Source of the DNA: Alphaproteobacteria bacterium
GTDB lineage: Bacteria; Pseudomonadota; Alphaproteobacteria; JAEULC01
Direction of reading: 5' to 3'
NCBI GenBank assembly: GCA_023150455.1
Contig: JAKLKW010000006.1
Coordinates: 43,051-107,050, forward strand
Length of the DNA stretch: 64,000 bases
The notes under the pieces were generated by a model. It ran no database searches. It was not told the origin of the DNA and saw only the letters and a program-made list of their open reading frames with translations. The position numbers and the translations under genes are program-made. Below are positions 1 through 64,000 of this stretch, one piece after another (position 1 is the stretch's first letter; every line of letters starts with the position of its first letter).

Positions 1-499
1 TGCTGGTGATCATGTTCGTGCTGGTGATGGCCGTGCCCTGGATTCCTATTTCCCGGATGCGACGCACCGTGCGCGTAGGCACCGCCCTCCGGGCGGAAGG
101 GCGCGCGGATATGCGTGCAAACCGCGCCCAGCCCGCGGGCCATGGCCTCGATTACGTGGTCCGGACGGATGCGCAGCGCCGATCCATGGATTTCCGTCGG
201 CAGGTGCCGGTTGCCGAGATGCCAGGCGACGCGCGCCAGCGCCCTGGGCGAATCGCATTTGATCTCCAGCAGCTCCTCCTCGGCCGCGCGCACGGCGAGG
301 AAGCCGCCGCGCTCGAGCTTCAGCCCGTCGCCGTCCTCCAGGCGCTCGGCATGCTCGAGGTCGAGCAGCAGGTCCTCGCCCTGGTCGGTCTTCAGGCGGA
401 TCCGCCGGCGGAAGCGGTCGTCGAACGCGAGCGTGATGCTGCCGGCGGCTTCTTCCGTCGGCCACCCGCCCGCGGCGACGCGTTCCAGCGCCCGCAGCA

Positions 500-500
<1 letters not shown>
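1..500 (-). CDS. ureE: Urease accessory protein UreE (3' end off the left edge)
   Basis: This is a nickel metallochaperone that delivers Ni2+ to the urease active-site assembly complex in the cytoplasm. Translating the minus strand from the ATG at 500 gives a protein beginning MLRALERVAAGG, followed by the UreE N-terminal body (for example LLLDLEHAERLEDGDGLKLE). A metal-binding-domain stretch (GNRHLPTEIHG) comes next, and a histidine-rich tail (HGHHQHEHDHQ) starts before the window edge. His-rich tails are the classic UreE nickel-storage feature. The ATG overlaps the ureC stop (ATGA), which indicates translational coupling. The frame is missing from the ORF track only because it is open at the edge. 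The terminal residues and the expected ureF and ureG lie outside the window. Confidence 0.95.
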
Positions 501-2215
<1,715 letters not shown>

Positions 2216-2218
2216 GGC

Positions 2219-2587
2219 TCAGCGCCTCCCCTTCTTCATGGTCTTCCTGGTCGCCGCCTTCGGCTTCGCCGCCGCGTCCAGCGCGCCCATCACCTTGCCG
2301 TTGAAACCATACACCTTGCGGCTGCCGGCGTAGGGCACCAGCGAAACGGTGCGCGTCTGGCCCGGCTCGAAGCGGATCGCCGTGCCCGCGGCGATGTCCA
2401 GCCGGCAGCCGCGCGCGGTCGCGCGGTCGAAGCGCAGCGCGGTGTTGGTCTCGGCGAAATGGTAATGCGAGCCGACCTGGATCGGCCGGTCGCCGGTATT
2501 CGCCACCTCGATCGTGACGGACTTGCGGCCGGCGTTCAGCTCCAGCTCGCCGTCCTTGGGAAAGACCTCGCCCGGGATCATCGCCAT
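2219..2587 (-). CDS. ureB: Urease subunit beta
   Basis: This is the small structural beta subunit of urease. The conserved start [18 protein letters not shown] and the core [11 protein letters not shown] are both visible. The sequence ends in a basic Lys/Arg-rich tail (RKTMKKGRR). I chose the ATG at 2587 (MAMIPGEV) because GGTGA lies about six bases upstream; the ATG at 2581 (MIPGEV) is an equally plausible family-style start. The open frame extends much further upstream over ureA and ureD, but that extension is a high-GC artefact. The gene lies five bases after the ureA stop. Confidence 0.95.
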
Positions 2588-2592
2588 GACGG

Positions 2593-2895
2593 TCACCGGA
2601 CCGGCTGGTGCACGGTGACGAGCTTCGTGCCGTCGGGGAAGGTCGCTTCCACCTGCACGTCGTGGATCATCTCGGCCACGCCCTCCATCACCTGGTCGCG
2701 GCGGACGACGCCGGCGCCGTCGCGCATCAGCTCGGCGACCGAGCGGCCGTCGCGCGCGCCCTCCAGCACGTGGTCGGTGATCAGGGCCACCGTCTCGGGA
2801 TGATTGAGCTTCACCCCGCGTTCCAGCCGGCGCCGCGCCACCATGGCTGCGACCGCGACCAGCAGCTTGTCCTTCTCGCGCGGCGACAGATTCAT
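2593..2895 (-). CDS. ureA: Urease subunit gamma
   Basis: This is the 100-aa gamma subunit of urease. It starts with the family signature [24 protein letters not shown], of which [12 protein letters not shown] is diagnostic. It contains [20 protein letters not shown] and ends [13 protein letters not shown], all near-invariant in UreA. A GGGGGGA ribosome binding site lies just before the ATG. The gene is separate from ureB, the arrangement seen in most bacteria, rather than fused as in Helicobacter. Confidence 0.98.
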
Positions 2896-2916
2896 GCGCG
2901 TCCCCCCGTTGCGCCG

Positions 2917-3738
2917 TCATACGTGCCAGATCGTTGGCAGCCGTTCCGGCAAACCGCAAGCCCCGGCGCGAAAGGCCCGCCAGAACGCGCCAAAGGCGGC
3001 GCGCAGCGCCGCGCCATCGGCCGACAGGAATCGTGCCACCAGCACGCCTTCCACCAGGCTCGCGCCGCTGCGGACGCCGGATGCGTCCCGATCCAGCAAG
3101 GCGCGGGCCAGTTCCAGGCTGCGCCCGGCGTCCGGTCCCAGATGGACGACGGTGCCCAGGGTCGCGGCGCCGCCGAAGACCGACGGGGCGTCGATCGCCG
3201 CGGCGATGTCGCCCTCCAGCGCCAGCGCGTCGGCCCAGAGCAGGCGCCCCGCCCGGCGCACCTGCCACCGGTCGCGCAACAGCCCGCCCCGCATGCGCTC
3301 GCCCGCGGCGATGCGGCCGAACGTCAGCATCTCGCCGACCAGCACGCGCGCACCGTCCGCCGCCTCGACCGCGACGCTGCGGCGTAGCCGCGCGCCGTCG
3401 AACAGGATGGTCCCCTGCGGCAGCAGCTCGAGCAGCGCGCCACGCCCCGCGTCGAGGCGCATCGTGACCTCAGTATCCGCCCCGGGCGAGCGATACACCT
3501 TCTCGGCCGCCTGGCCGACGAGCTGCAACGCGGCGCTCTCGCCCACCGCGATGTCGAGCGTCAACCGGTCGCCGCCGACCAGGCCGCCCGACGTTGTGGC
3601 CAGCACCGCCTGCATCGGGTCGCCCGCGGCCGGGCGCGGGAACAGCACCCGCAGCGGGTCGTGCATGTAGAGGTCGCCCAGGCGGTCGGCGCCGTCCCTG
3701 CGCGCGACGCGCAGCAGCAGTCTTCCGTCGACCGGCAT
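2917..3738 (-). CDS. ureD: Urease accessory protein UreD
   Basis: UreD is the scaffold that binds apo-urease and recruits UreF/UreG for nickel insertion. The conserved region begins around [22 protein letters not shown] and continues through [12 protein letters not shown] and [12 protein letters not shown], followed by [16 protein letters not shown]. From the ATG at 3738 the protein is 273 aa, matching the normal 270-290 aa. The open frame continues to a GTG at 3939 (340 aa), but that extra N-terminus looks unlike UreD and is probably leader sequence. It is the first gene of the operon, 21 bases before ureA. Confidence 0.9.
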
Positions 3739-3813
3739 CGCGCGGGCGGGCACGGCGGCGCTGGCAGTCGGGTCGGATGCGCTGGATGCCAAGCGGCGGG
3801 CCCCTTTCGTCGA

Positions 3814-3829
3814 TTCGGCGATCGCCGAA
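3814..3829. repeat. Perfect 16-bp palindrome in the urease leader
   Basis: The sequence TTCGGCGATCGCCGAA is a perfect self-complementary palindrome. If ureD starts at 3738 it lies in the 5' leader; if ureD starts at 3939 it is coding. It could be an RNA hairpin or a protein site, or chance in GC-rich DNA. Confidence 0.35.
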
Positions 3830-4002
3830 CCGTCTCCCCCGCCGTCCCACAGCGTCAAGCCGCTTCCCGGGGATAAGGATGCGCCCCGAAGGGCACGGCA
3901 GCGGCCGGAGACGGTCCAAGCAAGCGCAGGGCCAGCCACCGAAGGCCGGATGGCCTGCGTCGCGGCGTCGCCTGACTAAATGTTGGGCAAGTCCGCTGCC
4001 GT

Positions 4003-4022
4003 CTTATGCGCGCAAGCATAAG
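4003..4022. promoter_or_regulatory. Candidate operator upstream of the urease operon
   Basis: CTTATGC-GCGCAA-GCATAAG is a perfect 7-bp inverted repeat with a six-base spacer. It lies in the 487-bp non-coding stretch (3739-4225) between ureD and the fatty-acid oxidation gene. The AT-rich half sites stand out from the surrounding sequence. No NtrC-type TGCAC-N-GTGCA site was seen, so I do not assign a regulator. Confidence 0.4.
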
Positions 4023-4075
4023 GTTTGGCCACAGGGGCAAGCGTGGGACCGTGCCGTCGCTCCCGATCTCGAGAT

Positions 4076-4187
4076 GCACGCGGAGAACGCGGAGACGCGG
4101 ATGAAATTGGCGCCCCGGCGGTCGGTTTCGGTCCGCCTTTGCGGATGGGAGGGCGATTCGCTCCGCGTTCTCGGCGTCTCCGCGTGG
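4076..4187. repeat. Imperfect inverted repeat of the CGCGGAGACGCGGAG family
   Basis: The left arm (4076-4100, containing CGGAGAACGCGGAGACGCGG) and the right arm (4160-4187, CTCCGCGTTCTCGGCGTCTCCGCG) are near complements with about 60 bases between them. Translated, the arms give peptides such as HAENAETR and RVLGVSAW, a pattern typical of spurious ORFs on such elements. The design is like the repeat at 61764-61986. It sits between two divergently placed operons and encodes nothing convincing. Confidence 0.6.
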
Positions 4188-4225
4188 ACCGACGGCGATA
4201 ACGGAACCGGCAGAGGCCGCCTGAC

Positions 4226-6352
4226 CTACACCTCCGCGAACTTCCCCCCGCTCTTGGCGAGGCGCGCGAGCAGCGGCGCCGGCTCCAGCCAGTCGCGGTC
4301 GCGCTCGTAGAGCCGGCACATGGCGTCGTAGACCTTGGCGAGCCCGATCTGGTCGGCCCAGAACATCGGACCGCCGCGCCAGCGCGGGAAGCCGTAGCCG
4401 TAGAGCCAGACCACGTCGATGTCGGACGCGCGCTGCGCGATGCCCTCCTCCAGGATCTTGGCGCCCTCGTTCACCAGCGGGTACAGGCAGCGCTCGATGA
4501 TCTCCTGGTCGGTGACGGGCCGGCGCTGGATGCCTTTCTCCTGCGACACCGCGACGATCAGCTTCTCGATCTCGGGATCGGGGACCGGCGCGCGCGCGCC
4601 CTTCTCGTAGCGGTACCAGCCCTGTCCGGTCTTCTGTCCGTAGCGCCCCATCTCGGCGATGCGGTCGGCGATCGGCGAATAGCGCCGCGGATCGGGCGGC
4701 AGGCCTTGAGCCTTGCGCTGCGCCGCGCGCTGCTGGCGGATGCGGTAGCCGACGTCGATGCCGGCCAGGTCGCGCGTGGCGAACGGCCCCATCGGGAAGC
4801 CGAAGTCCTGGATCGCCTTGTCGACCTGCTGCGGCAGCGCGCCTTCCTCGATCAGGAAATCGGCCTGCCGGCCATAGGCGTAGTACATGCGGTTGCCGAC
4901 GAAGCTGTCGCACACGCCGACCAGCACGCCGACCTTGCCCAGCTTCTTCGCCAGCGCCATGGACGTGGCGATCGTCTCGCGCGAAGTCGCCTTGCCGCGC
5001 ACCGTCTCGACCAGCCGCATGATGTTCGCCGGGCTGAAGAAATGCGTGCCGATCACGCGGTCGGGCCGGCGCGTCGCGGCGGCGATCTCGTTGACGTCCA
5101 GGCTCGACGTGTTGGTCGCCAGGATCGCGGCGGGCCTGCACGCGGCATCCAGCTTCCGGAACACCTCCTTCTTCAGCGCCATGTCCTCGAAGATCGCCTC
5201 GATCACGAAGTCCGCGTCGGCGATATCCGCCATCGCCGTCGTCCCGGCGACCAGCGCCATGCGCTTGTCCATCTCGTCCTGCGAAAGGCGCTTGCGCTCG
5301 ACCATGCCGGCATAGGTCTGGCGGATGCGCGCAAGTCCCTTGTCCAGCAGCTCGGGCGAGGATTCGAGCACGCGCACCGGGATGTCGGCATTGGCGAAGC
5401 AGATGGCGATGCCGGCACCCATCGTGCCGCAGCCCATCACCGCGGCGCGGCCGACCGGCGCCGCCGGGATGTCCTCCGGCAGGTCCTTGACGCGCGCCGC
5501 CTCGCGCTCGGCGAAGAAGGCATGGCGCAGCGCCTTGGCCTGGTCCGAGCCCACGAGCCGTTGGAACGTCGCCCGCTCGAAGGCGAGCGCCTCGTCGAAC
5601 GTCTTGGTCAGCGCCGCCTCGACGCAGTCGACCACGGCGCCGGGCGACTCCTGGCCGCGCGCGCTGCGCTTGATCTGCTGGCGGAACTCGGCGACCAGGT
5701 TCGGGTTGGCGCGCGCCTCGGCGAGCTTGTCCTCGCGCTCGCGCGTGCGGCGCGGGCCTTTGCCCTCGGCGACCAGTCTCTCGGCGAACCTGACCGCGCC
5801 GTCGACCACGTCGCCCTCGACCAGCGCGTCGACGATGCCGAGCGCCAGCGCGCGCTTGGACGCGATCAGCTCGCCCGACGTCATCATCTCCAGCGCCGGC
5901 TTCACGCCGATCGTGCGCGGCAGGCGCTGCGTGCCGCCGGCGCCCGGCACGATGCCGAGCGTCACCTCGGGCAGCCCGACCCGTGTGTTCTCCGTCGCCG
6001 CCACGCGGTAATGCGCGCCGAGCGCCAGCTCCAGCGCGCCGCCGGCGGCGGTGCCGTGGATGGCGGCGACCACCGGCTTGGTCCCGCGCTCGATGCGGTC
6101 GATCACCTGCGGCAGGATCGGCGCGTCGGCCGGCGGCGGCTTGCCGAACTCGCGGATGTCGGCGCCGCCCGACAGCATGCGACCCTTGCCGGCGATCACG
6201 ATCGCCGCGGTGTTCGGATCGTCGAGCGCCGCCGCGACCTCGCGGTCGAGCGCGCGGCGGACGGCCGCGCCCAGGCTGTTCACCGGCGGATTGTCGATCA
6301 TCACCAGCGCGATGCGTCCGCGCCCAGTGCGCGTGACCGGTTCGGCGCCCAT
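4226..6352 (-). CDS. Bifunctional enoyl-CoA hydratase / 3-hydroxyacyl-CoA dehydrogenase
   Basis: This two-domain fatty-acid beta-oxidation enzyme catalyses hydration of trans-2-enoyl-CoA and NAD-dependent oxidation of 3-hydroxyacyl-CoA. Residues 1 to about 190 form the crotonase fold (GGADIREF and GGALELALG oxyanion regions). The Rossmann segment near residue 305 reads AAVMGCGTMGAGIAICFA. The dehydrogenase active-site motif GTHFFSPANIMRLVE follows, and a C-terminal 3HCDH domain contains FVGNRMYYAYGRQ. At 708 aa it matches the FadJ/peroxisomal-bifunctional type. No thiolase is adjacent; one lies far away at 51765. It is transcribed alone toward the urease operon. Confidence 0.93.
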   Translation of the reverse strand: MGAEPVTRTGRGRIALVMIDNPPVNSLGAAVRRALDREVAAALDDPNTAAIVIAGKGRMLSGGADIREFGKPPPADAPILPQVIDRIERGTKPVVAAIHGTAAGGALELALGAHYRVAATENTRVGLPEVTLGIVPGAGGTQRLPRTIGVKPALEMMTSGELIASKRALALGIVDALVEGDVVDGAVRFAERLVAEGKGPRRTREREDKLAEARANPNLVAEFRQQIKRSARGQESPGAVVDCVEAALTKTFDEALAFERATFQRLVGSDQAKALRHAFFAEREAARVKDLPEDIPAAPVGRAAVMGCGTMGAGIAICFANADIPVRVLESSPELLDKGLARIRQTYAGMVERKRLSQDEMDKRMALVAGTTAMADIADADFVIEAIFEDMALKKEVFRKLDAACRPAAILATNTSSLDVNEIAAATRRPDRVIGTHFFSPANIMRLVETVRGKATSRETIATSMALAKKLGKVGVLVGVCDSFVGNRMYYAYGRQADFLIEEGALPQQVDKAIQDFGFPMGPFATRDLAGIDVGYRIRQQRAAQRKAQGLPPDPRRYSPIADRIAEMGRYGQKTGQGWYRYEKGARAPVPDPEIEKLIVAVSQEKGIQRRPVTDQEIIERCLYPLVNEGAKILEEGIAQRASDIDVVWLYGYGFPRWRGGPMFWADQIGLAKVYDAMCRLYERDRDWLEPAPLLARLAKSGGKFAEV

Positions 6353-6525
6353 CTCGTTTCCCCCAAGCAGGACTTCAGCGGGCGCGGACTATAGCAACGG
6401 CCCATCGGCGCCGCGACCCGTTTGGCGCCGGCCGTGCGCGCGAACGCGACCTTTCGCCGCAAGGTCCCGGGGATTGGCCGACCGGCCGTTTACGCGCGCC
6501 CGGCGGCAATGGCAGAGTGCGCCGC

Positions 6526-7779
6526 ATGTCTTCCGGCAACTCGAACAACGACATTGCCGTGATCGGCGCGGGCATTGTCGGGCTGGCGACCGCGCTGACC
6601 CTGCAGCAGGACGGACATCGCGTCACCCTGATCGACCAGCGCGATCCGGGCATGGGCACGTCCTTCGGCAATGCCGGCGCGATCGTGACCGGCGCGGTCG
6701 CGCCGGTCGCGTCGCCCGGTCTGTGGCGCAAGCTGCCGAAGATGCTGACCAATCCCGACTCCTACCTGAGCGTGCGCTGGTCCTACCTGCCGCGGCTGAT
6801 GCCGTGGCTGTGGCAGTTCTTCCGCGCCGGCACGCCGGAGAATGTCGAGCGCATCGCGCGCGAGCTGGCGCCGCTGGTGTTCCCGGCCTACGAGGCGCAC
6901 CAGGCGCTGATGCGCCGCCACGGCATCGAAGGCATCGTGCGCCAGGTCGGCTGGCTCAAGATTTACGACCAGGCCGGATTCGACGCGACTTCCGACGACC
7001 GCGCGCTGCTGCGCCGCCACGGCGTGCGCTTCGACGAGCTCGATGCCGACGAGCTGCGCCAGCTCGAGCCCGGGCTCAACCGGCGCTACACCCACGCGAT
7101 CTTCCAGCCCGGCTCGGCCTTCGCCAGCACGCCGCTCAAGCTGTCGCAAGCCTATGCCGAGGCGATCCGGCGCGGCGGCGGCAGTTTCAAGAAGCAGACG
7201 GTGCAGGGCATCGAGATCGGTGCCGACGGAAGGCCGGTGGTCGTTACCGAGGCCGGCCGCGCGGCCTGCGACCGCGTCGTCGTCGCCGCCGGCGCCTGGT
7301 CGAAGAACCTCGCGGCGATGCTCGGCGCACGCGTGCCGCTCGACACCGAGCGCGGCTATCACCTCTATCTCGAGCGCAAGTCGGGACCGGGCGTGGGACG
7401 GCCGACGCTGGTCGGCGACCACGGCTTCGTGCTGGCCCCGATGGCGGACGGCGTGCGACTGACCTTCGGCGTCGAGCTGGCCGGCGTCGATGCGCCGCCC
7501 GATTTCCGCCGCATCCGCCGCATGGTGCCGCGCGCGCAGGACGTGCTGCCGGGCCTTAGCGGCGAGCCGCAGCGCGAATGGCTCGGCTACCGCCCGTCGC
7601 TGCCCGACTCCAAGCCGGTGATCGGCCCGTCGCCCCGGAGCGAGCGCGTGACCTTCGCCTTCGGCCACGGGCATCTCGGACTCACGCTCTCGGCCGTCAC
7701 CGGGCGCTGCGTCGCCGACCTCGTCGCCAAGCGCAAGCCGGCGATCCCGCTCGAGCCCTTCGCGGCGACGCGGTTCTAG
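6526..7779 (+). CDS. FAD-dependent D-amino acid dehydrogenase-like oxidoreductase (DadA family)
   Basis: The N-terminus carries a clear FAD-binding motif, IAVIGAGIVGLATALTLQQDG, and the body is a DAO-fold flavoprotein of 417 aa. DadA-type landmarks are GTSFGNAGAI after the Rossmann fold and, near the C-terminus, LGYRPSLPDSKPVIGP with FGHGHLGLT. The family oxidises D-amino acids or related amines and passes electrons to the respiratory chain. The true substrate is unknown. I chose ATG 6526 over the GTG at 6517 because it precedes a standard N-terminus; both are possible. Confidence 0.88.
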   Translation: MSSGNSNNDIAVIGAGIVGLATALTLQQDGHRVTLIDQRDPGMGTSFGNAGAIVTGAVAPVASPGLWRKLPKMLTNPDSYLSVRWSYLPRLMPWLWQFFRAGTPENVERIARELAPLVFPAYEAHQALMRRHGIEGIVRQVGWLKIYDQAGFDATSDDRALLRRHGVRFDELDADELRQLEPGLNRRYTHAIFQPGSAFASTPLKLSQAYAEAIRRGGGSFKKQTVQGIEIGADGRPVVVTEAGRAACDRVVVAAGAWSKNLAAMLGARVPLDTERGYHLYLERKSGPGVGRPTLVGDHGFVLAPMADGVRLTFGVELAGVDAPPDFRRIRRMVPRAQDVLPGLSGEPQREWLGYRPSLPDSKPVIGPSPRSERVTFAFGHGHLGLTLSAVTGRCVADLVAKRKPAIPLEPFAATRF

Positions 7780-7840
7780 GCGGCCTGTCGCTGCGCCGCC
7801 GTCGGCGCTATGCTCCGCGCATTGGCCGGAAGGAGCGACG

Positions 7841-8218
7841 ATGCGCGTCCCGACCGTTGCGGCTCTTGCCGCCTGCCTGGCGATCACTGCGCCGCTTGCC
7901 GGCGCGCTCGCGCAATCGCGACCCTATACCGGCTACGCGCCGCCGCCGGCGATCGGGCCCGGCGCCAGCACGGAGCAGCCGCCGGTCGTCGATGCGCTCG
8001 GCACCGGCGGCCGCGCCGCCGATCGCTGCGGCGAGGCGCCGGAAAGCGCCATGGCCGCCGTCGTCATCCCGCTCGAGCTGGCGCTATGCGCCCTGTCGGC
8101 GCCCTGGCGCTCGGAAACGGCGCCCGTTCCGCCGCCGCCTGCCGCGGGCCCGGACCTGTCCGCGCTGTCGCCCATAGGCCCGCTGGCGAGCGACGAACCG
8201 GACCCGGCGATGCGGTAG
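7841..8218 (+). CDS. Small secreted hypothetical protein
   Basis: A 125-aa protein with a strong GGAAGGAG ribosome binding site seven bases before the ATG. Residues 1-25 form a typical Sec signal peptide ending ALAQ, which suggests cleavage before SRPYTGYAPPP. The mature part is rich in Pro and Ala and has two cysteines (RCGEAPE and ALCALSAP), which could form one disulfide in the periplasm. I recognise no domain. It lies 61 bases after the oxidase gene on the same strand and converges on the LysE gene. Confidence 0.65.
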   Translation: MRVPTVAALAACLAITAPLAGALAQSRPYTGYAPPPAIGPGASTEQPPVVDALGTGGRAADRCGEAPESAMAAVVIPLELALCALSAPWRSETAPVPPPPAAGPDLSALSPIGPLASDEPDPAMR

Positions 8219-8245
8219 GGTCGTTGCCGAAGCAACGCGCGCAGC

Positions 8246-8857
8246 CTAGCGATCGGCCAGCGCCAGCTTGACGCCGAGCGCCGCGAAGGCGGCGGCGAAG
8301 GTGCGGCGCATCCACGCCAGCACGCGCGGGCGCGAGATCACGTGGCTGCGGATCGCGGCGGCGAACAGCCCGTAGCCGACGAAGACGACGAAGGTCAGAG
8401 CCATGAACACGGCGCTGAGCTCCAGCATGCGCGGCAGCGCCTGCGGCTCGTCGACGCTGACGAACTGCGGCAGGAAGGCGAAGAAGAAGATCGACAGCTT
8501 CGGATTGAGCACGTTCACCAGGATGGCCGAGACGATCACCTGGATCGACGAGCGCGGGCGCGTGTCCGCGTTCACGCTCAGCGCGCCATGCTGCTTGAGC
8601 GCGCTCCAGGCCATGTAGAGCAGGTAGGCCACGCCCAGGTACTTGAGCGTCTGGAACGCGACCGCGCTGGTATGCAGCAGCGCGGCCAGGCCCAGGATCG
8701 CCGCCGCCATGTGCGGCACGATGCCGAGCGTGCAGCCGAACGCGGCGACGACGCTGGCGCGCGCCCCGTGCGCAAGCCCCGCCGCCAGGGTGAAGAGGAC
8801 GCCCGTGCCGGGCGAGACGACGACGATCAGCGACGTGATCAGGAAATCGATGCTCAT
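8246..8857 (-). CDS. LysE/RhtB family amino acid exporter
   Basis: A 203-aa inner-membrane transporter of the LysE/RhtB superfamily, which exports amino acids such as homoserine, threonine or lysine. The N-terminal block has SPGTGVLFTLAAGLAHG, the family SPG motif in helix 1. Five to six hydrophobic helices follow, including GIVPHMAAAILGLAALL and NPKLSIFFFAFLPQF, the second carrying the conserved NPK. The substrate cannot be told from sequence. It lies 21 bases downstream of the dehydrogenase gene and is probably co-transcribed with it. Confidence 0.9.
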   Translation of the reverse strand: MSIDFLITSLIVVVSPGTGVLFTLAAGLAHGARASVVAAFGCTLGIVPHMAAAILGLAALLHTSAVAFQTLKYLGVAYLLYMAWSALKQHGALSVNADTRPRSSIQVIVSAILVNVLNPKLSIFFFAFLPQFVSVDEPQALPRMLELSAVFMALTFVVFVGYGLFAAAIRSHVISRPRVLAWMRRTFAAAFAALGVKLALADR

Positions 8858-8878
8858 GTTCGCTCCGTCCGCAGCCGG

Positions 8879-10000
8879 TCAGCGCCGATCCGGGTCGGCG
8901 GTCCTGATGCGCGCAATCACCGCGCGCGTGATGGCTTCCGTGCCGTCCCCACCGCCGATCTCGCACGGGCTGAGGCCGTCGGCGCAAAACGCGTCGTCGA
9001 CCGCCCTCTCCAGCACGCGGCCGGCGGTCGTCGCCGCCTCGACGCCGTGGCGGTCGCCCAGCCAGTCCAGCATCAGCGCGGCCGACAGGAACATCGCGGT
9101 CGGATTGGCGAGGCCCTTGCCGGCGATGTCCGGCGCCGTGCCGTGGCTCGGCTGGAACAGCGCGTGGTCGTCGCCGACGTCGCCCGAGGGCGCCATGCCC
9201 ATGCCGCCGATCAGCCCGGCGCCCAGGTCCGAGATGATGTCGCCGAACTGGTTCTCGGTCACCACCACGTCGTAGTCCCAGGGGCGCAGCACGGCGTCCA
9301 GGCAGAAAGCGTCGATGTAGCGATGGTTCGCCGTGACGCCGGGGAAATTGCGCGCGCGCTCGTCGAAGACCTTGCGGAAGAAGGCGAAGGCGCGGAACAC
9401 GTTCGCCTTGTCGACGCAGGTGACCATGCCCCTGCCCGGCTTGTGCCTGCGTCGCTCCGCCAGGCGGAAGGCGAAGTCGAACAGCCGCTCCGAGGCGGCG
9501 CGCGTGATCACCAGCGTCTCGCGCGCCTCGCGGTCGTCGATCACTTGGCCCTCGTTGCGGCGCGCGAACAGGCCCTCGGTCGACTCGCGCAGCATCACCA
9601 TGTCGATCGCCGCCGCGCGCGGGTCGGCCAGGATCGGCGGGATGCCGGGAATGGCGCGGATCGGCCTGACGCCGGCATAGAGGCCGAGGCGCTCGCGCAG
9701 GTCGAGCTGCGGCGCGATCTCGCGCCCGTCGGGATAGCGGATGTCGGGCCAGCCCATCGCGCCGAACAGGATGGCGTCGGCCTTCTCGGCGATCCGGAAC
9801 GACGATTCCGGCAGCGCCTCGCCCGTGTCGCGATAATGGATCGCGCCGCCCGGCGCGAGCTCGTAGCCCAGCCTGAAGCCGCCGACGCGCTCGCCCAGCG
9901 CCGCCAGCACCGCCTTGCAGGCATCCATCACCTCGACGCCGATCCCGTCGCCCGGCATCTCGGCGATGCGGAATTCCCTGGCGTTGGCGGAGACGGTCAT
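8879..10000 (-). CDS. Isocitrate/isopropylmalate dehydrogenase family enzyme (tartrate/D-malate dehydrogenase-like)
   Basis: A 373-aa metal- and NAD-dependent decarboxylating dehydrogenase. Family landmarks are PGDGIGVEV near the N-terminus, LRESTEGLFARR, TCVDKANVFRAF with the catalytic Lys, and the metal-binding TENQFGDIISDLGAGL. FQPSHGTAPDIAGKGLANP belongs to the cofactor site. The spacing resembles tartrate dehydrogenase/D-malate dehydrogenase (TtuC/DmlA), and no leuCD genes are nearby to argue for leucine synthesis. The ATG at 10000 (MTVSANAREF) is preferred over the longer 392-aa frame because it has a GGAA site and the extension is repeat-derived. Confidence 0.85.
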   Translation of the reverse strand: MTVSANAREFRIAEMPGDGIGVEVMDACKAVLAALGERVGGFRLGYELAPGGAIHYRDTGEALPESSFRIAEKADAILFGAMGWPDIRYPDGREIAPQLDLRERLGLYAGVRPIRAIPGIPPILADPRAAAIDMVMLRESTEGLFARRNEGQVIDDREARETLVITRAASERLFDFAFRLAERRRHKPGRGMVTCVDKANVFRAFAFFRKVFDERARNFPGVTANHRYIDAFCLDAVLRPWDYDVVVTENQFGDIISDLGAGLIGGMGMAPSGDVGDDHALFQPSHGTAPDIAGKGLANPTAMFLSAALMLDWLGDRHGVEAATTAGRVLERAVDDAFCADGLSPCEIGGGDGTEAITRAVIARIRTADPDRR

Positions 10001-10050
10001 GCGTGGTTCCAATGCTGTCCGAAGGAGAACGGAAGGATGTAGCATCGCGC

Positions 10051-10166
10051 ATCTCATCCTTCGAGGCGGCCGCGAAGCGCAGCCTCCTCGAGACGACGCG
10101 TTGAGTTTGAGCCTAGCCTACCGCGTCATCCTGCGGAGCGAGCGAAGCGCGTCTCGAAGGATGAAG
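10051..10166. repeat. REP-like inverted repeat (TCATCCTTCGAG / CTCGAAGGATGA)
   Basis: The left unit starts ATCTCATCCTTCGAG and includes CTCGAGACGACGCG. The right unit reads CGCGTCATCCTGCGGAGCGAGCG and ends CGTCTCGAAGGATGA. The two are inverted relative to each other with about 20 bases between them. This fills most of the 184-bp gap between two minus-strand genes. It resembles extragenic palindromes common in alphaproteobacteria and could act as a transcript stabiliser or terminator. Confidence 0.6.
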
Positions 10167-10184
10167 GGCTCGATCCCCCGCCCC

Positions 10185-11114
10185 TCAATCATACGGGATC
10201 GGCGTCGCGTGCCAGCCCTCGTCGTGCTTCTCCCAGTAGCGCTGGCGCAGGCGCATCGAGATCGGGCCCGGCCGGTCGTTGCCGAGGATGCGGCCGTCCA
10301 GCCGCGCGACCGGCATCACGCCGCCGGCGGTGGTGGCGGTGAAGATCTCGTCGGCGGCGCGCAGCTCCTCGACATGCAGCGGGCGGACGCGCGCCGGCAC
10401 GCCCAGCTCCTGGCACAGCTCGAGCACCGACTTGCGCGTGATGCCTTCCAGCGCGCCGCGGTCGGGGCTGATCACCGTGCCGTCGATCACCGCGAACACG
10501 TTGAAGCCCGGACCCTCGGTCACGTGGTCGTGACCATCGAGCAGGATCGCCGTGTCGGCGCCGGCGTCGGAAGCCTCGAACAGGGCGCGCGTCAGGTCGC
10601 CCCAGTGGAAGTTCTTGATCGTCGGGTCGACGCTTTCCGGCGCGATGCGCGGCGTGCGCGCGACGATCGCATGCGCGCCGCGCGCCTGCACGTCCTCGGG
10701 GATCACCCAGACGAAGGGCACCGCGTAGGCGTAGAAGCGGTTGACGCAGTGCCTGGGATGGCGCGGCATGCCCGGCGCGGGCGAGCCGCGCGTGCAGATC
10801 ATCGACACGTAGGCGTCGCGCAAGCCGGTCCGGCGCACGAGCGCCGTCAGCGCCTCGCGCAGGGCAGCCCGGTCCATCGGCAGCTCGAGGCGCAGGCCGC
10901 CGACCGAGGCAAGGAAACGGTCGAGATGGTCCTCGAGGCGGAAGAACGCGCCCTTCCACACATGCACCACGTCGTAGGTCACGTCCGAGCGCGTGAAGCC
11001 CCAGTCCGTCAGCGGCAGCCGGGCCTCGGCGACCGGCACGACCGCGTCCTCGACGATCGCCGCGCCCTTCGACCAGTCGGTTGCGGCCGGCGTTTCCTTG
11101 ATCTGCGCCACCAT
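10185..11114 (-). CDS. Class IV aminotransferase (branched-chain / D-amino acid aminotransferase-like)
   Basis: A PLP-dependent fold-type IV transaminase of 309 aa. The N-terminus has PLTDWGFTRSDVTYDVVHV, the equivalent of the family DxGFxxGDGVFE segment. The Schiff-base lysine is probably that in DPTIKNFHWGD. The PLP-phosphate region includes EGPGFNVFAVIDG and FTATTAGGVMPVARLDGR. The family covers IlvE, D-alanine aminotransferase, ADC lyase and many amine transaminases; the substrate here is undetermined. It sits divergent to the class V aminotransferase gene at 11238. Confidence 0.85.
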   Translation of the reverse strand: MVAQIKETPAATDWSKGAAIVEDAVVPVAEARLPLTDWGFTRSDVTYDVVHVWKGAFFRLEDHLDRFLASVGGLRLELPMDRAALREALTALVRRTGLRDAYVSMICTRGSPAPGMPRHPRHCVNRFYAYAVPFVWVIPEDVQARGAHAIVARTPRIAPESVDPTIKNFHWGDLTRALFEASDAGADTAILLDGHDHVTEGPGFNVFAVIDGTVISPDRGALEGITRKSVLELCQELGVPARVRPLHVEELRAADEIFTATTAGGVMPVARLDGRILGNDRPGPISMRLRQRYWEKHDEGWHATPIPYD

Positions 11115-11169
11115 GAGCCGTCTCCCCCCAGGTTCGCTTTAGGGTAGCATCGCTTCCGCTGCCGGCGGC

Positions 11170-11189
11170 ACTGGCGATGCCACGCCAGT
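11170..11189. promoter_or_regulatory. Candidate operator upstream of the serine-glyoxylate aminotransferase gene
   Basis: ACTGGCG-ATGCCA-CGCCAGT is a perfect 7-bp inverted repeat. It lies just upstream of CATAAT (11195-11200), a plausible -10 for the plus-strand gene starting at 11238, so a bound regulator would cover the core promoter. No good -35 was found. It lies in the 123-bp divergent gap 11115-11237 and could serve either gene. Confidence 0.35.
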
Positions 11190-11237
11190 GCAGGCATAAT
11201 GCATATCAACACGACAAATCGCCACCGTGGAGGACGC

Positions 11238-12443
11238 ATGCCTACGGCGACGGGACGTCATTTCCTGCAGATTCCCGGACCGACCAACGTGCCGGACCGC
11301 GTGCTGCGCGCGATCGACCGTCCGACCATCGACCACCGCGGACCCGAGTTCCAGGCGCTCGGCCATGCCGTGCTCGACGGCATGAAGGCGATCTTCAAGA
11401 CCAAGGGCATGGTCGTGATCTACCCGGCCTCGGGCACCGGCGCCTGGGAAGCGGCGCTGGTCAACACGCTGTCGCCCGGCGACCGAGTGCTGATGGCCGA
11501 GACCGGGCATTTCGCGACGCTGTGGCAGCGCCTGGCCAAGCGGCTGGGACTCGAGGTCGAGTTCATGTCAGGCGACTGGCGGCGCGGCGCGCCGGCCGGA
11601 GCGATCGGCGCGCGCCTTGCCGAGGACAAGGCGCACGCCATCAAGGCCGTGTGCGTCGTGCACAACGAAACCTCGACCGGCGTGGCCTCGAACGTCGCCG
11701 CGGTGCGCAAGGCGATCGACGGCGCGCATCATCCGGCGCTGTTCATGGTCGACACGATCTCCTCGCTTGCCTCGCTCGACTATCGCCACGACGAATGGGG
11801 CGTCGACGTCACGGTGGCCGGCTCGCAGAAGGGCCTGATGCTGCCGCCGGGCCTGAGCTTCAACGCGATCTCGGCCAAGGCGCTCAAGGCGCAGGAGCAG
11901 GCCAAGCTGCCGCGCGCCTATTGGGACTGGGCCGACATGGCCACCCCGAACAAGAGCGGCTTCTTCCCCTACACGCCGGCGACCAACCTGCTCTACGGAC
12001 TCAAGGAAGCCATCGCCATGCTGCTCGAGGAGGGCCTCGATGCCGTGTTCGCCCGGCATGCGCGGCTCGGCGAGGCGACCAGGCGCGCGGTCCAGGCCTG
12101 GGGGCTCGAGCTGCTCTGCGTCGATCCGGCCGAGTACAGCAACAGCCTGACCGCGGTGCTGATGCCTTCGGGCTTCGACGCCGACCGGTTCCGCCAGATC
12201 GTGCTCGAGAATTTCGACATGTCGCTCGGCCAGGGCCTGGGCAAGGTTTCCGGCAAGGTGTTCCGCATCGGCCATCTCGGCGGCTTCAACGAGCTGATGC
12301 TGATGGGCACGCTGTCGGGCGTCGAGATGGGGCTGCACTTGGCCGGCGTGCCGCATCGCCAGGCCGGCGTCGCCGCGGCCATGGACTTCCTGGCCGGCCG
12401 GATCGAAGGCACGGCGAAGGCCGGCAAGAGCGCCGCCGAGTAG
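11238..12443 (+). CDS. Serine-glyoxylate aminotransferase-like class V aminotransferase
   Basis: A 401-aa PLP enzyme. The N-terminal FLQIPGPTNVPDRVLRA and DHRGPEF are hallmarks of the serine-glyoxylate / alanine-glyoxylate aminotransferase group. The PLP lysine lies in VTVAGSQKGLMLPPGLSF. Such enzymes convert serine plus glyoxylate to hydroxypyruvate plus glycine. A GGAGG site precedes the ATG at 11238; the longer frame from 11199 lacks this. Enoyl-CoA hydratase and 2-hydroxyacid dehydrogenase genes follow on the same strand with small gaps, suggesting an operon around hydroxyacid or glyoxylate metabolism. Whether a full serine cycle exists cannot be told here. Confidence 0.9.
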   Translation: MPTATGRHFLQIPGPTNVPDRVLRAIDRPTIDHRGPEFQALGHAVLDGMKAIFKTKGMVVIYPASGTGAWEAALVNTLSPGDRVLMAETGHFATLWQRLAKRLGLEVEFMSGDWRRGAPAGAIGARLAEDKAHAIKAVCVVHNETSTGVASNVAAVRKAIDGAHHPALFMVDTISSLASLDYRHDEWGVDVTVAGSQKGLMLPPGLSFNAISAKALKAQEQAKLPRAYWDWADMATPNKSGFFPYTPATNLLYGLKEAIAMLLEEGLDAVFARHARLGEATRRAVQAWGLELLCVDPAEYSNSLTAVLMPSGFDADRFRQIVLENFDMSLGQGLGKVSGKVFRIGHLGGFNELMLMGTLSGVEMGLHLAGVPHRQAGVAAAMDFLAGRIEGTAKAGKSAAE

Positions 12444-12456
12444 TCCCGCCACGCCC

Positions 12457-13254
12457 ATGCCCGACATTCCCGCCGCCGCAGCCGACACGATCCTGGTCGC
12501 GCGCGACGGCGCCATCGCCACGGTCACGCTCAACCGGCCCGACCGGATGAACGCGCTGGACTCCGCGACGTGGCGCAAGCTCGCGGATGCGATGGCGGGC
12601 CTGTCCGCCGACCCGGCGCTGCGCTGCGTCGTGATCCGCGGCGCGGGCGGCAACTTCGCTTCCGGCGCCGACATCCAGAGCTTCGCCCGCGAACGATCAG
12701 ACGCGGCGCAGGCCAAGGCCTATGCCGTCGACATGCAGCGCGCCATGCGCAACGTCGCCGAAGGCACGCATCCGACGGTCGCGCTGATCGAGGGCGTGTG
12801 CGTCGGCGGCGGGCTCGAGCTGGCTTCGGTGTGCGACATCCGCGTGGCGGCCAGATCCAGCCGCTTCGGCGTGCCGATCAAGAAGCTCGGCCATACCATG
12901 TCCTACGGCGAGCTGATCCCGCTGGTCGACCTCGTCGGCCCAGCGGCGGCCAGGGAGATCCTGCTCGAGGGCGAGGTGTTCGGCGCCGAACGCGCGCTGC
13001 AATTCGGGCTCGTGAGCCGCATCGTCGCCGACGACGCGGTCGAAGGCGAGGCCTACGCCACGGCGCGGCGCATCGCCGAGGGCGCGCCGGTGGCCGCGCG
13101 CCTGCACCGCAAGCTCATCCGCCGCGTGCTTGACCGCCGTCCGCTGACCCAGGCCGAGATCGACGAAGGCTACGCCGCGACTGACACCGAGGACTACAAG
13201 ATCGGCGTGCGCGCCTTTCTCGAGAAGAAGGCGCCCCGGTTCACCGGGCGCTAG
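12457..13254 (+). CDS. Enoyl-CoA hydratase/isomerase family protein
   Basis: A single-domain crotonase-fold protein of 265 aa. Typical landmarks are VTLNRPDRMNALDS, the oxyanion-hole segments GGNFASGADIQSF and EGVCVGGGLELASVCDIRVA, and the C-terminal crotonase helices. One glutamate of the usual catalytic pair appears replaced around GVPIKKLGHTMSYGEL, so the reaction (hydratase, isomerase or other) is open. It starts 13 bases after the aminotransferase stop and ends two bases before the next start. Confidence 0.88.
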   Translation: MPDIPAAAADTILVARDGAIATVTLNRPDRMNALDSATWRKLADAMAGLSADPALRCVVIRGAGGNFASGADIQSFARERSDAAQAKAYAVDMQRAMRNVAEGTHPTVALIEGVCVGGGLELASVCDIRVAARSSRFGVPIKKLGHTMSYGELIPLVDLVGPAAAREILLEGEVFGAERALQFGLVSRIVADDAVEGEAYATARRIAEGAPVAARLHRKLIRRVLDRRPLTQAEIDEGYAATDTEDYKIGVRAFLEKKAPRFTGR

Positions 13255-13256
13255 GC

Positions 13257-16093
13257 ATGGATATCCGCGGCAGCGTTCCCATCGGCGATTCCGGCCTCGC
13301 CCAGCGCCTGCGGCGCGAAATCGAAGGCGAGGTGCTGTTCGACGCCTTCTCGCGCGGGCGCTATTCGACCGACGCCTCGATCTACCAGATCGAGCCGATC
13401 GGCGTGGTGGTGCCGAGGACGGTCCAGGACGTCGTCGCCGCGATCCAGATCGCGCGCGAGGCCGGCGCGCCGGTGCTGCCGCGCGGCGCCGGCACCTCGC
13501 AATGCGGCCAGACCGTCGGCCGCGCGCTGGTGGTCGACGTCAGCAAGCACTTCAACAAGGTGGTCGACCTCGACGCGTCGGCGCGGCGCGTCACGGTCGA
13601 GCCGGGCATCGTGCTGGATCACCTCAACGCGCATCTCAAGGCCCACGGCCTGTTCTTCCCGGTCGACGTGTCGCCGTCCAGCCGCGCCACGCTCGGCGGC
13701 ATGACCGGCAACAATTCCTGCGGCGCGCGCTCGATCCGCTACGCCCCGTCGGCGACAACCGCGTCGGCGATCTCGGTCCCGGCAGCGGGCGCTTCGACGC
13801 GCTGACGCGCGCCATGCGCGCGCTGGGAAGCTCCGAGGCCGACGAGATCGCGCGGCGCTTCCCCAAGCTCCTGCGCCGCGTCGGCGGCTACAACATCGAC
13901 GAGCTGGCGGGCGGGCAGCCCAACCTCGCCAGGCTGCTGGTCGGCTCGGAAGGCACGCTCGCCTTCACCACGCGCATCGAGCTCGAGCTGCAGCCGATCC
14001 CCAAGCACCGGGCGCTCGGCGTCTGCCACTTTCCCAGCTTCTACAAGTCGATGGATGCGACGCGGCACATCGTCAAGCTGGACCCGGTGGCGGTCGAGCT
14101 GGTCGACCGCACGATGATCGACCTCGCGCGCGCAATCCCGATGTTCAAGGCGACGGTCGACCGCTTCGTGGTCGGCGAACCGCAGGCGCTGCTGCTGGTC
14201 GAGTTCGCCGGCGACGATGCGGCCGAGCCGACGCGGCGCCTCAAGCGCCTGGTCGAGCTGATGGGCGATCTGGGATTTCCCGGCGCGGTGGTCGAGATCA
14301 CCGACCAGGGCTTCCTGCGCGCGGTGTGGGACGTGCGCGCGCAAGGCCTCAACATCATGATGTCGATGAAGGGCGAGGGGAAGCCGGTGTCCTTCATCGA
14401 GGACTGCGCGGTGCCGCTCGACGACCTCGCGGAATACACCGACCGGCTGACCAGGATCTTCCACAAGCACGGCACCGACGGCACCTGGTACGCGCATGCC
14501 TCGGTCGGCACGCTGCATGTCCGCCCCGTGCTCAACCTGAAGCTGGAGAAGGACGCCAGGACGATGCGCGCCATCGCCGAGGAATGCTTCGCGATGGTGC
14601 GCGAGTACAAGGGCTCGCACTCGGGCGAGCACGGCGACGGGCTGGTGCGCTCCGAGTTCCACGAAGCGATGTTCGGGCCGCGCATGGTGAAGGCGTTCGA
14701 GACGGTCAAGGACACGTTCGACCCGCCCGGCCTGTTCAACCCGGGCAAGATCGTGCGGCCGTCGAAGATGGATGACCGCTCGCTGTTCCGCTACAAGCCC
14801 GGCTACGCGACGGCGCCGATCGAGACGGTGTTCGACTGGTCCGCCTGGGGCGGCTTCGGCCCCGCGGTCGAGATGTGCAACAACAACGGCGCCTGCCGCC
14901 GCACCGACGCCGGCGTCATGTGCCCGTCCTTCCGCGTCACCAAGGACGAGCGCGACCTGACGCGCGGCCGCGCCAACACGCTGCGCCTGGCGCTGTCGGG
15001 CCAGCTCGGCCCCGATGCGCTGGTCGGCGACGACATGAAGGCGACGATGGACCTCTGCGTCGGCTGCAAGGGCTGCAAGCGCGAATGCCCGACCGGCGTC
15101 GACATGGCCCGGATGAAGCTCGAGTTCCTGGCGCAATACCGCAAGCGTCACGCGCCGTCGCTGCGCGACCGCGTGGTCGCGCACCTGCCGGCCTACGGGC
15201 CGATGGCCTCGGCCTTCGCGCCGCTCATGAACCTGCGCGACCGCGTGCCGGCGCTGGCGGCCTTGAGCGAGCGCCTGGCCGGCTTCAGCGCCCGCCGTTC
15301 CCTGCCGCGCTGGCGCCGCGACGCGCTGAAGGACGCCGAATCGCCCGCGCCGACGGAGCAGGCCGACGTCGTGCTGTTCGGCGACTGCTTCGGCCGCTAC
15401 TTCGAGCCCGAGGTGCCGCGCGCCGCGCTCAAGGTCCTGCTAGCCGCGGGCGGGCGCGTCGCCATCGCTGGCGCACGCGGCCGGCGGCCGCTCTGCTGCG
15501 GCCGTACCTACTTGTCGACCGGCATGACCGCTGCCGCGCGGGCCGAGGCGCGCCGCACGCTCGATGCGCTGCTGCCGGTCGTCGGCCGCGGCGGCGCGAT
15601 CGTCGGTCTCGAGCCGTCCTGCATCCTGACCCTGCGCGACGAATACCCCGCGCTGCTGCCAGGCCCAGACACCGACGCCGTCGCGGCGCGCGCCCTGCTG
15701 TTCGAGGAATACCTGGCGGCGGAAAAGAAGGCCGGCCGCCTCGCGCTCGCTCTCAAGCCGGTGGCCAGGCGCGCCCTGCTGCACGGCCACTGCCACCAGA
15801 AGGCCTTCGGCCTGGTCGGCGAGGTCGCCGCGGTCCTGTCGCTGGTGCCCGGTCTGGAGGTCACGACGATCGAATCGAGCTGCTGCGGCATGGCCGGCTC
15901 CTTCGGCTACGAAGCCGAGCACTACGACGTGTCGCTCCGGATGGCGGAGCTGAGCCTTCTGCCCGCCGTGCGCAAGGCATCGGACGACGACCTGATCGTC
16001 GCCGACGGCACCTCCTGCCGCCACCAGATCAAGGACGGCGCCGGCAGGCAGCCGCTGCATGTGGCGCAGGTGCTGGAACGAGCGCTGGGGTGA
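13257..16093 (+). pseudogene. FAD-linked 2-hydroxyacid dehydrogenase with Fe-S and CCG domains, apparently frameshifted
   Basis: This encodes a D-lactate/D-2-hydroxyglutarate/glycolate dehydrogenase-type flavoprotein fused to an Fe-S module. The N-terminal FAD_binding_4 half (PRGAGTSQCGQTVGRA, TGNNSCGARSIRY) is in the frame starting 13257 and stops at 13805. The rest, from about 13745, is in another frame: VGSEGTLAF, GEHGDGLVRSE, ferredoxin-like CVGCKGCKRECPTG, and heterodisulfide-reductase-like CCG motifs (HGHCHQKAFG, ESSCCGMAGSFGYE). Between IRY and VGDNRV roughly 20 or more residues expected in homologs are missing, consistent with a deletion of 3n+1 bases near 13743. It could be a real inactivating deletion or an assembly error. 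Third-position GC is strong in each frame on its own side of the break. Confidence 0.85.
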
Positions 16094-16137
16094 AGGGGGC
16101 TGCGTCAGGCTGCGTGTTGGCGCGCTCGCCAAGCGCC

Positions 16138-16234
16138 TCATCCTTCGACAAGCTCAGGTTGAGGCTACGAGAGATGCCGGGAAGCATGCGACATCAAACC
16201 AAGAGTCCTCACCCGGAGCCTGTCGAAGGGTGAG
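16138..16234. repeat. REP-like inverted repeat (CCTTCGACAAGCTCAGG family)
   Basis: The left unit TCATCCTTCGACAAGCTCAG (from 16138) and the right unit CCTCACCCGGAGCCTGTCGA (from 16207) are inverted imperfect copies. They occupy the 179-bp gap before the PhyH gene. The same motif recurs at 43082-43199. The pair can form a long stem-loop in RNA and may end the transcript of the preceding broken dehydrogenase. Confidence 0.65.
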
Positions 16235-16272
16235 CCAATCCTGTCCGACGAATTGCAGCAACTAGCCGCACG

Positions 16273-17178
16273 ATGAAAGACTGCATCTCCCAGGGCCGCA
16301 CCATCCCCGACGAGCTGGTCGCGCCGATGCGCGACAGCGCCGCGCTGCTCGCCGACGCGCCGGCGCTGCGCGCGCGGCTGGAAAAGGACGGCTACCTGTT
16401 CCTGCGCAACGCGCTCGACCGCGACGAAGTTGCGGCGGCGCGGCGCGAGGTGTTCCAGCGGCTGGCCGAGGTCGGCGAGATCGCGCCGCCGGCGGAGGCC
16501 GGCGTCTTCACCGGCGCGAGCCGGCGCCGGGAGACGGTCGACGATCTCGGCCGCTTCTGGCGCTCGGTCAGCGAGGGCCCGGCGCTGCGCCGGGTCAGCC
16601 ATGGATCGCGCCTCGCCGCGATCATGGAAAAGGTGTTCGGCGAAGCGGCGGTTCCGTTCGACTTCCTCTACCTGCGCGCCGGGTCGGTCGGGCGCGCAAC
16701 CGGGCTGCATTGCGACTATCCGTTTTTCACCCGCGCGCACGAGCGCGTGTGCACGGTCTGGATTCCGATCGGCGACGTGCCGGTCACCGACGGGCCGGTC
16801 GTGGTGGTCGAGGGCTCGCACCGCTTCGCCGACCTGGTCGAAGCGACGCGCGGCTTCGACGTGGTGCGCGATGCGCCGCGGCGCGCCGATCTCGGCATCC
16901 ATCCGATCGACTTCGCCCGCCAGCGCGGCACGCGGCTGCTGACGGCCGATTTCCGGGCCGGCGACCTGGCGCTGTTCGGCATGTTCACGATCCATGGCGC
17001 GCTCGACAACCACTCGCCCATCGGCCGCGTGCGCCTGAGCTGCGACGTGCGCTGGCAACCCGCTTCGCTGCCGGTCGACGCGCGCTATTTCGGTCCGCTG
17101 CCCGCCGGCACGACCGGCGCCGGCTATGCCGAGCTCAACGGCGCCAAGCCCCTGACGGAGCCGTGGCACATCCGGTAG
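16273..17178 (+). CDS. Phytanoyl-CoA dioxygenase (PhyH) family protein
   Basis: A 301-aa Fe(II)/2-oxoglutarate-dependent oxygenase. The iron-binding HxD is seen in TGLHCDYPFF (about residue 143) and the distal histidine in FTIHGALDNHSP. Arg/Ser in RVRLSCDVRW probably bind 2-oxoglutarate. PYRH-type family features such as DGYLFLRNALDRDEV near the N-terminus are also present. Members hydroxylate acyl-CoAs, ectoine or small acids; the substrate is unknown. It stands alone between a repeat and the TetR gene. Confidence 0.87.
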   Translation: MKDCISQGRTIPDELVAPMRDSAALLADAPALRARLEKDGYLFLRNALDRDEVAAARREVFQRLAEVGEIAPPAEAGVFTGASRRRETVDDLGRFWRSVSEGPALRRVSHGSRLAAIMEKVFGEAAVPFDFLYLRAGSVGRATGLHCDYPFFTRAHERVCTVWIPIGDVPVTDGPVVVVEGSHRFADLVEATRGFDVVRDAPRRADLGIHPIDFARQRGTRLLTADFRAGDLALFGMFTIHGALDNHSPIGRVRLSCDVRWQPASLPVDARYFGPLPAGTTGAGYAELNGAKPLTEPWHIR

Positions 17179-17242
17179 GGGCACATCAGGTAAGGGCATA
17201 TTCGCTAGGTGCCGTCCCCCGGCTGATGTAAAACCTCTTCAC

Positions 17243-17872
17243 ATGAGCTGGCACGAACGGCGCGGCTACCATCACGGCAATCTGCGCGAGGCGCTGATCA
17301 AGGCGGCCTTGAACCTGATCGGGGAGAAGGGCCTCGGCGGCGTCACCTTCGCCGAGGCGGCGCGCGCTGCCGGCGTCAGCCCGGCCGCGCCCTATCGCCA
17401 TTTCCGCGACCGCGACGCGTTGATGGCTGAGGTCGCGCGGCAGGGCTTCGAGCGCTTCGAGGCCATGCTGACCGCGGCCTGGAACGGCGGCAGGCCCGAG
17501 CCGCTCAAGGCGTTCGAGAACGTGGGCCGCGCCTATCTCGCCTTCGCCCGCAGCGAGCCGGCCTACTACGCCGCCATGTTCGAGGCCGGCCTGCCGCCCG
17601 ACGCCAGCGCCGAACTGCGCGAGGCCGGCGAGCGCGCCTATTCGGTGCTGCGCACCGCTTCCGACGCCGTCTGCGCCCTGCTGCCGAAGGAAGGGCGGCC
17701 ACCCGCCTCGATGGTGAGCCTGCATGTCTGGTCGCTCGCGCACGGCGTCGCCTCGCTGTTCGGCCGCGGCGATCCCGGCCGGCGCAAGCTGCCGATGACC
17801 CCGGAAGAATTGCTGGAAGCCGGCGTTCTCATTTACCTGCAAGGGCTTGGCCTCGGCGAATCGAAGCGCTGA
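17243..17872 (+). CDS. TetR/AcrR family transcriptional regulator
   Basis: A 209-aa one-component repressor. The N-terminal helix-turn-helix (about residues 12-60) reads HHGNLREALIKAALNLIGEKG and then AARAAGVSPAAPYRHFRDRDAL, a canonical TetR DNA-binding domain. The C-terminal ligand domain is of the common WHG type, with GRAYLAFARSEPAYYAAMFEAGL. A perfect palindrome lies 39 bases after its stop, inside the promoter of the DUF2852 gene, and is the obvious candidate operator. No such palindrome was seen before its own start, so autoregulation is not evident. Confidence 0.93.
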   Translation: MSWHERRGYHHGNLREALIKAALNLIGEKGLGGVTFAEAARAAGVSPAAPYRHFRDRDALMAEVARQGFERFEAMLTAAWNGGRPEPLKAFENVGRAYLAFARSEPAYYAAMFEAGLPPDASAELREAGERAYSVLRTASDAVCALLPKEGRPPASMVSLHVWSLAHGVASLFGRGDPGRRKLPMTPEELLEAGVLIYLQGLGLGESKR

Positions 17873-17881
17873 CTGTTCCCC

Positions 17882-17911
17882 TTGACATCGCGGCTGGCGG
17901 CCGCCAATAAT
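17882..17911 (+). promoter_or_regulatory. Near-consensus sigma70 promoter for the DUF2852 gene
   Basis: A perfect TTGACA (17882-17887) is followed after 18 bases by AATAAT (17906-17911), five of six matches to TATAAT. It is directly followed by the palindrome at 17912-17932, which would cover the start site. This is one of the best promoter matches in the window. Confidence 0.75.
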
Positions 17912-17932
17912 GTGAATGTTAGTAACATTCAC
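17912..17932. promoter_or_regulatory. Perfect 21-bp palindrome, probable TetR operator
   Basis: GTGAATGTTA-G-TAACATTCAC has 10-bp perfect arms around one central base. It lies immediately downstream of the -10 box and upstream of the DUF2852 start, the classic position for repression by a TetR-family dimer. The tetR gene ends 39 bases upstream. Operator length and symmetry fit TetR proteins, but binding is inferred. Confidence 0.8.
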
Positions 17933-17946
17933 TTGGGGTCGCGGAA

Positions 17947-18306
17947 ATGGGCATCGCGGCAAAGCTGGACGAGATCGGCAAGCCGGCATGGATCACGCTG
18001 ATGGTCCTCGGCTTCGTGTTCTGGTGGCCTTTCGGGCTGGCGATGCTGGCCTTCTTGATCGGGAGTGGACGCATGGGATGCTGGAGAAACCGTGAGCGCT
18101 GGCAGCGCGAGTTCAAGGACCGGGTCGACGACGTGACGCGGCGCTGGGGCAGCGAGACGCTGAAGCGGCTGGAAGAGGAGCAGAAGGAGTTCCGCGAGTT
18201 CCTCGAGCGCCTGCGCCACGCCAAGGACAAGGCCGAGTTCGACCAGTTCATGGCCGACCGCCGCCGCCGCGACAACGGCCCCGCGCCGCAGCCGCAGGCT
18301 TCATAA
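17947..18306 (+). CDS. DUF2852 family membrane protein
   Basis: A 119-aa protein with one strong membrane segment near the N-terminus (WITLMVLGFVFWWPFGLAML). A short Gly-rich turn and a long charged helix follow (LKRLEEEQKEFREFLERLRH), probably a coiled coil on the cytoplasmic side. The pattern matches DUF2852, a family of unknown function common in alphaproteobacteria. Expression is probably controlled by the adjacent TetR through the palindrome over its promoter. A strong hairpin follows the stop, so it is likely a single-gene transcript. Confidence 0.85.
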   Translation: MGIAAKLDEIGKPAWITLMVLGFVFWWPFGLAMLAFLIGSGRMGCWRNRERWQREFKDRVDDVTRRWGSETLKRLEEEQKEFREFLERLRHAKDKAEFDQFMADRRRRDNGPAPQPQAS

Positions 18307-18329
18307 GGCTACGTCCCCTCCGTAGCCGC

Positions 18330-18364
18330 AACGGCCGGGTCGCTCGCCGAGCGACCCGGCCGTT
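18330..18364 (+). terminator. Strong hairpin after the DUF2852 gene
   Basis: AACGGCCGGGTCGCTC and GAGCGACCCGGCCGTT form a perfect 16-bp stem with a three-base loop, starting about 24 bases after the stop. There is no good T-tract, so it may be a terminator of the GC-rich type or an RNA-stabilising hairpin. The following stretch to 18447 carries a weaker CGGCTTTC/GAAAGCCG inverted repeat and no gene. Confidence 0.65.
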
Positions 18365-18447
18365 CGATTCTGAAAAGCAATCGGCTTTCGGCAGTCAGCA
18401 GTCGGCCAAAGCAGTCTGGCTGAAAGCCGACGGCCGATCGCCGACAG

Positions 18448-19932
18448 CTACACTTCGTCGAGCGGCCAGATCGGGCGGCGCAGCTTCTTGTAGGTGAAGC
18501 GCCGGTAGTCGGGCGAGCACAGCGCGCCCGAGTCCGCCAGCATCACCTTGCGCGCGATCGGCTGGTAGGCGGCGCGGAAATGCTGCGCCGACTTCACCAC
18601 GACGACCGCCTTCCGGCGCGGGTCGATCCCCTGCGACAGGAAGGCCTGCAGGTCGGTGGTCTGCAGCCGGTTCGACGTGACGATCACCTCGATGCCGCCG
18701 ATCTTCAGCACCATGGTCGGCCCGTGCGACAGCTTGAGGCCCTTGGACATCGGGCCGTCGTTGACGAAGCTGCCGTCGGTCAGGTTGGCGACCGTGCCGG
18801 TCACGCGGATCGGCGCGCCGAACGCTGGGTCGATCTTGCCGCCGAGCGCGAGCGTCACCGTCGCGCCCTTGCCGGCCTTCTGTCCGATCCCGACCGCCTC
18901 GGGATCGTTGATCGCGTGCACCGCGGCGTCGGGCAGCCTGGCGGCGATCATCGCCTCGAGCAGGCGGGTCGCGTCGCCATAGCCGCCGCCGCCCGGATTG
19001 TCGGTGAAGTCGGCGATCACCAGCGGCTTGTCGCCGCGCTGCGCCGCCTCGCGCATCACCGTGTCGAGGCCATGGCGCTCGACCGTCTCCTGGCCGCGCG
19101 TCTGCCACACCGCCTCCATCAGCTCGGCCGCCACCGCGCGGGCGCGCGCCGCGTCGCCGTTCGCGGCGACCGCGACCGACGGTCCGGCGGCGTGGATGTC
19201 GGCCCAGCCGAAGCCCGCCTGCACGCTGACCGCCAGCACGCCATCCTTGCCCTCCAGCGACCCGGCGCGCGCCAGGACCCTGTCCATCGGCCCCGCGTCC
19301 CTCGGATCGCCGTGCGTGCGCCCGTGGTCGACGCCGTCGAGCGTCGCTCGCCGCGCCACGGCAGAGACCGGCCGGATCTCGCCCTTGAGCGTGCGGCGCA
19401 TCAGCTCCGCGGCCTGCTCGGCGCGCTCGATGTGGTCGACATGCGGGTAGGTGCGGTACGAGATCAGCACGTTGGCGTTGGTCGCCATGGCCTCGGTCAC
19501 GTTGGCGTGCAGGTCGAGCGTGGCCATGACCGGCACGTCGGGGCCGACGCGCTGGCGGACGCGCGCCAAAAGGTCGCCCTCGGCGTCGTCCTGGTCCTCG
19601 GTCACCATCGCGCCATGCAGCGACAGCAGCACGCCGTCGACCCTGCCGGCGCGCTCCAGCCCTTCGATCACGGCGCCCGACAGTTTGGCCCAGGTCGCCG
19701 CCGTCACCTTGCCGGCCGGGGTCGCGTCGGCGGCGATGGTCGGCACGATCTCCCAGCCATGCCGCTTGCCGGCCGCCATGAAGCCGGCGAGCTCGGTGCG
19801 CGTGTGCGACAGAAGCGGCGCGATCTCGTCGCCGAACGCCAGCAGGCGGCGGCGATAGGAGCCGAGATCGGTCGGAACGCGGCTGAACGTGTTGGTCTCG
19901 TGCTTGATCTGCCCGATCAGGATGCGTGGCAT
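18448..19932 (-). CDS. M81 family metallopeptidase (MlrC/microcystinase C-like)
   Basis: A 494-aa protein of the M81 family, of which MlrC from microcystin degraders is the type member. The N-terminal half has IGQIKHETNTFS, ATLDLHANVTEAM and a conserved YRTYPHVDHIERAEQAAEL with likely zinc ligands. The C-terminal MlrC_C domain has DFTDNPGGGGYGDATRLLEAM. The family probably hydrolyses small peptides or peptide-like amides; the real substrate is unknown. It starts five bases after the amidase stop and is the last gene of a three-hydrolase operon. Confidence 0.92.
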   Translation of the reverse strand: MPRILIGQIKHETNTFSRVPTDLGSYRRRLLAFGDEIAPLLSHTRTELAGFMAAGKRHGWEIVPTIAADATPAGKVTAATWAKLSGAVIEGLERAGRVDGVLLSLHGAMVTEDQDDAEGDLLARVRQRVGPDVPVMATLDLHANVTEAMATNANVLISYRTYPHVDHIERAEQAAELMRRTLKGEIRPVSAVARRATLDGVDHGRTHGDPRDAGPMDRVLARAGSLEGKDGVLAVSVQAGFGWADIHAAGPSVAVAANGDAARARAVAAELMEAVWQTRGQETVERHGLDTVMREAAQRGDKPLVIADFTDNPGGGGYGDATRLLEAMIAARLPDAAVHAINDPEAVGIGQKAGKGATVTLALGGKIDPAFGAPIRVTGTVANLTDGSFVNDGPMSKGLKLSHGPTMVLKIGGIEVIVTSNRLQTTDLQAFLSQGIDPRRKAVVVVKSAQHFRAAYQPIARKVMLADSGALCSPDYRRFTYKKLRRPIWPLDEV

Positions 19933-19937
19933 GGCGT

Positions 19938-21374
19938 CTACACCGACAGCTTCTTCAGATCAGGCACCGGGCGCACGGTCTCCTTGTCGTCCTGCAGATG
20001 CGTCTCCAGCCCGTGCGCGATCGACAGCGTGCGGAAGTCGCCCTGGTGCGGGCCGACGAGCTGCAGGTGGAACGGCGTGCCGGTCGGCTCCAGGCCGCAG
20101 GGGATCGAGATCGCGGGATTGCCGGTCAGCGTGATCAGGTAGGTCGGCGCCAGCCAGTGGAAATAGGTGCGCAGCTTCTCGCCGTCGATCTGGTCCATGA
20201 AGAGCTGCTCGACCGGGAAGGGCGGCACCGACACGGTCGGGTAGATCATGACGTCGACCTTGTCGTAGAGCCCCTGGTAGGCGCGGAAGATCTGGGTCTG
20301 CCGCGCATGGGCGCGCGCCACGTCCTCGGCCGACTGCTGCAGCCCCTGCTCGACGTTGGCGACCACGTTCGGTCCGAGCTGGTCTTTCTTGGTGCGATAC
20401 TTCTCGAGATGCCCGGCCAGAAAATTCTGCGCGCGGATCACCTCGAAGCATTCGTCGGCGTCCTTCATGTCCGGATGCAGCTCGACGCAGGACTTGAACA
20501 CCGGCGCGATGTGCTTGATGCGCCGGGCGAAGGTCTCGCGCAGCCGCTTGTCGATCTTGGCCACGCCGCCGAAATCGACGCTGTAGCCGACACGCAAGGA
20601 CGACAGGTCGACCGGCGCCGGCACGCGGAACGAGGCCGGGTCGACCGGGTGCGAGTGCGGGTCGCGCGCGTCGAACGCCGACAAGGCCGCCAGCAGCAGC
20701 GCCGCGTCTGCCGTGTCGCGTCCCATCGGCCCGCGCACCGACAGGTTGGTCCAGCCGAGCGGGCGGCGCTCGGCCGGCACCAGGCCGGGCGAGGTGCGGA
20801 AGCCGACCACGCCGCAGAAGGCGGCGGGAATGCGCAAGCTGCCGCCGGTATCGGAGCCGGTGCAGATCGGCATCATGCCGGTGGCCAGCGCCACGGCCGA
20901 GCCACCCGACGAGCCGCCGCAGATGCGCGCCGGATCGAACGGATTGCGCGACGGCCCGTACACCTTGTTGGTCGTGTTGGCGCCGGCGCCGAACTCCGGC
21001 GTATTGGTCTTGCCCAGCACGATCGCGCCGGCGGCGCGGCAGGCGGCGACGTTGCGCTCGTCCCTGTTCGGCACGTGGTCCTTGAAGATGGGCGAGCCGT
21101 AGGTCGTGCGCAGTCCCTCGGTCTCCTCCAGGTCCTTCACGCCCAGCGGCAATCCGTGCAGCACGCCCAGCGCGTCGCCGCGCATCACAGCCTCCTCGGC
21201 CGCTTTGGCCTCCGCCTTGGCGCGGTCGACGCACATGGCGACCACGGCGTTGACGCGCGGGTTCACGCGCTCGATGCGCTTGAGGCACGAATCGAGCAGC
21301 TCGACGGGCGACAATTTCTTGGTGCCGATCAGCCGGCGTGCTTCGACGGCGGCGAGATCGCATGCCTCGGTCAT
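19938..21374 (-). CDS. Amidase signature family amidase
   Basis: A 478-aa amidase with the complete Ser-cisSer-Lys triad context. The lysine is in GLPLGVKDLEETEG, the cis-serine in CGGSSGGSAVALATG, and the nucleophile region is GSDTGGSLRIPAAFCG. The family hydrolyses carboxamides. Lack of gatB/gatC neighbours and the peptidase partners argue against GatA and for a catabolic role. Its ATG overlaps the M20 stop by four bases (ATGA), and the M81 gene follows within five bases. Confidence 0.92.
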   Translation of the reverse strand: MTEACDLAAVEARRLIGTKKLSPVELLDSCLKRIERVNPRVNAVVAMCVDRAKAEAKAAEEAVMRGDALGVLHGLPLGVKDLEETEGLRTTYGSPIFKDHVPNRDERNVAACRAAGAIVLGKTNTPEFGAGANTTNKVYGPSRNPFDPARICGGSSGGSAVALATGMMPICTGSDTGGSLRIPAAFCGVVGFRTSPGLVPAERRPLGWTNLSVRGPMGRDTADAALLLAALSAFDARDPHSHPVDPASFRVPAPVDLSSLRVGYSVDFGGVAKIDKRLRETFARRIKHIAPVFKSCVELHPDMKDADECFEVIRAQNFLAGHLEKYRTKKDQLGPNVVANVEQGLQQSAEDVARAHARQTQIFRAYQGLYDKVDVMIYPTVSVPPFPVEQLFMDQIDGEKLRTYFHWLAPTYLITLTGNPAISIPCGLEPTGTPFHLQLVGPHQGDFRTLSIAHGLETHLQDDKETVRPVPDLKKLSV

Positions 21375-22774
21375 CGGACGCTTTCCTCCATTGGAAACTT
21401 CATTTCACCCAGGTCCCAGAACAGGCCGGCCATGGCGCCGAGCGCCTCGCGCGCGACCGGCGCCAGCAGGTGCTCGTTCGGCGCGTGCTGCGAGCAGGCG
21501 GCGTAGGAGTGCGGCACCCAGATCGTGGGCAGGCCCAAGAGGTCGGCGAACACGTCGTTCGGCAGCGAGCCGCCGAGATTGGGCAGCACGGCCGGCTTCT
21601 TGCGCGTGGTCGCGGCGATCGAGGCGACGGCGAAGCGGACCCAGGGATGATCCGGCTCCAGCCGCGTCGCCGGGAAGCTGTCCTGACGCGCGCGGGCAAG
21701 CTTGATCTGCTTGAAGCCGGCCGCGTCGAGATGGCGGCGGAGCGCCGGCAGGATGTCATCGGGCCTGGTGCCGACCACGAAGCGCAGCTGGCAATGCGCG
21801 GTCGCGCGCGGCGGGATCGCGTTGACCGGCGCGTCGGGGTTGCCGGTGCGGAAAGCCAGTACCTCGAAGCTGTTCCAGCCATAGACGCGCTCGGCCGGCG
21901 TCAGCCCCGGCTCGCCCCAATCGGCGTCGATGGCCGGCCCGTCGCTGCCGCCGTCGACCTCGATGTCGGCGAGCGCGGCGCGCACCGCGTTGGAGATCGG
22001 CTTGGGCCGCCAGCCCTGGACGCGGATTTCGCCCTTGGGCCCGGCGATCGACGCGATCGCGTGCGCCAGCACGATCCCCGGGTTCGCCAGCAGCCCGCCC
22101 CAGTTGCCGGAGTGGTGCCCGCCGGCGCGCAGGTCCAGGCTGATGTCGAAGTTGAACACGCCGCGCGAGCCGAGGAACACGGTCGGCCGCTCCGGCCTGA
22201 CGCGCGGTCCGTCCGAGGCGATCAGCACGTCGGCCTTGAGCGCCGCCCTGTTCCCGGCGCACACCTCGCGCAGGCCCGGCGAGCCGATCTCCTCGCCGGT
22301 CTCGAGCAGCAGCTTGAGGTTGAAGCCGAGGCGCCCGCGCGTCGCGAGCACCGCTTCCAGCGCGCCCAGGTTGATCGAGTGCTGGCCCTTGTTGTCGGCG
22401 GTCCCGCGCCCGTACCAGCGGTCGCCCTCGCGCGCGAGCTTCCACGGCGACAGGCCGGCGCGCCATTGCTCGTCCTGGCCGCGAATCACGTCGGCATGGC
22501 CGTAGGAGAACACGGTCGGCCGGCCTTCGTCCTCGATCCGCTCGGCCACGAGGAAGGGCCCGCCGCGCCCGGTCGGGTTCGCCAGCACCCGGCAGCCGAA
22601 GCCCATCGCCTCCAGTCGGCCGCGCATCTCCTCGTCGAGGTAGCGCCGGAACGCGTCGCCGCGGTCGTCGCGCTGGCTCTCGGTGGGAATGGCGACGCGG
22701 CGGGCGAGATCGGCCTCGAACCCGCCCCCGTCGAAATACGCCTCGGCGCGCGCGATCGCGGCCCTGCGGCTCAT
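21371..22774 (-). CDS. M20 family metallopeptidase
   Basis: A 467-aa zinc-dependent peptidase/deacylase. Metal and catalytic residues are visible in FSYGHADVIRGQ (HxD), RGTADNKGQHSIN and LETGEEIGSPGL (EE). A dimerisation domain lies in between (residues about 200-320). I chose ATG 22774 (MSRRAAIARAEAYF) because AGGGGGA lies six bases upstream; the 480-aa frame has no such site. It is the first gene of the M20-amidase-M81 operon and divergent from the EPS operon. Confidence 0.92.
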   Translation of the reverse strand: MSRRAAIARAEAYFDGGGFEADLARRVAIPTESQRDDRGDAFRRYLDEEMRGRLEAMGFGCRVLANPTGRGGPFLVAERIEDEGRPTVFSYGHADVIRGQDEQWRAGLSPWKLAREGDRWYGRGTADNKGQHSINLGALEAVLATRGRLGFNLKLLLETGEEIGSPGLREVCAGNRAALKADVLIASDGPRVRPERPTVFLGSRGVFNFDISLDLRAGGHHSGNWGGLLANPGIVLAHAIASIAGPKGEIRVQGWRPKPISNAVRAALADIEVDGGSDGPAIDADWGEPGLTPAERVYGWNSFEVLAFRTGNPDAPVNAIPPRATAHCQLRFVVGTRPDDILPALRRHLDAAGFKQIKLARARQDSFPATRLEPDHPWVRFAVASIAATTRKKPAVLPNLGGSLPNDVFADLLGLPTIWVPHSYAACSQHAPNEHLLAPVAREALGAMAGLFWDLGEMKFPMEESVR

Positions 22775-22900
22775 GCTCGTCCCCCTGCCGGCCGATTTGA
22801 GGGCGGCTACCATGGCACCGGCACGTCCCCGCTGTCGAGGAACGCCGCCGCGAAGGCCGGGTTCTCCAGGAGTTTGCGGTCGCGATTTGGGCCGGAAGCC

Positions 22901-22941
22901 TATATATTGTGATACTGGGGTATCGTGATCCCAAGATCACG
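22901..22941 (+). promoter_or_regulatory. AT-rich promoter with stacked palindromes before the EPS operon
   Basis: TATATATT (22901-22908) is a likely -10 in an otherwise GC-rich gap. It is followed by GATAC-TGGG-GTATC (22911-22924) and then CGTGATC-CCAA-GATCACG (22924-22941), a perfect 7-bp inverted repeat. No good -35 is present, which suggests activator dependence. The coding start is at 22967. The 192-bp gap 22775-22966 is shared with the divergent M20 operon. Confidence 0.5.
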
Positions 22942-22966
22942 TTGATTCGGGGCAACCGGGGCACTT

Positions 22967-24583
22967 GTGGCAGGCAGGGCCGGAACCAGACTGGCCAGCT
23001 GGACCGAGGAAGGCGACGTCATCGTCGAGGCGCCGCGCGGCGCCGCGCCCGAAGGGCCGTTCACGACTCCGCACTTCACCGTCCGCGACGTGCTGACGGT
23101 GGTGTTCTTCGACCGCTGGGCCATCTTCACCGCCTTCCTCGTTCCGATCCTGCTCGGCATCGGCGCGGCCTTCCTCGCCAAGACGACCTACGAGGCCGAG
23201 GCAAGGCTGCTGGTGCTGCTCGGCCGCGAATACGTGCTCCGGCCCGAGGTCGGCGAGGCGGTGCCGGGCTTGAGCTTCGACCGCGAGCAGATCGTCAAGG
23301 CCGAGCTCGAGATCCTCGGCAGCCGCGAGCTGAAGGCGGAGGTGATCCGCACGGTCGGGCTCGAGGAGCTGTACCCGTCGATCCGCGACACCGGCATCGC
23401 CGCGACCACGGGCAAGCGCCGCCCGCGCGCCGTCGACCTTGCGGTCGACCGCTTCGAGAAGGACCTGAAGCTGACGCCGGTGCAGGGCTCGAGCGTGATC
23501 CAGCTCGCCTATCGCCACGCCGACCCGAACATCGCCGCCGAGGCGCTGAACCTGCTGGTCCGCTTCTACATGGAGAAGCGGCGCGAGGTGTTCAGCCAGA
23601 CCCGCTCGGGCGTGATCCAGGAGCAGCGCGACCAGTACGCGCAGCGCCTGAAGGAAGCCGAGCAGCGTCTGCAGGATTTCCGCGACAAGAACAAGATCGC
23701 CAACATCGAGGAGCAGACGAACCTGCTGCTGCGCCAGGAGTCCGAGCAGGTGAACGCGCAGCTGCAGCTCGACGAGCGCATCCGCGGCTTCGAGGCGCAG
23801 GTGCAGGGCCTCAAGCGCCAGATCGCGCAGACGCCGGCGCAGATCCTGCTGTCGAACGAGAACACGCGCACGCAGTCGCTCGACTCCGCGCGCGCCACGC
23901 TGATGGGACTCGAGCTGCGCCGGCGCGACCTGCTGACCAAGTACAAGGAAAGCTCGCGCGTGATCGCCGACATCGACGCGCAGATCGCCCAGGCGCGCCA
24001 GTTCCTGCAGACGGACGAGCCGCGTGCGGGCGACAGCGTGCGCTATGGCCGCAACCTGGTGCTGGACGACCTGGAGCGCGATCTCGCTCGTCTCGAGGCC
24101 GAGCTGCAGGGTTCGCGCGCGCGCAAGAGCGAGATCGAAAGCAACATCCGCAAGGCGCGCGAGCGCATCGCCGCACTGGCGCAGCAGGACCAGGAGTTCC
24201 GCGCGCTGGAGCGCGAGCGCACCATTCTCGAGGACAGCTACCGCACCTACACGACGCGGCTGGAAGAGGCCAAGATCACCGAGGAGTTCGACAAGAACAA
24301 GAGCGCCAACAACGTGCGCGTGATCGCCTCGGCCGAGCCGCCGAGCGTCGGCTCCAGCCTGCGCCTGCCGATCCTCGCGGCTTCGGTGTTCCTCGGCCTG
24401 CTGGCGGCGCTGGCGACGGCCTTCGTGGTGGCGCAGATGCGCCAGACCTACCTGACGCCCGAGGACGTCGAGCGCTCGCTCGGACTGCCGGTGCTGCTGG
24501 CCGTGCCGCAGCGCGGCGGCGGCGCCGTGCGGCGGGCGCGCCTCGGCCGGCGTTTCTGGGATCGGGGCGAGAGCGCGCCATGA
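22967..24583 (+). CDS. Exopolysaccharide chain-length/co-polymerase protein (Wzz/GumC-like)
   Basis: A 538-aa inner-membrane polysaccharide co-polymerase. There is one transmembrane helix around residues 45-68 (WAIFTAFLVPILLGIGAAFL), then the Wzz domain. A very long periplasmic coiled coil (about 205-430) comes next, followed by a second helix around 464-488 (PILAASVFLGLLAALATAFV). The C-terminal cytoplasmic tail is short and has no kinase; the ATPase is a separate gene overlapping by four bases. The start is GTG at 22967; no ATG exists near. It should set chain length and link Wzy to the Wza-like exporter. Confidence 0.9.
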   Translation: MAGRAGTRLASWTEEGDVIVEAPRGAAPEGPFTTPHFTVRDVLTVVFFDRWAIFTAFLVPILLGIGAAFLAKTTYEAEARLLVLLGREYVLRPEVGEAVPGLSFDREQIVKAELEILGSRELKAEVIRTVGLEELYPSIRDTGIAATTGKRRPRAVDLAVDRFEKDLKLTPVQGSSVIQLAYRHADPNIAAEALNLLVRFYMEKRREVFSQTRSGVIQEQRDQYAQRLKEAEQRLQDFRDKNKIANIEEQTNLLLRQESEQVNAQLQLDERIRGFEAQVQGLKRQIAQTPAQILLSNENTRTQSLDSARATLMGLELRRRDLLTKYKESSRVIADIDAQIAQARQFLQTDEPRAGDSVRYGRNLVLDDLERDLARLEAELQGSRARKSEIESNIRKARERIAALAQQDQEFRALERERTILEDSYRTYTTRLEEAKITEEFDKNKSANNVRVIASAEPPSVGSSLRLPILAASVFLGLLAALATAFVVAQMRQTYLTPEDVERSLGLPVLLAVPQRGGGAVRRARLGRRFWDRGESAP

Positions 24584-25341
24584 CCGTCGACTTCGAGCTG
24601 CCTTCCGCCGAGGCGGGTCCGCCGCCGCAGCGCGGCGCGCCCGACGGGCCCGAGGTGCTGACGGCGCAGGAGGCGCTGAAGCTGCTCTACCTCACCTATC
24701 GCTCGGTCAAGGCGCGCGGCCGCAAGCTGGGATTCGTGCGCGTGCTGTTCGTGTCGGCCAACCGAGGCGAGGGCACCTCGACGATCGCGCGCGACTTCGC
24801 CCTGGTGGCCGCTTCGCGCGCCCATGACCGCGTGCTGCTGATGGACCTCGCCATGCCGGTCAACGGCCAGTTGCGGCGCGCCCAGACCGGCGGCCACATC
24901 TCGGGGCTCGCCGACATCCCGTCGATCGAGCTGGGGCTGCCGGTGGAGCGGCCGCAAGGCCCGAGCGACGACGCCGACGGCGTGGCCACGTGGCTGCGCT
25001 TCCATCGCGTGCGCAACTCCTCGCTCTTCGTCTCCGAGCGGCACGAAGCCGCCAAGCCGCCGGGCGAGGAGCCGCCGGGAATGGCGGAATTCTGGGAGCG
25101 CATGCGCCAGGAATTCGAGCTGGTCGTGATCGACTGCCCCTCCATCTCGGAGTCGTTCGACCCCATCATGCTGGCGAGCCAGATGGACGCCGTGGTGCTG
25201 GTGGTCGCGGCCGAGTCGACGCGCGCGCCGGTGGCGCAGAACCTGCGCGACCGCATCGCCGAGGTCGGCGGCCCGATCGTCGGCGTGGTCCTGAACCGCC
25301 GCCGCTTCCATATCCCCGAGTTCCTGTATCGGCGACTGTAG
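24580..25341 (+). CDS. Tyrosine-kinase-like EPS ATPase with degenerate Walker motifs
   Basis: A 253-aa cytoplasmic protein of the CpsD/CapB/BY-kinase fold, the usual partner of the preceding co-polymerase. The P-loop (about residues 59-66) reads NRGEGTSTIA where active members have GEGKST/T, so the ATP-binding lysine is replaced by Thr. The Walker A' segment is LLMDLAMPVNG rather than LDxDxR. Walker B (VVIDCPSI, about 181) is kept. There is no C-terminal tyrosine cluster. It is probably a structural or regulatory partner with weak or no kinase activity, though such variants may still bind nucleotide. Confidence 0.82.
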   Translation: MTVDFELPSAEAGPPPQRGAPDGPEVLTAQEALKLLYLTYRSVKARGRKLGFVRVLFVSANRGEGTSTIARDFALVAASRAHDRVLLMDLAMPVNGQLRRAQTGGHISGLADIPSIELGLPVERPQGPSDDADGVATWLRFHRVRNSSLFVSERHEAAKPPGEEPPGMAEFWERMRQEFELVVIDCPSISESFDPIMLASQMDAVVLVVAAESTRAPVAQNLRDRIAEVGGPIVGVVLNRRRFHIPEFLYRRL

Positions 25342-26418
25342 ATGCGCGTTCTGATGGCCACGCCGGGCGGACGGCGCGGCAAAGGGGGCATGACCAGCCT
25401 GGTGAACTATCTCGTCGACGCGCTGCCGGCGCGGCTGCCCGGCGTTGGCGTCGACGTCGTCGACACCTACGGCCCCGGCCGGTTCTGGCTGATGCCGCTC
25501 TATTTCGCCGGCGGCGTCGTGCAAGTGATCGCGGCCCGGCTCGGCGGGCAGGTCGACCTGCTGCACATCCACATGGCGCATTACGGCAGCGCCGTGCGCA
25601 AGCTGCTGTTGGCTCTGGTGGCGACGCTGCTGGGCGTGCGAACCGTCATGCACATGCACGGCTCCGACTTCCACGTCTACTACCGCGCTCTGCCACGCTG
25701 GTACCGGCGCGCGCTCGTCGCGGTCCTGCGGCGCTGCGAGCGCGTCGTGGTGATCGGGGAATTCTGGCGCGGCTTCGTCGTCGAGGAGCTGGGGCTCGAT
25801 CCCAGGCGCGTCGTGCTGATCCACAACGGCGTGCCGCGGCCCGATGCACCGCGCGGGCCGCCTGCGGCCGGAGCGGCGCCGAAGCTCCTGATGCTGGGCG
25901 AGCTGGGGCCGCGCAAGGGAACGCCGGAGCTGATCGCCGCCCTGGCGACGCCGGCGTTGCGCGCGCGCGCGTGGACCGCGACGCTCGCCGGCAACGGCCT
26001 GGTCGAGCAATACCGCGCCGAGGTCGCCGCGCTCGGCCTCGCCGACCGCATCGCGCTGCCGGGCTGGCAGAGCGGCCCGCAGGTCAGGGCGCTGCTGGCC
26101 GCTTCCGACCTGTTCGTCCTGCCGTCGCGCCTCGAGGGCCTGCCGGTGGCGATCCTCGAGGCGATGGCCGGCGGCGTGGCCGTCATCGCCACGCCGGTCG
26201 GCGCCATCGGCGACGCCATCGTCGACGGCGAGACCGGCCTCCTGGTGCCGCCCGGCGACGTCGCCGCGCTCGGCGCCGCGATCGGCCGCCTCATCGACGA
26301 TGCGGCCCTGCGCGCGCGCTTGGCGGCCAACGCGTGCGCGCGCTTCGAGGCGATGTTCACGATCGACCGCACCGCCGACGCGGTCGCGGCGTTGTATCGC
26401 GCGATCGGCGTCGCCTGA
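25342..26418 (+). CDS. Glycosyltransferase family 4
   Basis: A 358-aa GT-B fold retaining glycosyltransferase. The N-terminal MRVLMATPGGRRGKGGM has the Gly-rich acceptor loop. The C-terminal domain has the donor-binding EX7E region in SRLEGLPVAILEAMAGGVAV (about residue 260). It starts directly after the ATPase stop, so it is the third gene of the plus-strand EPS operon. It should add one sugar of the repeat unit on the cytoplasmic side; donor and acceptor are unknown. Confidence 0.9.
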   Translation: MRVLMATPGGRRGKGGMTSLVNYLVDALPARLPGVGVDVVDTYGPGRFWLMPLYFAGGVVQVIAARLGGQVDLLHIHMAHYGSAVRKLLLALVATLLGVRTVMHMHGSDFHVYYRALPRWYRRALVAVLRRCERVVVIGEFWRGFVVEELGLDPRRVVLIHNGVPRPDAPRGPPAAGAAPKLLMLGELGPRKGTPELIAALATPALRARAWTATLAGNGLVEQYRAEVAALGLADRIALPGWQSGPQVRALLAASDLFVLPSRLEGLPVAILEAMAGGVAVIATPVGAIGDAIVDGETGLLVPPGDVAALGAAIGRLIDDAALRARLAANACARFEAMFTIDRTADAVAALYRAIGVA

Positions 26419-26444
26419 TCGCGCGGCGCGCCGGCGACGATGAT

Positions 26445-28301
26445 CTACGCCGCCAACCTGTACTCGCGCTGGAACAGCTCCAGCATCAGCATCTGCCACA
26501 CCAGCTTTTCGTGGTTCTGCCTGCCCGACAGATGCTCGTCCAGCGCCGCGTCGAGCCGGCCGGGGCGATAGAACGGGCGCGTCGCGGCACCCGGCCCCAG
26601 CATGTCGGTGAGGAAGGGCCGCATCTCGTTGCGGAACCACTCGTTGACGGGCATGCGGAAGCCGGATTTCGGGCGCTCGATGATGCTGCGCGGCAGGATC
26701 TTCTCGGCCACGCGGCGCAGGATCCATTTGCCCGTGAGCCCGTGCAGGCGCCAGGAATCGGGCAGGGTCGAAGCGAACGCGGCCAGGTCGTGGTCGAGAA
26801 ACGGCATGCGCGATTCCAGCGACGCGCCCATGGTCATGCGGTCGCCGCGCTCCAGGAGATTGTCCGGCAGCCACACGGTCTGGTCGAAGGCGAGGATGCG
26901 CCGCAGCGCGCCGTTGGCCGGATCGTCGTAGGGGATGTCGTAGCGCGGCCGCGCGACCGTCGAGAGCTCGGCCTGTTCCTTGGCCGACAGCGCGCCGAAC
27001 CAGCGGATCATGCGCTCGGTGAAGTCGCGCTCTCCCAGGCTGGCGGCCGCGGTCTTGATGCGGCGGAAGCCATAGGGCAGCGCGCGCAGCACCGGCTCGA
27101 CGATCAGGTCGTGCGCGCCGCCCGGCACGATGGCCTGGTAGAGCGAGGCATAGCGGTCATAGGCGTGCTTGGGATAGCCGGCGAGGATCTCGTCCGATCC
27201 CTCGCCGGTCAGCACGACCTTCAGCGTCGTCACCGCCATGCGGCTCAACAGCAGGATCGGCAGGTCGGCCGGCTCGCTGACCGGCGCGTCGCGGTAGCGC
27301 GTGGCGTCGACCAGCCCGTCGATCAGCTCCCCGGTCGAGAACAGCACCGGGTGGTGATCGCAGCCGAGCTGCCGGGCCACGAGATTGGCGTGCGGCAGCT
27401 CGCTGTACCGTGCCTCGGCGAAGCCGATCGAGTAGGTCGAGACCGGCCGCCCGGTGCGGCGCGCCATCAGCGCGACGACGGTCGAGGAATCGAGCCCGCC
27501 CGAAAGGAACGCGCCCAGCGGCACGTCCGCCACCAGGCGCCGCGTCACCGCCTGGTCGAGCAGGCGCTCGAACTCGGGCAGCGGATCGCCGCGCGCCGTA
27601 CCTTGCGCCGGCACGGTGTCGGGCGGCTTGTACCAGGTCGTAACCGTGTCTCGCCCGCCTTCCCAGACCAGCATCTGGCCGGGGCCGAGCTTGACGATGT
27701 CGCGGAACAGCGTGCGCGGGCCGGGCACGTAGCGGAACGCGAAGTAGAGCCCGAGCGCCTCGTGATCGAGTCGCCGCTCGACCCCGGGCAGCTCCAGCAG
27801 CGCCTTGATCTCGGATGCGAAGGCGACGAGCCCATCGCGGCGGTGGAGGAAGACCGGCTTCTTGCCGAAGCGGTCGCGCACGACCAGCAGACGCTCGCGG
27901 ATCGGATCCCACAATGCGAAGGCGAACATGCCGGCCAGCCGTTCGACGAAGCGGTCGCCCCAGTGGCGATAGCCCTCGAGCAGGATCTCCGTGTCGCTGT
28001 TGGTGCGGAACGTGACGCCCGCCGCCTGCAGCTCTTGCTTCAGCTCGCGGTAGTTATAGATCTCGCCGTTGAAGGTGACGGACGTGCCGTCCTCGGCCAG
28101 CATCGGCTGCGCGCCGCCAGCGAGGTCGATGATCGCCAGGCGCAGATGACCGAACCCGACGCGCCAGCCGGACCGCGCGTCTGCGTGGTAGAGCCCGTCG
28201 CCGTCCGGCCCGCGATGGCGCATCACGTCGATCATCGCCTGCGCGGTCGAATCGGCGAGCCCGATGTCCCTGCGCGCGATCCAGCCGGCGATGCCGCACA
28301 T
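26445..28301 (-). CDS. asnB: Asparagine synthase-like glutamine amidotransferase in the EPS locus
   Basis: A 618-aa two-domain AsnB-type enzyme. Cys2 in MCGIAGWIARRD is the glutaminase nucleophile, with RHRGPDGDG and FNGEIYNYRELK completing the N-terminal domain. The synthetase domain has the PP-loop LSGGLDSSTVVALMA (about residue 265) and TGEGSDEILAGYPKH. All key residues are present. Because it is the last gene of an operon with a glycosyltransferase, it may amidate a uronic acid in the polysaccharide (a WbpS-like role) rather than make free asparagine; both remain possible. Confidence 0.92.
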   Translation of the reverse strand: MCGIAGWIARRDIGLADSTAQAMIDVMRHRGPDGDGLYHADARSGWRVGFGHLRLAIIDLAGGAQPMLAEDGTSVTFNGEIYNYRELKQELQAAGVTFRTNSDTEILLEGYRHWGDRFVERLAGMFAFALWDPIRERLLVVRDRFGKKPVFLHRRDGLVAFASEIKALLELPGVERRLDHEALGLYFAFRYVPGPRTLFRDIVKLGPGQMLVWEGGRDTVTTWYKPPDTVPAQGTARGDPLPEFERLLDQAVTRRLVADVPLGAFLSGGLDSSTVVALMARRTGRPVSTYSIGFAEARYSELPHANLVARQLGCDHHPVLFSTGELIDGLVDATRYRDAPVSEPADLPILLLSRMAVTTLKVVLTGEGSDEILAGYPKHAYDRYASLYQAIVPGGAHDLIVEPVLRALPYGFRRIKTAAASLGERDFTERMIRWFGALSAKEQAELSTVARPRYDIPYDDPANGALRRILAFDQTVWLPDNLLERGDRMTMGASLESRMPFLDHDLAAFASTLPDSWRLHGLTGKWILRRVAEKILPRSIIERPKSGFRMPVNEWFRNEMRPFLTDMLGPGAATRPFYRPGRLDAALDEHLSGRQNHEKLVWQMLMLELFQREYRLAA

Positions 28302-28316
28302 GGTTCGCTGCCGCTG

Positions 28317-29525
28317 CTATCGCCACAAGGACGCGTAGGCGTCCAGGTAGACCCGGCGGTGGTCCTTCCAATCGAACGCCTGCTCGACGCGCCGGCGTGC
28401 CGCTTCGCCCATCGCCCGGCAGCGCGCGGGGTCGTCGAGCAGCGCCAGCATCGCATCGGCGAGCGCGGCCGGGTCGTTGCCGCGCCCGGCATAGACCGCG
28501 GCGTCGCCGGCGATCTCGCGGCCCTCGGTCAGGTCGAACATGACCGTCGGCAGCTCGACCGCCATGTATTCCAGCACCTTGTTCATGGTCAGCTTGTCGT
28601 TGAAGCCGTTCCACGGATCGGGGCAGGCGCCGATATCGGCCGATGACAAGGCGGTCAGCAGCGCATCGCCGCGCAGGAAGCCGGTGAAGGTGACGTGGCC
28701 GCCGAGGTCGAGCGCGCGCGCCAGCGCCTGCAGCTTGTCGTATTCCGGCCCGTCCCCGACCAGCAGGAAATGCAGGTCGCGGCGCTGGCGCCGGTGCACC
28801 GCCTCGTGCGCGGCCCCGAGCAGCAGGTCGACGCCGTCCTGCGAGCCCATGATGCCGATATAGACGACGACCTTGGCCGCGCCCTTGCGCAAGGCGGGAT
28901 CGGCGGCGACGCGGCGCATCTTCTGCAGATCCGGGCAGCTGCGCACCAGGTGCACGCGGTCGGCCGGCTTGCCGCAGCGCTCGACCGCGATGCGGCGCAG
29001 CGCCTCGCTCGTCGTGATCACCATGTCGGCCGACCGGATCGACATGCGCTCGAACAGCAGCGTCAGCCGGTGTATCGCCGCCTGGCCGGGGAACTTGACC
29101 TGGAACAGCTCGGCGAACGGGTCGTGATGGTCGAACACGAACTTGCGGCCGAACAGCACGCGGAACGGCCAGGCGACCAGCCAGATCGAATCGGGCGGAT
29201 TGCAGGCCTGGATCACGTCGAAGCCGCGCGTCAGGAAGATGCGCCAGGCAAGCCGGACCTGGCAGAGCAGCGCCGTCGCGTATTCCAGCACGAAGCCCGC
29301 GATGCCGCTGGCGTCGAGCGGCAGCCAGTGCCGGTAGATGTGGACCCCGTCGATGACCTCATGGCCCTTGTCGTAGCCGCGGCCCTTGGGGCAGATCACC
29401 GAGACCTCGCAGCCGGCATTGCGCAGCGCCTGGCATTCCTGCCAGACGCGCCGGTCCGGCGGTACCGGCAGGTTCTCGACGATGATGAGGACGCGCCTGC
29501 CCCCGATATTCGCGGCGTGCCCCAT
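28317..29525 (-). CDS. Glycosyltransferase family 4
   Basis: A 402-aa GT-B glycosyltransferase. The N-terminus VENLPVPPDRRVWQECQAL and VSVICPKGRGYDKG match a widespread EPS subgroup. The C-terminal domain has VVYIGIMGSQDGVDLLL and ADIGACPDPWNGFND, where the usual EX7E glutamate region appears altered (NDKLTMNKVLEYMA), as is normal for that subgroup. It begins one base after the stop of the secreted-protein gene and is followed 15 bases later by asnB, so the three form one minus-strand operon. Confidence 0.88.
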   Translation of the reverse strand: MGHAANIGGRRVLIIVENLPVPPDRRVWQECQALRNAGCEVSVICPKGRGYDKGHEVIDGVHIYRHWLPLDASGIAGFVLEYATALLCQVRLAWRIFLTRGFDVIQACNPPDSIWLVAWPFRVLFGRKFVFDHHDPFAELFQVKFPGQAAIHRLTLLFERMSIRSADMVITTSEALRRIAVERCGKPADRVHLVRSCPDLQKMRRVAADPALRKGAAKVVVYIGIMGSQDGVDLLLGAAHEAVHRRQRRDLHFLLVGDGPEYDKLQALARALDLGGHVTFTGFLRGDALLTALSSADIGACPDPWNGFNDKLTMNKVLEYMAVELPTVMFDLTEGREIAGDAAVYAGRGNDPAALADAMLALLDDPARCRAMGEAARRRVEQAFDWKDHRRVYLDAYASLWR

Positions 29526-29526
29526 G

Positions 29527-30246
29527 TCAGTAGAGGTAGTTGGCTTCGTAGATGTTGTAGTGCTGCACGTCGAGCGTCAGCCTGCCGTCGAGCGTGTCGA
29601 TGTCCAGCACGAACCCGGCGACGCGCCAGCCGATATGGCCGGGGTCGGCGACATACATGTCGAGAAAGCGGTCGCGCGAGAGCATGTAGCCGGCGACGCT
29701 GCCGTTGGGCTGGTTGATGATGCCGTTCTCGTCCGACAGCACCAGCAGCGGGTAGGTGTTGCCGGGGATCGTGTCCCAGCGCAGGCCGGGGATCGACTTG
29801 TGCCGCAGCGTGATGGACTTGAGGTAGTAGCCGCTGATGCCCGGCACGAAACCGCTGCGGCCGCCGCTGACGCCGCCGAAGGTCACCTGGCCGCCGATCG
29901 GCTCCGAGCCGCGGCTGGGCGGCGTCGAGCCGGAGGGCGGGGCGGGAACCGTCGGCACCGCGCCGGCCAGGGCCGGCTGGTCGAGCCTGCCGGTGGCTTC
30001 GGCGATGTAGTAGCCGGGCGAGCGCACCAGCAGCCGGAGCCAGCCGTCGTCGCGCCCATCCGGCCCCTGGATCTCCGAATTCGATGCCAGGTCCAGCCCG
30101 TTGGCGCGGCCGACGATATAGGCGTAGCTCGGGAACGGCGTCTGCGCCGCCGCCGGCGCAAGCCCGGTCCCCAGCAGGGCAGCCGAAGCCGTGCCGGCGG
30201 CCAGGGCCGCCAGCGCGCGCGATTTCCTGCGGAACCGATGCCTCAT
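29527..30246 (-). CDS. Secreted protein of unknown function in the EPS locus
   Basis: A 239-aa protein with a clear signal peptide. Arg/Lys-rich residues 1-10 precede a hydrophobic stretch ending LAPAAAQ, with cleavage probably before TPFPSYAYIVG. The mature domain is rich in Gly, aromatic and beta-forming residues (SGYYLKSITLRHKS, RFLDMYVADPG) and has a Pro/Ser linker near the middle. It ends with the aromatic tail YNIYEANYLY. I recognise no family. ATG 30246 has a GAGGA site. As first gene of the operon with a GT4 and AsnB, it may bind, shape or export the polysaccharide; this is inference only. Confidence 0.72.
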   Translation of the reverse strand: MRHRFRRKSRALAALAAGTASAALLGTGLAPAAAQTPFPSYAYIVGRANGLDLASNSEIQGPDGRDDGWLRLLVRSPGYYIAEATGRLDQPALAGAVPTVPAPPSGSTPPSRGSEPIGGQVTFGGVSGGRSGFVPGISGYYLKSITLRHKSIPGLRWDTIPGNTYPLLVLSDENGIINQPNGSVAGYMLSRDRFLDMYVADPGHIGWRVAGFVLDIDTLDGRLTLDVQHYNIYEANYLY

Positions 30247-30392
30247 GCGATCCTCGTTCCGATGCGCCGGGAGTAGAGGGGCAGAACGGTATAGATCCGA
30301 TGAACGGCCCGGCCCTGAACAGATGGGGCCATGGACGCGTTCGGCAAAGGCCGGTAAGACTGCCGCCACGTCATGATTCGGCTTCCGTCGCC

Positions 30393-31082
30393 ATGTTCGA
30401 CCGCGTAAGCGCGGCCTTCCGCAGCCGACGCAATCGCCTGCTGGCCGAGGGGCTTTCCCGGCTGGCGCGGGAGGTCGAAGCCCGCGAGGCGCGGCGCCTC
30501 AGGATCGTCGATATCGGCGGTGCACCGGGATTCTGGCGCACGCTCGCCGTCGACGTGCCCGCCGACGTGGTCATGGTCAACATCGCGCCCGACCCCGCCG
30601 CGCCGGCGGCGCTTGGCCGCATGGCGTTCGAGATCGTCGCCGGCGACGCGCGCGACCTCGTACGCTGGTCCGACCGGGCATTCGACCTCGTGCTGTCCAA
30701 CTCGGTGATCGAGCATGTCGGCGGCTGGGCCGACATCGAGCGCGCGGCGGGCGAGATGCGCCGGCTCGGCGCCCATGGCTGGGTACAGACGCCCGCCTTC
30801 GGCTTTCCCGTCGAGCCGCATTTCGCGCTGCCGCTGGTGCATTGGCTGCCGGCGCCGTGGCGCGCCGCCGTCATCCCGCATCTGCCCCGCCAGGGCTACG
30901 AGCATTTGAGCACCGGCACGGTCGGCGACGCGCGGCGCGCGGTCGAGGAAATCAACCTTTTGACCGGGCGCGAGATGCGGTTCCTCTTCCCCGATGCCGA
31001 TCTGTTGCGCGAGCGCGTGGCGGGCTTGACCAAGTCGTTCATCGCCGGATGGCCCCGAGGCTGGTGGCAAGGCGGCCGCTGA
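30393..31082 (+). CDS. Class I SAM-dependent methyltransferase
   Basis: A 229-aa methyltransferase. Motif I is RIVDIGGAPGFWRTLA (about residue 38), the acidic residue of motif II appears in VVMVNIAPDP, and FDLVLSNSVIEHVGGWADI is the Methyltransf_11 motif IV/post-motif region. It is divergent from the secreted-protein operon and upstream of the export lipoprotein, so it may O-methylate a sugar of the EPS. No strong ribosome binding site was seen at the ATG, and no better start exists in frame. Confidence 0.82.
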   Translation: MFDRVSAAFRSRRNRLLAEGLSRLAREVEAREARRLRIVDIGGAPGFWRTLAVDVPADVVMVNIAPDPAAPAALGRMAFEIVAGDARDLVRWSDRAFDLVLSNSVIEHVGGWADIERAAGEMRRLGAHGWVQTPAFGFPVEPHFALPLVHWLPAPWRAAVIPHLPRQGYEHLSTGTVGDARRAVEEINLLTGREMRFLFPDADLLRERVAGLTKSFIAGWPRGWWQGGR

Positions 31083-31227
31083 TCCGGCCGTCAACCCAAA
31101 TTGAGGCGCGTGGATCAGCGCGCTAGTTTGCGGCATTTCCTATGCCATATCTTGTGGATAACCTTCCACGCCTACGCTATATATCCAGAAAGTGGGTATC
31201 AGGGCCAGGGTCATCGACAGGTCGCGC
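31083..31227 (+). promoter_or_regulatory. Intergenic region with AT-rich promoter-like segment before the export gene
   Basis: The 145-bp gap holds CTATATATCC (31177-31186), resembling the CTATATATTG before the Wzz-like gene, and a GTGGA-TAACCT-TCCAC inverted repeat just upstream (31154-31169). The two EPS units may share a promoter type. Spacing to any -35 is poor, so the call is tentative. Confidence 0.35.
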
Positions 31228-31992
31228 ATGGGGGTGCCCCGCCAGCGCCGTGCCGTTTCGGCCGGTGCCGTCCTATGGGCGGCGCTGAGCTTGGCTGCCT
31301 GCGGCGTGATCGGCCGGCCGGACGACGCGCAGCACCCGCCGCAGGCTTTCGCCCCCTGGAGCGACGTGGTCGAGGAATACCGCCTGCGGCCCGGCGACGA
31401 GATCGACGTCAAGCTGCTGTACAACCCCGAGCTCAGCGACCGCGTCGTGATCGCCCCGGACGGACGCATCAGCATGTCGCTGATCGGCTCGCTCGTGGCG
31501 GAAGGCAAGACCCCGACGGCGCTGGCGAAAGAGCTCGAGCAGCGGTTCAACGTCGAGCTGCAGCGGCCGGACGTCACCGTCATCCCGCGCTCCTTCGCGT
31601 CGAACCGCGTGTTCGTGGGCGGCGAGGTCGGCACGCCCGGGGTCGTGAACATCGCCGGGCGCATCGGCGTGGCCGAGGCGGTGCTGACCGCCGGCGGGTT
31701 CCGCACGACCGCGGCTTTCGATAACGTGGTGCTGCTGCGCCGTTCTCCCGACGGCCGGCCGATGCTGCGCAACGTCGACATGGCCAAGCTCCTGGACGAG
31801 GGCGACCGGTCGCAGGACGTGCCGGTCCAGGCAGGCGACATGATCTTCGTCCCGCGCAAGGGCATCGCCAATGTCAACATGTGGGTCGACCAATACTTCA
31901 AGCAGGTCATGCCGTGGACGATGTCGGCCGGGTTCTCGGCCAACTACGACATGCGCCAGCTCGGCACCAGCGCGGTTACCGGCACGCCGTAG
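31228..31992 (+). CDS. Polysaccharide export outer-membrane lipoprotein (Wza/GumB-like)
   Basis: A 254-aa lipoprotein of the outer-membrane polysaccharide export family. The signal ends with the lipobox LSLAAC (about residue 25). The Poly_export domain begins YRLRPGDEIDVKLLYNPELS, with PDGRISMSLIGSLVAEGKTP. A SLBB-type segment follows: RVFVGGEVGTPGVVNIAG. It lacks the large ring extensions of E. coli Wza, so GumB is the better comparison. The ATG at 31228 is preferred to the GTG at 31192 because it yields a standard signal peptide. It should form the outer-membrane gate with the Wzz-like protein. Confidence 0.9.
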   Translation: MGVPRQRRAVSAGAVLWAALSLAACGVIGRPDDAQHPPQAFAPWSDVVEEYRLRPGDEIDVKLLYNPELSDRVVIAPDGRISMSLIGSLVAEGKTPTALAKELEQRFNVELQRPDVTVIPRSFASNRVFVGGEVGTPGVVNIAGRIGVAEAVLTAGGFRTTAAFDNVVLLRRSPDGRPMLRNVDMAKLLDEGDRSQDVPVQAGDMIFVPRKGIANVNMWVDQYFKQVMPWTMSAGFSANYDMRQLGTSAVTGTP

Positions 31993-32007
31993 CCGTCCTC
32001 CATCGCG

Positions 32008-33183
32008 ATGAACCAGGGACCGACAGCGCCGGGCCGGCGCCGGATACTGCTGGCCGCCGGCGCGGCGGCGCTGTCGCTCGCCGTGCCGGGCCCGACCGTG
32101 GCGCAAGGTGCCGGCCCGCTGCCGCGGCGCGGCGTGAACCTCAGCCATTGGCTGAGCTGGGACGGACGCCAGCCGATCGCACCGGTCGATGCGCGGCTGA
32201 TCCGCGCCGCCGGATTCGACCACGTGCGCCTGCCCGTCGACCCCGAGTTCCTCGGCTGGGCGCCGCCGGACCAGGGCCTGCCGCCGCGGTTGGACAGGCT
32301 CGATGCGGCCTTGAAGATGCTGCTGGACGCCGGGCTCGCGGTGATCTTGAGCTTCCACGCGCGCGACAACACGCGCGACCAGATCGAGCTCCGGCGGCCG
32401 TTTCAGGAAGCCTATCTCGCCTTCTGGCTCGGCCTCGCGCGCCGCTATGCCGGACTGCCGGCCGATCGCCTGATCTTCGCGGTCATGAACGAGCCGCAAT
32501 ACTACGTGCGCGGCGCGCAGCGCTGGCACCAGTTGCAGCAATCCGTGGTGCAGGCGATCCGGGCGGAGGATCCAAGGCGCATGCTGGCGCTGGCCGGCAT
32601 CGGCGGCTCGAGCATCGACTACATCGAGCGCACCGGCGTCATCCGCGATCCGAACTCCTTCTTCGTCTTTCACTACTACGAGCCGTACCTGGTGAGCCAT
32701 TTCGGCGCCAGCTGGGAGCCGTTCACCAAGGAGCCGGGCGCGCTGGTCGGCCGCGTGGTCTATCCCTCGACCGAGATGTCGCTCGCGGCGGCCGCGATCC
32801 GTCTGGGCCCGCAGCGCGCCGCGGCGGAGAAGCTGGTGCGCGCGTACATCGACAAGCCGTGGACGGCGGAGACGATCGAGCGGCGCATCGCCATCGCCGC
32901 GTCCTGGGCGGCCCGGTCGGGCGTGCGGCTCATGTGCACCGAGTTCGGCGTGCTCAGGGTCAAGATCGACGCGTCGTCGCGCTATCGCTGGCTCGCCGAC
33001 GTGCGCACCGCGCTCGAGCGGCACGGTATCGGCTGGTCGGTCTGGGACTATGCCGACCTGTTCGGCATCGCCACGGCGCGCGGCAACGCCGACTACCTGG
33101 GCGACGGCGCCATCGTGCCGCGCGATCCCGCGAACCCGCGCCGCGAGTTCGAGCCGGGCGCGCTGGCGGCGCTCGGGCTGTAG
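32008..33183 (+). CDS. Secreted glycoside hydrolase family 5 (cellulase-like)
   Basis: A 391-aa hydrolase with a Tat-like or Sec signal (GRRRILLAAGAAALSLAVPG) at residues 10-30. GH5 landmarks are GVNLSHWLSWDG near the mature start, RLPVDPEFL, the acid/base glutamate in FAVMNEPQYY (about residue 170), FHYYEPYLVSHFG and the nucleophile in RLMCTEFGVL (about residue 312). Both catalytic glutamates are present. In EPS clusters such enzymes trim or release beta-glucan-type chains in the periplasm. Its 3' end overlaps the convergent wzy-like gene by 91 bases. Confidence 0.9.
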   Translation: MNQGPTAPGRRRILLAAGAAALSLAVPGPTVAQGAGPLPRRGVNLSHWLSWDGRQPIAPVDARLIRAAGFDHVRLPVDPEFLGWAPPDQGLPPRLDRLDAALKMLLDAGLAVILSFHARDNTRDQIELRRPFQEAYLAFWLGLARRYAGLPADRLIFAVMNEPQYYVRGAQRWHQLQQSVVQAIRAEDPRRMLALAGIGGSSIDYIERTGVIRDPNSFFVFHYYEPYLVSHFGASWEPFTKEPGALVGRVVYPSTEMSLAAAAIRLGPQRAAAEKLVRAYIDKPWTAETIERRIAIAASWAARSGVRLMCTEFGVLRVKIDASSRYRWLADVRTALERHGIGWSVWDYADLFGIATARGNADYLGDGAIVPRDPANPRREFEPGALAALGL

Positions 33184-34595
33184 CGGCGCTCGGCCAGCTT
33201 GGCGTAGGCGTTGGCGCCGATCACCAGGAGCATCAGCAGGCACAGGCTGTTGTCCTTGACCGCCAGCGAGTTGTTGCTCGACGCCATGATCAGGAACACG
33301 ATCACCGCGATCTTCACCGGCACCGGCCCGCCGCGCAGCAGGTGCAGCAGCAGGCCGCCGAAGCTGAACAGGAACAGCAGCCAGTTGATCAGCCCGAAGT
33401 TCAGCAGCAGGAGGATCCAGAAGTTCTCGATGTCGGTCAGCGTGGTGAATGTCTTCAGGTAGTTGATGGCGCGCACGATGCCTTCGGGCCCCAGGCCGAA
33501 CAGCAGCTCGGGAAGGGTGACGCGCTCGAACACCTTGAAGGCCAGCGTGCGCGCCTGCGCCGAGGTGTCCCAGAACAGGTTCTCGAAGATGCGCGACTCG
33601 GGCCCGAGCGCAAGCAGCACGAGGCCGACCGCGACCGGGCCGAGCAGCACGAGGAAGCTGACGCCGGCCAGCTTGACGTAGGAGAACTCGCGCCGCACCA
33701 GCGCGCGGACGTACCAGATCGCGAGCCACAGGGCGCCGATGGCGCCGCAGACCATGAACGCCGTGCGGCTGCCGAAGGCGAGCAGCGATACCGCTATCAC
33801 CGCGGCGGCGGTCGCGGCGGCGAAGCGATGATCGCGCAGCACCGGCAGCACGCACAGGAAGGTTGCGGCAATGGCGGCGTTCTTCAGCGGGTGGCCCATC
33901 AGGGACGTGGCGCGGAACAGCGGCTCCTCGTGCGGCAGGCCGTTGATGTAGTAGGGGATCAGGCGCGACCTGGTCATGAACTCGACGATGCCGATCGCGC
34001 TGTCGAGCGTGACGAGCGCGATCGCGACGATGAAGACGCGCCGGCGCCACGCCAGGGGCAGGGCGTAGAGCGTCATGGCCAGCACGACCGGCATGAGCAG
34101 CGAATCGTTGATGAACGCGGCGCCGCTGATGCCGAACCGCCAGGTGCAATAGGCCATGGTGAGGACCATGACGAGCCCGTGGATCGTCAGCGAGGGATGC
34201 GCGCGCGTGATCGCCGCCATGTAGGTGACGGGATTGAGCGGCACCGTGGCCGTCAGGAAGGCGAGGATCTGCAGATACGTGCTCGGATGGAGCTTCACCA
34301 GGACGTTGCCGCCGGGCGCGGCGTAGTTGACGCCGATCCAGAACAGGAAGCTGTCCGACAGCGTCAGCATGGCGACCACCGCCAGCAGCAGCGTGGCGCC
34401 GGCGAACTCCTTGCGCCAGGTCTTCGGCGCCAGGGCCTCGGGGATGCGGATCGCCTCGGCGCCGATGCGTCGGCCGGACGAGGTCATGCCGTGGTTGCCC
34501 GGCCGCCAATGCGCCCCGGCCGGGTCCCAGCCCGCGCGCCGGCGGTCGGCGGCGGGTCCGCTGAAGGGGCCGGTCGAATGCGGGATGTAGGTCAT
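33093..34595 (-). CDS. O-antigen ligase/polymerase-like membrane protein (Wzy/VpsF type)
   Basis: A 500-aa polytopic protein with roughly 10-12 hydrophobic segments, from FAGATLLLAVVAMLTLSDSF to IAVIVFLIMASSNNSLAV. The Wzy_C core is suggested by FGSRTAFMVCGAIGALWLAI and the large periplasmic loop by LLFGLGPEGIVRAINYLK. This is the probable polymerase of the Wzx/Wzy pathway; a ligase role is the alternative. The first 50 or so residues are hydrophilic and unusual. The last about 30 codons overlap the end of the GH5 gene on the other strand. Confidence 0.82.
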   Translation of the reverse strand: MTYIPHSTGPFSGPAADRRRAGWDPAGAHWRPGNHGMTSSGRRIGAEAIRIPEALAPKTWRKEFAGATLLLAVVAMLTLSDSFLFWIGVNYAAPGGNVLVKLHPSTYLQILAFLTATVPLNPVTYMAAITRAHPSLTIHGLVMVLTMAYCTWRFGISGAAFINDSLLMPVVLAMTLYALPLAWRRRVFIVAIALVTLDSAIGIVEFMTRSRLIPYYINGLPHEEPLFRATSLMGHPLKNAAIAATFLCVLPVLRDHRFAAATAAAVIAVSLLAFGSRTAFMVCGAIGALWLAIWYVRALVRREFSYVKLAGVSFLVLLGPVAVGLVLLALGPESRIFENLFWDTSAQARTLAFKVFERVTLPELLFGLGPEGIVRAINYLKTFTTLTDIENFWILLLLNFGLINWLLFLFSFGGLLLHLLRGGPVPVKIAVIVFLIMASSNNSLAVKDNSLCLLMLLVIGANAYAKLAERRYSPSAASAPGSNSRRGFAGSRGTMAPSPR

Positions 34596-34715
34596 GCGTG
34601 CCGGTCGCTAACGCGCGGGGGAAGCGGGACGGGGCGCTTGCCCTTGCCGCGCAATGCCGCGCCAGAGTAGACCAATCCGGTGCCGCCCGCCATCTCCTAC
34701 GCCTGATTCCGCGCG

Positions 34716-36167
34716 ATGGTGCTGAGCCACGCCTTATACTATCTCGTCGCGGCGGTGCTGCAGGCGGCGGCGGCGCTCGGCATCGTCGCGGCGCTCACGC
34801 GGCTGCTCAGCGACGTCGAATTCGGCCAGTACGGCCTGGCCACCGCGGCGCTGCATCTCTACCAGTCCATCGCCTTCTTCTGGCTGCGCGCGAACGTTTC
34901 GCGCTTCCATGCCGAGGCCGAGCGGGCAGAGCGGCTCGGCTCCTTCCTTGCGGCCGTTCGCCGCTGTTTCCTGGTCGTTGCGCTCGCCGGCGGGGCCTTG
35001 AGCGCGGCGATCGTCCTGGTCGCGCCGGTCAGCCCGGGCCTACGCGCCACCTTGTGGGCGACGCTCGGCGCCGCGACCGCGCAAGGCGCCTTCACCCTGG
35101 TGCTCGAACTCCATCGCGCCACGCTCAGCGCCTGGCGCTACGCGCTGTTCCAGTCGATCCAGGCCGCCCTCGGCGTCGGCCTGTCGCTGGCCTTCGTCCT
35201 GGGCGCCGGGCATTTCTACGGCGGTATGGGCGCAGCGCTCGCCATGGCCGGGCTGGCCGTGTCGTTCTTCCTCTGCATGGCGATCGATTCGGCCGGAGGT
35301 CGCTTCTGGTTCGGTCGCGGCCGCGCCGGCCCGGGCGAGATCCGCGCGTTCCTGGTCTACGGCCTGCCGCTCGCGGTCGTCATGGTGCAGGACGCGTTCC
35401 TCGCCACCGGAGACCGCTTCGTCATCGCGCATTTCCTGGGCGAGGCCGGCGTCGGGCCCTACGCCGCGGCCGTCACGCTGGCGCATCGCAGCCTGCTCGC
35501 CATCTGCACGGTCGTGGGCGCAGCGGCGGCGCCGCTCGCCTTCGCCGCGCTGGCCGAGCACGGCGACGAGGCCGCGCGGCGGCGCATGGGCCAATCGGTC
35601 GATCTCCTGCTCGCCACCGCCCTGCCGGCCGCCTTCGGCCTGGCGGCCGTGGCCGGGCCGATCAGCGACGTGATGGTCGGCGAGGCCATGCGGGAAGAGG
35701 TCCGCATGCTGCTGCCCTGGATCGCCGCCGGCGCGCTGCTGCACGGGCTGTCCGTGCATTATTTCCACCACGCCTTCCTGCTGTCGCAGCGGACCATGGC
35801 GCTGTTCTGGGCGGTATCGCCGGTCGTGCTGCTGTACTTCGCGCTCAACGCCATGCTCGTGCCGATGCACGGCGCGTGGGGCGCGGCGTTGGCGATGATC
35901 GCGACCCAGGCGCTGCATCTCGGCCTCATGGTCGTGGTCACGCGCCGCGTCTTCCCGCTGCCGCTGCGCCTGCCGACGCTCGCCAAGGCGCTCGCCGCCA
36001 GCGCGCTCATGTATGCCGCCCTGCGCCTGCCCGGACTTCCCGGCGGCCTCCTCGGGCTCGCGCTCCAGGTGGCGCTCGGCGCCCTCTTCTATGCGGCCGT
36101 CGCGCTGGCGCTCGACATTGCGCATTGCCGCGATCACGCCATGCGCCTGCTGAAGCGCCCGACATGA
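34716..36167 (+). CDS. Wzx-type polysaccharide flippase
   Basis: A 483-aa polytopic membrane protein of the MOP (MATE/Wzx) superfamily. The N-terminal helix pair has ALGIVAALTRLLSDVEFGQYGLATA, typical of the polysaccharide synthesis flippases. Further blocks include GLPLAVVMVQDAFLATGDRFV, with the conserved residue pattern of helix 7. It should move the undecaprenyl-linked repeat unit to the periplasmic face. Its stop overlaps the following glycosyltransferase start (ATGA). A 120-bp divergent gap separates it from the wzy-like gene. Confidence 0.88.
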   Translation: MVLSHALYYLVAAVLQAAAALGIVAALTRLLSDVEFGQYGLATAALHLYQSIAFFWLRANVSRFHAEAERAERLGSFLAAVRRCFLVVALAGGALSAAIVLVAPVSPGLRATLWATLGAATAQGAFTLVLELHRATLSAWRYALFQSIQAALGVGLSLAFVLGAGHFYGGMGAALAMAGLAVSFFLCMAIDSAGGRFWFGRGRAGPGEIRAFLVYGLPLAVVMVQDAFLATGDRFVIAHFLGEAGVGPYAAAVTLAHRSLLAICTVVGAAAAPLAFAALAEHGDEAARRRMGQSVDLLLATALPAAFGLAAVAGPISDVMVGEAMREEVRMLLPWIAAGALLHGLSVHYFHHAFLLSQRTMALFWAVSPVVLLYFALNAMLVPMHGAWGAALAMIATQALHLGLMVVVTRRVFPLPLRLPTLAKALAASALMYAALRLPGLPGGLLGLALQVALGALFYAAVALALDIAHCRDHAMRLLKRPT

Positions 36168-37288
36168 CCGAGGGCGCACGGCCGGGGCGGTTCGCCTTCT
36201 ACATGCCGCATCTGCGCACCGGCGGCGCCGAGCGGGTCACCGTCAATCTCGCCAACCACTTCGTCCGGCGCGGCGAGCTTCCGCTGATGGTCCTCGATCG
36301 CCGCGACGGCGCGCTGGTCGACGCATTGGCGCCCGAAGTCGAGGTCATCGCGCTCGATGCGCCGCGCACGCTGGCGGCCCTGCCGCGGCTCCGCCGCGTG
36401 CTGATCCGGCGCCGGCCGGCCGTGCTGCTGTCCGGCATCACCTACAACAGCCCGATCGCGCTCCTGGCGTCCGGGCTCGCCGGAAGGCGGACGCGCGTCG
36501 CCGTGGCCGAGCACACCGTGCTGTCGCAGGAGCTGGCCGAGCGCGGCCCGCGCGACCGCGCCATCGTGCCGCGCCTCCTTCATCTCGCCTACCGCCATGC
36601 CGCCGCGATCATCTGCCCGACCGAGGCCATCGCCGACGACCTGGCGGCGCTCTGCGGCATCGCGCGCGCGCGCATCGATGTGCTGCCCAACCCCGTGATC
36701 GGTGCCGACACGACGGCGCGTGCGGCACAGGCCCCCGCGGAGCCTTGGTTCGGCGAATCCGTCCCGGTGTTCGTCGCCGCCGGCCGCATGACGCCGGTCA
36801 AGGACTTCGCCACGCTGCTCGCCGCCTTCGCCCGCGTCGCGGGTGCGCGTCCGGCGCGGCTGGTCCTGCTCGGCGAGGGCCCCTTGCGCGACGCGTTGGC
36901 GGACGAGGCCGCCGCACTCGGAATCGCCGACCGCGTGCGGCTGCCCGGCGTGGTCGACGACCCGCTGCCCTGGTTCGCGCGCGCCGCCGCCGTGGTTTCC
37001 TCGTCGCGCTACGAGGGTTTCGGCAACGTGCTGGTCGAGGCCCTGGCCTGCGGCACGCCCGTGGTCAGCACCGACTGCCCCGGCGGCCCGCGCGCCATCC
37101 TTGACGGCGGACGTTACGGGCGCCTGGTGCCGGTTGGCGACGCACAGGCGCTCACGGCGGCGATGCTGGAGACGCTCCAGCAACGCCCCGACCCGGCGCT
37201 GCTGCACGAAGGCGCCGCGCGCTACACGATCGAGCGCGCGGGCGACGCGTACCTCGAACGGATGAAGGCCATCGCCGCCTCGTCCTAG
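36164..37288 (+). CDS. Glycosyltransferase family 4
   Basis: A 374-aa GT4 enzyme. The acceptor-domain loop is MPHLRTGGAERVTVNLANHF, shared with many EPS GT4 proteins. The donor site has FVAAGRMTPVKDFATLLAAF and the EX7E segment SSRYEGFGNVLVEALACGTP (about residue 285). It is translationally coupled to the flippase gene. It should add an internal sugar of the repeat unit; specificity is unknown. Confidence 0.92.
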   Translation: MTEGARPGRFAFYMPHLRTGGAERVTVNLANHFVRRGELPLMVLDRRDGALVDALAPEVEVIALDAPRTLAALPRLRRVLIRRRPAVLLSGITYNSPIALLASGLAGRRTRVAVAEHTVLSQELAERGPRDRAIVPRLLHLAYRHAAAIICPTEAIADDLAALCGIARARIDVLPNPVIGADTTARAAQAPAEPWFGESVPVFVAAGRMTPVKDFATLLAAFARVAGARPARLVLLGEGPLRDALADEAAALGIADRVRLPGVVDDPLPWFARAAAVVSSSRYEGFGNVLVEALACGTPVVSTDCPGGPRAILDGGRYGRLVPVGDAQALTAAMLETLQQRPDPALLHEGAARYTIERAGDAYLERMKAIAASS

Positions 37289-37298
37289 CGGCGTCGGC

Positions 37299-37683
37299 GT
37301 GCGGCGCCACACGAAAACTCGACGAGCAGGCGCATTCGACCTCCGGCGCGATCATCGCCGCCGACAAGGTCGAAGGCACCAACGTCTACAACCGCGCGGG
37401 CGAGAAGCTCGGCACGGTCGACCATGTCATGATCGACAAGCCGGGCGGCCGGGTCTGCTACGCGATCATGTCCTTCGGCGGATTCCTCGGCTTCGGCGAG
37501 GGCTATCATCCGCTTCCCCGGCAGAAGCTGACCTACGACAAGAACATGGGCGGCTTCGTGGTCGACCTCGACAAGAAGCAGCTCGAGGGAGCGCCCTACT
37601 ACACGGACAGCGATTTCGACTGGACGCCCGAGTGGGGCCGCAAGGTCGACCGGTACTACGGCGTACCGACCTATTGGCCCTGA
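37299..37683 (+). pseudogene. PRC-barrel domain protein with probable 1-nt frameshift near the start
   Basis: The PRC-barrel domain is intact in one frame: SGAIIAADKVEGTNVYNRAG, GTVDHVMIDKPGG and SFGGFLGFGEGYHPLPRQKL, ending YGVPTYWP. That frame has no ATG, GTG or TTG before the Met at 37429, which is inside the domain. An N-terminus like homologs (GTG at 37299, MRRHTK, then LDEQAHSTSG) is recovered if one A is removed from AAAA at 37314-37317. So either one base was inserted (real or sequencing) or the 5' end is lost. PRC-barrel proteins of this kind are small stress-related cytoplasmic proteins; a role in EPS is not implied. Confidence 0.7.
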
Positions 37684-37714
37684 AGGCCGGTCTTGACGGA
37701 GCGCGCCCGCGCCC

Positions 37715-39316
37715 TCAAGCGGCGTGGCGCTGCTCCGATTGCGACCCGGCGCGCTTCGCCTGCGTGGGCAGTGACGGCAGCACCGGCTTCGACAGCGTGA
37801 CGATGGGCTTCTCACCGCGGCCCCCGAGCACGACGCCGACCGTCTTCGCGAGGATCAGCACGTCGAACCACAACGACCAGTTGTTGATGTACTCGAGGTC
37901 GTGCTCGAGCCGGCGGCGCAGGTCGGCCTCGCTGGTGATCGAGCCATGCCCGCCGTTGACCTGCGACCAGCCGGTCATGCCGGGCTTCATCTGGCGGCGA
38001 CGGGCGTACTCGACCAGCACGTCCTGCGCGTGGGTGTTGCCCAGCACCATGCCGGTCGCGAACGGCCGGGGCCCGATCAGCGACATCTCGCCGCGCATCA
38101 CGTTGATGAGCTGCGGCAACTCGTCCAGGCTGTACTTGCGCAGCACGCGGCCGATGCGCGTCACGCGCGGATCGTCCTCGGTCACCTGCTTCGCCGCCAC
38201 CGCGTCGGCCATGTCGGTGCGCAGGGTGCGGAACTTGTAGACGTCGAAGGCCTTGCCGGCGTAGCCGATGCGGCGCTGCTTGAACAGGGCCGGGCCCGGG
38301 CTGTCGAGCCGGACCAGGGCGGCGATCGCCAGCATCACCGGCGCCAGCGCGACGGTCATGACCGTGCCGAGCAGCTTGTCCTCGATCTCCTTGACCAGGC
38401 GCCGGCCGCCGTCCATCGGGCGGCCCAGCACCTCGACCAGCGCAGGTCCGTCCTGCGCCTGGCCGACGGCATCGGCGAAGCGCAGGCCCACCATGTCGGG
38501 CGCCAGCAGGATGCGGGTCGAGACCGTGCGCAACCGCTCGAGCAGGCCGGCGATGCGGTCCTCCGCCGACCACGGCATCGCGACGACGATCCAGTCCAGC
38601 GCGTCGATGGCCGGGAACTTCAGCAGGTCGTTGGTCGTACCCAGCACCGGCAGGTCGGCGAGCGAGATCGGCACCCGGCTGAGGCGGTCGTCGAAGATGC
38701 CGACGATCTCGAACGGCGCGTGCTCCTGCGCGCGCGCTTCCTCGATCAGGCGCTCGGCAATGTTGGTAGCGCCGACGATCACCACGGTCGGCGCGAAACG
38801 CCCGCGCGCGCGCAAAGTCTCGATGGCGTAGCCGATCAGCGCCGAGGTGCCGATCACCCCGGCCGTCGCCGTGGCGGCCCAGGGCCCGATCAGCCGCGCC
38901 ATGGCCGGATCGACGCCGGCGAAATGCCCGGTCACCAGCGCGCCGGCGGCGATGAACGCCATCGCGCCCGCCAGTGCCGCGAGGCGCCGCACGGGTGCGC
39001 CCAGCGCTGCGAAGCGATAGGCGCCGAACAGCCGCATCAAGCCGACCAGCGTGATGCCGATCAGCGACAGGCCGACGATTTCCTGGACGATGGAGGCGTT
39101 GTGCAGCGCGCCGCCGAGCGCGCCGACGGCGATCGAAGCCAACATCACCGCGACGGCGTCGGCCATCATGGCCAGCGCGCAGGCGGTCCAGCGCGACAGC
39201 GCCTTGGGCCGCACCGATACGCGGTCGGCGACCTGCTGGCGCAGCATCTGGCGGGCTTGGTGCAGCGGGCTCTGGTCGGCCCGCGAAGCCGTCGTGGCTT
39301 CGACAGAATACGGCAT
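37715..39316 (-). CDS. Undecaprenyl-phosphate sugar phosphotransferase (EPS initiating enzyme)
   Basis: A 533-aa polyprenol phosphate:hexose-1-phosphate transferase of the WcaJ/GumD/ExoY class. It has four hydrophobic segments (about residues 45-165), a Rossmann-like domain (PTVVIVGATNIAERLIEEA) and one reentrant hydrophobic segment (TVMTVALAPVMLAIAALVRL). The catalytic C-terminal domain carries LFKQRRIGYAGKAFDVYKFR, LRKYSLDELPQLINVMRGEM and SLIGPRP. It loads the first sugar-phosphate, often glucose, on the lipid carrier. A GGAGG site lies before the ATG. It is transcribed away from the deacetylase gene. Confidence 0.95.
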   Translation of the reverse strand: MPYSVEATTASRADQSPLHQARQMLRQQVADRVSVRPKALSRWTACALAMMADAVAVMLASIAVGALGGALHNASIVQEIVGLSLIGITLVGLMRLFGAYRFAALGAPVRRLAALAGAMAFIAAGALVTGHFAGVDPAMARLIGPWAATATAGVIGTSALIGYAIETLRARGRFAPTVVIVGATNIAERLIEEARAQEHAPFEIVGIFDDRLSRVPISLADLPVLGTTNDLLKFPAIDALDWIVVAMPWSAEDRIAGLLERLRTVSTRILLAPDMVGLRFADAVGQAQDGPALVEVLGRPMDGGRRLVKEIEDKLLGTVMTVALAPVMLAIAALVRLDSPGPALFKQRRIGYAGKAFDVYKFRTLRTDMADAVAAKQVTEDDPRVTRIGRVLRKYSLDELPQLINVMRGEMSLIGPRPFATGMVLGNTHAQDVLVEYARRRQMKPGMTGWSQVNGGHGSITSEADLRRRLEHDLEYINNWSLWFDVLILAKTVGVVLGGRGEKPIVTLSKPVLPSLPTQAKRAGSQSEQRHAA

Positions 39317-39637
39317 TACCTATGCCTCCAGTCCGCGCGTCCTGCGCGAACGTCACTCTCTTAGACCGTAGTCCCTGAACAACCGATTAACAGTCGAGGC
39401 CCGACAGTAACCTCTGGACGCCTCCTGGCGGCCGGAGATCACGGCATCATAATAGCGGGGTTTTTAGCCAAAGTCACGAAGTTATCACTGGCGTCATTTC
39501 GCTGAATTGGATAGGCCGCCACCCGTCGCCGTGTTAACTATCCGAGATTAAGGCTCCGTTCACCCCCACCACGGCAGGATGGTCCTGCGCGGGCCGCGAT
39601 TCAAGGCCGCGCGGGGCATGGTCGGAGGCGGTTCCCA
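39317..39637. promoter_or_regulatory. Divergent AT-rich promoter region between initiating transferase and deacetylase
   Basis: This 321-bp gap is the most AT-rich stretch in the EPS locus. It includes GCATCATAATAGCGGGG, GAAGTTATCACTGG and GTTAACTATCCGAGATTAAG. An inverted repeat GGATAG...CTATCC spans about 39510-39543. It must contain promoters for both flanking genes, but no single -35/-10 pair is convincing. No ORF or RNA gene was seen. Confidence 0.5.
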
Positions 39638-40732
39638 ATGCTGAAGCGCGCGCTGAAGCAGGCGATTGTGGCCAGCGGCCTCGACCGGGCGGCGCGCGCG
39701 GTTGCCGGGGGTCCGGGCGCCGTCCTGATGTTCCACCAGGTCGGGCCGGCGCTGGCAGGGGGCGGCTGGTCCGCCAACGAGGGCCTGACGACCGATCCGG
39801 AGGTCCTGGCGGGGTTCTTCGACACGTTGCTTGGCGAAGGCTATCAGCTGGTGACGGCCACCGACGCGGCCCGGCGCCTCAGGCGCGGCGAAGGCGGGCG
39901 CTTCGCCGCCCTCACCTTCGACGACGGCTACCGCGACAACCACGACTTGCTGCTGCCGATCCTCGAGCGCTACGGCGCCCGGGCGACGGTTTATGTCGCC
40001 ACGGGCTTCATCGACCGGACGGCGCCGATGTGGTGGTTCGGCGTCGAGCGCGCCGTGGCCGAGAACGACCGCGTCGTGATCCGCACGCCGAATCGCGTCC
40101 ACGAGTTCGCAACCGCCACGGCGGACGAGAAGACCGCCCGCTACGAAACCATCCGCCGCATGTTCTACGGCTTCGCACCGGCCGAGACGCGCGCGGCGGT
40201 CGAGGGGCTGAAGCGCGACTTCGGCATCGACTGCCACGAGATCGCCGACCGGCTGTCGATGGACTGGTCCGACGTGCGCGCGCTCGATCGCAGCGGCCTG
40301 GTCGAGATCGGCGGCCACACCGCGAGCCATGGTCCGCTCGCCGCCATGACCGAGGCCGAGGCCTGGGGCGAGATCGACGGCGGCAGGCGGCGCATCGCCG
40401 CGATGACCGGCCGCGCGCCGCTGGCCTTCGCCTATCCCTATGGCATCGCCGCGACCGTGTCCGAACGCGATATCGGCCTCGCGGCCAAGGCGGGGTTCGA
40501 GTCCGCGGTCACCACCGAGTCGCGGCCGCTGCGCAGCGGCGACGCCGAACGGCCGCACGCGCTGCCGCGCATCGCGCTCGGCGGCGACGACGACTGGGTC
40601 ACGCTGCGCGTGCGCATCGCCGGCCTCGGATTCGGGCGGGCGGGAGACGCCGGCTGGTACGCACCACACCGGAACGCAGAAGGGCCGGCGAGCCGGCCCT
40701 CCGCGGCGACGGCCGGATCAACGGCCGCCTAA
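39638..40732 (+). CDS. Polysaccharide deacetylase (NodB homology)
   Basis: A 364-aa carbohydrate esterase family 4 protein. The catalytic aspartates are in ALTFDDGYRDNHD (motif 1) and the metal histidines in EIGGHTASHGPL (motif 2). AFAYPYG corresponds to motif 3. There is no obvious signal peptide, so it may act in the cytoplasm or on lipid-linked sugar. A GGAGG site precedes the ATG by eight bases. The last 20 codons read through a perfect hairpin and look low in complexity (GPASRPSAATAGSTAA), suggesting that the natural C-terminus may have been extended. Confidence 0.9.
   Translation: MLKRALKQAIVASGLDRAARAVAGGPGAVLMFHQVGPALAGGGWSANEGLTTDPEVLAGFFDTLLGEGYQLVTATDAARRLRRGEGGRFAALTFDDGYRDNHDLLLPILERYGARATVYVATGFIDRTAPMWWFGVERAVAENDRVVIRTPNRVHEFATATADEKTARYETIRRMFYGFAPAETRAAVEGLKRDFGIDCHEIADRLSMDWSDVRALDRSGLVEIGGHTASHGPLAAMTEAEAWGEIDGGRRRIAAMTGRAPLAFAYPYGIAATVSERDIGLAAKAGFESAVTTESRPLRSGDAERPHALPRIALGGDDDWVTLRVRIAGLGFGRAGDAGWYAPHRNAEGPASRPSAATAGSTAA
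40681..40700. terminator. Perfect GC hairpin between convergent genes
   Basis: AGGGCCGG-CGAG-CCGGCCCT forms an 8-bp perfect stem near the 3' end of the deacetylase gene, 46 bases from the stop of the convergent glycine-zipper gene. It may act as a bidirectional terminator. No long T-tract follows on either strand. Confidence 0.45.
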
Positions 40733-40745
40733 CGTTCGGTCCTCG

Positions 40746-41243
40746 CTAGCGGACGATCCGCCAGGTCCCGTCCGGCTGAAGGCAGGCCGTACCGTAGCTC
40801 GGCTGCTCGCGCCCGTCGATGATGATCGTGCCCGAGTATTCGCGGCAATTGGCCGTGCTGTAGCTGGCCGTTGGCGCCGGCGCCGCAGGCGGCGGCGCAT
40901 AGGCCGGCTGCGGCGGGTAGTAGCCATAGGCCGGCGCCGGGGCAGGTGCCGGCGCATAGTAATAGCCCGGCGGCGGCGCGTAATAGCCCTGCTGCGGCGG
41001 CGGCGCGTAGGTCTGCTGCTGCTGCCGGTTGCTGATTGCATTGCCGGCGAGCGCGCCCAGCGCCAAGCCGGTGACGCCGCCGATCGCCGCGCCCTTGCCC
41101 TTGCCGAACGCATAACCGACGCCGGCGCCGGCCGCGCCGCCCAGGAGGGCGCCGGTCAGGGTATTGTCCTGCGCCCGCGCCGTGCCGGTCGCACCAAGCC
41201 CGAGCGCCGCGGCGAGAACGCCGCACAGAATCGCGTTGCGCAT
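40746..41243 (-). CDS. Glycine-zipper 17-kDa-antigen-like envelope protein
   Basis: A 165-aa exported protein. After a signal peptide (AILCGVLAAALGLGATGTARAQ) comes a glycine-zipper 2TM segment (GALLGGAAGAGVGYAFGKGK, then GALAGNAI). A Tyr/Pro-rich repeat linker follows (YYAPPPGYYYAPAPAP). The C-terminal domain, TANCREYSGTIIIDGREQ ending TACLQPDGTWRIV, is the rickettsial 17-kDa surface antigen type. It is probably a periplasmic or outer-membrane protein. The ATG at 41243 is chosen because a promoter whose -10 directly abuts the upstream ATG at 41249 would start transcription here; longer frames begin before the promoter. Confidence 0.85.
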   Translation of the reverse strand: MRNAILCGVLAAALGLGATGTARAQDNTLTGALLGGAAGAGVGYAFGKGKGAAIGGVTGLALGALAGNAISNRQQQQTYAPPPQQGYYAPPPGYYYAPAPAPAPAYGYYPPQPAYAPPPAAPAPTASYSTANCREYSGTIIIDGREQPSYGTACLQPDGTWRIVR

Positions 41244-41249
41244 CGGCAT

Positions 41250-41278
41250 AATATATGTCCGCCCCATGCAACGAACAA
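41250..41278 (-). promoter_or_regulatory. Promoter for the glycine-zipper gene, implying a leaderless mRNA
   Basis: On the minus strand TTGTTC (41278-41273) and TATATT (41255-41250) are separated by exactly 17 bases. The -10 abuts ATGCCGATGCGC, so transcription would begin at or within a base or two of the ATG at 41243. The region 41307-41412 upstream contains a GCCCGTACGGGC palindrome (41283-41294 lies just before it) and no gene. Confidence 0.5.
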
Positions 41279-41412
41279 GCGTGCCCGTACGGGCGAGCGC
41301 CCGCACGCGATCGTCAGCCTGTCCTCGTTAATCGAGCTTTATGGCGGAAGCGGAGCGCGCCGGCTCTTTCGGTCCTTGCGTGGCCAGGGAGATCCGGTCG
41401 TGGGCCCCGCGG

Positions 41413-42219
41413 TCAGGTCCCGACTTTGGCCATGACGTCGGCCTTGAGGAAGCGCTCGACCACCAGCATGAAGCCGATCGACGGGATCAACAGGATCAGG
41501 GCGGTGATCGCCGCGATCTGGTAGTTGCCGGCGATCGACGCGGTGAACATCAGCAGCGGCAGCGTGGTGATGTCGGGAACGCCGACGAAATAGGTGCCGG
41601 TGAACTCGTCGAGCGACTCGAGGAACACGAATACCGCGCTCGCCGTGATGCCCGGCGCCGCCAGCGGCAAAGTGACGGTGAGGAACGTGCGCAGCGCCGA
41701 GGCGCCGATGCTGCGTGCGGCGAGCTCGAGGTCGCGGTCGACGGCGGCGAAGGCGGCCGTCGTGATCCAGACCGCGAAGACCAGCCCGTGCACGGTGTGC
41801 ACCAGCACGACACCCAGGATCGTGCCGTTGAGTCCCAGGCCGTAGAACAGCCGCGCGATGTTGATGTAGACGGCGAGGCTGGGGAAGGCCTGCGGCAGCA
41901 GGAAGGCCAGCATGATCAGCGCACGTGCCGGCAGCCTGAGCCGCGCCAGCGCGTAGCCGGCCGGCACCGCGATGACGAGGCACAGCGCCACCGTCAGGAG
42001 CGCGATGATCACGCTGGTGGACAGCGACTCCAGCGCGTCGCCGCGCGGCTTGAACACCTGGTGCCAGAACCGGAGGCCATAGGTGACCGGCAGCTTGTGC
42101 GGGTAGTACCACTGCTCGGCAAAGGCCCACAGCGCCAGGTTCGCCAGCGGGCCGAAGATGGCGTAGACCACCAGCCCCAGCACGATCGCGCGCGGGATCC
42201 AGCGCAGCGCCGCCGTCAC
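41413..42219 (-). CDS. ABC transporter permease (second, PotC-like)
   Basis: A 268-aa inner-membrane permease with about six helices. The cytoplasmic EAA-type loop is LELAARSIGASALRTFLTVTLP, which contacts the ATPase. It has the BPD_transp_1 layout of polyamine, phosphonate, iron or thiamine importers. It is the last gene of a four-gene importer operon and lies ten bases after the first permease. The substrate cannot be read from the permease. Confidence 0.9.
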   Translation of the reverse strand: MTAALRWIPRAIVLGLVVYAIFGPLANLALWAFAEQWYYPHKLPVTYGLRFWHQVFKPRGDALESLSTSVIIALLTVALCLVIAVPAGYALARLRLPARALIMLAFLLPQAFPSLAVYINIARLFYGLGLNGTILGVVLVHTVHGLVFAVWITTAAFAAVDRDLELAARSIGASALRTFLTVTLPLAAPGITASAVFVFLESLDEFTGTYFVGVPDITTLPLLMFTASIAGNYQIAAITALILLIPSIGFMLVVERFLKADVMAKVGT

Positions 42220-42229
42220 GGCCGGGCCC

Positions 42230-43063
42230 TCACGGCTTGCCGCCCCCGGCGATGCCGCGCCGGAGATAGATCCACGCGGCGGCGCCGGTCAGCGCATAGG
42301 AGATGAAGCCCAGCGCGTTGGCCGCGCCGTAGTCGCCGTAGTTGTTGATGCGGAAGGCCATGTCGACCGTGATCATGGTCGGCGACTCGCCGCTGACCAT
42401 GATCGGCACCGACAGCACCGACATCATGGTCACGAAGCTAAGGATCAGGCCCACCATCAGCGTCGGGCGGACCTGCGGCACGACGATCTCGACTAGGATG
42501 CGCAGGCGCCCGGCGCCGAGGTTGCGCGCCGCCTCGATCGTCGTGCGGTCGAGCGACGCCATGGCGCCCGAGACCAGCAGCGCCACGAACGGCAGCTGCT
42601 TCCACACGAAGGTGATCACGATGCCGCGCCAGTCGAGGAAGCCGACGGTGGACTGCGGATCGAGAAGGCCGAGCGACACCAGCGAATTGTTCATGAGCCC
42701 GTTCTTGGCGAGGAAGGTGCGCATGCACTGCGCCGCGACCACGAACGGGATGAACAGCGGCCAGCGATAGACCCAGCGCAGCAGCGCGACGGCCGGGGCG
42801 CACTCGCCGAGCGTCAGGTAGCCGCCGATCGCGATCGCCAGCACGCCCACCGCGAAGGTCGACAGCGTCACGATCACGACGGTGAAGCCGATATCGACGC
42901 TGTAGAACTCGAACGCGCGATAGAAATTGCCCAGGGTCGGCTGACCGCCCTTGTCGACGAAGGCGGTGACCAGCGAATAGCAGAGCGGATACACGAACAG
43001 CACCAGCACCGTCAGCAGCGCCGGCGCCACCAGGCAGAGCGGCAGGATGCGCGATTCTTTCAC
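42230..43063 (-). CDS. ABC transporter permease (first, PotB-like)
   Basis: A 277-aa permease with about six helices, starting near ILPLCLVAPALLTVLVLFVYPL. The EAA loop is TTIEAARNLGAGRLRILVEIVVPQ. The open frame begins at a TTG (43096) inside a REP-like repeat, which is unlikely as a true start. I use the GTG at 43063 (KESRILPLC follows), with GAGGAG about 13 bases upstream; a start at 43096 is the alternative. It is separated from the binding-protein gene by the repeat. Confidence 0.88.
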   Translation of the reverse strand: MKESRILPLCLVAPALLTVLVLFVYPLCYSLVTAFVDKGGQPTLGNFYRAFEFYSVDIGFTVVIVTLSTFAVGVLAIAIGGYLTLGECAPAVALLRWVYRWPLFIPFVVAAQCMRTFLAKNGLMNNSLVSLGLLDPQSTVGFLDWRGIVITFVWKQLPFVALLVSGAMASLDRTTIEAARNLGAGRLRILVEIVVPQVRPTLMVGLILSFVTMMSVLSVPIMVSGESPTMITVDMAFRINNYGDYGAANALGFISYALTGAAAWIYLRRGIAGGGKP

Positions 43064-43081
43064 GGGCGCGCGCAGAAGCTC

Positions 43082-43199
43082 CTCATGCTTCGGCAAGCTC
43101 AGGATGAGGACCTCGAGTTCGACGTTGCGCCGACACCGGTTCTACAGTTTGGCTTGAAGCCGCCGGCCGACCTCATCCTGAGCTTGTCGAAAGATGAGG
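43082..43199. repeat. REP-like inverted repeat between binding-protein and permease genes
   Basis: CTCATGCTTCGGCAAGCTCA (from 43082) and CCTCATCCTGAGCTTGTCGA (from 43171) are inverted copies of the element also found at 16138-16234, with about 60 bases between. In the operon mRNA they can pair into a long stem-loop, which may protect the upstream binding-protein message and lower permease expression, as known for intercistronic REPs in malEFG-type operons. Confidence 0.7.
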
Positions 43200-43219
43200 T
43201 CGGCATGCTGTGTTCCGTT

Positions 43220-44368
43220 TCAGTTCATCACCTGCTTCTCGTAGCCCTGCAGGATGGCGTCGAAGTACTCCTTCACCGGGAAGGGCTTGGCCTTGGCCGC
43301 CAGGTCCTGCGGCGAGACGTCGATGAACAGCTTGTTCCAGGTCTTCTCGTCGAGCTGCGCCTTGACGTGCTGCGCGTCGATGCCCGGGTACCAGTTGAAC
43401 TTCTTCACGATCCCCTCGGCCTGCACCTGCGGGCTGGTGGCCATCTCGACGAACTTGCGCGCGGCCGCGCCGTTCGCGGCCTTGGCCGGGATCACGTAGT
43501 ACATCGGCTGGCCCGGCATGCCCGGGCCGATCAGCGCCAAGCGCATGGTCGGCGGCAGCTTGCCGTCGGCCATCCAGGTGTAGAACATGTCGACCCACAC
43601 CGGGCCCATGGCGATCTCGCCGCGGTTCAGCATGTCGAGCGTGCCGGCGTTGCCGGGCGTGATCGTGACCTGCTTGTTGAAGTCCTTGAGCTTGGCGAAG
43701 GCCGGTCCCCAGGCGTCCGCGACGGCCTTGTCGTAGGGCCCCGCCATCAGCTTGTCGGAATTGGGCGCGTTCGCGTAAATCCAGCCCACCACGAAGGCGA
43801 CGCCGGACATGCCGCCCTTGATGCCGTTGTGGCCGAACTTCTTCGGGTTGGCCTTCACCCACGCTTCCAGGTCGGCGTAGCTCTTGGGCGGCGTCTGCAC
43901 CATGGACGGGTTGTAGGCGATCGCGGTCTGGCTCTGGAACATCGGGATGACGTATCCCTCGACGTTCTGGCCGAGCGCGCTCTTCGCGGTCGGCGAGGTG
44001 GTGAGCTTGCCCGTGCTGACGTCCTTCACGTAGGGCGCGAGCAGGCCTTCGCGCACCATGTCGCCGGCCATCTTCTGGTGCACGACCGCCACGTCGACGT
44101 CCCAGCTCGGGTTCGTCTTCTGCGCCGCCAGCTTCTCGGCGATCTTCTGCGAGCCGGCATCGCCGGGCCCGGTGCCGACCGCCTTGACGGTGACGTTCGG
44201 GTTGTTCTTCTCGAAGATCGGCGCCAGATAGTCCTTCACGTAGTCGACCATGTTCTGGTCGCCCGCCGTGACGACATTGAGCGTCGCCTTCTGCGCGATT
44301 GCCGGCACGGGGCCGAGCATGAGAGCCGCCAGCGCGGCGGCGACGGTCGCGATCCTTCTGCCCATCAT
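43220..44368 (-). CDS. ABC transporter substrate-binding protein
   Basis: A 382-aa periplasmic binding protein of the SBP family 1/PotD-like class. The signal peptide is MMGRRIATVAAALAALMLGP ending AIAQ, and the mature part starts KATLNVVTAGDQNMVDYVKD. A strong AGGGAGA site precedes the first ATG (44368), which overlaps the ATPase stop. The sequence resembles binding proteins for polyamines, 2-aminoethylphosphonate or metals, and no ligand-specific motif settles it. The huge open frame upstream (to 46498) is an artefact. Confidence 0.9.
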   Translation of the reverse strand: MMGRRIATVAAALAALMLGPVPAIAQKATLNVVTAGDQNMVDYVKDYLAPIFEKNNPNVTVKAVGTGPGDAGSQKIAEKLAAQKTNPSWDVDVAVVHQKMAGDMVREGLLAPYVKDVSTGKLTTSPTAKSALGQNVEGYVIPMFQSQTAIAYNPSMVQTPPKSYADLEAWVKANPKKFGHNGIKGGMSGVAFVVGWIYANAPNSDKLMAGPYDKAVADAWGPAFAKLKDFNKQVTITPGNAGTLDMLNRGEIAMGPVWVDMFYTWMADGKLPPTMRLALIGPGMPGQPMYYVIPAKAANGAAARKFVEMATSPQVQAEGIVKKFNWYPGIDAQHVKAQLDEKTWNKLFIDVSPQDLAAKAKPFPVKEYFDAILQGYEKQVMN

Positions 44369-45471
44369 GGAAGTCTCCCTTGTTGCTCGCTGTCCGGAAA
44401 CAGATGCAGAGCCTCGGCCCTCAGGCGCACGCCGACGGCGGCGCCGACCGCCAGGCGCTCGGCGGCGTCGACGATCACCTTGCGGTCGCCGACGCTGACC
44501 GCATAGCGGTAGTGCCCGCCGGGATACGACGCCTGTTCCACCCGGCCGCTCAGCACGAGCGTTCCGTCCCCCACCGTTTCCGGGTCGGCCAGCTCCGCCG
44601 CCTCGCTGCGGAAATGCGCGACGACCGGCCCGTCGTGACGCGGCGAGACGCCGGGGCCGAGCGCACGCGCCGCGATGGTGGCGCCCGTGTTGTTCGGGCC
44701 GGGAACGATGGCAAGCCCCGCCTCGGTCGGGCGCGCGCTGAGCCGGATCGTGTTGCCCGCGCCCATGAAGCCGGCGACGAAGGCCGAGACCGGCCGGTTG
44801 TAGACCTCCTCGGGCGTGCCGTGCTGCGCCACGCGGCCCTGGTCCATCACCACGATGCGGTCGGCCATCACCATGGCTTCCTCGCGGTCGTGCGTGACGT
44901 GGATGGCGGTAATGCCGAGCCCCTGCTGCAACGCCTTGATCTCGTGGCGCACGTCCTCGCGGATGCGGGCGTCCAGGTTCGACAGCGGCTCGTCCAGCAA
45001 GAGGATGTCGGGATTGATCGCGAGCGCCCGGCCGAGCGCCACGCGCTGGCGCTGGCCGCCGGAAAGCTGCGTGACCATGCGCGGCCCGAAGCCTTCGAGC
45101 TCGAGCATGGCGAGGATCTCCTCGACCCGCCGCTTTATCGCGTCGCGCGCGATGCCGCGCAGCTTCAGGCCATAGCCGATGTTCTGCGCCGTGGTCATAT
45201 GCGGCCACAGCGCGTAGGACTGGAACACCATGGCCATGCCGCGCTTGTCGGGCGGAGCTGCCGTGATGTCGCGGCCGTTGACCGTCACGCGACCGGCGCT
45301 GACCGGCACGAAGCCCGAGACGGCGCGCAGGAGCGTGGTCTTGCCGCAGCCCGACGAGCCCAGCAGCGCCACGAACGAGCCCGGCTCGACGGCAAGATCG
45401 ATGCCGTGCAGCACGCGCACGCTGCCGTAGTCGACTTCCAGCCCGGCGACTTCCAGCCCGGCGCCTGGCAT
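44365..45471 (-). CDS. ABC transporter ATP-binding protein (PotA/FbpC-like)
   Basis: A 368-aa ATPase. Walker A is LLGSSGCGKTTLLRAVSGF, the signature is TQLSGGQRQRVALGRA, and Walker B is ILLLDEPLSNLDA with the H-loop in IHVTHDREEAM. The C-terminal about 120 residues form a TOBE regulatory domain, as in PotA, FbpC and CysA. The start at ATG 45471 (MPGAGLEVAGLEVDYG) is supported by the normal N-terminus. It is the first gene of the operon and overlaps the binding-protein gene by four bases. Confidence 0.93.
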   Translation of the reverse strand: MPGAGLEVAGLEVDYGSVRVLHGIDLAVEPGSFVALLGSSGCGKTTLLRAVSGFVPVSAGRVTVNGRDITAAPPDKRGMAMVFQSYALWPHMTTAQNIGYGLKLRGIARDAIKRRVEEILAMLELEGFGPRMVTQLSGGQRQRVALGRALAINPDILLLDEPLSNLDARIREDVRHEIKALQQGLGITAIHVTHDREEAMVMADRIVVMDQGRVAQHGTPEEVYNRPVSAFVAGFMGAGNTIRLSARPTEAGLAIVPGPNNTGATIAARALGPGVSPRHDGPVVAHFRSEAAELADPETVGDGTLVLSGRVEQASYPGGHYRYAVSVGDRKVIVDAAERLAVGAAVGVRLRAEALHLFPDSEQQGRLP

Positions 45472-45742
45472 CCGGCCGTTCCTCCCGCCCGCCGGGCTTC
45501 GCCCCCGGCCCGACGCTTCTCGTTGCGGCACATTTAACGCCGCCCCGGATTTGCCAGCAAGCCCGCGCCGGCCGGATGCCGGCGCCGCGGGAGAGCGACC
45601 ATGGCGGAGGCATGAGTGCTGCACCGCGTCGCGTGATAGCGCCGGTCCAAGTCGGTTCCCTGACGGAAACGTGTCCGCTTCGTGGCGTACCGCTTACCCT
45701 TGCCCGCTTCACATTCCACCGCTCGTTGATTACCGTCCGGTC

Positions 45743-46279
45743 ATGATCGAGACGGATCTGCCGCCGGGCGTGGAGATCCTTCCGCTCGAGATGCATCGCG
45801 ACGAACGCGGCTGGGTCAGCGAAGTATTCCGCCGCGATCGTGCGCGGGGCCCGGGGCCATGCCAGTGGAACGCCACCGTTTCGCGCCCGAACGTGATGCG
45901 CGGCATGCATGTTCATGCGAAGCACAACGACTATCTCGTCGTCGTGCAAGGCCGCATGAGCGTCGGCCTGTTCGACATACGCAAGGATTCGCCCTGGTAT
46001 CGGCGCGGCACGATCGTGACGTTGTCGGGGGATGATCTGAGCGCGCTGGTGACGCCCACCGGCGTGATGCACGGTTTCTATTGCCATGAGCCGACGGTTT
46101 ACGTGTACGGCGTCGATGCCTATTTCGATCCGCGCGACGAGATTGGCTGCCATTGGGCCGACCCGGGCCTGAAGCTGGACTGGCCCTGCGCCGACCCGAT
46201 CCTGAGCGAGCGCGACCGCCGGGCCGGGACGCTCGCCGAGGTCGAAGCGCAATACCGGGCCGCCGGCGCCGATCGCTGA
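45743..46279 (+). CDS. RmlC-like sugar 3,5-epimerase / cupin
   Basis: A 178-aa protein of the dTDP-4-dehydrorhamnose 3,5-epimerase fold. Visible landmarks are DERGWVSEVFRRD, NVMRGMHVHAKHNDYLVVVQ with the catalytic histidine, and the C-terminal block YGVDAYFDPRDEIGCHW followed by DPGLKLDWP. Divergence from classical RmlC (no RmlA/B/D nearby) suggests another nucleotide sugar. It is followed after 12 bases by a Gfo/Idh/MocA gene, and the two probably act together. The 271-bp gap before it (45472-45742) shows no gene or clear promoter. Confidence 0.82.
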   Translation: MIETDLPPGVEILPLEMHRDERGWVSEVFRRDRARGPGPCQWNATVSRPNVMRGMHVHAKHNDYLVVVQGRMSVGLFDIRKDSPWYRRGTIVTLSGDDLSALVTPTGVMHGFYCHEPTVYVYGVDAYFDPRDEIGCHWADPGLKLDWPCADPILSERDRRAGTLAEVEAQYRAAGADR

Positions 46280-46291
46280 GCCCATGCGGTC

Positions 46292-47203
46292 ATGCTGAGA
46301 ATCGGGCTGATCGGCTGCGGCAGATGGGGCCGGCACATCCTGCGCGACCTCCTCTCGCTTGGCGCCAGCGTCAGCGTCGTCACGCGGCAAGCCGACGGCG
46401 CCGAGCTGCTGCGCGCCGGCGCGGCAGCGGTGGCGGACTCGGTCGCGGCGCTGCCGCCGGTCGACGGGTTCGTCGTCGCGACCCCGACCTCGACCCATGC
46501 CGCGGTGATCGAGTCGCTGCCGGCGGGCGCGCCGATCTTCTGCGAGAAGCCGTTATGCGACGACGCCGGACGCGCCCGGCGCCTGCTCGAGATCGCGCGC
46601 GATCGATTGTTCGTGATGGACAAGTGGCGCTATCACGAGGGCGTGCTGGCGCTTGCCGCCGTCGCCCGCGCGGGCGAGCTCGGGCCCGTCCTCGGGCTGC
46701 GCACGACGCGCGTCGGCTGGGGGCACGACTACGCCGACGTCGACTGCGTCTGGACCCTGTTGCCGCACGAGCTCGGCATCGCCCGCGAGATCCTGGGCCG
46801 TGCCCTGCCGCCGCGGGGCGCCGTGGCCGACCGGAACGCCGACGGCGTCCTGGGCATGGTCGCGATCATGGCGGACGCCGGCGGGCCGTGGCACGTCGCG
46901 GAGATCGGCGCGCGTTCGCCCGAGCGGCAGCGGACGGTGACGCTGCTCTGTCGCGACGGTTCGGCCCGTTTGACGGACGCCTACGCCGACCACATCGAGC
47001 TGATCCCCAGCCCGCCGGCGAACGGCAAGGCCGACGCTCTGCCGCCGACGAAGCGGCCGATCGCCGTCACCATGCCGCTGCTCGCCGAGCTCAAAGTGTT
47101 CGTCGACCATGTGCGGGGCGGACCGCCGCCCAAGAGCGCGGCGGCCGAAGGCGCAGCGGCGGTGGAGACGATCGCGGCGCTGAGGCGCCTCGCCGGGATC
47201 TGA
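46292..47203 (+). CDS. Gfo/Idh/MocA family oxidoreductase
   Basis: A 303-aa NAD(P)-dependent sugar or cyclitol dehydrogenase. The Rossmann start is RIGLIGCGRWGRHILRDL and the dinucleotide-loop lysine lies in IFCEKPLCDD (about residue 88). The C-terminal domain has DCVWTLLPHELGIAREILG with the family His. Enzymes of this family oxidise or reduce sugars in EPS precursor or inositol pathways. It lies 12 bases after the RmlC-like gene, implying a joint nucleotide-sugar pathway. The substrate is unknown. Confidence 0.88.
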   Translation: MLRIGLIGCGRWGRHILRDLLSLGASVSVVTRQADGAELLRAGAAAVADSVAALPPVDGFVVATPTSTHAAVIESLPAGAPIFCEKPLCDDAGRARRLLEIARDRLFVMDKWRYHEGVLALAAVARAGELGPVLGLRTTRVGWGHDYADVDCVWTLLPHELGIAREILGRALPPRGAVADRNADGVLGMVAIMADAGGPWHVAEIGARSPERQRTVTLLCRDGSARLTDAYADHIELIPSPPANGKADALPPTKRPIAVTMPLLAELKVFVDHVRGGPPPKSAAAEGAAAVETIAALRRLAGI

Positions 47204-47229
47204 GCAGCCGGAGCCGGCCCAAGGGCCCG

Positions 47230-47967
47230 CTAGTAGAGGTGCTGGCCGCCCGTCACGAAGATCTCGGTGCCCGTCACGTAGGCGAAGTCGGGCGAGCAGA
47301 GCTGGTAGACGGTGGCGGCGACTTCCTCGGGCGTACCCATGCGGTGCATCGGGATGCGGGTGATCAGCGGCTCGTAGTCAGGCCCGATCATGTCGGTCTC
47401 GATCTCGCCCGGCGCCACGGCGTTCACGCGCACGCCGAGCTGCGCGAACTCGACCGCCATCTCGCGCGTCAGCGCCGACAGCGCCGCCTTCGACGTGGAG
47501 TAGGCCGAGCCGGCGAAGGGATGGATGGCGTGGCCGGCGATCGACGTGATGTTGACGATGGCGCCCTTGCCCAGGCGCAGCGCCGGCGCGAATCCGCGCG
47601 CCAGCACCAGCGGCGCGAAGAAGTTCAGCTCGAACACCTGGCGCCATCCGTCGATCGCGCCGTTGAGGCAGCCCAGGCGCTCCTTGAACGGCGTCTTGGG
47701 CGACACGGCGGCGTTGTTGACCAGCGCGTGCAGCGGCTGGCCGCCGAGCGCCTCGTTGGCCGCCGCGATGAAGGCGTCGCGGCTGGCGGGATCGGCCAGA
47801 TCGGCCGGGATGTGGTGCGTCCAGTTCGGGTCGCGCCGGCACTCGGGCGGGGCGTCCTCGCGCGAGCAGCTGATGATGCGCCAGCCCTCCGCCGAGAAGC
47901 GCCCGACCGTGGCATGGCCGATGCCGCGCGACGCGCCGGTGAGCACGACGCTGCGCCGCCCGGTCAT
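47230..47967 (-). CDS. Short-chain dehydrogenase/reductase
   Basis: A 245-aa classical SDR. The NAD(P) motif is VLTGASRGIGHATVGRF, NNAAVS is the NAG motif, and the catalytic SYK is seen in NITSIAGHAIHPFAGSAYSTSKAAL. The C-terminus ends VTGTEIFVTGGQHLY. ATG 47967 is preferred because GAAGGGA lies just upstream; the GTG at 47982 is possible. It is the last gene of the minus-strand acyl-CoA block, and a 3-hydroxyacyl-CoA dehydrogenase role is plausible by context. Confidence 0.88.
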   Translation of the reverse strand: MTGRRSVVLTGASRGIGHATVGRFSAEGWRIISCSREDAPPECRRDPNWTHHIPADLADPASRDAFIAAANEALGGQPLHALVNNAAVSPKTPFKERLGCLNGAIDGWRQVFELNFFAPLVLARGFAPALRLGKGAIVNITSIAGHAIHPFAGSAYSTSKAALSALTREMAVEFAQLGVRVNAVAPGEIETDMIGPDYEPLITRIPMHRMGTPEEVAATVYQLCSPDFAYVTGTEIFVTGGQHLY

Positions 47968-47995
47968 GGTCCCTTCGGACACGTGGGGCGCGCGC

Positions 47996-48994
47996 TCATC
48001 CGCCCGTCTCGACCACGACGCGGCCGCGCACCTGCCCCTTCAGGATCTCGCCCGCCAGGCGCGGCAGGTCGGCGAGCCTGGCCGGCTGGACCATCCGGTC
48101 GAGCTTGTCGAGCGGCAGGTCGCGGGCGATCCGGTTCCACGCCTCGCGCCGCTGCGGCACCGGGCACATCACCGAATCGATGCCCAGCAGGTTGACGCCG
48201 CGCAGCAGGAACGGGATCACGGTGGTCTCGAGCTTGGGCCCGCCCGCCAGGCCGCAGGCCGCGACCGAGCCGCGGTACTTCGTCTGCGACAGCACCGTCG
48301 CCAGCGTCGTGCCGCCGACCGAATCGACGGCCCCGGCCCAGCGCTCGCTGTCGAGCGGCTTGCCCGACGGCGTCGCCAGCGTCGCGCGGTCGATCACCTC
48401 GCGGGCGCCGAGGCCCCGCAGATAGTCGTGCGTCTCCGCGCGGCCGGTCGAGCAGGCGACATTGAAGCCCAGCTTCGCCAGGATCGCGGTGGCGACGCTG
48501 CCGACGCCGCCGCCGGCGCCGGTGACGAGCACGTCGCCCTGGGCCGGCTGCACCCCGTGCGCCTCCAGCGCCATGACGGCCAGCATGGCGGTGAAGCCGG
48601 CGGTGCCCACCGCCATCGCCTGCCGCGCGGTCAGGGCCTTGGGCAGCGGCACCAGCCATTCGCCCTTGACCCGCGCGCGCGTGGCGTAGCCGCCCCATTG
48701 CACCTCGCCGACGCGCCATCCGGTCAGCACGACGGCGTCGCCCGGCTTCCAGTCCCCGTGGCGCGATTCCTCCACGACGCCCGCGAAGTCGATGCCCGGC
48801 ACGTGCGGGTACTTGCGCACCAGCCGGCCGACGCCGCTGAGGATCATGCCGTCCTTGTAGTTGAGCGTCGAATGCGTGACGCGCACGGTCACGTCGCCCG
48901 CCGGCAGCGCCGTGAGCGGCAGCTCCTCGAGCGACGACTTCACCTTGCCGTCGGCTTCCTCGAGCACGAGGGCGGAAAACGTATCGGCTGCCAT
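47996..48994 (-). CDS. acuI: Acrylyl-CoA reductase-like zinc-free MDR oxidoreductase (AcuI/YhdH)
   Basis: A 332-aa medium-chain reductase of the YhdH/AcuI subgroup. The N-terminal part has THSTLNYKDGMILSGVGRLV and HVPGIDFAGVVEES, both typical of AcuI. The NADPH-binding motif is VTGAGGGVGSVATAILAKLG (about residue 150). No zinc-ligand cysteines are seen, as expected. Such enzymes reduce acryloyl-CoA to propionyl-CoA. The operon context with ligase and thiolase supports short acyl-CoA metabolism, although the exact enoyl-CoA is uncertain. Confidence 0.87.
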   Translation of the reverse strand: MAADTFSALVLEEADGKVKSSLEELPLTALPAGDVTVRVTHSTLNYKDGMILSGVGRLVRKYPHVPGIDFAGVVEESRHGDWKPGDAVVLTGWRVGEVQWGGYATRARVKGEWLVPLPKALTARQAMAVGTAGFTAMLAVMALEAHGVQPAQGDVLVTGAGGGVGSVATAILAKLGFNVACSTGRAETHDYLRGLGAREVIDRATLATPSGKPLDSERWAGAVDSVGGTTLATVLSQTKYRGSVAACGLAGGPKLETTVIPFLLRGVNLLGIDSVMCPVPQRREAWNRIARDLPLDKLDRMVQPARLADLPRLAGEILKGQVRGRVVVETGG

Positions 48995-48999
48995 GACGC

Positions 49000-49587
49000 C
49001 TAGCTCGCGACCGGCGAGGACTGCAGATCGGGCAGCCACTCCTGCAGCGCGATCTCCAGCGTGATGCAGATCGGATTGCCGCCGCGCACGAACTCGCCGC
49101 CATAGACGCTGGCGTCGGAGTCCGAGATTGTGCCGCGCAGCGTGGCCACGGGCTTGCCGGTCTCGTCGGGGCGCACCTCGCCGTTCAGCGTCAGGATCTC
49201 GATGCCGGGGCCCTCGACCGTGATCAGGGTCAGCGAGTCGCCTTCGCCATAGCCGAGCGCCGCGTCCACCAGGCTGCCGACGGCGCTGCGCACGACGGCA
49301 TACGTGATGCCATGCGAGGCGCAGACGCGCTCCACCCCGGCGACCAGGTCGATGTTCGGGCGGACGCGGGCGAGGATCATGCGGCCGTAGCGGCCGCGCT
49401 CGACCAGCGTCGCCAGCGTGCCCGGGCGATCCTCGTTCAGGGTATAGGGCGCGGCCGGGGGCACCAGCACGGCGGCGGGCTTCACCGCGCCGATCTTGCG
49501 CGCGCGCGGCTTCGTTTTCTTCGGCGCCGGCGCGGCCTTGCGCGCGGCTGCGGGCCTGTGGGCCGCTTGCTTGCGCCGGGCGGTCAT
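49000..49587 (-). CDS. PCC/DUF296 domain protein (second of pair, diverged metal site)
   Basis: A 195-aa protein. Residues 1-40 are a basic Ala/Lys/Pro-rich tail (KKTKPRARKIGAVKP), and the rest is a PCC (plants and prokaryotes conserved, DUF296) domain. Landmarks are ARVRPNIDLVAGVERVCASH, VEGPGIEILTLNGEVRP and the YGGEFVRGGNPICITLEI end. The HxH metal pair of the family appears to be missing (TISDSDASVYGGE). It overlaps the first PCC gene by four bases. The function is unknown; the two may form a heteromer. Confidence 0.8.
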   Translation of the reverse strand: MTARRKQAAHRPAAARKAAPAPKKTKPRARKIGAVKPAAVLVPPAAPYTLNEDRPGTLATLVERGRYGRMILARVRPNIDLVAGVERVCASHGITYAVVRSAVGSLVDAALGYGEGDSLTLITVEGPGIEILTLNGEVRPDETGKPVATLRGTISDSDASVYGGEFVRGGNPICITLEIALQEWLPDLQSSPVAS

Positions 49588-50120
49588 GCCGCCACCTTGT
49601 GCGCCGCGCCGAGCGCCATCGGATGGAAGATCGGGTAGTTGGTCTCGGCGTCATAGCGCACCGCCAGCGCCGCGTCGGCCAGGGCGGCGGCCAACGCGAC
49701 CACGCCGCCCGGACCGACCGTGCAGACGCCCGGTGGCAGGTGGCCGCCATGGACGGCGCCGTCGCGATCCACCACGACGGCGTGGCAGTGCACGATCGAC
49801 TTGCCCATCTCGTCGATGCCGAGGAAGGCGTTGCCGCTCAACAGCGTGACCGGCCCGACCAGCGTGGTCGGCGCGCCATAGGTCGCGACGCGCTTGCCGT
49901 CGCGGCAGGGCTGGCCGGTGAGATACTGCATGCGCGCGAAACGCCCGCCGTTTAGGAACACCGCCGCCGAGGCGACCCCGGCGCCCGTCAGGGCGCGCGC
50001 AAGGCCGTTCAGCAGATCGGTCCCCTCGGGCACCACGATGCGCAGCTCGCCGCCGCTCGATGCCGCCACGCTCAACACGCGCGGACGCGCCGGCTTGCCC
50101 GGCTGCCTGATTGTTCTCAC
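49584..50120 (-). CDS. PCC/DUF296 domain protein (first of pair, with intact HxH)
   Basis: A 178-aa protein with one PCC/DUF296 domain. The core has GTDLLNGLARALTGAGVASA, SGNAFLGIDEMGKSIVHCHA and VVDRDGAVHGGHLPPGVCTV. The HCH and GGH histidines fit the zinc site of bacterial PCC proteins. The start is GTG at 50120 with GAGGAGA six bases upstream. Its stop overlaps the start of the second PCC gene. It lies 22 bases after the acyl-CoA ligase, so the pair is embedded in an acyl-CoA operon. Confidence 0.82.
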   Translation of the reverse strand: MRTIRQPGKPARPRVLSVAASSGGELRIVVPEGTDLLNGLARALTGAGVASAAVFLNGGRFARMQYLTGQPCRDGKRVATYGAPTTLVGPVTLLSGNAFLGIDEMGKSIVHCHAVVVDRDGAVHGGHLPPGVCTVGPGGVVALAAALADAALAVRYDAETNYPIFHPMALGAAHKVAA

Positions 50121-50142
50121 CGTCGTCTCCTCGTGCTTCGCG

Positions 50143-51729
50143 TCACGGTCCCTGCTCCTTGCTCAGCTCGCCGCGTGCGTAGAGCTGATCGCGGATCAGG
50201 TGCTTCGGCACCTTGCCATAGCCCGACTTCGGCAGGTCCGGCCAGAAGAACACCCGGCGAGGCCACTTGTACTTGGCGAGCCTGCCGTCGAGGTAGTGCA
50301 GCAACTCGTCCTCGCGCGGTAGCGCGCCCTCGGCCGGAACCACGACCGCCACGCCGGACTCGCCCCATTTCGGATCGGGCACGCCGAGCACGGCCACTTC
50401 CGACACGGCCGGATGCGTCAGCAGCACCTCCTCGCATTCGCGCGGGTACACGTTGGCGCCGCCCGAGATGTACATGTCCGAGGCGCGGCCCGTGATGTAG
50501 AGGAAACCCTGAGCGTCCAGGCGGCCGAGGTCGCCGGTGTGGAACCAGCCGTCCTTCAGCGCCTTGGCGTTGGCCTCGGGATTGTTCCAGTAGCCCAGGA
50601 ACACGCCCGGCCCGCGCACGCAGATCTCGCCCTTCTCGCCGGGTCCCAGACGCCTGCCGGACGGGTCCTTGATCGCGATCTCCATGCCGGTGCGCGGATA
50701 GCCGCAGGTGCCGATCCGCGCATCCGGCGCGTCGTCGTCGAGCGTGTGCAGGGCCGGCGGCAGGACGGTGATGTTGCCGGTCACTTCGCCCAGGCCGAAA
50801 TACTGCACCAGCACCGGGCCCAGCTTCTCCAGGGCCTTCTTCTGGTCCGCGCGATACATCGGCGCGCCGGCATAGATCACTTGGCGCAGCGACGAATGGT
50901 CGTACCGATCCACCGCCGGGTCGTCCACCAGCATCTTCACGATGGTCGGCACGGTGAACATGTTCGTGACGCGGTGCCGCGCGACCAGCCGCCAAGCCTC
51001 CTCGACGTCCAGCTTGTCGCTCGGCAGCAGCACGCTCCTGGCGCCGCGCGCCACGTTGACCAGCATGTGCATGCCCGCCCCGTGCGACAGCGGCGCCACG
51101 ACCAGCGAGGCGTCGTGCTCGCTCAGGCCCGGCATCAGGTCGGCGAGGTGGTTCGTCACGACATAGGCCATCTGGCCGTGCGTCAACACCGCGGCCTTCG
51201 GCTTGCCCGTCGTGCCCGAGGTGAAGAAGAACCAGACCGGATCGTCGTAGGACACGTCCTCCTCGAAGGACGGCGCGCCGGCGTGCTTGGCCACCAGCGC
51301 CTCGTAGGCGTGCTCGCCGGCGCGCGGCTCGGCGACGGCGATCACGTGCCCGAGCGCGGGCGAGCCGGCCCTGACGGCGTCGACATGCTCGCCGAAGCCG
51401 CGGTCGTAGATGAACGCCTTGGCGCCCGAGGACTGGCCGAGCCAGGCGATCTCGGGCGGCGTCAGGCGGTAGTTGGTCGGCACCCACGCGGCGCCGGCCT
51501 TGAACACGGCCCAGCACGTCTCGAACATCTGGTTCGAGTTGCGCGACTGCACCAGCACGCGGTCGCCCTTGGCCACGCCCAAGCCCCGCAAGGCCGCCGC
51601 CAGCGCGTTGACGCGCTGGTCGATCTCGCGCCAGGTCCAGGTCCGGTCGCGCCAGACCAGGCCCGGCCGGTCGGGCAGCCGCCGTGCCATGTCCGACAGC
51701 AGCCGGCCGAGATTCATCACGTCGCCCAT
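50143..51729 (-). CDS. AMP-binding acyl-CoA synthetase
   Basis: A 528-aa adenylate-forming ligase. Core motifs are FFFTSGTTGKPKAAVLTHGQ (A3, P-loop), YFGLGEVTGNI (A5), GWFHTGDLGRLDAQGFLYI (A7) and a C-terminal lysine in LPKSGYGKVPK (A10). It activates a carboxylic acid to the acyl-CoA with ATP. The chain length or aromatic nature of the acid cannot be told. The ligase, thiolase, PCC pair, AcuI and SDR lie in the same direction with small gaps, forming a catabolic operon. Confidence 0.93.
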   Translation of the reverse strand: MGDVMNLGRLLSDMARRLPDRPGLVWRDRTWTWREIDQRVNALAAALRGLGVAKGDRVLVQSRNSNQMFETCWAVFKAGAAWVPTNYRLTPPEIAWLGQSSGAKAFIYDRGFGEHVDAVRAGSPALGHVIAVAEPRAGEHAYEALVAKHAGAPSFEEDVSYDDPVWFFFTSGTTGKPKAAVLTHGQMAYVVTNHLADLMPGLSEHDASLVVAPLSHGAGMHMLVNVARGARSVLLPSDKLDVEEAWRLVARHRVTNMFTVPTIVKMLVDDPAVDRYDHSSLRQVIYAGAPMYRADQKKALEKLGPVLVQYFGLGEVTGNITVLPPALHTLDDDAPDARIGTCGYPRTGMEIAIKDPSGRRLGPGEKGEICVRGPGVFLGYWNNPEANAKALKDGWFHTGDLGRLDAQGFLYITGRASDMYISGGANVYPRECEEVLLTHPAVSEVAVLGVPDPKWGESGVAVVVPAEGALPREDELLHYLDGRLAKYKWPRRVFFWPDLPKSGYGKVPKHLIRDQLYARGELSKEQGP

Positions 51730-51764
51730 GGCGGTCCCCGAGTACGCGACGCGCCCCGGCGGCC

Positions 51765-52931
51765 CTAGCGCAGCGGCTCCAGGATGCTCACGTAGTTCGC
51801 CACGGCGGCGCCGCCCATGTTGAAGATGCCGGCCAGCTTCGGGTTGCGCAGCTGCATGCCGCCGGCCGTGCCGGTCAGCTGCATCGACGCCAGCACGTGC
51901 ATCGACACGCCGGTCGCGCCGATCGGATGGCCCTTGGATTTCAGGCCGCCCGACGGGTTGACCGGCAGCTTGCCGTCCTTCTCGGTCCAGCCCTCCAGGA
52001 TCGCGCGCGCGCCCTGGCCCTCGGGCGCGAGGCCCATGGCCTCGTACTCGATCAGCTCGGCCAGGGTGAAGCAGTCATGCGTCTCGACCAGGCTGAGGTC
52101 GAGAAGGTCGATGCCCGCCGTCTCGAGCGCGCGCTTCCAGGCGACGGCCGGGCCCTCGAACCGGACGATGTCGCGCTTGCTCATCGGCAGGTAGTCGTTG
52201 ACCTGCTCGTTGGCGCGGAACACGACGGCCTTCTTCATGCCGAGCGCGGTGTCGACGTCGGCCAGCACCAGCGCCGCCGCGCCGTCGGACACCAGCGAGC
52301 AGTCCGTGCGCTTGAGCGGCCCGGCGACGATCGGGTTCTTCTCCGACACGTTGCGGCAGAACTCGTAGCCCAGATCCTTCTGCATCTGCGCCAGCGGGTT
52401 GTGCACGCCGTTCCTGTGGTTCTTGGCGGCAATGCGCGCCAGCGCGTCGGACTGGTCGCCGTAGCGCTGGAAATACTGCTGCGCGATGCGGCCGAACACG
52501 CCGGCGAAGCCGCCCTCGATGTCGCCTTCCTCTTTCTGGTACGCGGCCTTGATCAGGACGCCGCCGATCTCCGGCCCGCTCAGCTCGGTCATCTTCTCGA
52601 CGCCGACGACCAGCACGATGCGCGCCCGGCGGGCGTCGATCGCGCCGATGCCCTGGCGCACGGCGGCAGAGCCGGTGGCGCAGGCGTTCTCGACCCGCGT
52701 CGCCGGCTTGTAGCGGAGCTTGTCGGAAACCTGCAGCACCAGGGACGAGGTGAATTCCTGGCGCACGAAGCCGCCGTTGAAATGACCGAGGAAGATCTCG
52801 TCGACGTCCTCGGGCCCGATGCCGGCATCGGCCATGGCGTCGGCTGCGACCTTGGCGATCATTCCCTCGACGTCGATGCCGTCCATCTTGCCGAACTTGC
52901 TGTGCGACCAGCCGACGATGCAGGCGGTCAT
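51765..52931 (-). CDS. Thiolase / acetyl-CoA acetyltransferase (SCP-x type)
   Basis: A 388-aa thiolase-fold enzyme. The nucleophilic cysteine is in RVENACATGSAAVRQG (about residue 86) and the catalytic histidine in GGLKSKGHPIGATGVSMHV. HDCFTLAELIEYEAMGL is typical of the SCP-x branch, and the usual C-terminal CxG cysteine is replaced by MGGAAVANYVSILEP. A perfect GGAGG site stands six bases before ATG 52931. It should cleave 3-ketoacyl-CoA (or act as a lipid-transfer-type thiolase) and is the first gene of the operon. Confidence 0.92.
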   Translation of the reverse strand: MTACIVGWSHSKFGKMDGIDVEGMIAKVAADAMADAGIGPEDVDEIFLGHFNGGFVRQEFTSSLVLQVSDKLRYKPATRVENACATGSAAVRQGIGAIDARRARIVLVVGVEKMTELSGPEIGGVLIKAAYQKEEGDIEGGFAGVFGRIAQQYFQRYGDQSDALARIAAKNHRNGVHNPLAQMQKDLGYEFCRNVSEKNPIVAGPLKRTDCSLVSDGAAALVLADVDTALGMKKAVVFRANEQVNDYLPMSKRDIVRFEGPAVAWKRALETAGIDLLDLSLVETHDCFTLAELIEYEAMGLAPEGQGARAILEGWTEKDGKLPVNPSGGLKSKGHPIGATGVSMHVLASMQLTGTAGGMQLRNPKLAGIFNMGGAAVANYVSILEPLR

Positions 52932-53016
52932 GGGAGTCCTCCGGTCTCGCGGTGTCGGGATTGATGCAAACCTTAGCGGCTTGACGCCTGCACGGCAATC
53001 GACGCCAATGCGACGC

Positions 53017-53787
53017 ATGACGGGGACGGGGGAGCAGCGCAGCCGGGTCGTCCTGGTCGCGGGCGGCGCCAGCGGCATCGGCCTCGCGGCCGCGCAGGCG
53101 CTTGCGCGCGACGGCGACACGGTGGTGCTCGCCGACCGCGACGGCGACCTCGCGCACCGCGCCGCAGCGGATATCGGCGGCCGGGCCGTCGCCGTTGCCT
53201 GCGATGTTACGGACGAGGCCGAGGTCGACGCGCTGATCGAGAAAGCCGTGGCCCGGGGCGGCCGCCTGGACGCGGCGGTGAACAGCGCCGGCATCGGCTT
53301 GCAGAAGCCGTTCCTCGAGACGACGGCGGCGGACTGGCGCCGCGTGCACGACGTCAACCTGTTCGGCGCCTTCCTCATCGGCCGCGCCGCCGCGCGGCGG
53401 ATGGTGGCGCAGGGGCAGGGCGGGCGGATCGTGCAGATCGCGTCGATCAGCGGCAACCGCGGCAGCATGGGCCGTGCCGCCTACGGCGCGTCCAAGGCCG
53501 GTCTCATGAACCTGACGCAGGTGATGGCGGTCGAGCTCGCGCCGCACGGCATCACCGTCAACTGCGTCAACCCCGGCCCGGTCGACACGGCGCTCGCCCG
53601 CGCCGTGCACACCGAGGCGACACGCGCCGGCTGGCGCCGCGCCGTCCCGCTCGAGCGCTACGGCACGGTCGAGGAGATCGCCGCCGCGGTCCGCTTCCTG
53701 CTCTCGCCCGGCGCGTCCTACGTCACCGGCGTGACGCTCGACGTCGACGGCGGCTTCACGGCAGCGGGTCTGCGGCTGGAGGCGTGA
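53017..53787 (+). CDS. Short-chain dehydrogenase/reductase
   Basis: A 256-aa classical SDR with VLVAGGASGIGLAAAQALA, NSAGIG and the active-site SxxxxGAAYGASKAG-type segment (SISGNRGSMGRAAYGASKAG). The C-terminus reads VTGVTLDVDGGFTAAG. It is divergent from the thiolase operon across an 85-bp gap, so it may share regulation and act as a 3-hydroxyacyl dehydrogenase. The start is ATG 53017 or 53008; no clear ribosome binding site decides. The 3' end overlaps the convergent MATE gene by 32 bases. Confidence 0.88.
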   Translation: MTGTGEQRSRVVLVAGGASGIGLAAAQALARDGDTVVLADRDGDLAHRAAADIGGRAVAVACDVTDEAEVDALIEKAVARGGRLDAAVNSAGIGLQKPFLETTAADWRRVHDVNLFGAFLIGRAAARRMVAQGQGGRIVQIASISGNRGSMGRAAYGASKAGLMNLTQVMAVELAPHGITVNCVNPGPVDTALARAVHTEATRAGWRRAVPLERYGTVEEIAAAVRFLLSPGASYVTGVTLDVDGGFTAAGLRLEA

Positions 53788-55117
53788 CGGCCCGCGGACG
53801 GCAGCGCTGCCGGAAGCGCCACGACAGCAGGACGAGCGCCACGATGCTGGCGAGCAGGATCGCGAGAAACAGGCCCGGCGCGCCGAGGCCGAGCGGGAAG
53901 GTGAGCAGCCAGGCGCCGGGGATCATCACGCCGAAATAGGCCGCGAAGTGCAGCGTGGTCGGGACCCAGGCGTCGCCGGTGCCGCGCACGGCCGACAGCA
54001 TCACGCCCTGGCCGCCGTCGGCGATCATGAACCAGGCGGCCATGGCGATCATCGTCGCCGCCAGCGGCGCCAGCGCCGCGTCGGTCGTGAACAGGGCGGC
54101 GATCCCGGGCGCCAGCACGACGAAAGCGATCGACGCCAGCGCCATGACCGCCATGCAGACGCCGAGGCCGACCCAGCCGGCCATCGCCATCTCGGCGCGA
54201 TCGCCGCGGCCGCGCGCATGGCCGACGCGCACTGCCGTGCCGACCCCGAGGCCCACCGCCGTCATGAACGCCAAGGCCGAGCAGTTGAGCGAGATCGACC
54301 AGGCGGCAAGCGGCAGGGTCCCCAGCCACCCCGCGAAGATGCTCATCGAGCCGAAGGCCGCGGCCTCGAGCCCGTAGCTCACGCCCGAGGCATAGCCGAT
54401 GCCGCGCGCCGCGGCGCCGTCGCGCCAGGGCCGGCGCGGCCGCTCGCGCACGGCGAAGCGCGCGTGGTCGGCCATCAGCAGCGCATAGGCGATCATGCAA
54501 GCCGCCATGGCCGTGCGCGTCAGCGCCATGGCCACGGCCGAGCCTTCGGCGCCCATCGCCGGCATGCCCCAATGGCCCAGCACGAACAGCCAGTTGAGGA
54601 ACGCGTTCAACAGGTTGGCGAACAGGATCGCCACCATGCCCGGCTCCGGCCGCTTGATCGCCTCGAGGAAGAACGTGGTGGTGACGTAGAGCGCCGTGCC
54701 GGGCAGCGACCAGCCCAGGATCGCCAGCACCCGCCCGCCGCCCGCGGCGATGTCCGGCGCCTGGCCGGTCAAGAGGAACAGCTTCTCGCCGAACTGGCAG
54801 AGCACCGCGCCGACGAGGCCGACAATCAGCGCATAGACGAGCGAGCGCCGCCAGACCTGGCCGCATTCGCGGTCCCTGCCCGCGCCGAGCGCGTGCGCCG
54901 TCTCCACCATCGTGCCGACCATCAGCCCGACCGTGGTGATGATCAGCGTGCCGATGGCGACGCCGGCGATCGCCATGTAGGCGACCTGCTCGGGGCCGAC
55001 GCGACCGAGGAAGGCGACACCGACCACGGTCATGGTCATCACGCCCGTACGCGAGACGATGACCGGCACGGCCAGGCGCAGCAGTTCCTTCACGTGCTGG
55101 GAGATCGGCATCGACAT
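53756..55117 (-). CDS. MATE family efflux transporter
   Basis: A 453-aa 12-helix transporter of the MATE family. The first helices read LLRLAVPVIVSRTGVMTMTV and VAFLGRVGPEQVAYMAIAGV, matching the duplicated MatE repeats. The second repeat starts near GIGYASGVSYGLEAAAFGSM. It likely exports cationic drugs or metabolites using Na+ or H+. The start at ATG 55117 (MSMPISQHVKELL) is preferred; ATG 55111 is also possible. It lies downstream of the cysteine hydrolase gene and may be co-transcribed. Confidence 0.9.
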   Translation of the reverse strand: MSMPISQHVKELLRLAVPVIVSRTGVMTMTVVGVAFLGRVGPEQVAYMAIAGVAIGTLIITTVGLMVGTMVETAHALGAGRDRECGQVWRRSLVYALIVGLVGAVLCQFGEKLFLLTGQAPDIAAGGGRVLAILGWSLPGTALYVTTTFFLEAIKRPEPGMVAILFANLLNAFLNWLFVLGHWGMPAMGAEGSAVAMALTRTAMAACMIAYALLMADHARFAVRERPRRPWRDGAAARGIGYASGVSYGLEAAAFGSMSIFAGWLGTLPLAAWSISLNCSALAFMTAVGLGVGTAVRVGHARGRGDRAEMAMAGWVGLGVCMAVMALASIAFVVLAPGIAALFTTDAALAPLAATMIAMAAWFMIADGGQGVMLSAVRGTGDAWVPTTLHFAAYFGVMIPGAWLLTFPLGLGAPGLFLAILLASIVALVLLSWRFRQRCRPRAVTPPAADPLP

Positions 55118-55161
55118 GGCCGCGCCCCCGTACAGGGTTTGGACGCGGCCGTCCAGTCGCC

Positions 55162-55734
55162 CTATGGCACGGCTGCCAGCACCGTGCTCGCGGTCACGAT
55201 CTCCGCATACTCGCCCGCGAGGTTGGCGAGCGACAGCGCGTGCACCTCGTCGGCGCTGCGCAACACGCCGTTCCAGTCCCGGCGCGCGAAGGTGAAGCAG
55301 CCGTCGGCGACGAGGCAGGCCCTGAAGCCGAGGCAGGCGGCCATGCGCACGGTCGTCTCGACCGAGTTGTTGGTGATCGCGCCGCAGACGACCAGCGTGT
55401 CCGAGCCCGCCGCGCGCAGAAGCTGCTCGAGCCCGGTGCCGACGAAGGCGCTGGTCGTCTGCTTGGGCACGACCGTCTCGCCCGGAAGCGGACGCACCGC
55501 CGGCTTGAAGTCGTTGCCGGGCCGGCCCGGGCGATAGGCGGAATTGGGCTCGCGCGAGTCGTGGCGCACATGGACGAGCGGCCGGGCGGCGCGCCGCCAG
55601 GCTGCCAGCAGGGCCGCGATCGCTGCCTCGGCCCCGGGATTGTTGCGCGGTCCGTCCTTGGCCCAATAGGGCGCGTCGATCGCCTGCTGAACGTCGATGA
55701 CGATGAGCGTCGCGTTGGCCGGCAGCGCGATCAA
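55162..55734 (-). CDS. Isochorismatase-like cysteine hydrolase family protein with Ser at the nucleophile position
   Basis: A 190-aa protein of the isochorismatase/nicotinamidase fold. The aspartate is in LIVIDVQQAID (about residue 14) and the lysine in VVPKQTTSAF (about 91). Where members usually have the nucleophilic Cys (TNxCVExT), the sequence reads CGAITNNSVETTVRMA, so Ser replaces Cys. The rest of the fold appears intact (LGFRACLVADGCFTFARRDW). Either a variant clade or loss of the classical activity is possible. It overlaps the dihydroorotase gene by four bases, so the two are co-translated, perhaps in ureide or pyrimidine breakdown. Confidence 0.85.
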   Translation of the reverse strand: MIALPANATLIVIDVQQAIDAPYWAKDGPRNNPGAEAAIAALLAAWRRAARPLVHVRHDSREPNSAYRPGRPGNDFKPAVRPLPGETVVPKQTTSAFVGTGLEQLLRAAGSDTLVVCGAITNNSVETTVRMAACLGFRACLVADGCFTFARRDWNGVLRSADEVHALSLANLAGEYAEIVTASTVLAAVP

Positions 55735-57062
55735 AGCGTTTCCAGGAACCGGGCGGGCTGGCCGATCGGATCGTTGATCAGCTCGTCGTCGCGCATGACG
55801 ATGTTGCCGCGCAGGATCGTCGCCATCGGCCAGCCCTTGACCTTCATGCCGGCGAACGGCGTCCAGCCGCAGCGGCTGGCCGTATCCGCGTCGGTGATCT
55901 CGCGCGCGGCCTTAAGGTCCACGATCGTCAGGTCGGCGTCGTAGCCCAGCGCGATGCGGCCCTTGCCGGCGATGCCGTAGATGCGCGCCGGTCCGGCGGA
56001 GGTCAGGTCGATGACGCGCTCGAGCGTCAGCCGCCCCGCGGCGCAGTGGTCGAGCAGGAGCGGCAGCAGCGTCTGCACGCCGGGCATTCCCGAGGGGCTC
56101 TTGGGATATTCCTGCGCCTTCTCCTCCTCGGTGTGCGGCGCATGGTCCGAGCCGATCACGTCGACCACGCCGTCGCTGATCGCCTGCCACAGCGCCGCGC
56201 GGTGGCGCTCGTCCCGAATCGGCGGGTTCATCTGCGCCTTGGTGCCCAGGCGCTCGTAGCAGTCCGGCCCGCACAGCGTCAGGTGCTGCGGCGTGACCTC
56301 GACCGTCGCGACCTCCTTGTGCTCGGACAGAAGCGCCATCTCCTCCGCGGTCGTCACGTGCAGCACGTGCACGCGCCGCCGCGTCTTCTCCGCCAGCGCC
56401 ATCAGCCGCTGCGTGGCGATCAGCGCGCTCTCGGCGTCGCGCCATTCCGGATGCGCGCGCGGGTGCCTGGCGTTCTCCGCGATCGCCTTGCGCTCCTTCA
56501 GCCGCGGCTCGTCCTCGGCGTGGACGGCGACGCGGCGAAAGCCCGAGACCAGCACGCGCTCCAGCGTCGCGTCGTCCTCGACCAGCAGCCCGCCGGTGGA
56601 CGAGCCCATGAAGATCTTCACGCCGCAGCAACCCGGCAGCAGCTCCAGGTCGGCGAGGGTGTCGACGTTGCTGGCGCTGGCGCCGACGAAGAAGGCGTGG
56701 TCGCACCAGGCCCGGCCGCCGGCCCGGTTCAGCTTGTCCTTGAGCGCGGCCTCGGTCAGCGTCGGCGGCTTGGTGTTCGGCATCTCGAAGATGCAGGTGA
56801 CGCCGCCCAGCACGGCGCCCGCCGTGCCGGTGTTGAGATCCTCCTTGTGCTCGTTGCCCGGCTCGCGGAAATGCACCTGCGTGTCGATGACGCCGGGCAG
56901 CACGTGCAGGCCGCCTGCGTCGATGCGCTCGGCGGCCTTGGCGTTCTTCAATTCGCCCAACGCGGCGATGCGCCCGCCGCGCACGCCGACATCGGCCCGC
57001 ACGAGTCCGCTCGGCGTGGCCGCGGTGCCGCCTGCGACGACCAGGTCGAAGCTGTCGTTCAA
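55731..57062 (-). CDS. pyrC: Class I dihydroorotase / cyclic amidohydrolase
   Basis: A 443-aa amidohydrolase of the dihydroorotase-allantoinase-hydantoinase group. Landmarks are DTQVHFREPGNEHKEDL, the carboxylated lysine in CCGVKIFMGSSTGG, metal histidines in VHVLHVTTAEEM and the catalytic aspartate in IGSDHAPHTEEEK. The first histidine of the usual HxH is Gln, as I recall for many alphaproteobacterial members. I use TTG 57062, which follows GGGGGGA; the frame extends to another TTG at 57074. It could serve pyrimidine synthesis or, given the neighbouring cysteine hydrolase, degradation. Confidence 0.87.
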   Translation of the reverse strand: MNDSFDLVVAGGTAATPSGLVRADVGVRGGRIAALGELKNAKAAERIDAGGLHVLPGVIDTQVHFREPGNEHKEDLNTGTAGAVLGGVTCIFEMPNTKPPTLTEAALKDKLNRAGGRAWCDHAFFVGASASNVDTLADLELLPGCCGVKIFMGSSTGGLLVEDDATLERVLVSGFRRVAVHAEDEPRLKERKAIAENARHPRAHPEWRDAESALIATQRLMALAEKTRRRVHVLHVTTAEEMALLSEHKEVATVEVTPQHLTLCGPDCYERLGTKAQMNPPIRDERHRAALWQAISDGVVDVIGSDHAPHTEEEKAQEYPKSPSGMPGVQTLLPLLLDHCAAGRLTLERVIDLTSAGPARIYGIAGKGRIALGYDADLTIVDLKAAREITDADTASRCGWTPFAGMKVKGWPMATILRGNIVMRDDELINDPIGQPARFLETL

Positions 57063-57101
57063 TCGTCCCCCCAAAGGGCCGGTCTCGGGGCGCGGCGATG
57101 G

Positions 57102-57130
57102 TTGCCCCCGCCCGATGCCCCTCTTATATA
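57102..57130 (+). promoter_or_regulatory. Probable promoter of the agmatinase-family gene
   Basis: TTGCCC (57102-57107) and TATATA (57125-57130) are 17 bases apart, placing the start about 27 bases before the ATG at 57164. A second TTATAG follows at once. The same AT-rich block could also hold the promoter of the divergent dihydroorotase gene. Confidence 0.5.
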
Positions 57131-57163
57131 GCTTTCTTATAGCAGCGAAGGCAGAGCACGGTC

Positions 57164-58186
57164 ATGGCCCAAACATCGGCATTCCCCAAACCGCAAAGCG
57201 GCCTGGTCGTCCCCCGGTTCGGCGGCATCGCCACCTTCATGCGACTGCCGCTGCTCGACGATCCTGCCGGCCTCGACATCGCGCTGCTCGGCGTGCCCTG
57301 GGACGGCGGCACCACCAACCGCGCCGGGGCGCGGCACGGGCCGCGCGCGCTGCGCGATGCCTCGTGCCTGATGCGCTACGTGCACCACGTCAGCCGGATC
57401 AGCCCCTACGACATCGCGCGCATCGGCGACGTCGGCGACAGCTCGGTCAATCCGATCGACCTGATGGATACGCTGAAGCGCGTCCAGAAGTTCGTCGCCA
57501 GGGTGCATGCGGCCGGCGCCATCCCGCTCACCGCCGGCGGCGACCACCTGATCAGCCTGCCGATCATGCGCGCCGTCGCCAAGGACCGGCCGGTCGGCAT
57601 GGTGCATTTCGACGCCCATACCGATACCTGGGACCGCTACTTCGGCGAGTGCAAGTACACGCACGGCACGCCGTTCCGTCGCGCGATCGAGGAAGGATTG
57701 CTCGACCCCAAGCGCACGATCCAGATCGGCATCCGCGGCTCGCTCTACGGCGAGGCCGACAACGACTGGGGCGAGCAGCAGGGCATCCGCATCGTCACGA
57801 TCGAGGAGTTCTACAAGCTCGGCGTCGACAAGGTGATCAAGGAGGCGCGTCGCGTGGTCGGCGACGGGCCGACCTATGTCAGCTTCGACGTCGACGGGCT
57901 CGATCCCGTCTACGCGCCCGGCACCGGCACGCCGGAGATCGGCGGCTACTCGACGCACGAGGCGCAGGCCATGATCCGCGGCCTGCAGGGGCTCGACCTC
58001 GTCGGCGCCGACGTGGTCGAGGTGGCGCCGCCCTTCGATCCCTCGGGCAACACCGCCGTGGTGGGCGCCACGATGATGTTCGAGATCCTATGCATCCTGG
58101 CCGATGCCGTGGCGCGGCGGCGCGAAGGCAACATGAAGCCGAACGGCAAAGGGAACGGCAAGTCCAACGGCAAGCGCAAGCGCTGA
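57164..58186 (+). CDS. speB: Agmatinase/arginase-family ureohydrolase
   Basis: A 340-aa manganese ureohydrolase. Metal-binding motifs are complete: TAGGDHLISLP, VHFDAHTDTWD and SFDVDGLDPVYAPGTGTPE. The conserved GVPWDGGTTNRAGARHGP is near the N-terminus. It cleaves a guanidino compound to urea and an amine; agmatine, guanidinobutyrate or guanidinopropionate are candidates. Urea produced could feed the urease operon in this window. The C-terminus has a low-complexity basic tail, NGKGNGKSNGKRKR. It starts an operon with DUF2161 and nitroreductase genes. Confidence 0.9.
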   Translation: MAQTSAFPKPQSGLVVPRFGGIATFMRLPLLDDPAGLDIALLGVPWDGGTTNRAGARHGPRALRDASCLMRYVHHVSRISPYDIARIGDVGDSSVNPIDLMDTLKRVQKFVARVHAAGAIPLTAGGDHLISLPIMRAVAKDRPVGMVHFDAHTDTWDRYFGECKYTHGTPFRRAIEEGLLDPKRTIQIGIRGSLYGEADNDWGEQQGIRIVTIEEFYKLGVDKVIKEARRVVGDGPTYVSFDVDGLDPVYAPGTGTPEIGGYSTHEAQAMIRGLQGLDLVGADVVEVAPPFDPSGNTAVVGATMMFEILCILADAVARRREGNMKPNGKGNGKSNGKRKR

Positions 58187-58192
58187 CCGGCG

Positions 58193-58948
58193 ATGGCGGT
58201 CGGCGCCGAGCGCGATCTCTACGCGCCGGTCAAGGCGTTCCTCGAGGCGCAGGGCTACGACGTCAAGGCCGAGGTCAAGGGCTGCGACGTCGTCGCCGTC
58301 CGCCCCGGCGAGCCGCCGGTGATCGTCGAGCTCAAGCGCCGGTTCAACCTCGATCTGCTGCTGCAGGGCGTCGACCGCATGGGCTTGTCCGACCGCGTCT
58401 ACCTCGCGGTCGACGGCTCCAGCGCGCGCGGCCACTGGCACAAGCGCCCGGACGGCCGCGCGGCGCGCAAGCTCTGCCGCCTCATCGGCCTGGGCCTCCT
58501 GCTGGTGTTCGCCGACCGGCCGCACCGCGCCCGCGTCGAGGTCGTGCTCGACCCCGTGCCCTACCGCCCGCGCACCAACAAGCGCCGCGCCGGCCGCCTG
58601 TTGGGCGAGCATGCACGGCGCGCGGGCGATCACAACGTCGGCGGCTCGACGCGGGTGAAGATCGTGACGGCCTACCGGCAAGAGGCGCTGCGCTGCTGCC
58701 AGCTCCTGCTGCGCGACGGCAATTCGAGCCCGCGCGCGCTCAAGGCCTCCGGCCATGCGCCGAACGCCGCCAAGATCCTGCGGCACGACTACTACGGCTG
58801 GTTCGAGCGCATCGAGCGCGGCGTCTACGGCCTGTCCGAGACCGGCCGCAGGGCGCTCGAGACCTACGCACATGCGCTGGATCCCGCGATCACCGAGAGA
58901 GCACCGAAGCCGCAACAGAGGAACGCATGTCCGACCCAAACCGCCTGA
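58193..58948 (+). CDS. DUF2161 putative PD-(D/E)XK phosphodiesterase-like protein
   Basis: A 251-aa protein matching DUF2161, common in alphaproteobacteria. The N-terminal half reads VKAFLEAQGYDVKAEVKGCD, then VIVELKRRFNLDLLLQGVDR. The D...ELK spacing looks like a PD-(D/E)XK nuclease core. The C-terminal half contains a winged-helix-like stretch (LRDGNSSPRALKASGHAPNA). The biological role is not known. It starts six bases after the agmatinase stop and overlaps the nitroreductase start by 22 bases, so it is part of that operon. Confidence 0.8.
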   Translation: MAVGAERDLYAPVKAFLEAQGYDVKAEVKGCDVVAVRPGEPPVIVELKRRFNLDLLLQGVDRMGLSDRVYLAVDGSSARGHWHKRPDGRAARKLCRLIGLGLLLVFADRPHRARVEVVLDPVPYRPRTNKRRAGRLLGEHARRAGDHNVGGSTRVKIVTAYRQEALRCCQLLLRDGNSSPRALKASGHAPNAAKILRHDYYGWFERIERGVYGLSETGRRALETYAHALDPAITERAPKPQQRNACPTQTA

Positions 58949-59763
58949 ACGCCGCCCTGTCGCTGCGCTTCGGCGATGCCGCGCCGGTCGATCCGTCGAC
59001 CCCCGGCCTCGACGCGCTGACGCGCATCGCCGAGCACCGCTCGCACCGCAAGTTCGCCGACCGGCCGGTCGATCCCGCGCTCCTGCGCGCCATCTCCGCC
59101 GTGGCGTTGTCGGCGCCGAGCAAGAGCGACCTGCAGCAGCGCGACATCGTGATCGTAGAAGACCCGGAGCTGCGCAAGAAGATCGACGCGCTGATGCCGG
59201 GCATGGACTGGCTGCCGGCGGCGCCGGCGCTGCTCGTCGTCTGCGGCAACAACCGCCGCCAGCGGCAATGGCACCAGTGGCGCGGCAAGCCGTTTCCGAA
59301 CGACCATCTCGACCAGTTCTTCAACGCGGCGACCGACGCCGCCATCGTGCTCGGCTGGCTGGTGCAGGCGGCGAGCGCCGTCGGGCTCGGCTGTTGCCCG
59401 CTCAGCGTGATCCGCAACCGGGCGCGGGAGGCGAGCGACCTGCTCGGCCTGCCCGATCTCGTCTTCCCCTATGCCGGCCTGGCGATCGGCTGGCCCGCCG
59501 GGCCGGGCTACATCAGCCCGCGCCTGCCGCTGGCCACGACCGTCCATGTGGACCGCTTTCGCGACGACGACGTCCGTGCCCAGATCGACGGCTACGACCG
59601 GCGGCGCGCCGCGATCCATAGCTCCGGCAAGCAGCGCCTGGTCGAGACATACGGCAAGGCCGACTTCTACGGCTGGTCCGAGGACAAGGCGCGACAATAC
59701 GCCGTGCCCGAGCGCGCCGATTTCGGCGCTTTCATCCGGCGGAAGGGCTTCGACCTGCGCTAA
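58927..59763 (+). CDS. Nitroreductase family flavoprotein
   Basis: A 278-aa FMN-dependent nitroreductase-fold protein. The FMN-binding start is [16 protein letters not shown] with [11 protein letters not shown], and the second phosphate region is [16 protein letters not shown]. It is longer than the usual about 200 aa because of a C-terminal extension ending [11 protein letters not shown]. The substrate is unknown. A GAGGAA site lies in the overlap with DUF2161, indicating coupled translation. It converges on the GST gene with a four-base overlap. Confidence 0.87.
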
Positions 59764-60416
59764 CCCGCCGCCAGCTCGACCGGAAACCGCGTCGCCACCA
59801 TGCTCGGCCGCGCGTCGACCGCGTCCCACCAGCGCTTGAGCGCGCCGTGCCGCGCCAGCATGGCGGCGCCTTCGGGCGTGCGGCGGAAATAGGCGAAGAC
59901 CGGCGCGGCGTGCAGGTCGGCCAGCGTCGCGGCCGGCCCGGCGAGCCACGGCCCGTCGCCCATCAGCGCCGCCACCGCGCGACAGCAGGTCTCGGCGCGC
60001 GCGAGCGCCGCGGCGATGCGCGCCTCGTCGGGATCGCGGCCGTGGACCTCGCGCGCGCGCAGGCGCTCGATCATCACGTCCCAGACCATGGTGCGATAGG
60101 CATAGCTGTCGAGGATGCTGATGATCTGGTTGACGCGGGCGCGCGCCTTCGGCTCGGCGGGCTGCAGGGCGGGCCCATGAAAGGCCTCGTCGACGTAGCG
60201 CGCGATCGCGCCGCTCTCGTACAGCCGGAAGCCGTCGTGCTCGAAGGCCGGCATCCTGCCGAAAGGGTGACGCTCGAGATACGCCGCCGGCGGCCCGCCC
60301 GGCGCGAATACGTCGACCTCGTCCAGGTCGTAGGCCACGCCCTTTTCCTCCAGCGCCAGCCGCGCGACGCGGACATAGACGCTGCGGCGGACGCCGAAAA
60401 CGGTCGGTCTTCCCAT
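59760..60416 (-). CDS. Glutathione S-transferase family protein
   Basis: A 218-aa GST. The N-terminal thioredoxin-like domain has [20 protein letters not shown] and the glutathione-binding [20 protein letters not shown] (cis-Pro and ES). The C-terminal helical domain includes [20 protein letters not shown]. It conjugates or reduces electrophiles. A GGAGGA site precedes the ATG. It is divergent from argG with an 81-bp gap. Confidence 0.92.
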
Positions 60417-60440
60417 GGATTTTCCTCCGCCAAACCCCGC

Positions 60441-60468
60441 TTGCCGGGCCGGCCCTTCCGCCTATACT
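60441..60468 (+). promoter_or_regulatory. Probable argG promoter
   Basis: TTGCCG (60441-60446) and TATACT (60463-60468) are separated by 16 bases, five-of-six at the -10. Transcription would begin about 23 bases before the ATG at 60498, leaving room for the GGAG ribosome site at 60487-60490. Confidence 0.6.
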
Positions 60469-60497
60469 CCCGGCCTTCCTTTATCCGGAGCATCTCC

Positions 60498-61751
<1,254 letters not shown>

Positions 61752-61763
61752 GGTCGAAAAAAA

Positions 61764-61986
61764 GATGAACCGCAGAGGCACGGAGACACAGAGATAGGAA
61801 GAAGAGAGGATTCTCTGGCGGCCCAAGGCTGCCTTGAACTCCTTTCTTTCTTCCTTCACGTCTTCGTGCCTTCGGGGTTCATCTTCAGAATTCACCACGA
61901 AGGCACGAAGACACGAAGGTAAGAGGAAGGAAGCTTCTTCTCTCTTCCTCTTACCTTCGTGTCTCCGTGCCTCTGTGGTGAATCTT
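61764..61986. repeat. Double inverted-repeat element (GAGGCACGGAGACACRRAG family)
   Basis: Four related units fill the gap after argG. Unit A (GAACCGCAGAGGCACGGAGA, from 61769) is inverted to unit B (CTTCGTGCCTTCGGGGTTCA, 61862-61881). Unit C (TTCACCACGAAGGCACGAAG, from 61892) is inverted to unit D (CTTCGTGTCTCCGTGCCTCT, 61955-61974). C and D also share the flank GGTAAGAGGAAGG, so they can form a stem of about 40 bp around AAGCTT. Spurious peptides such as TTKARRHEG and HRGTETRR come from this element. It may end argG and the convergent SMP-30 transcripts. Confidence 0.8.
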
Positions 61987-61991
61987 CTTGC

Positions 61992-62879
61992 TCAACCCGC
62001 AAAGCGCGGCTCGCGCAGGCCTTTGACCCCCGGCACCCGCAGCGCGAAGACGCCGCCGTCCGGGTCGGAGAGGGTCGAGGTCGGCCGACGCAGCGTGGTA
62101 ACGTAGATCGTATCGAACTCGAGCCCGCCGAAGGCGGGCATGGTCGGCCAGGCGACCGGCAGCTTCACGGTCATGTCCAGCTTGCCCGCCGGCGTGAAGC
62201 GCATCAGCGAGGCGCTGTCGATCGCCGCCATCCAGTAGCAGCCGGAGGCGTCGATCGCCGCGCCGTCGGGCCTTCCCTGCATGTCGTGGGTGTCGACGAA
62301 GACGCGCGTGTTGCTCAAGCGCCCATCGGCCGGGTCGTGGTCGCTGACGAACACGCTGCGCACCGTTCGGTGCGTCTCGGCGTGGTACATCCTCCCGTTG
62401 TCCGGGCTGAAGGCGATGCCGTTCGAGATGATGCGGCCGGGGATCTTCCTCTCGATGCGGCGATCGGGCGTGAAGCGATAGATGGCCGAGCTCGCGCGCA
62501 TCGGCTCGATCGGGTCCTTCATGCTGCCGACCCAGAAATTGCCGGCGCGGTCGCACTTGCCGTCGTTGAGCCGCGTGTCGGGGATGTCGGCCTCGGGATC
62601 GACCAGCGGCTCGATCGCGCCTGTGTCCGGGTCGAAAAAATGCAGGCCCGTGCTCATCGCCAGCAGCACGCCGCCTTGCCGGCGCAGCGCGAACGAGCCG
62701 AGCGGCGCTGGCAGGGGCCACGAGCGGCTGGCGCAAGTGGCCGGGTCGTAGCGGTTGAGCCGGCAGCGATAGATGTCGGCCCAGAAGAGCGCCTGCTCGC
62801 GCTCGCACCAGACCGGGCACTCGGCGACCAGCGCCTTGGCGTCGACGACGCAGTCGACCGGCGGGGAAAGGACGCTCAC
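61992..62879 (-). CDS. SMP-30/gluconolactonase-like protein
   Basis: A 295-aa six-bladed beta-propeller lactonase. Metal ligands fit the family: Glu in AECPVWCEREQALFWADI, Asn in TRLNDGKCDRAGNFWVG and in IISNGIAFSPDN, and Asp in QGRPDGAAIDASGCYWMA. Such enzymes hydrolyse sugar lactones in the cytoplasm or periplasm; no signal peptide is seen. The start is the GTG at 62879, which overlaps the upstream regulator stop (GTGA) and follows AAGG. The much longer open frame is an artefact. Confidence 0.9.
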   Translation of the reverse strand: MSVLSPPVDCVVDAKALVAECPVWCEREQALFWADIYRCRLNRYDPATCASRSWPLPAPLGSFALRRQGGVLLAMSTGLHFFDPDTGAIEPLVDPEADIPDTRLNDGKCDRAGNFWVGSMKDPIEPMRASSAIYRFTPDRRIERKIPGRIISNGIAFSPDNGRMYHAETHRTVRSVFVSDHDPADGRLSNTRVFVDTHDMQGRPDGAAIDASGCYWMAAIDSASLMRFTPAGKLDMTVKLPVAWPTMPAFGGLEFDTIYVTTLRRPTSTLSDPDGGVFALRVPGVKGLREPRFAG

Positions 62880-63436
62880 GCCTTGGCCTGGAACGCCTCG
62901 AGCCAGGCAATGCGGCGGTCGACCTGTTCGATGTCGAGGCCGAGCCACTCCGTAAGATGGCCGTCGTCGCGCTCCCACCCGTCGCCGGCGACGTGCTGGC
63001 GCAGGTCCAGCAGGCGCGCGCGCTCCTGGCGGAAGATGTCGGCCATGAGCTCGACCTGGTCGCGACGATCCGCCGCCGGCAGCAGGTCGAGGAAGCGCAT
63101 CTTCAACGCCAGGGTCAGCTTGCCGACGTCGCTGCCGGGCGAACGGACATGGGCCCGCATCAGCTCGCGGAACGCCGCGCGGCCGGCATCGGTGACGCGC
63201 AGCAGCGGATTGTCCTCCATGCCCTTGCCGTCGACCGCCTCGACCAGGCCTTCCAGCCGCAACAGCTCGATCGAGGTGCCGAGCAGCTCGAGCGAGGGGC
63301 CTACCATGCGGCTGGTGAAGTGGCGCACCTCGCCCGCCAGCTCGGCATAGCGCCGCTCGCCCAGCATCAGCCGGCCCAGCGCGCACAGCCGCACCGCTTC
63401 GATCGGGATCAGACTGTTGTCGCGATACATCGGCAC
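62876..63436 (-). CDS. PadR-like winged-helix transcriptional regulator
   Basis: A 186-aa protein whose N-terminal half fits a winged helix (PIEAVRLCALGRLMLGERRY, then ELLRLEGLVEAVDGKG and LLRVTDAGRAAFRELMRAHV). The C-terminal half is a charged helix bundle like PadR dimerisation domains. Assignment to PadR is by pattern only. It is translationally coupled to the lactonase gene. A TTGCGAA-CGA-TTCGCAA palindrome lies 67-83 bases upstream, and autoregulation is possible. ATG 63430 is an alternative start. Confidence 0.6.
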   Translation of the reverse strand: MPMYRDNSLIPIEAVRLCALGRLMLGERRYAELAGEVRHFTSRMVGPSLELLGTSIELLRLEGLVEAVDGKGMEDNPLLRVTDAGRAAFRELMRAHVRSPGSDVGKLTLALKMRFLDLLPAADRRDQVELMADIFRQERARLLDLRQHVAGDGWERDDGHLTEWLGLDIEQVDRRIAWLEAFQAKA

Positions 63437-63502
63437 GCGAACCTATCCTGGATCAGCAGGCAAGCACGCCCGGCAGAGCATCAGCTCGAGATGCTACCCT
63501 AT

Positions 63503-63519
63503 TTGCGAACGATTCGCAA
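63503..63519. promoter_or_regulatory. Perfect palindrome TTGCGAA-CGA-TTCGCAA, Fur-box-like
   Basis: The 7-3-7 perfect inverted repeat lies between the hemA stop and the regulator/lactonase operon, 67-83 bases upstream of the latter's start. The half site resembles the GCGAATGATTCGC-like Fur boxes I recall from proteobacteria. A PadR operator or a terminator stem for hemA are alternatives. The neighbouring AGCATC...GATGCT inverted repeat (63478-63494) is weaker. Confidence 0.45.
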
Positions 63520-63530
63520 CAACCAATCGC

Positions 63531-64000
63531 CTAGTCGGCGGCCGCCACGCGGGCGCCGACATCGAGCGCGCGCCACACGCCAACCAGCGCCTTCGCCAGG
63601 TGTTCCATGTCCGCGTCGCTGTGCAACGGCGTCGGCGTGAAGCGCAGCCGCTCGGTGCCGCGCGGAACGGTCGGGTAGTTGATCGGCTGCACGTAGATCG
63701 CGTGCTCCTCGAGCAGCTTGTCGCTGACCGCCTTGCACAGCGCGGCGTCGCCGACCAGCACCGGCACGATGTGGCTGGCGGACGGCATGACCGGCAGGCC
63801 GGCCTCGGTGAGGCGCGACTTCAGCGCGGCGGCGCGTTCCTGGTGCCGCGCGCGCAGCGCGCGGCCCTCCTCGCCCCGCAACACGCGGATGGCGGCGCAG
63901 GCGCCGGCCGCGATCGCCGGCGGCAGCGACGTCGTGAAGATGAAGCCGCTGGCGTTGCTGCGCACGAAGTCGATCAGCGCCGTCGAGCCGGCGATATAGC
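63531..64000 (-). CDS. hemA: 5-aminolevulinate synthase (C-terminal part, 5' end off the right edge)
   Basis: The visible about 155 residues are the C-terminal part of ALAS, which condenses glycine and succinyl-CoA for heme synthesis. Diagnostic stretches are [46 protein letters not shown] and [20 protein letters not shown], then [14 protein letters not shown]. The PLP lysine (in the preceding KAxG segment) lies just beyond the window. ALAS of this type is a marker of alphaproteobacteria. The frame is open to the edge. Confidence 0.95.

Follow-up and report, generated by a model that had tools for sequence, protein, structure and literature searches.

Proteins with a single PCC/DUF296 domain are represented by a series of solved structures (AF0104, 2h6l; PH0802, 2dt4; VCA0587, 2p6y; 3hwu; 3htn), although we found no biochemical role assigned to the bacterial proteins, which databases often describe as DNA-binding. 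In the plant AHL proteins the PCC domain is combined with an AT-hook. A fold with a three-histidine zinc site related to acetolactate decarboxylase has been described for PTD012/C11orf54, in which the zinc is held by three conserved histidines (PMC12435205). This protein hydrolyzes p-nitrophenyl acetate, and its ester hydrolase annotation stood for a long time before being superseded by a decarboxylase assignment: according to a 2025 PNAS commentary, PTD012 is the long-sought beta-keto-L-gulonate decarboxylase, a conclusion resting partly on fusions with a dehydrogenase (PMC12435205).

The window analyzed here, a 64,000-nucleotide stretch of alphaproteobacterial DNA, carries two PCC genes in tandem (PCC1 and PCC2) whose products share fold and Pfam family with the single-domain proteins. 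PTD012 (DUF1907) belongs to a different and mainly eukaryotic Pfam family and is likened to the pair by description. Within the open-licence literature we found no paper linking DUF296 with an acyl-CoA synthetase (earlier reports may exist elsewhere) and nothing useful on DUF296 together with acetolactate decarboxylase.

A tandem PCC pair in a run of acyl-CoA genes

The two PCC genes lie in a same-strand run spanning 47230-52931 in the order thiolase, PRK07470 ligase, PCC1, PCC2, AcuI and SDR, with intervals of 35, 22, -4, 5 and 13 bases (Table 1); the segment 49000-51729 comprises PCC2, PCC1 and the ligase alone. PCC1 starts at a GTG (50120) 22 nt past the ligase stop, and the AcuI start codon (ATG, 48994) lies 5 nt beyond the end of PCC2. 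The ATGA overlap between the PCC genes would be expected to couple their translation. Both products pass the Pfam PCC cut-off of 25 bits (PF03479; 35.1 bits for PCC1 and 58.7 bits for PCC2), and the genome as a whole gave no other PCC match. The PCC1 segment containing the HCH...GGH residues reads IVHCHAVVVDRDGAVHGGHL, while the PCC2 counterpart, ATLRGTISDSDASVYGGEFV, has none of the three histidines. The preliminary description had reported both the tandem PCC/DUF296 genes within a ligase/thiolase/AcuI run and the presence of HCH/GGH residues in PCC1 and their absence from PCC2; both observations hold, the pair being flanked directly by ligase and AcuI.

Table 1. Features of the same-strand run, in window positions.
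Feature	Positions	Strand	Remarks
Thiolase-domain protein, PRK07516 / SCP-x-like type	51765..52931	-	680 bits vs cut-off 412
Acyl-CoA synthetase, PRK07470/NF005676 equivalog	50143..51729	-	903 bits vs curated cut-off 774
PCC1, 178 aa	49584..50120	-	Metal-type His triad H111, H113, H127; C-terminal motif E159-T160
ATGA stop/start overlap (PCC1 stop, PCC2 start)	49584..49587	-	Seen in sequence
PCC2, 195 aa	49000..49587	-	PCC domain without His triad, with the two Glu invariant in single-domain PCCs
Basic N-terminal tail of PCC2, ~50 aa	49440-49587		Lys/Arg/Ala/Pro-rich, with a KPRAR stretch
AcuI-type acrylyl-CoA reductase (NADPH)	47996..48994	-	NF051456, 447.7 bits vs cut-off 440
SDR-family oxidoreductase	47230..47982	-	Pfam adh_short_C2; final gene of the run

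The surroundings of the pair differ between relatives. In window-type clusters AcuI immediately follows PCC2, and a dihydroorotase-family amidohydrolase is often present as well; it lies near the cluster in 6/9 such loci and may hint at a cyclic amide as substrate. The SDR is kept at two loci of the same genus (L061 and L087). In the window, 53756-57074 encodes a dihydroorotase-family amidohydrolase (PRK09060 equivalog), an isochorismatase-like hydrolase and a MATE transporter, running into the thiolase-ligase-PCC genes; an agmatinase-family gene on the other strand (57164-58186) comes next after the amidohydrolase. In many relatives the two PCC domains form one fused protein, and clusters of this kind commonly contain a TRAP transporter, an IclR regulator and one or two SDRs, often with a thiolase. 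Across all homologous loci a thiolase is present in most cases; Bradyrhizobium-type and several other loci have none beside the pair, which rules it out as a fixed partner. The common core of the clusters is the PRK07470 ligase together with the PCC pair.

Linkage to the ligase and natural fusion of the pair

We examined this linkage in a phylum sample of 399 genomes and a class sample of 289 genomes, counting the PRK07470 ligase only above its equivalog cut-off; ligase-family scores in the phylum sample left a wide gap, from 785.7 down to 456.5 bits. All 26 phylum-sample genomes with the equivalog ligase have a tandem PCC within ~3 kb of it, and in 25 of these the distance is at most 1.5 kb. 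The remaining genome (G464; L044, locus L079) had appeared to be an exception, which a 20 kb reading ruled out: its tandem PCC belongs to the ligase cluster and sits ~2 kb upstream of the ligase gene. The linked genomes cover nine families and include two from outside the class, and ten of the 26 belong to one genus and are hence not independent. A tandem PCC was found beside none of the four next-best, below-cut-off ligases that were checked (0/4). Single-domain PCCs, unlike the tandem pair, are not linked to this ligase, as it was absent within 1.5 kb of all 30 strong single-domain loci (0/30). In the class sample, 14 genomes carry a PCC1 homologue, the window genome included, and the ligase adjoins the pair in 13. 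In the remaining genome (G200, a 78% complete assembly from the same genus; L087:2565-4816) the pair adjoins the thiolase with the ligase missing between them, and the assembly yielded no PRK07470-equivalog ligase.

Set against 45 ligase-linked loci are two orphan fused copies, one on a Skermanella plasmid and one in G436 (C124), a genome in which a split pair is also linked to the ligase in the usual way. One orphan copy (L118:9412-10338) lies beside RNase HII and a trehalose-phosphate-synthase-like gene, the other (L057:9067-9846) beside parB and GNAT genes. The proposal in the preliminary description that such pairs are tied to acyl-CoA enzymes is strongly borne out, with the PRK07470 ligase as the fixed partner and thiolase and AcuI depending on lineage. 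The refuting condition it set, pairs elsewhere in unrelated contexts, applies to these two copies only. The metabolic role at which it hinted emerges strengthened well beyond the original claim.

Among 48 homologous loci, the two domains are fused into one protein of about 270-300 aa in 32 and split into two genes in 16; the fused form is that of Rhizobiales and Rhodobacterales. A single branch with 100/100 support divides fused from split forms in a maximum-likelihood tree, so that one fusion or fission event suffices to explain their distribution. Since homologues are naturally fused, PCC1 and PCC2 appear to act together. Pairwise distances over 45 loci correlated between ligase and PCC1 (r = 0.89), ligase and PCC2 (0.80) and PCC1 and PCC2 (0.91), values that are inflated by shared ancestry. 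The earlier suggestion of a PCC1-PCC2 heteromer therefore gains indirect support, from the single polypeptide in 32/48 loci and the PCC1-PCC2 correlation. A fused tandem PCC gene also lies beside a ligase cluster on an Agrobacterium plasmid (L060:8971-10869), with a split pair just downstream on the opposite strand. Two fused tandem PCCs (L045 and L040) have diverged so far that they fall below Pfam PCC detection at E 0.001, yet are detected by a tandem-family profile; surveys based on Pfam alone therefore undercount the tandem family.

Invariant PCC residues divided between two domains

We next compared conserved residues in an alignment of 48 PCC1, 48 PCC2 and 31 single-domain PCC sequences (numbering from L008). 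Six residues are invariant in the single-domain proteins (E98, H117, H119, H133, E145 and R158; 31/31), where a His triad, two Glu and one Arg thus occupy the same chain; the triad can also be read in aligned PCC structures. In the tandem family these residues are divided. The complete His triad, forming the HxH...GGH metal-type site of the single-domain proteins, is kept in 48/48 PCC1 and 0/48 PCC2, six of the latter having a His at just one of these positions. The Glu pair shows the reverse distribution, being present in 0/48 PCC1 and 48/48 PCC2; taken singly, E98 is kept in no PCC1 and E145 in 11. The invariant Arg has been lost as a conserved residue from both, with R158 retained in only two PCC1 sequences. 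Neither PCC1 nor PCC2 therefore carries the full single-domain set of three His, two Glu and Arg. In addition, PCC1 has acquired a C-terminal E159-T160 motif that is invariant (48/48), and a PG motif is conserved in its N-terminal part. What is new here is this division of invariant PCC residues between two proteins or domains.

Because the Glu pair is kept in every PCC2 and, as a pair, in no PCC1, part of the active site is probably supplied by PCC2. The preliminary description had cast the pair as one catalytic and one structural partner; the conserved Glu pair does not support that assignment as stated, and we set aside a purely structural PCC2 as the default since both of its glutamates are invariant. 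The conservation pattern points instead to one composite active site, in which the PCC2 glutamates would sit beside the PCC1 histidines in space. It also suggests descent from a homo-oligomer whose chains each contributed His as well as Glu, the site later coming to be shared by two specialized chains.

Structural models were consistent with a PCC fold. An AlphaFold model of PCC1 (pLDDT 82.7, built on seven sequences) matched the PCC structures 2h6l, 2hx0, 3hwu, 2nmu, 3htn, 2dt4 and 2p6y, the best being AF0104 (2h6l), which was deposited as a 'metal-containing protein'. The next-best fold class was alpha-acetolactate decarboxylase (5yho, 1xv2, 4bt2, 6j92), with Foldseek probabilities of 0.98-1.00 but E values of 0.008-0.06 and TM scores of 0.40-0.46 over one domain. 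We also modelled a natural fused homologue from Bosea (pLDDT 84.1, pTM 0.84, six sequences), which showed two successive PCC-like domains in its secondary structure and matched PCC structures. No whole-length alignment of this model with acetolactate decarboxylase was found, and a full-length likeness of the fused protein to that enzyme was set aside. A joint alignment of fused proteins and split halves was kept out of modelling because it misplaced PCC2 onto PCC1.

A candidate two-part metalloenzyme and its alternatives

Based on the computed features, namely fixed linkage, fusion, division of invariant residues and fold similarity, we lean towards a single metal-dependent enzyme built as a heteromer from PCC1 and PCC2, one half each, and acting together with the PRK07470 ligase in catabolism, a reading we hold to be slightly better than evenly balanced. 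From these features we infer a physical heteromer, metal binding, a composite site, enzyme activity, a pathway order and a chemistry. PCC1 would give the metal site through its three histidines and PCC2 two acidic residues, placing the active site where the two domains meet; the fused chain of Rhizobiales and Rhodobacterales would be this enzyme as a single polypeptide. In the pathway envisaged, the substrate would be taken up and oxidized by an SDR before activation by the ligase. The step assigned to PCC1-PCC2 would follow, with either the free acid or the CoA ester as its target, presumably a keto or hydroxy acid or an acyl-CoA that the adjacent ligase, SDR and thiolase produce or consume. 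Thiolase or AcuI together with SDRs could then complete conversion to a central acyl-CoA. The nearest solved structures to the ligase are feruloyl-, fatty-acyl-, malonyl- and oxalate-CoA ligases, which are too distant to name its substrate. The chemistry may be decarboxylation assisted by a metal, or else a related reaction that cleaves a C-C or C-O bond. Metal-assisted decarboxylation is the leading guess because of an apparent likeness in fold and putative metal site to acetolactate decarboxylase and PTD012, but naming the reaction is the weakest step of the explanation and a decarboxylase is a doubtful assignment. Somewhat less doubtfully, though still tentatively, the pair could represent a new class of PCC-fold metalloenzyme, with its site split between paralogous domains as His triad and Glu pair, an obligate ligase partner and a previously unassigned step; that this step might be, for example, the decarboxylation of a beta-keto acid, in a catabolic pathway widespread among proteobacteria, is put forward with the same reserve.

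The family label raises the possibility that the pair is instead a transcription regulator or a chromatin-type DNA-binding factor for the operon. Relatives are named 'DNA-binding protein' or 'PPC domain-containing DNA-binding protein' in public records, plant PCC proteins of the AHL type have a role in transcription, and PCC2 of the window shares with these both the PCC domain and a basic N-terminal tail containing KPRAR. That tail, however, is confined to relatives in the window genus and is lacking from other split pairs (e.g. L004, L005), which rules out AHL-like DNA binding by it as a general feature, and we found no conserved AT-hook N-terminal to the PCC domain. The genes also sit within an enzyme run beside the ligase, in a catabolic operon, and are not divergent from it; many clusters already have an IclR regulator, and the invariant metal-type His triad of PCC1 and Glu pair of PCC2 weaken the case for this role, which we regard as quite improbable.

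Two other explanations accept a metabolic setting and are unlikely to about the same degree. The strict ligase linkage and correlated divergence would suit a PRK07470 ligase subunit that is non-catalytic or regulatory, or a DUF35-like subunit of the thiolase, that stabilizes or channels acyl-CoA. Relatives of the thiolase, namely the benzoylsuccinyl-CoA and archaeal acetoacetyl-CoA thiolases, function as parts of complexes. Yet several linked loci have no thiolase and the two orphan fused copies have no nearby ligase, while a His triad in every PCC1 with a Glu pair in every PCC2 would be unexpected for a purely structural subunit. The second of these explanations is a metal hydrolase, a thioesterase or lactonase clearing stalled or unwanted acyl-CoA or lactone intermediates; adjacent SDRs could make lactones or keto-acyl-CoA, and the related PTD012 hydrolyzes p-nitrophenyl acetate and long carried an ester hydrolase annotation (PMC12435205). 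Against this, the PTD012 annotation has given way to the decarboxylase assignment, and no sequence feature of the pair singles out hydrolysis.

Tandem PCC pairs thus look like an unrecognized metal-dependent enzyme in two halves, despite the usual 'DNA-binding' label of the family. The near-exclusive link to one ligase, the natural fusions and the clean division of residues make an enzyme function directly testable with concrete mutants. If the enzyme role is true, it would also provide a chemical precedent for the single-domain PCC proteins, which hold all of these residues in one chain.
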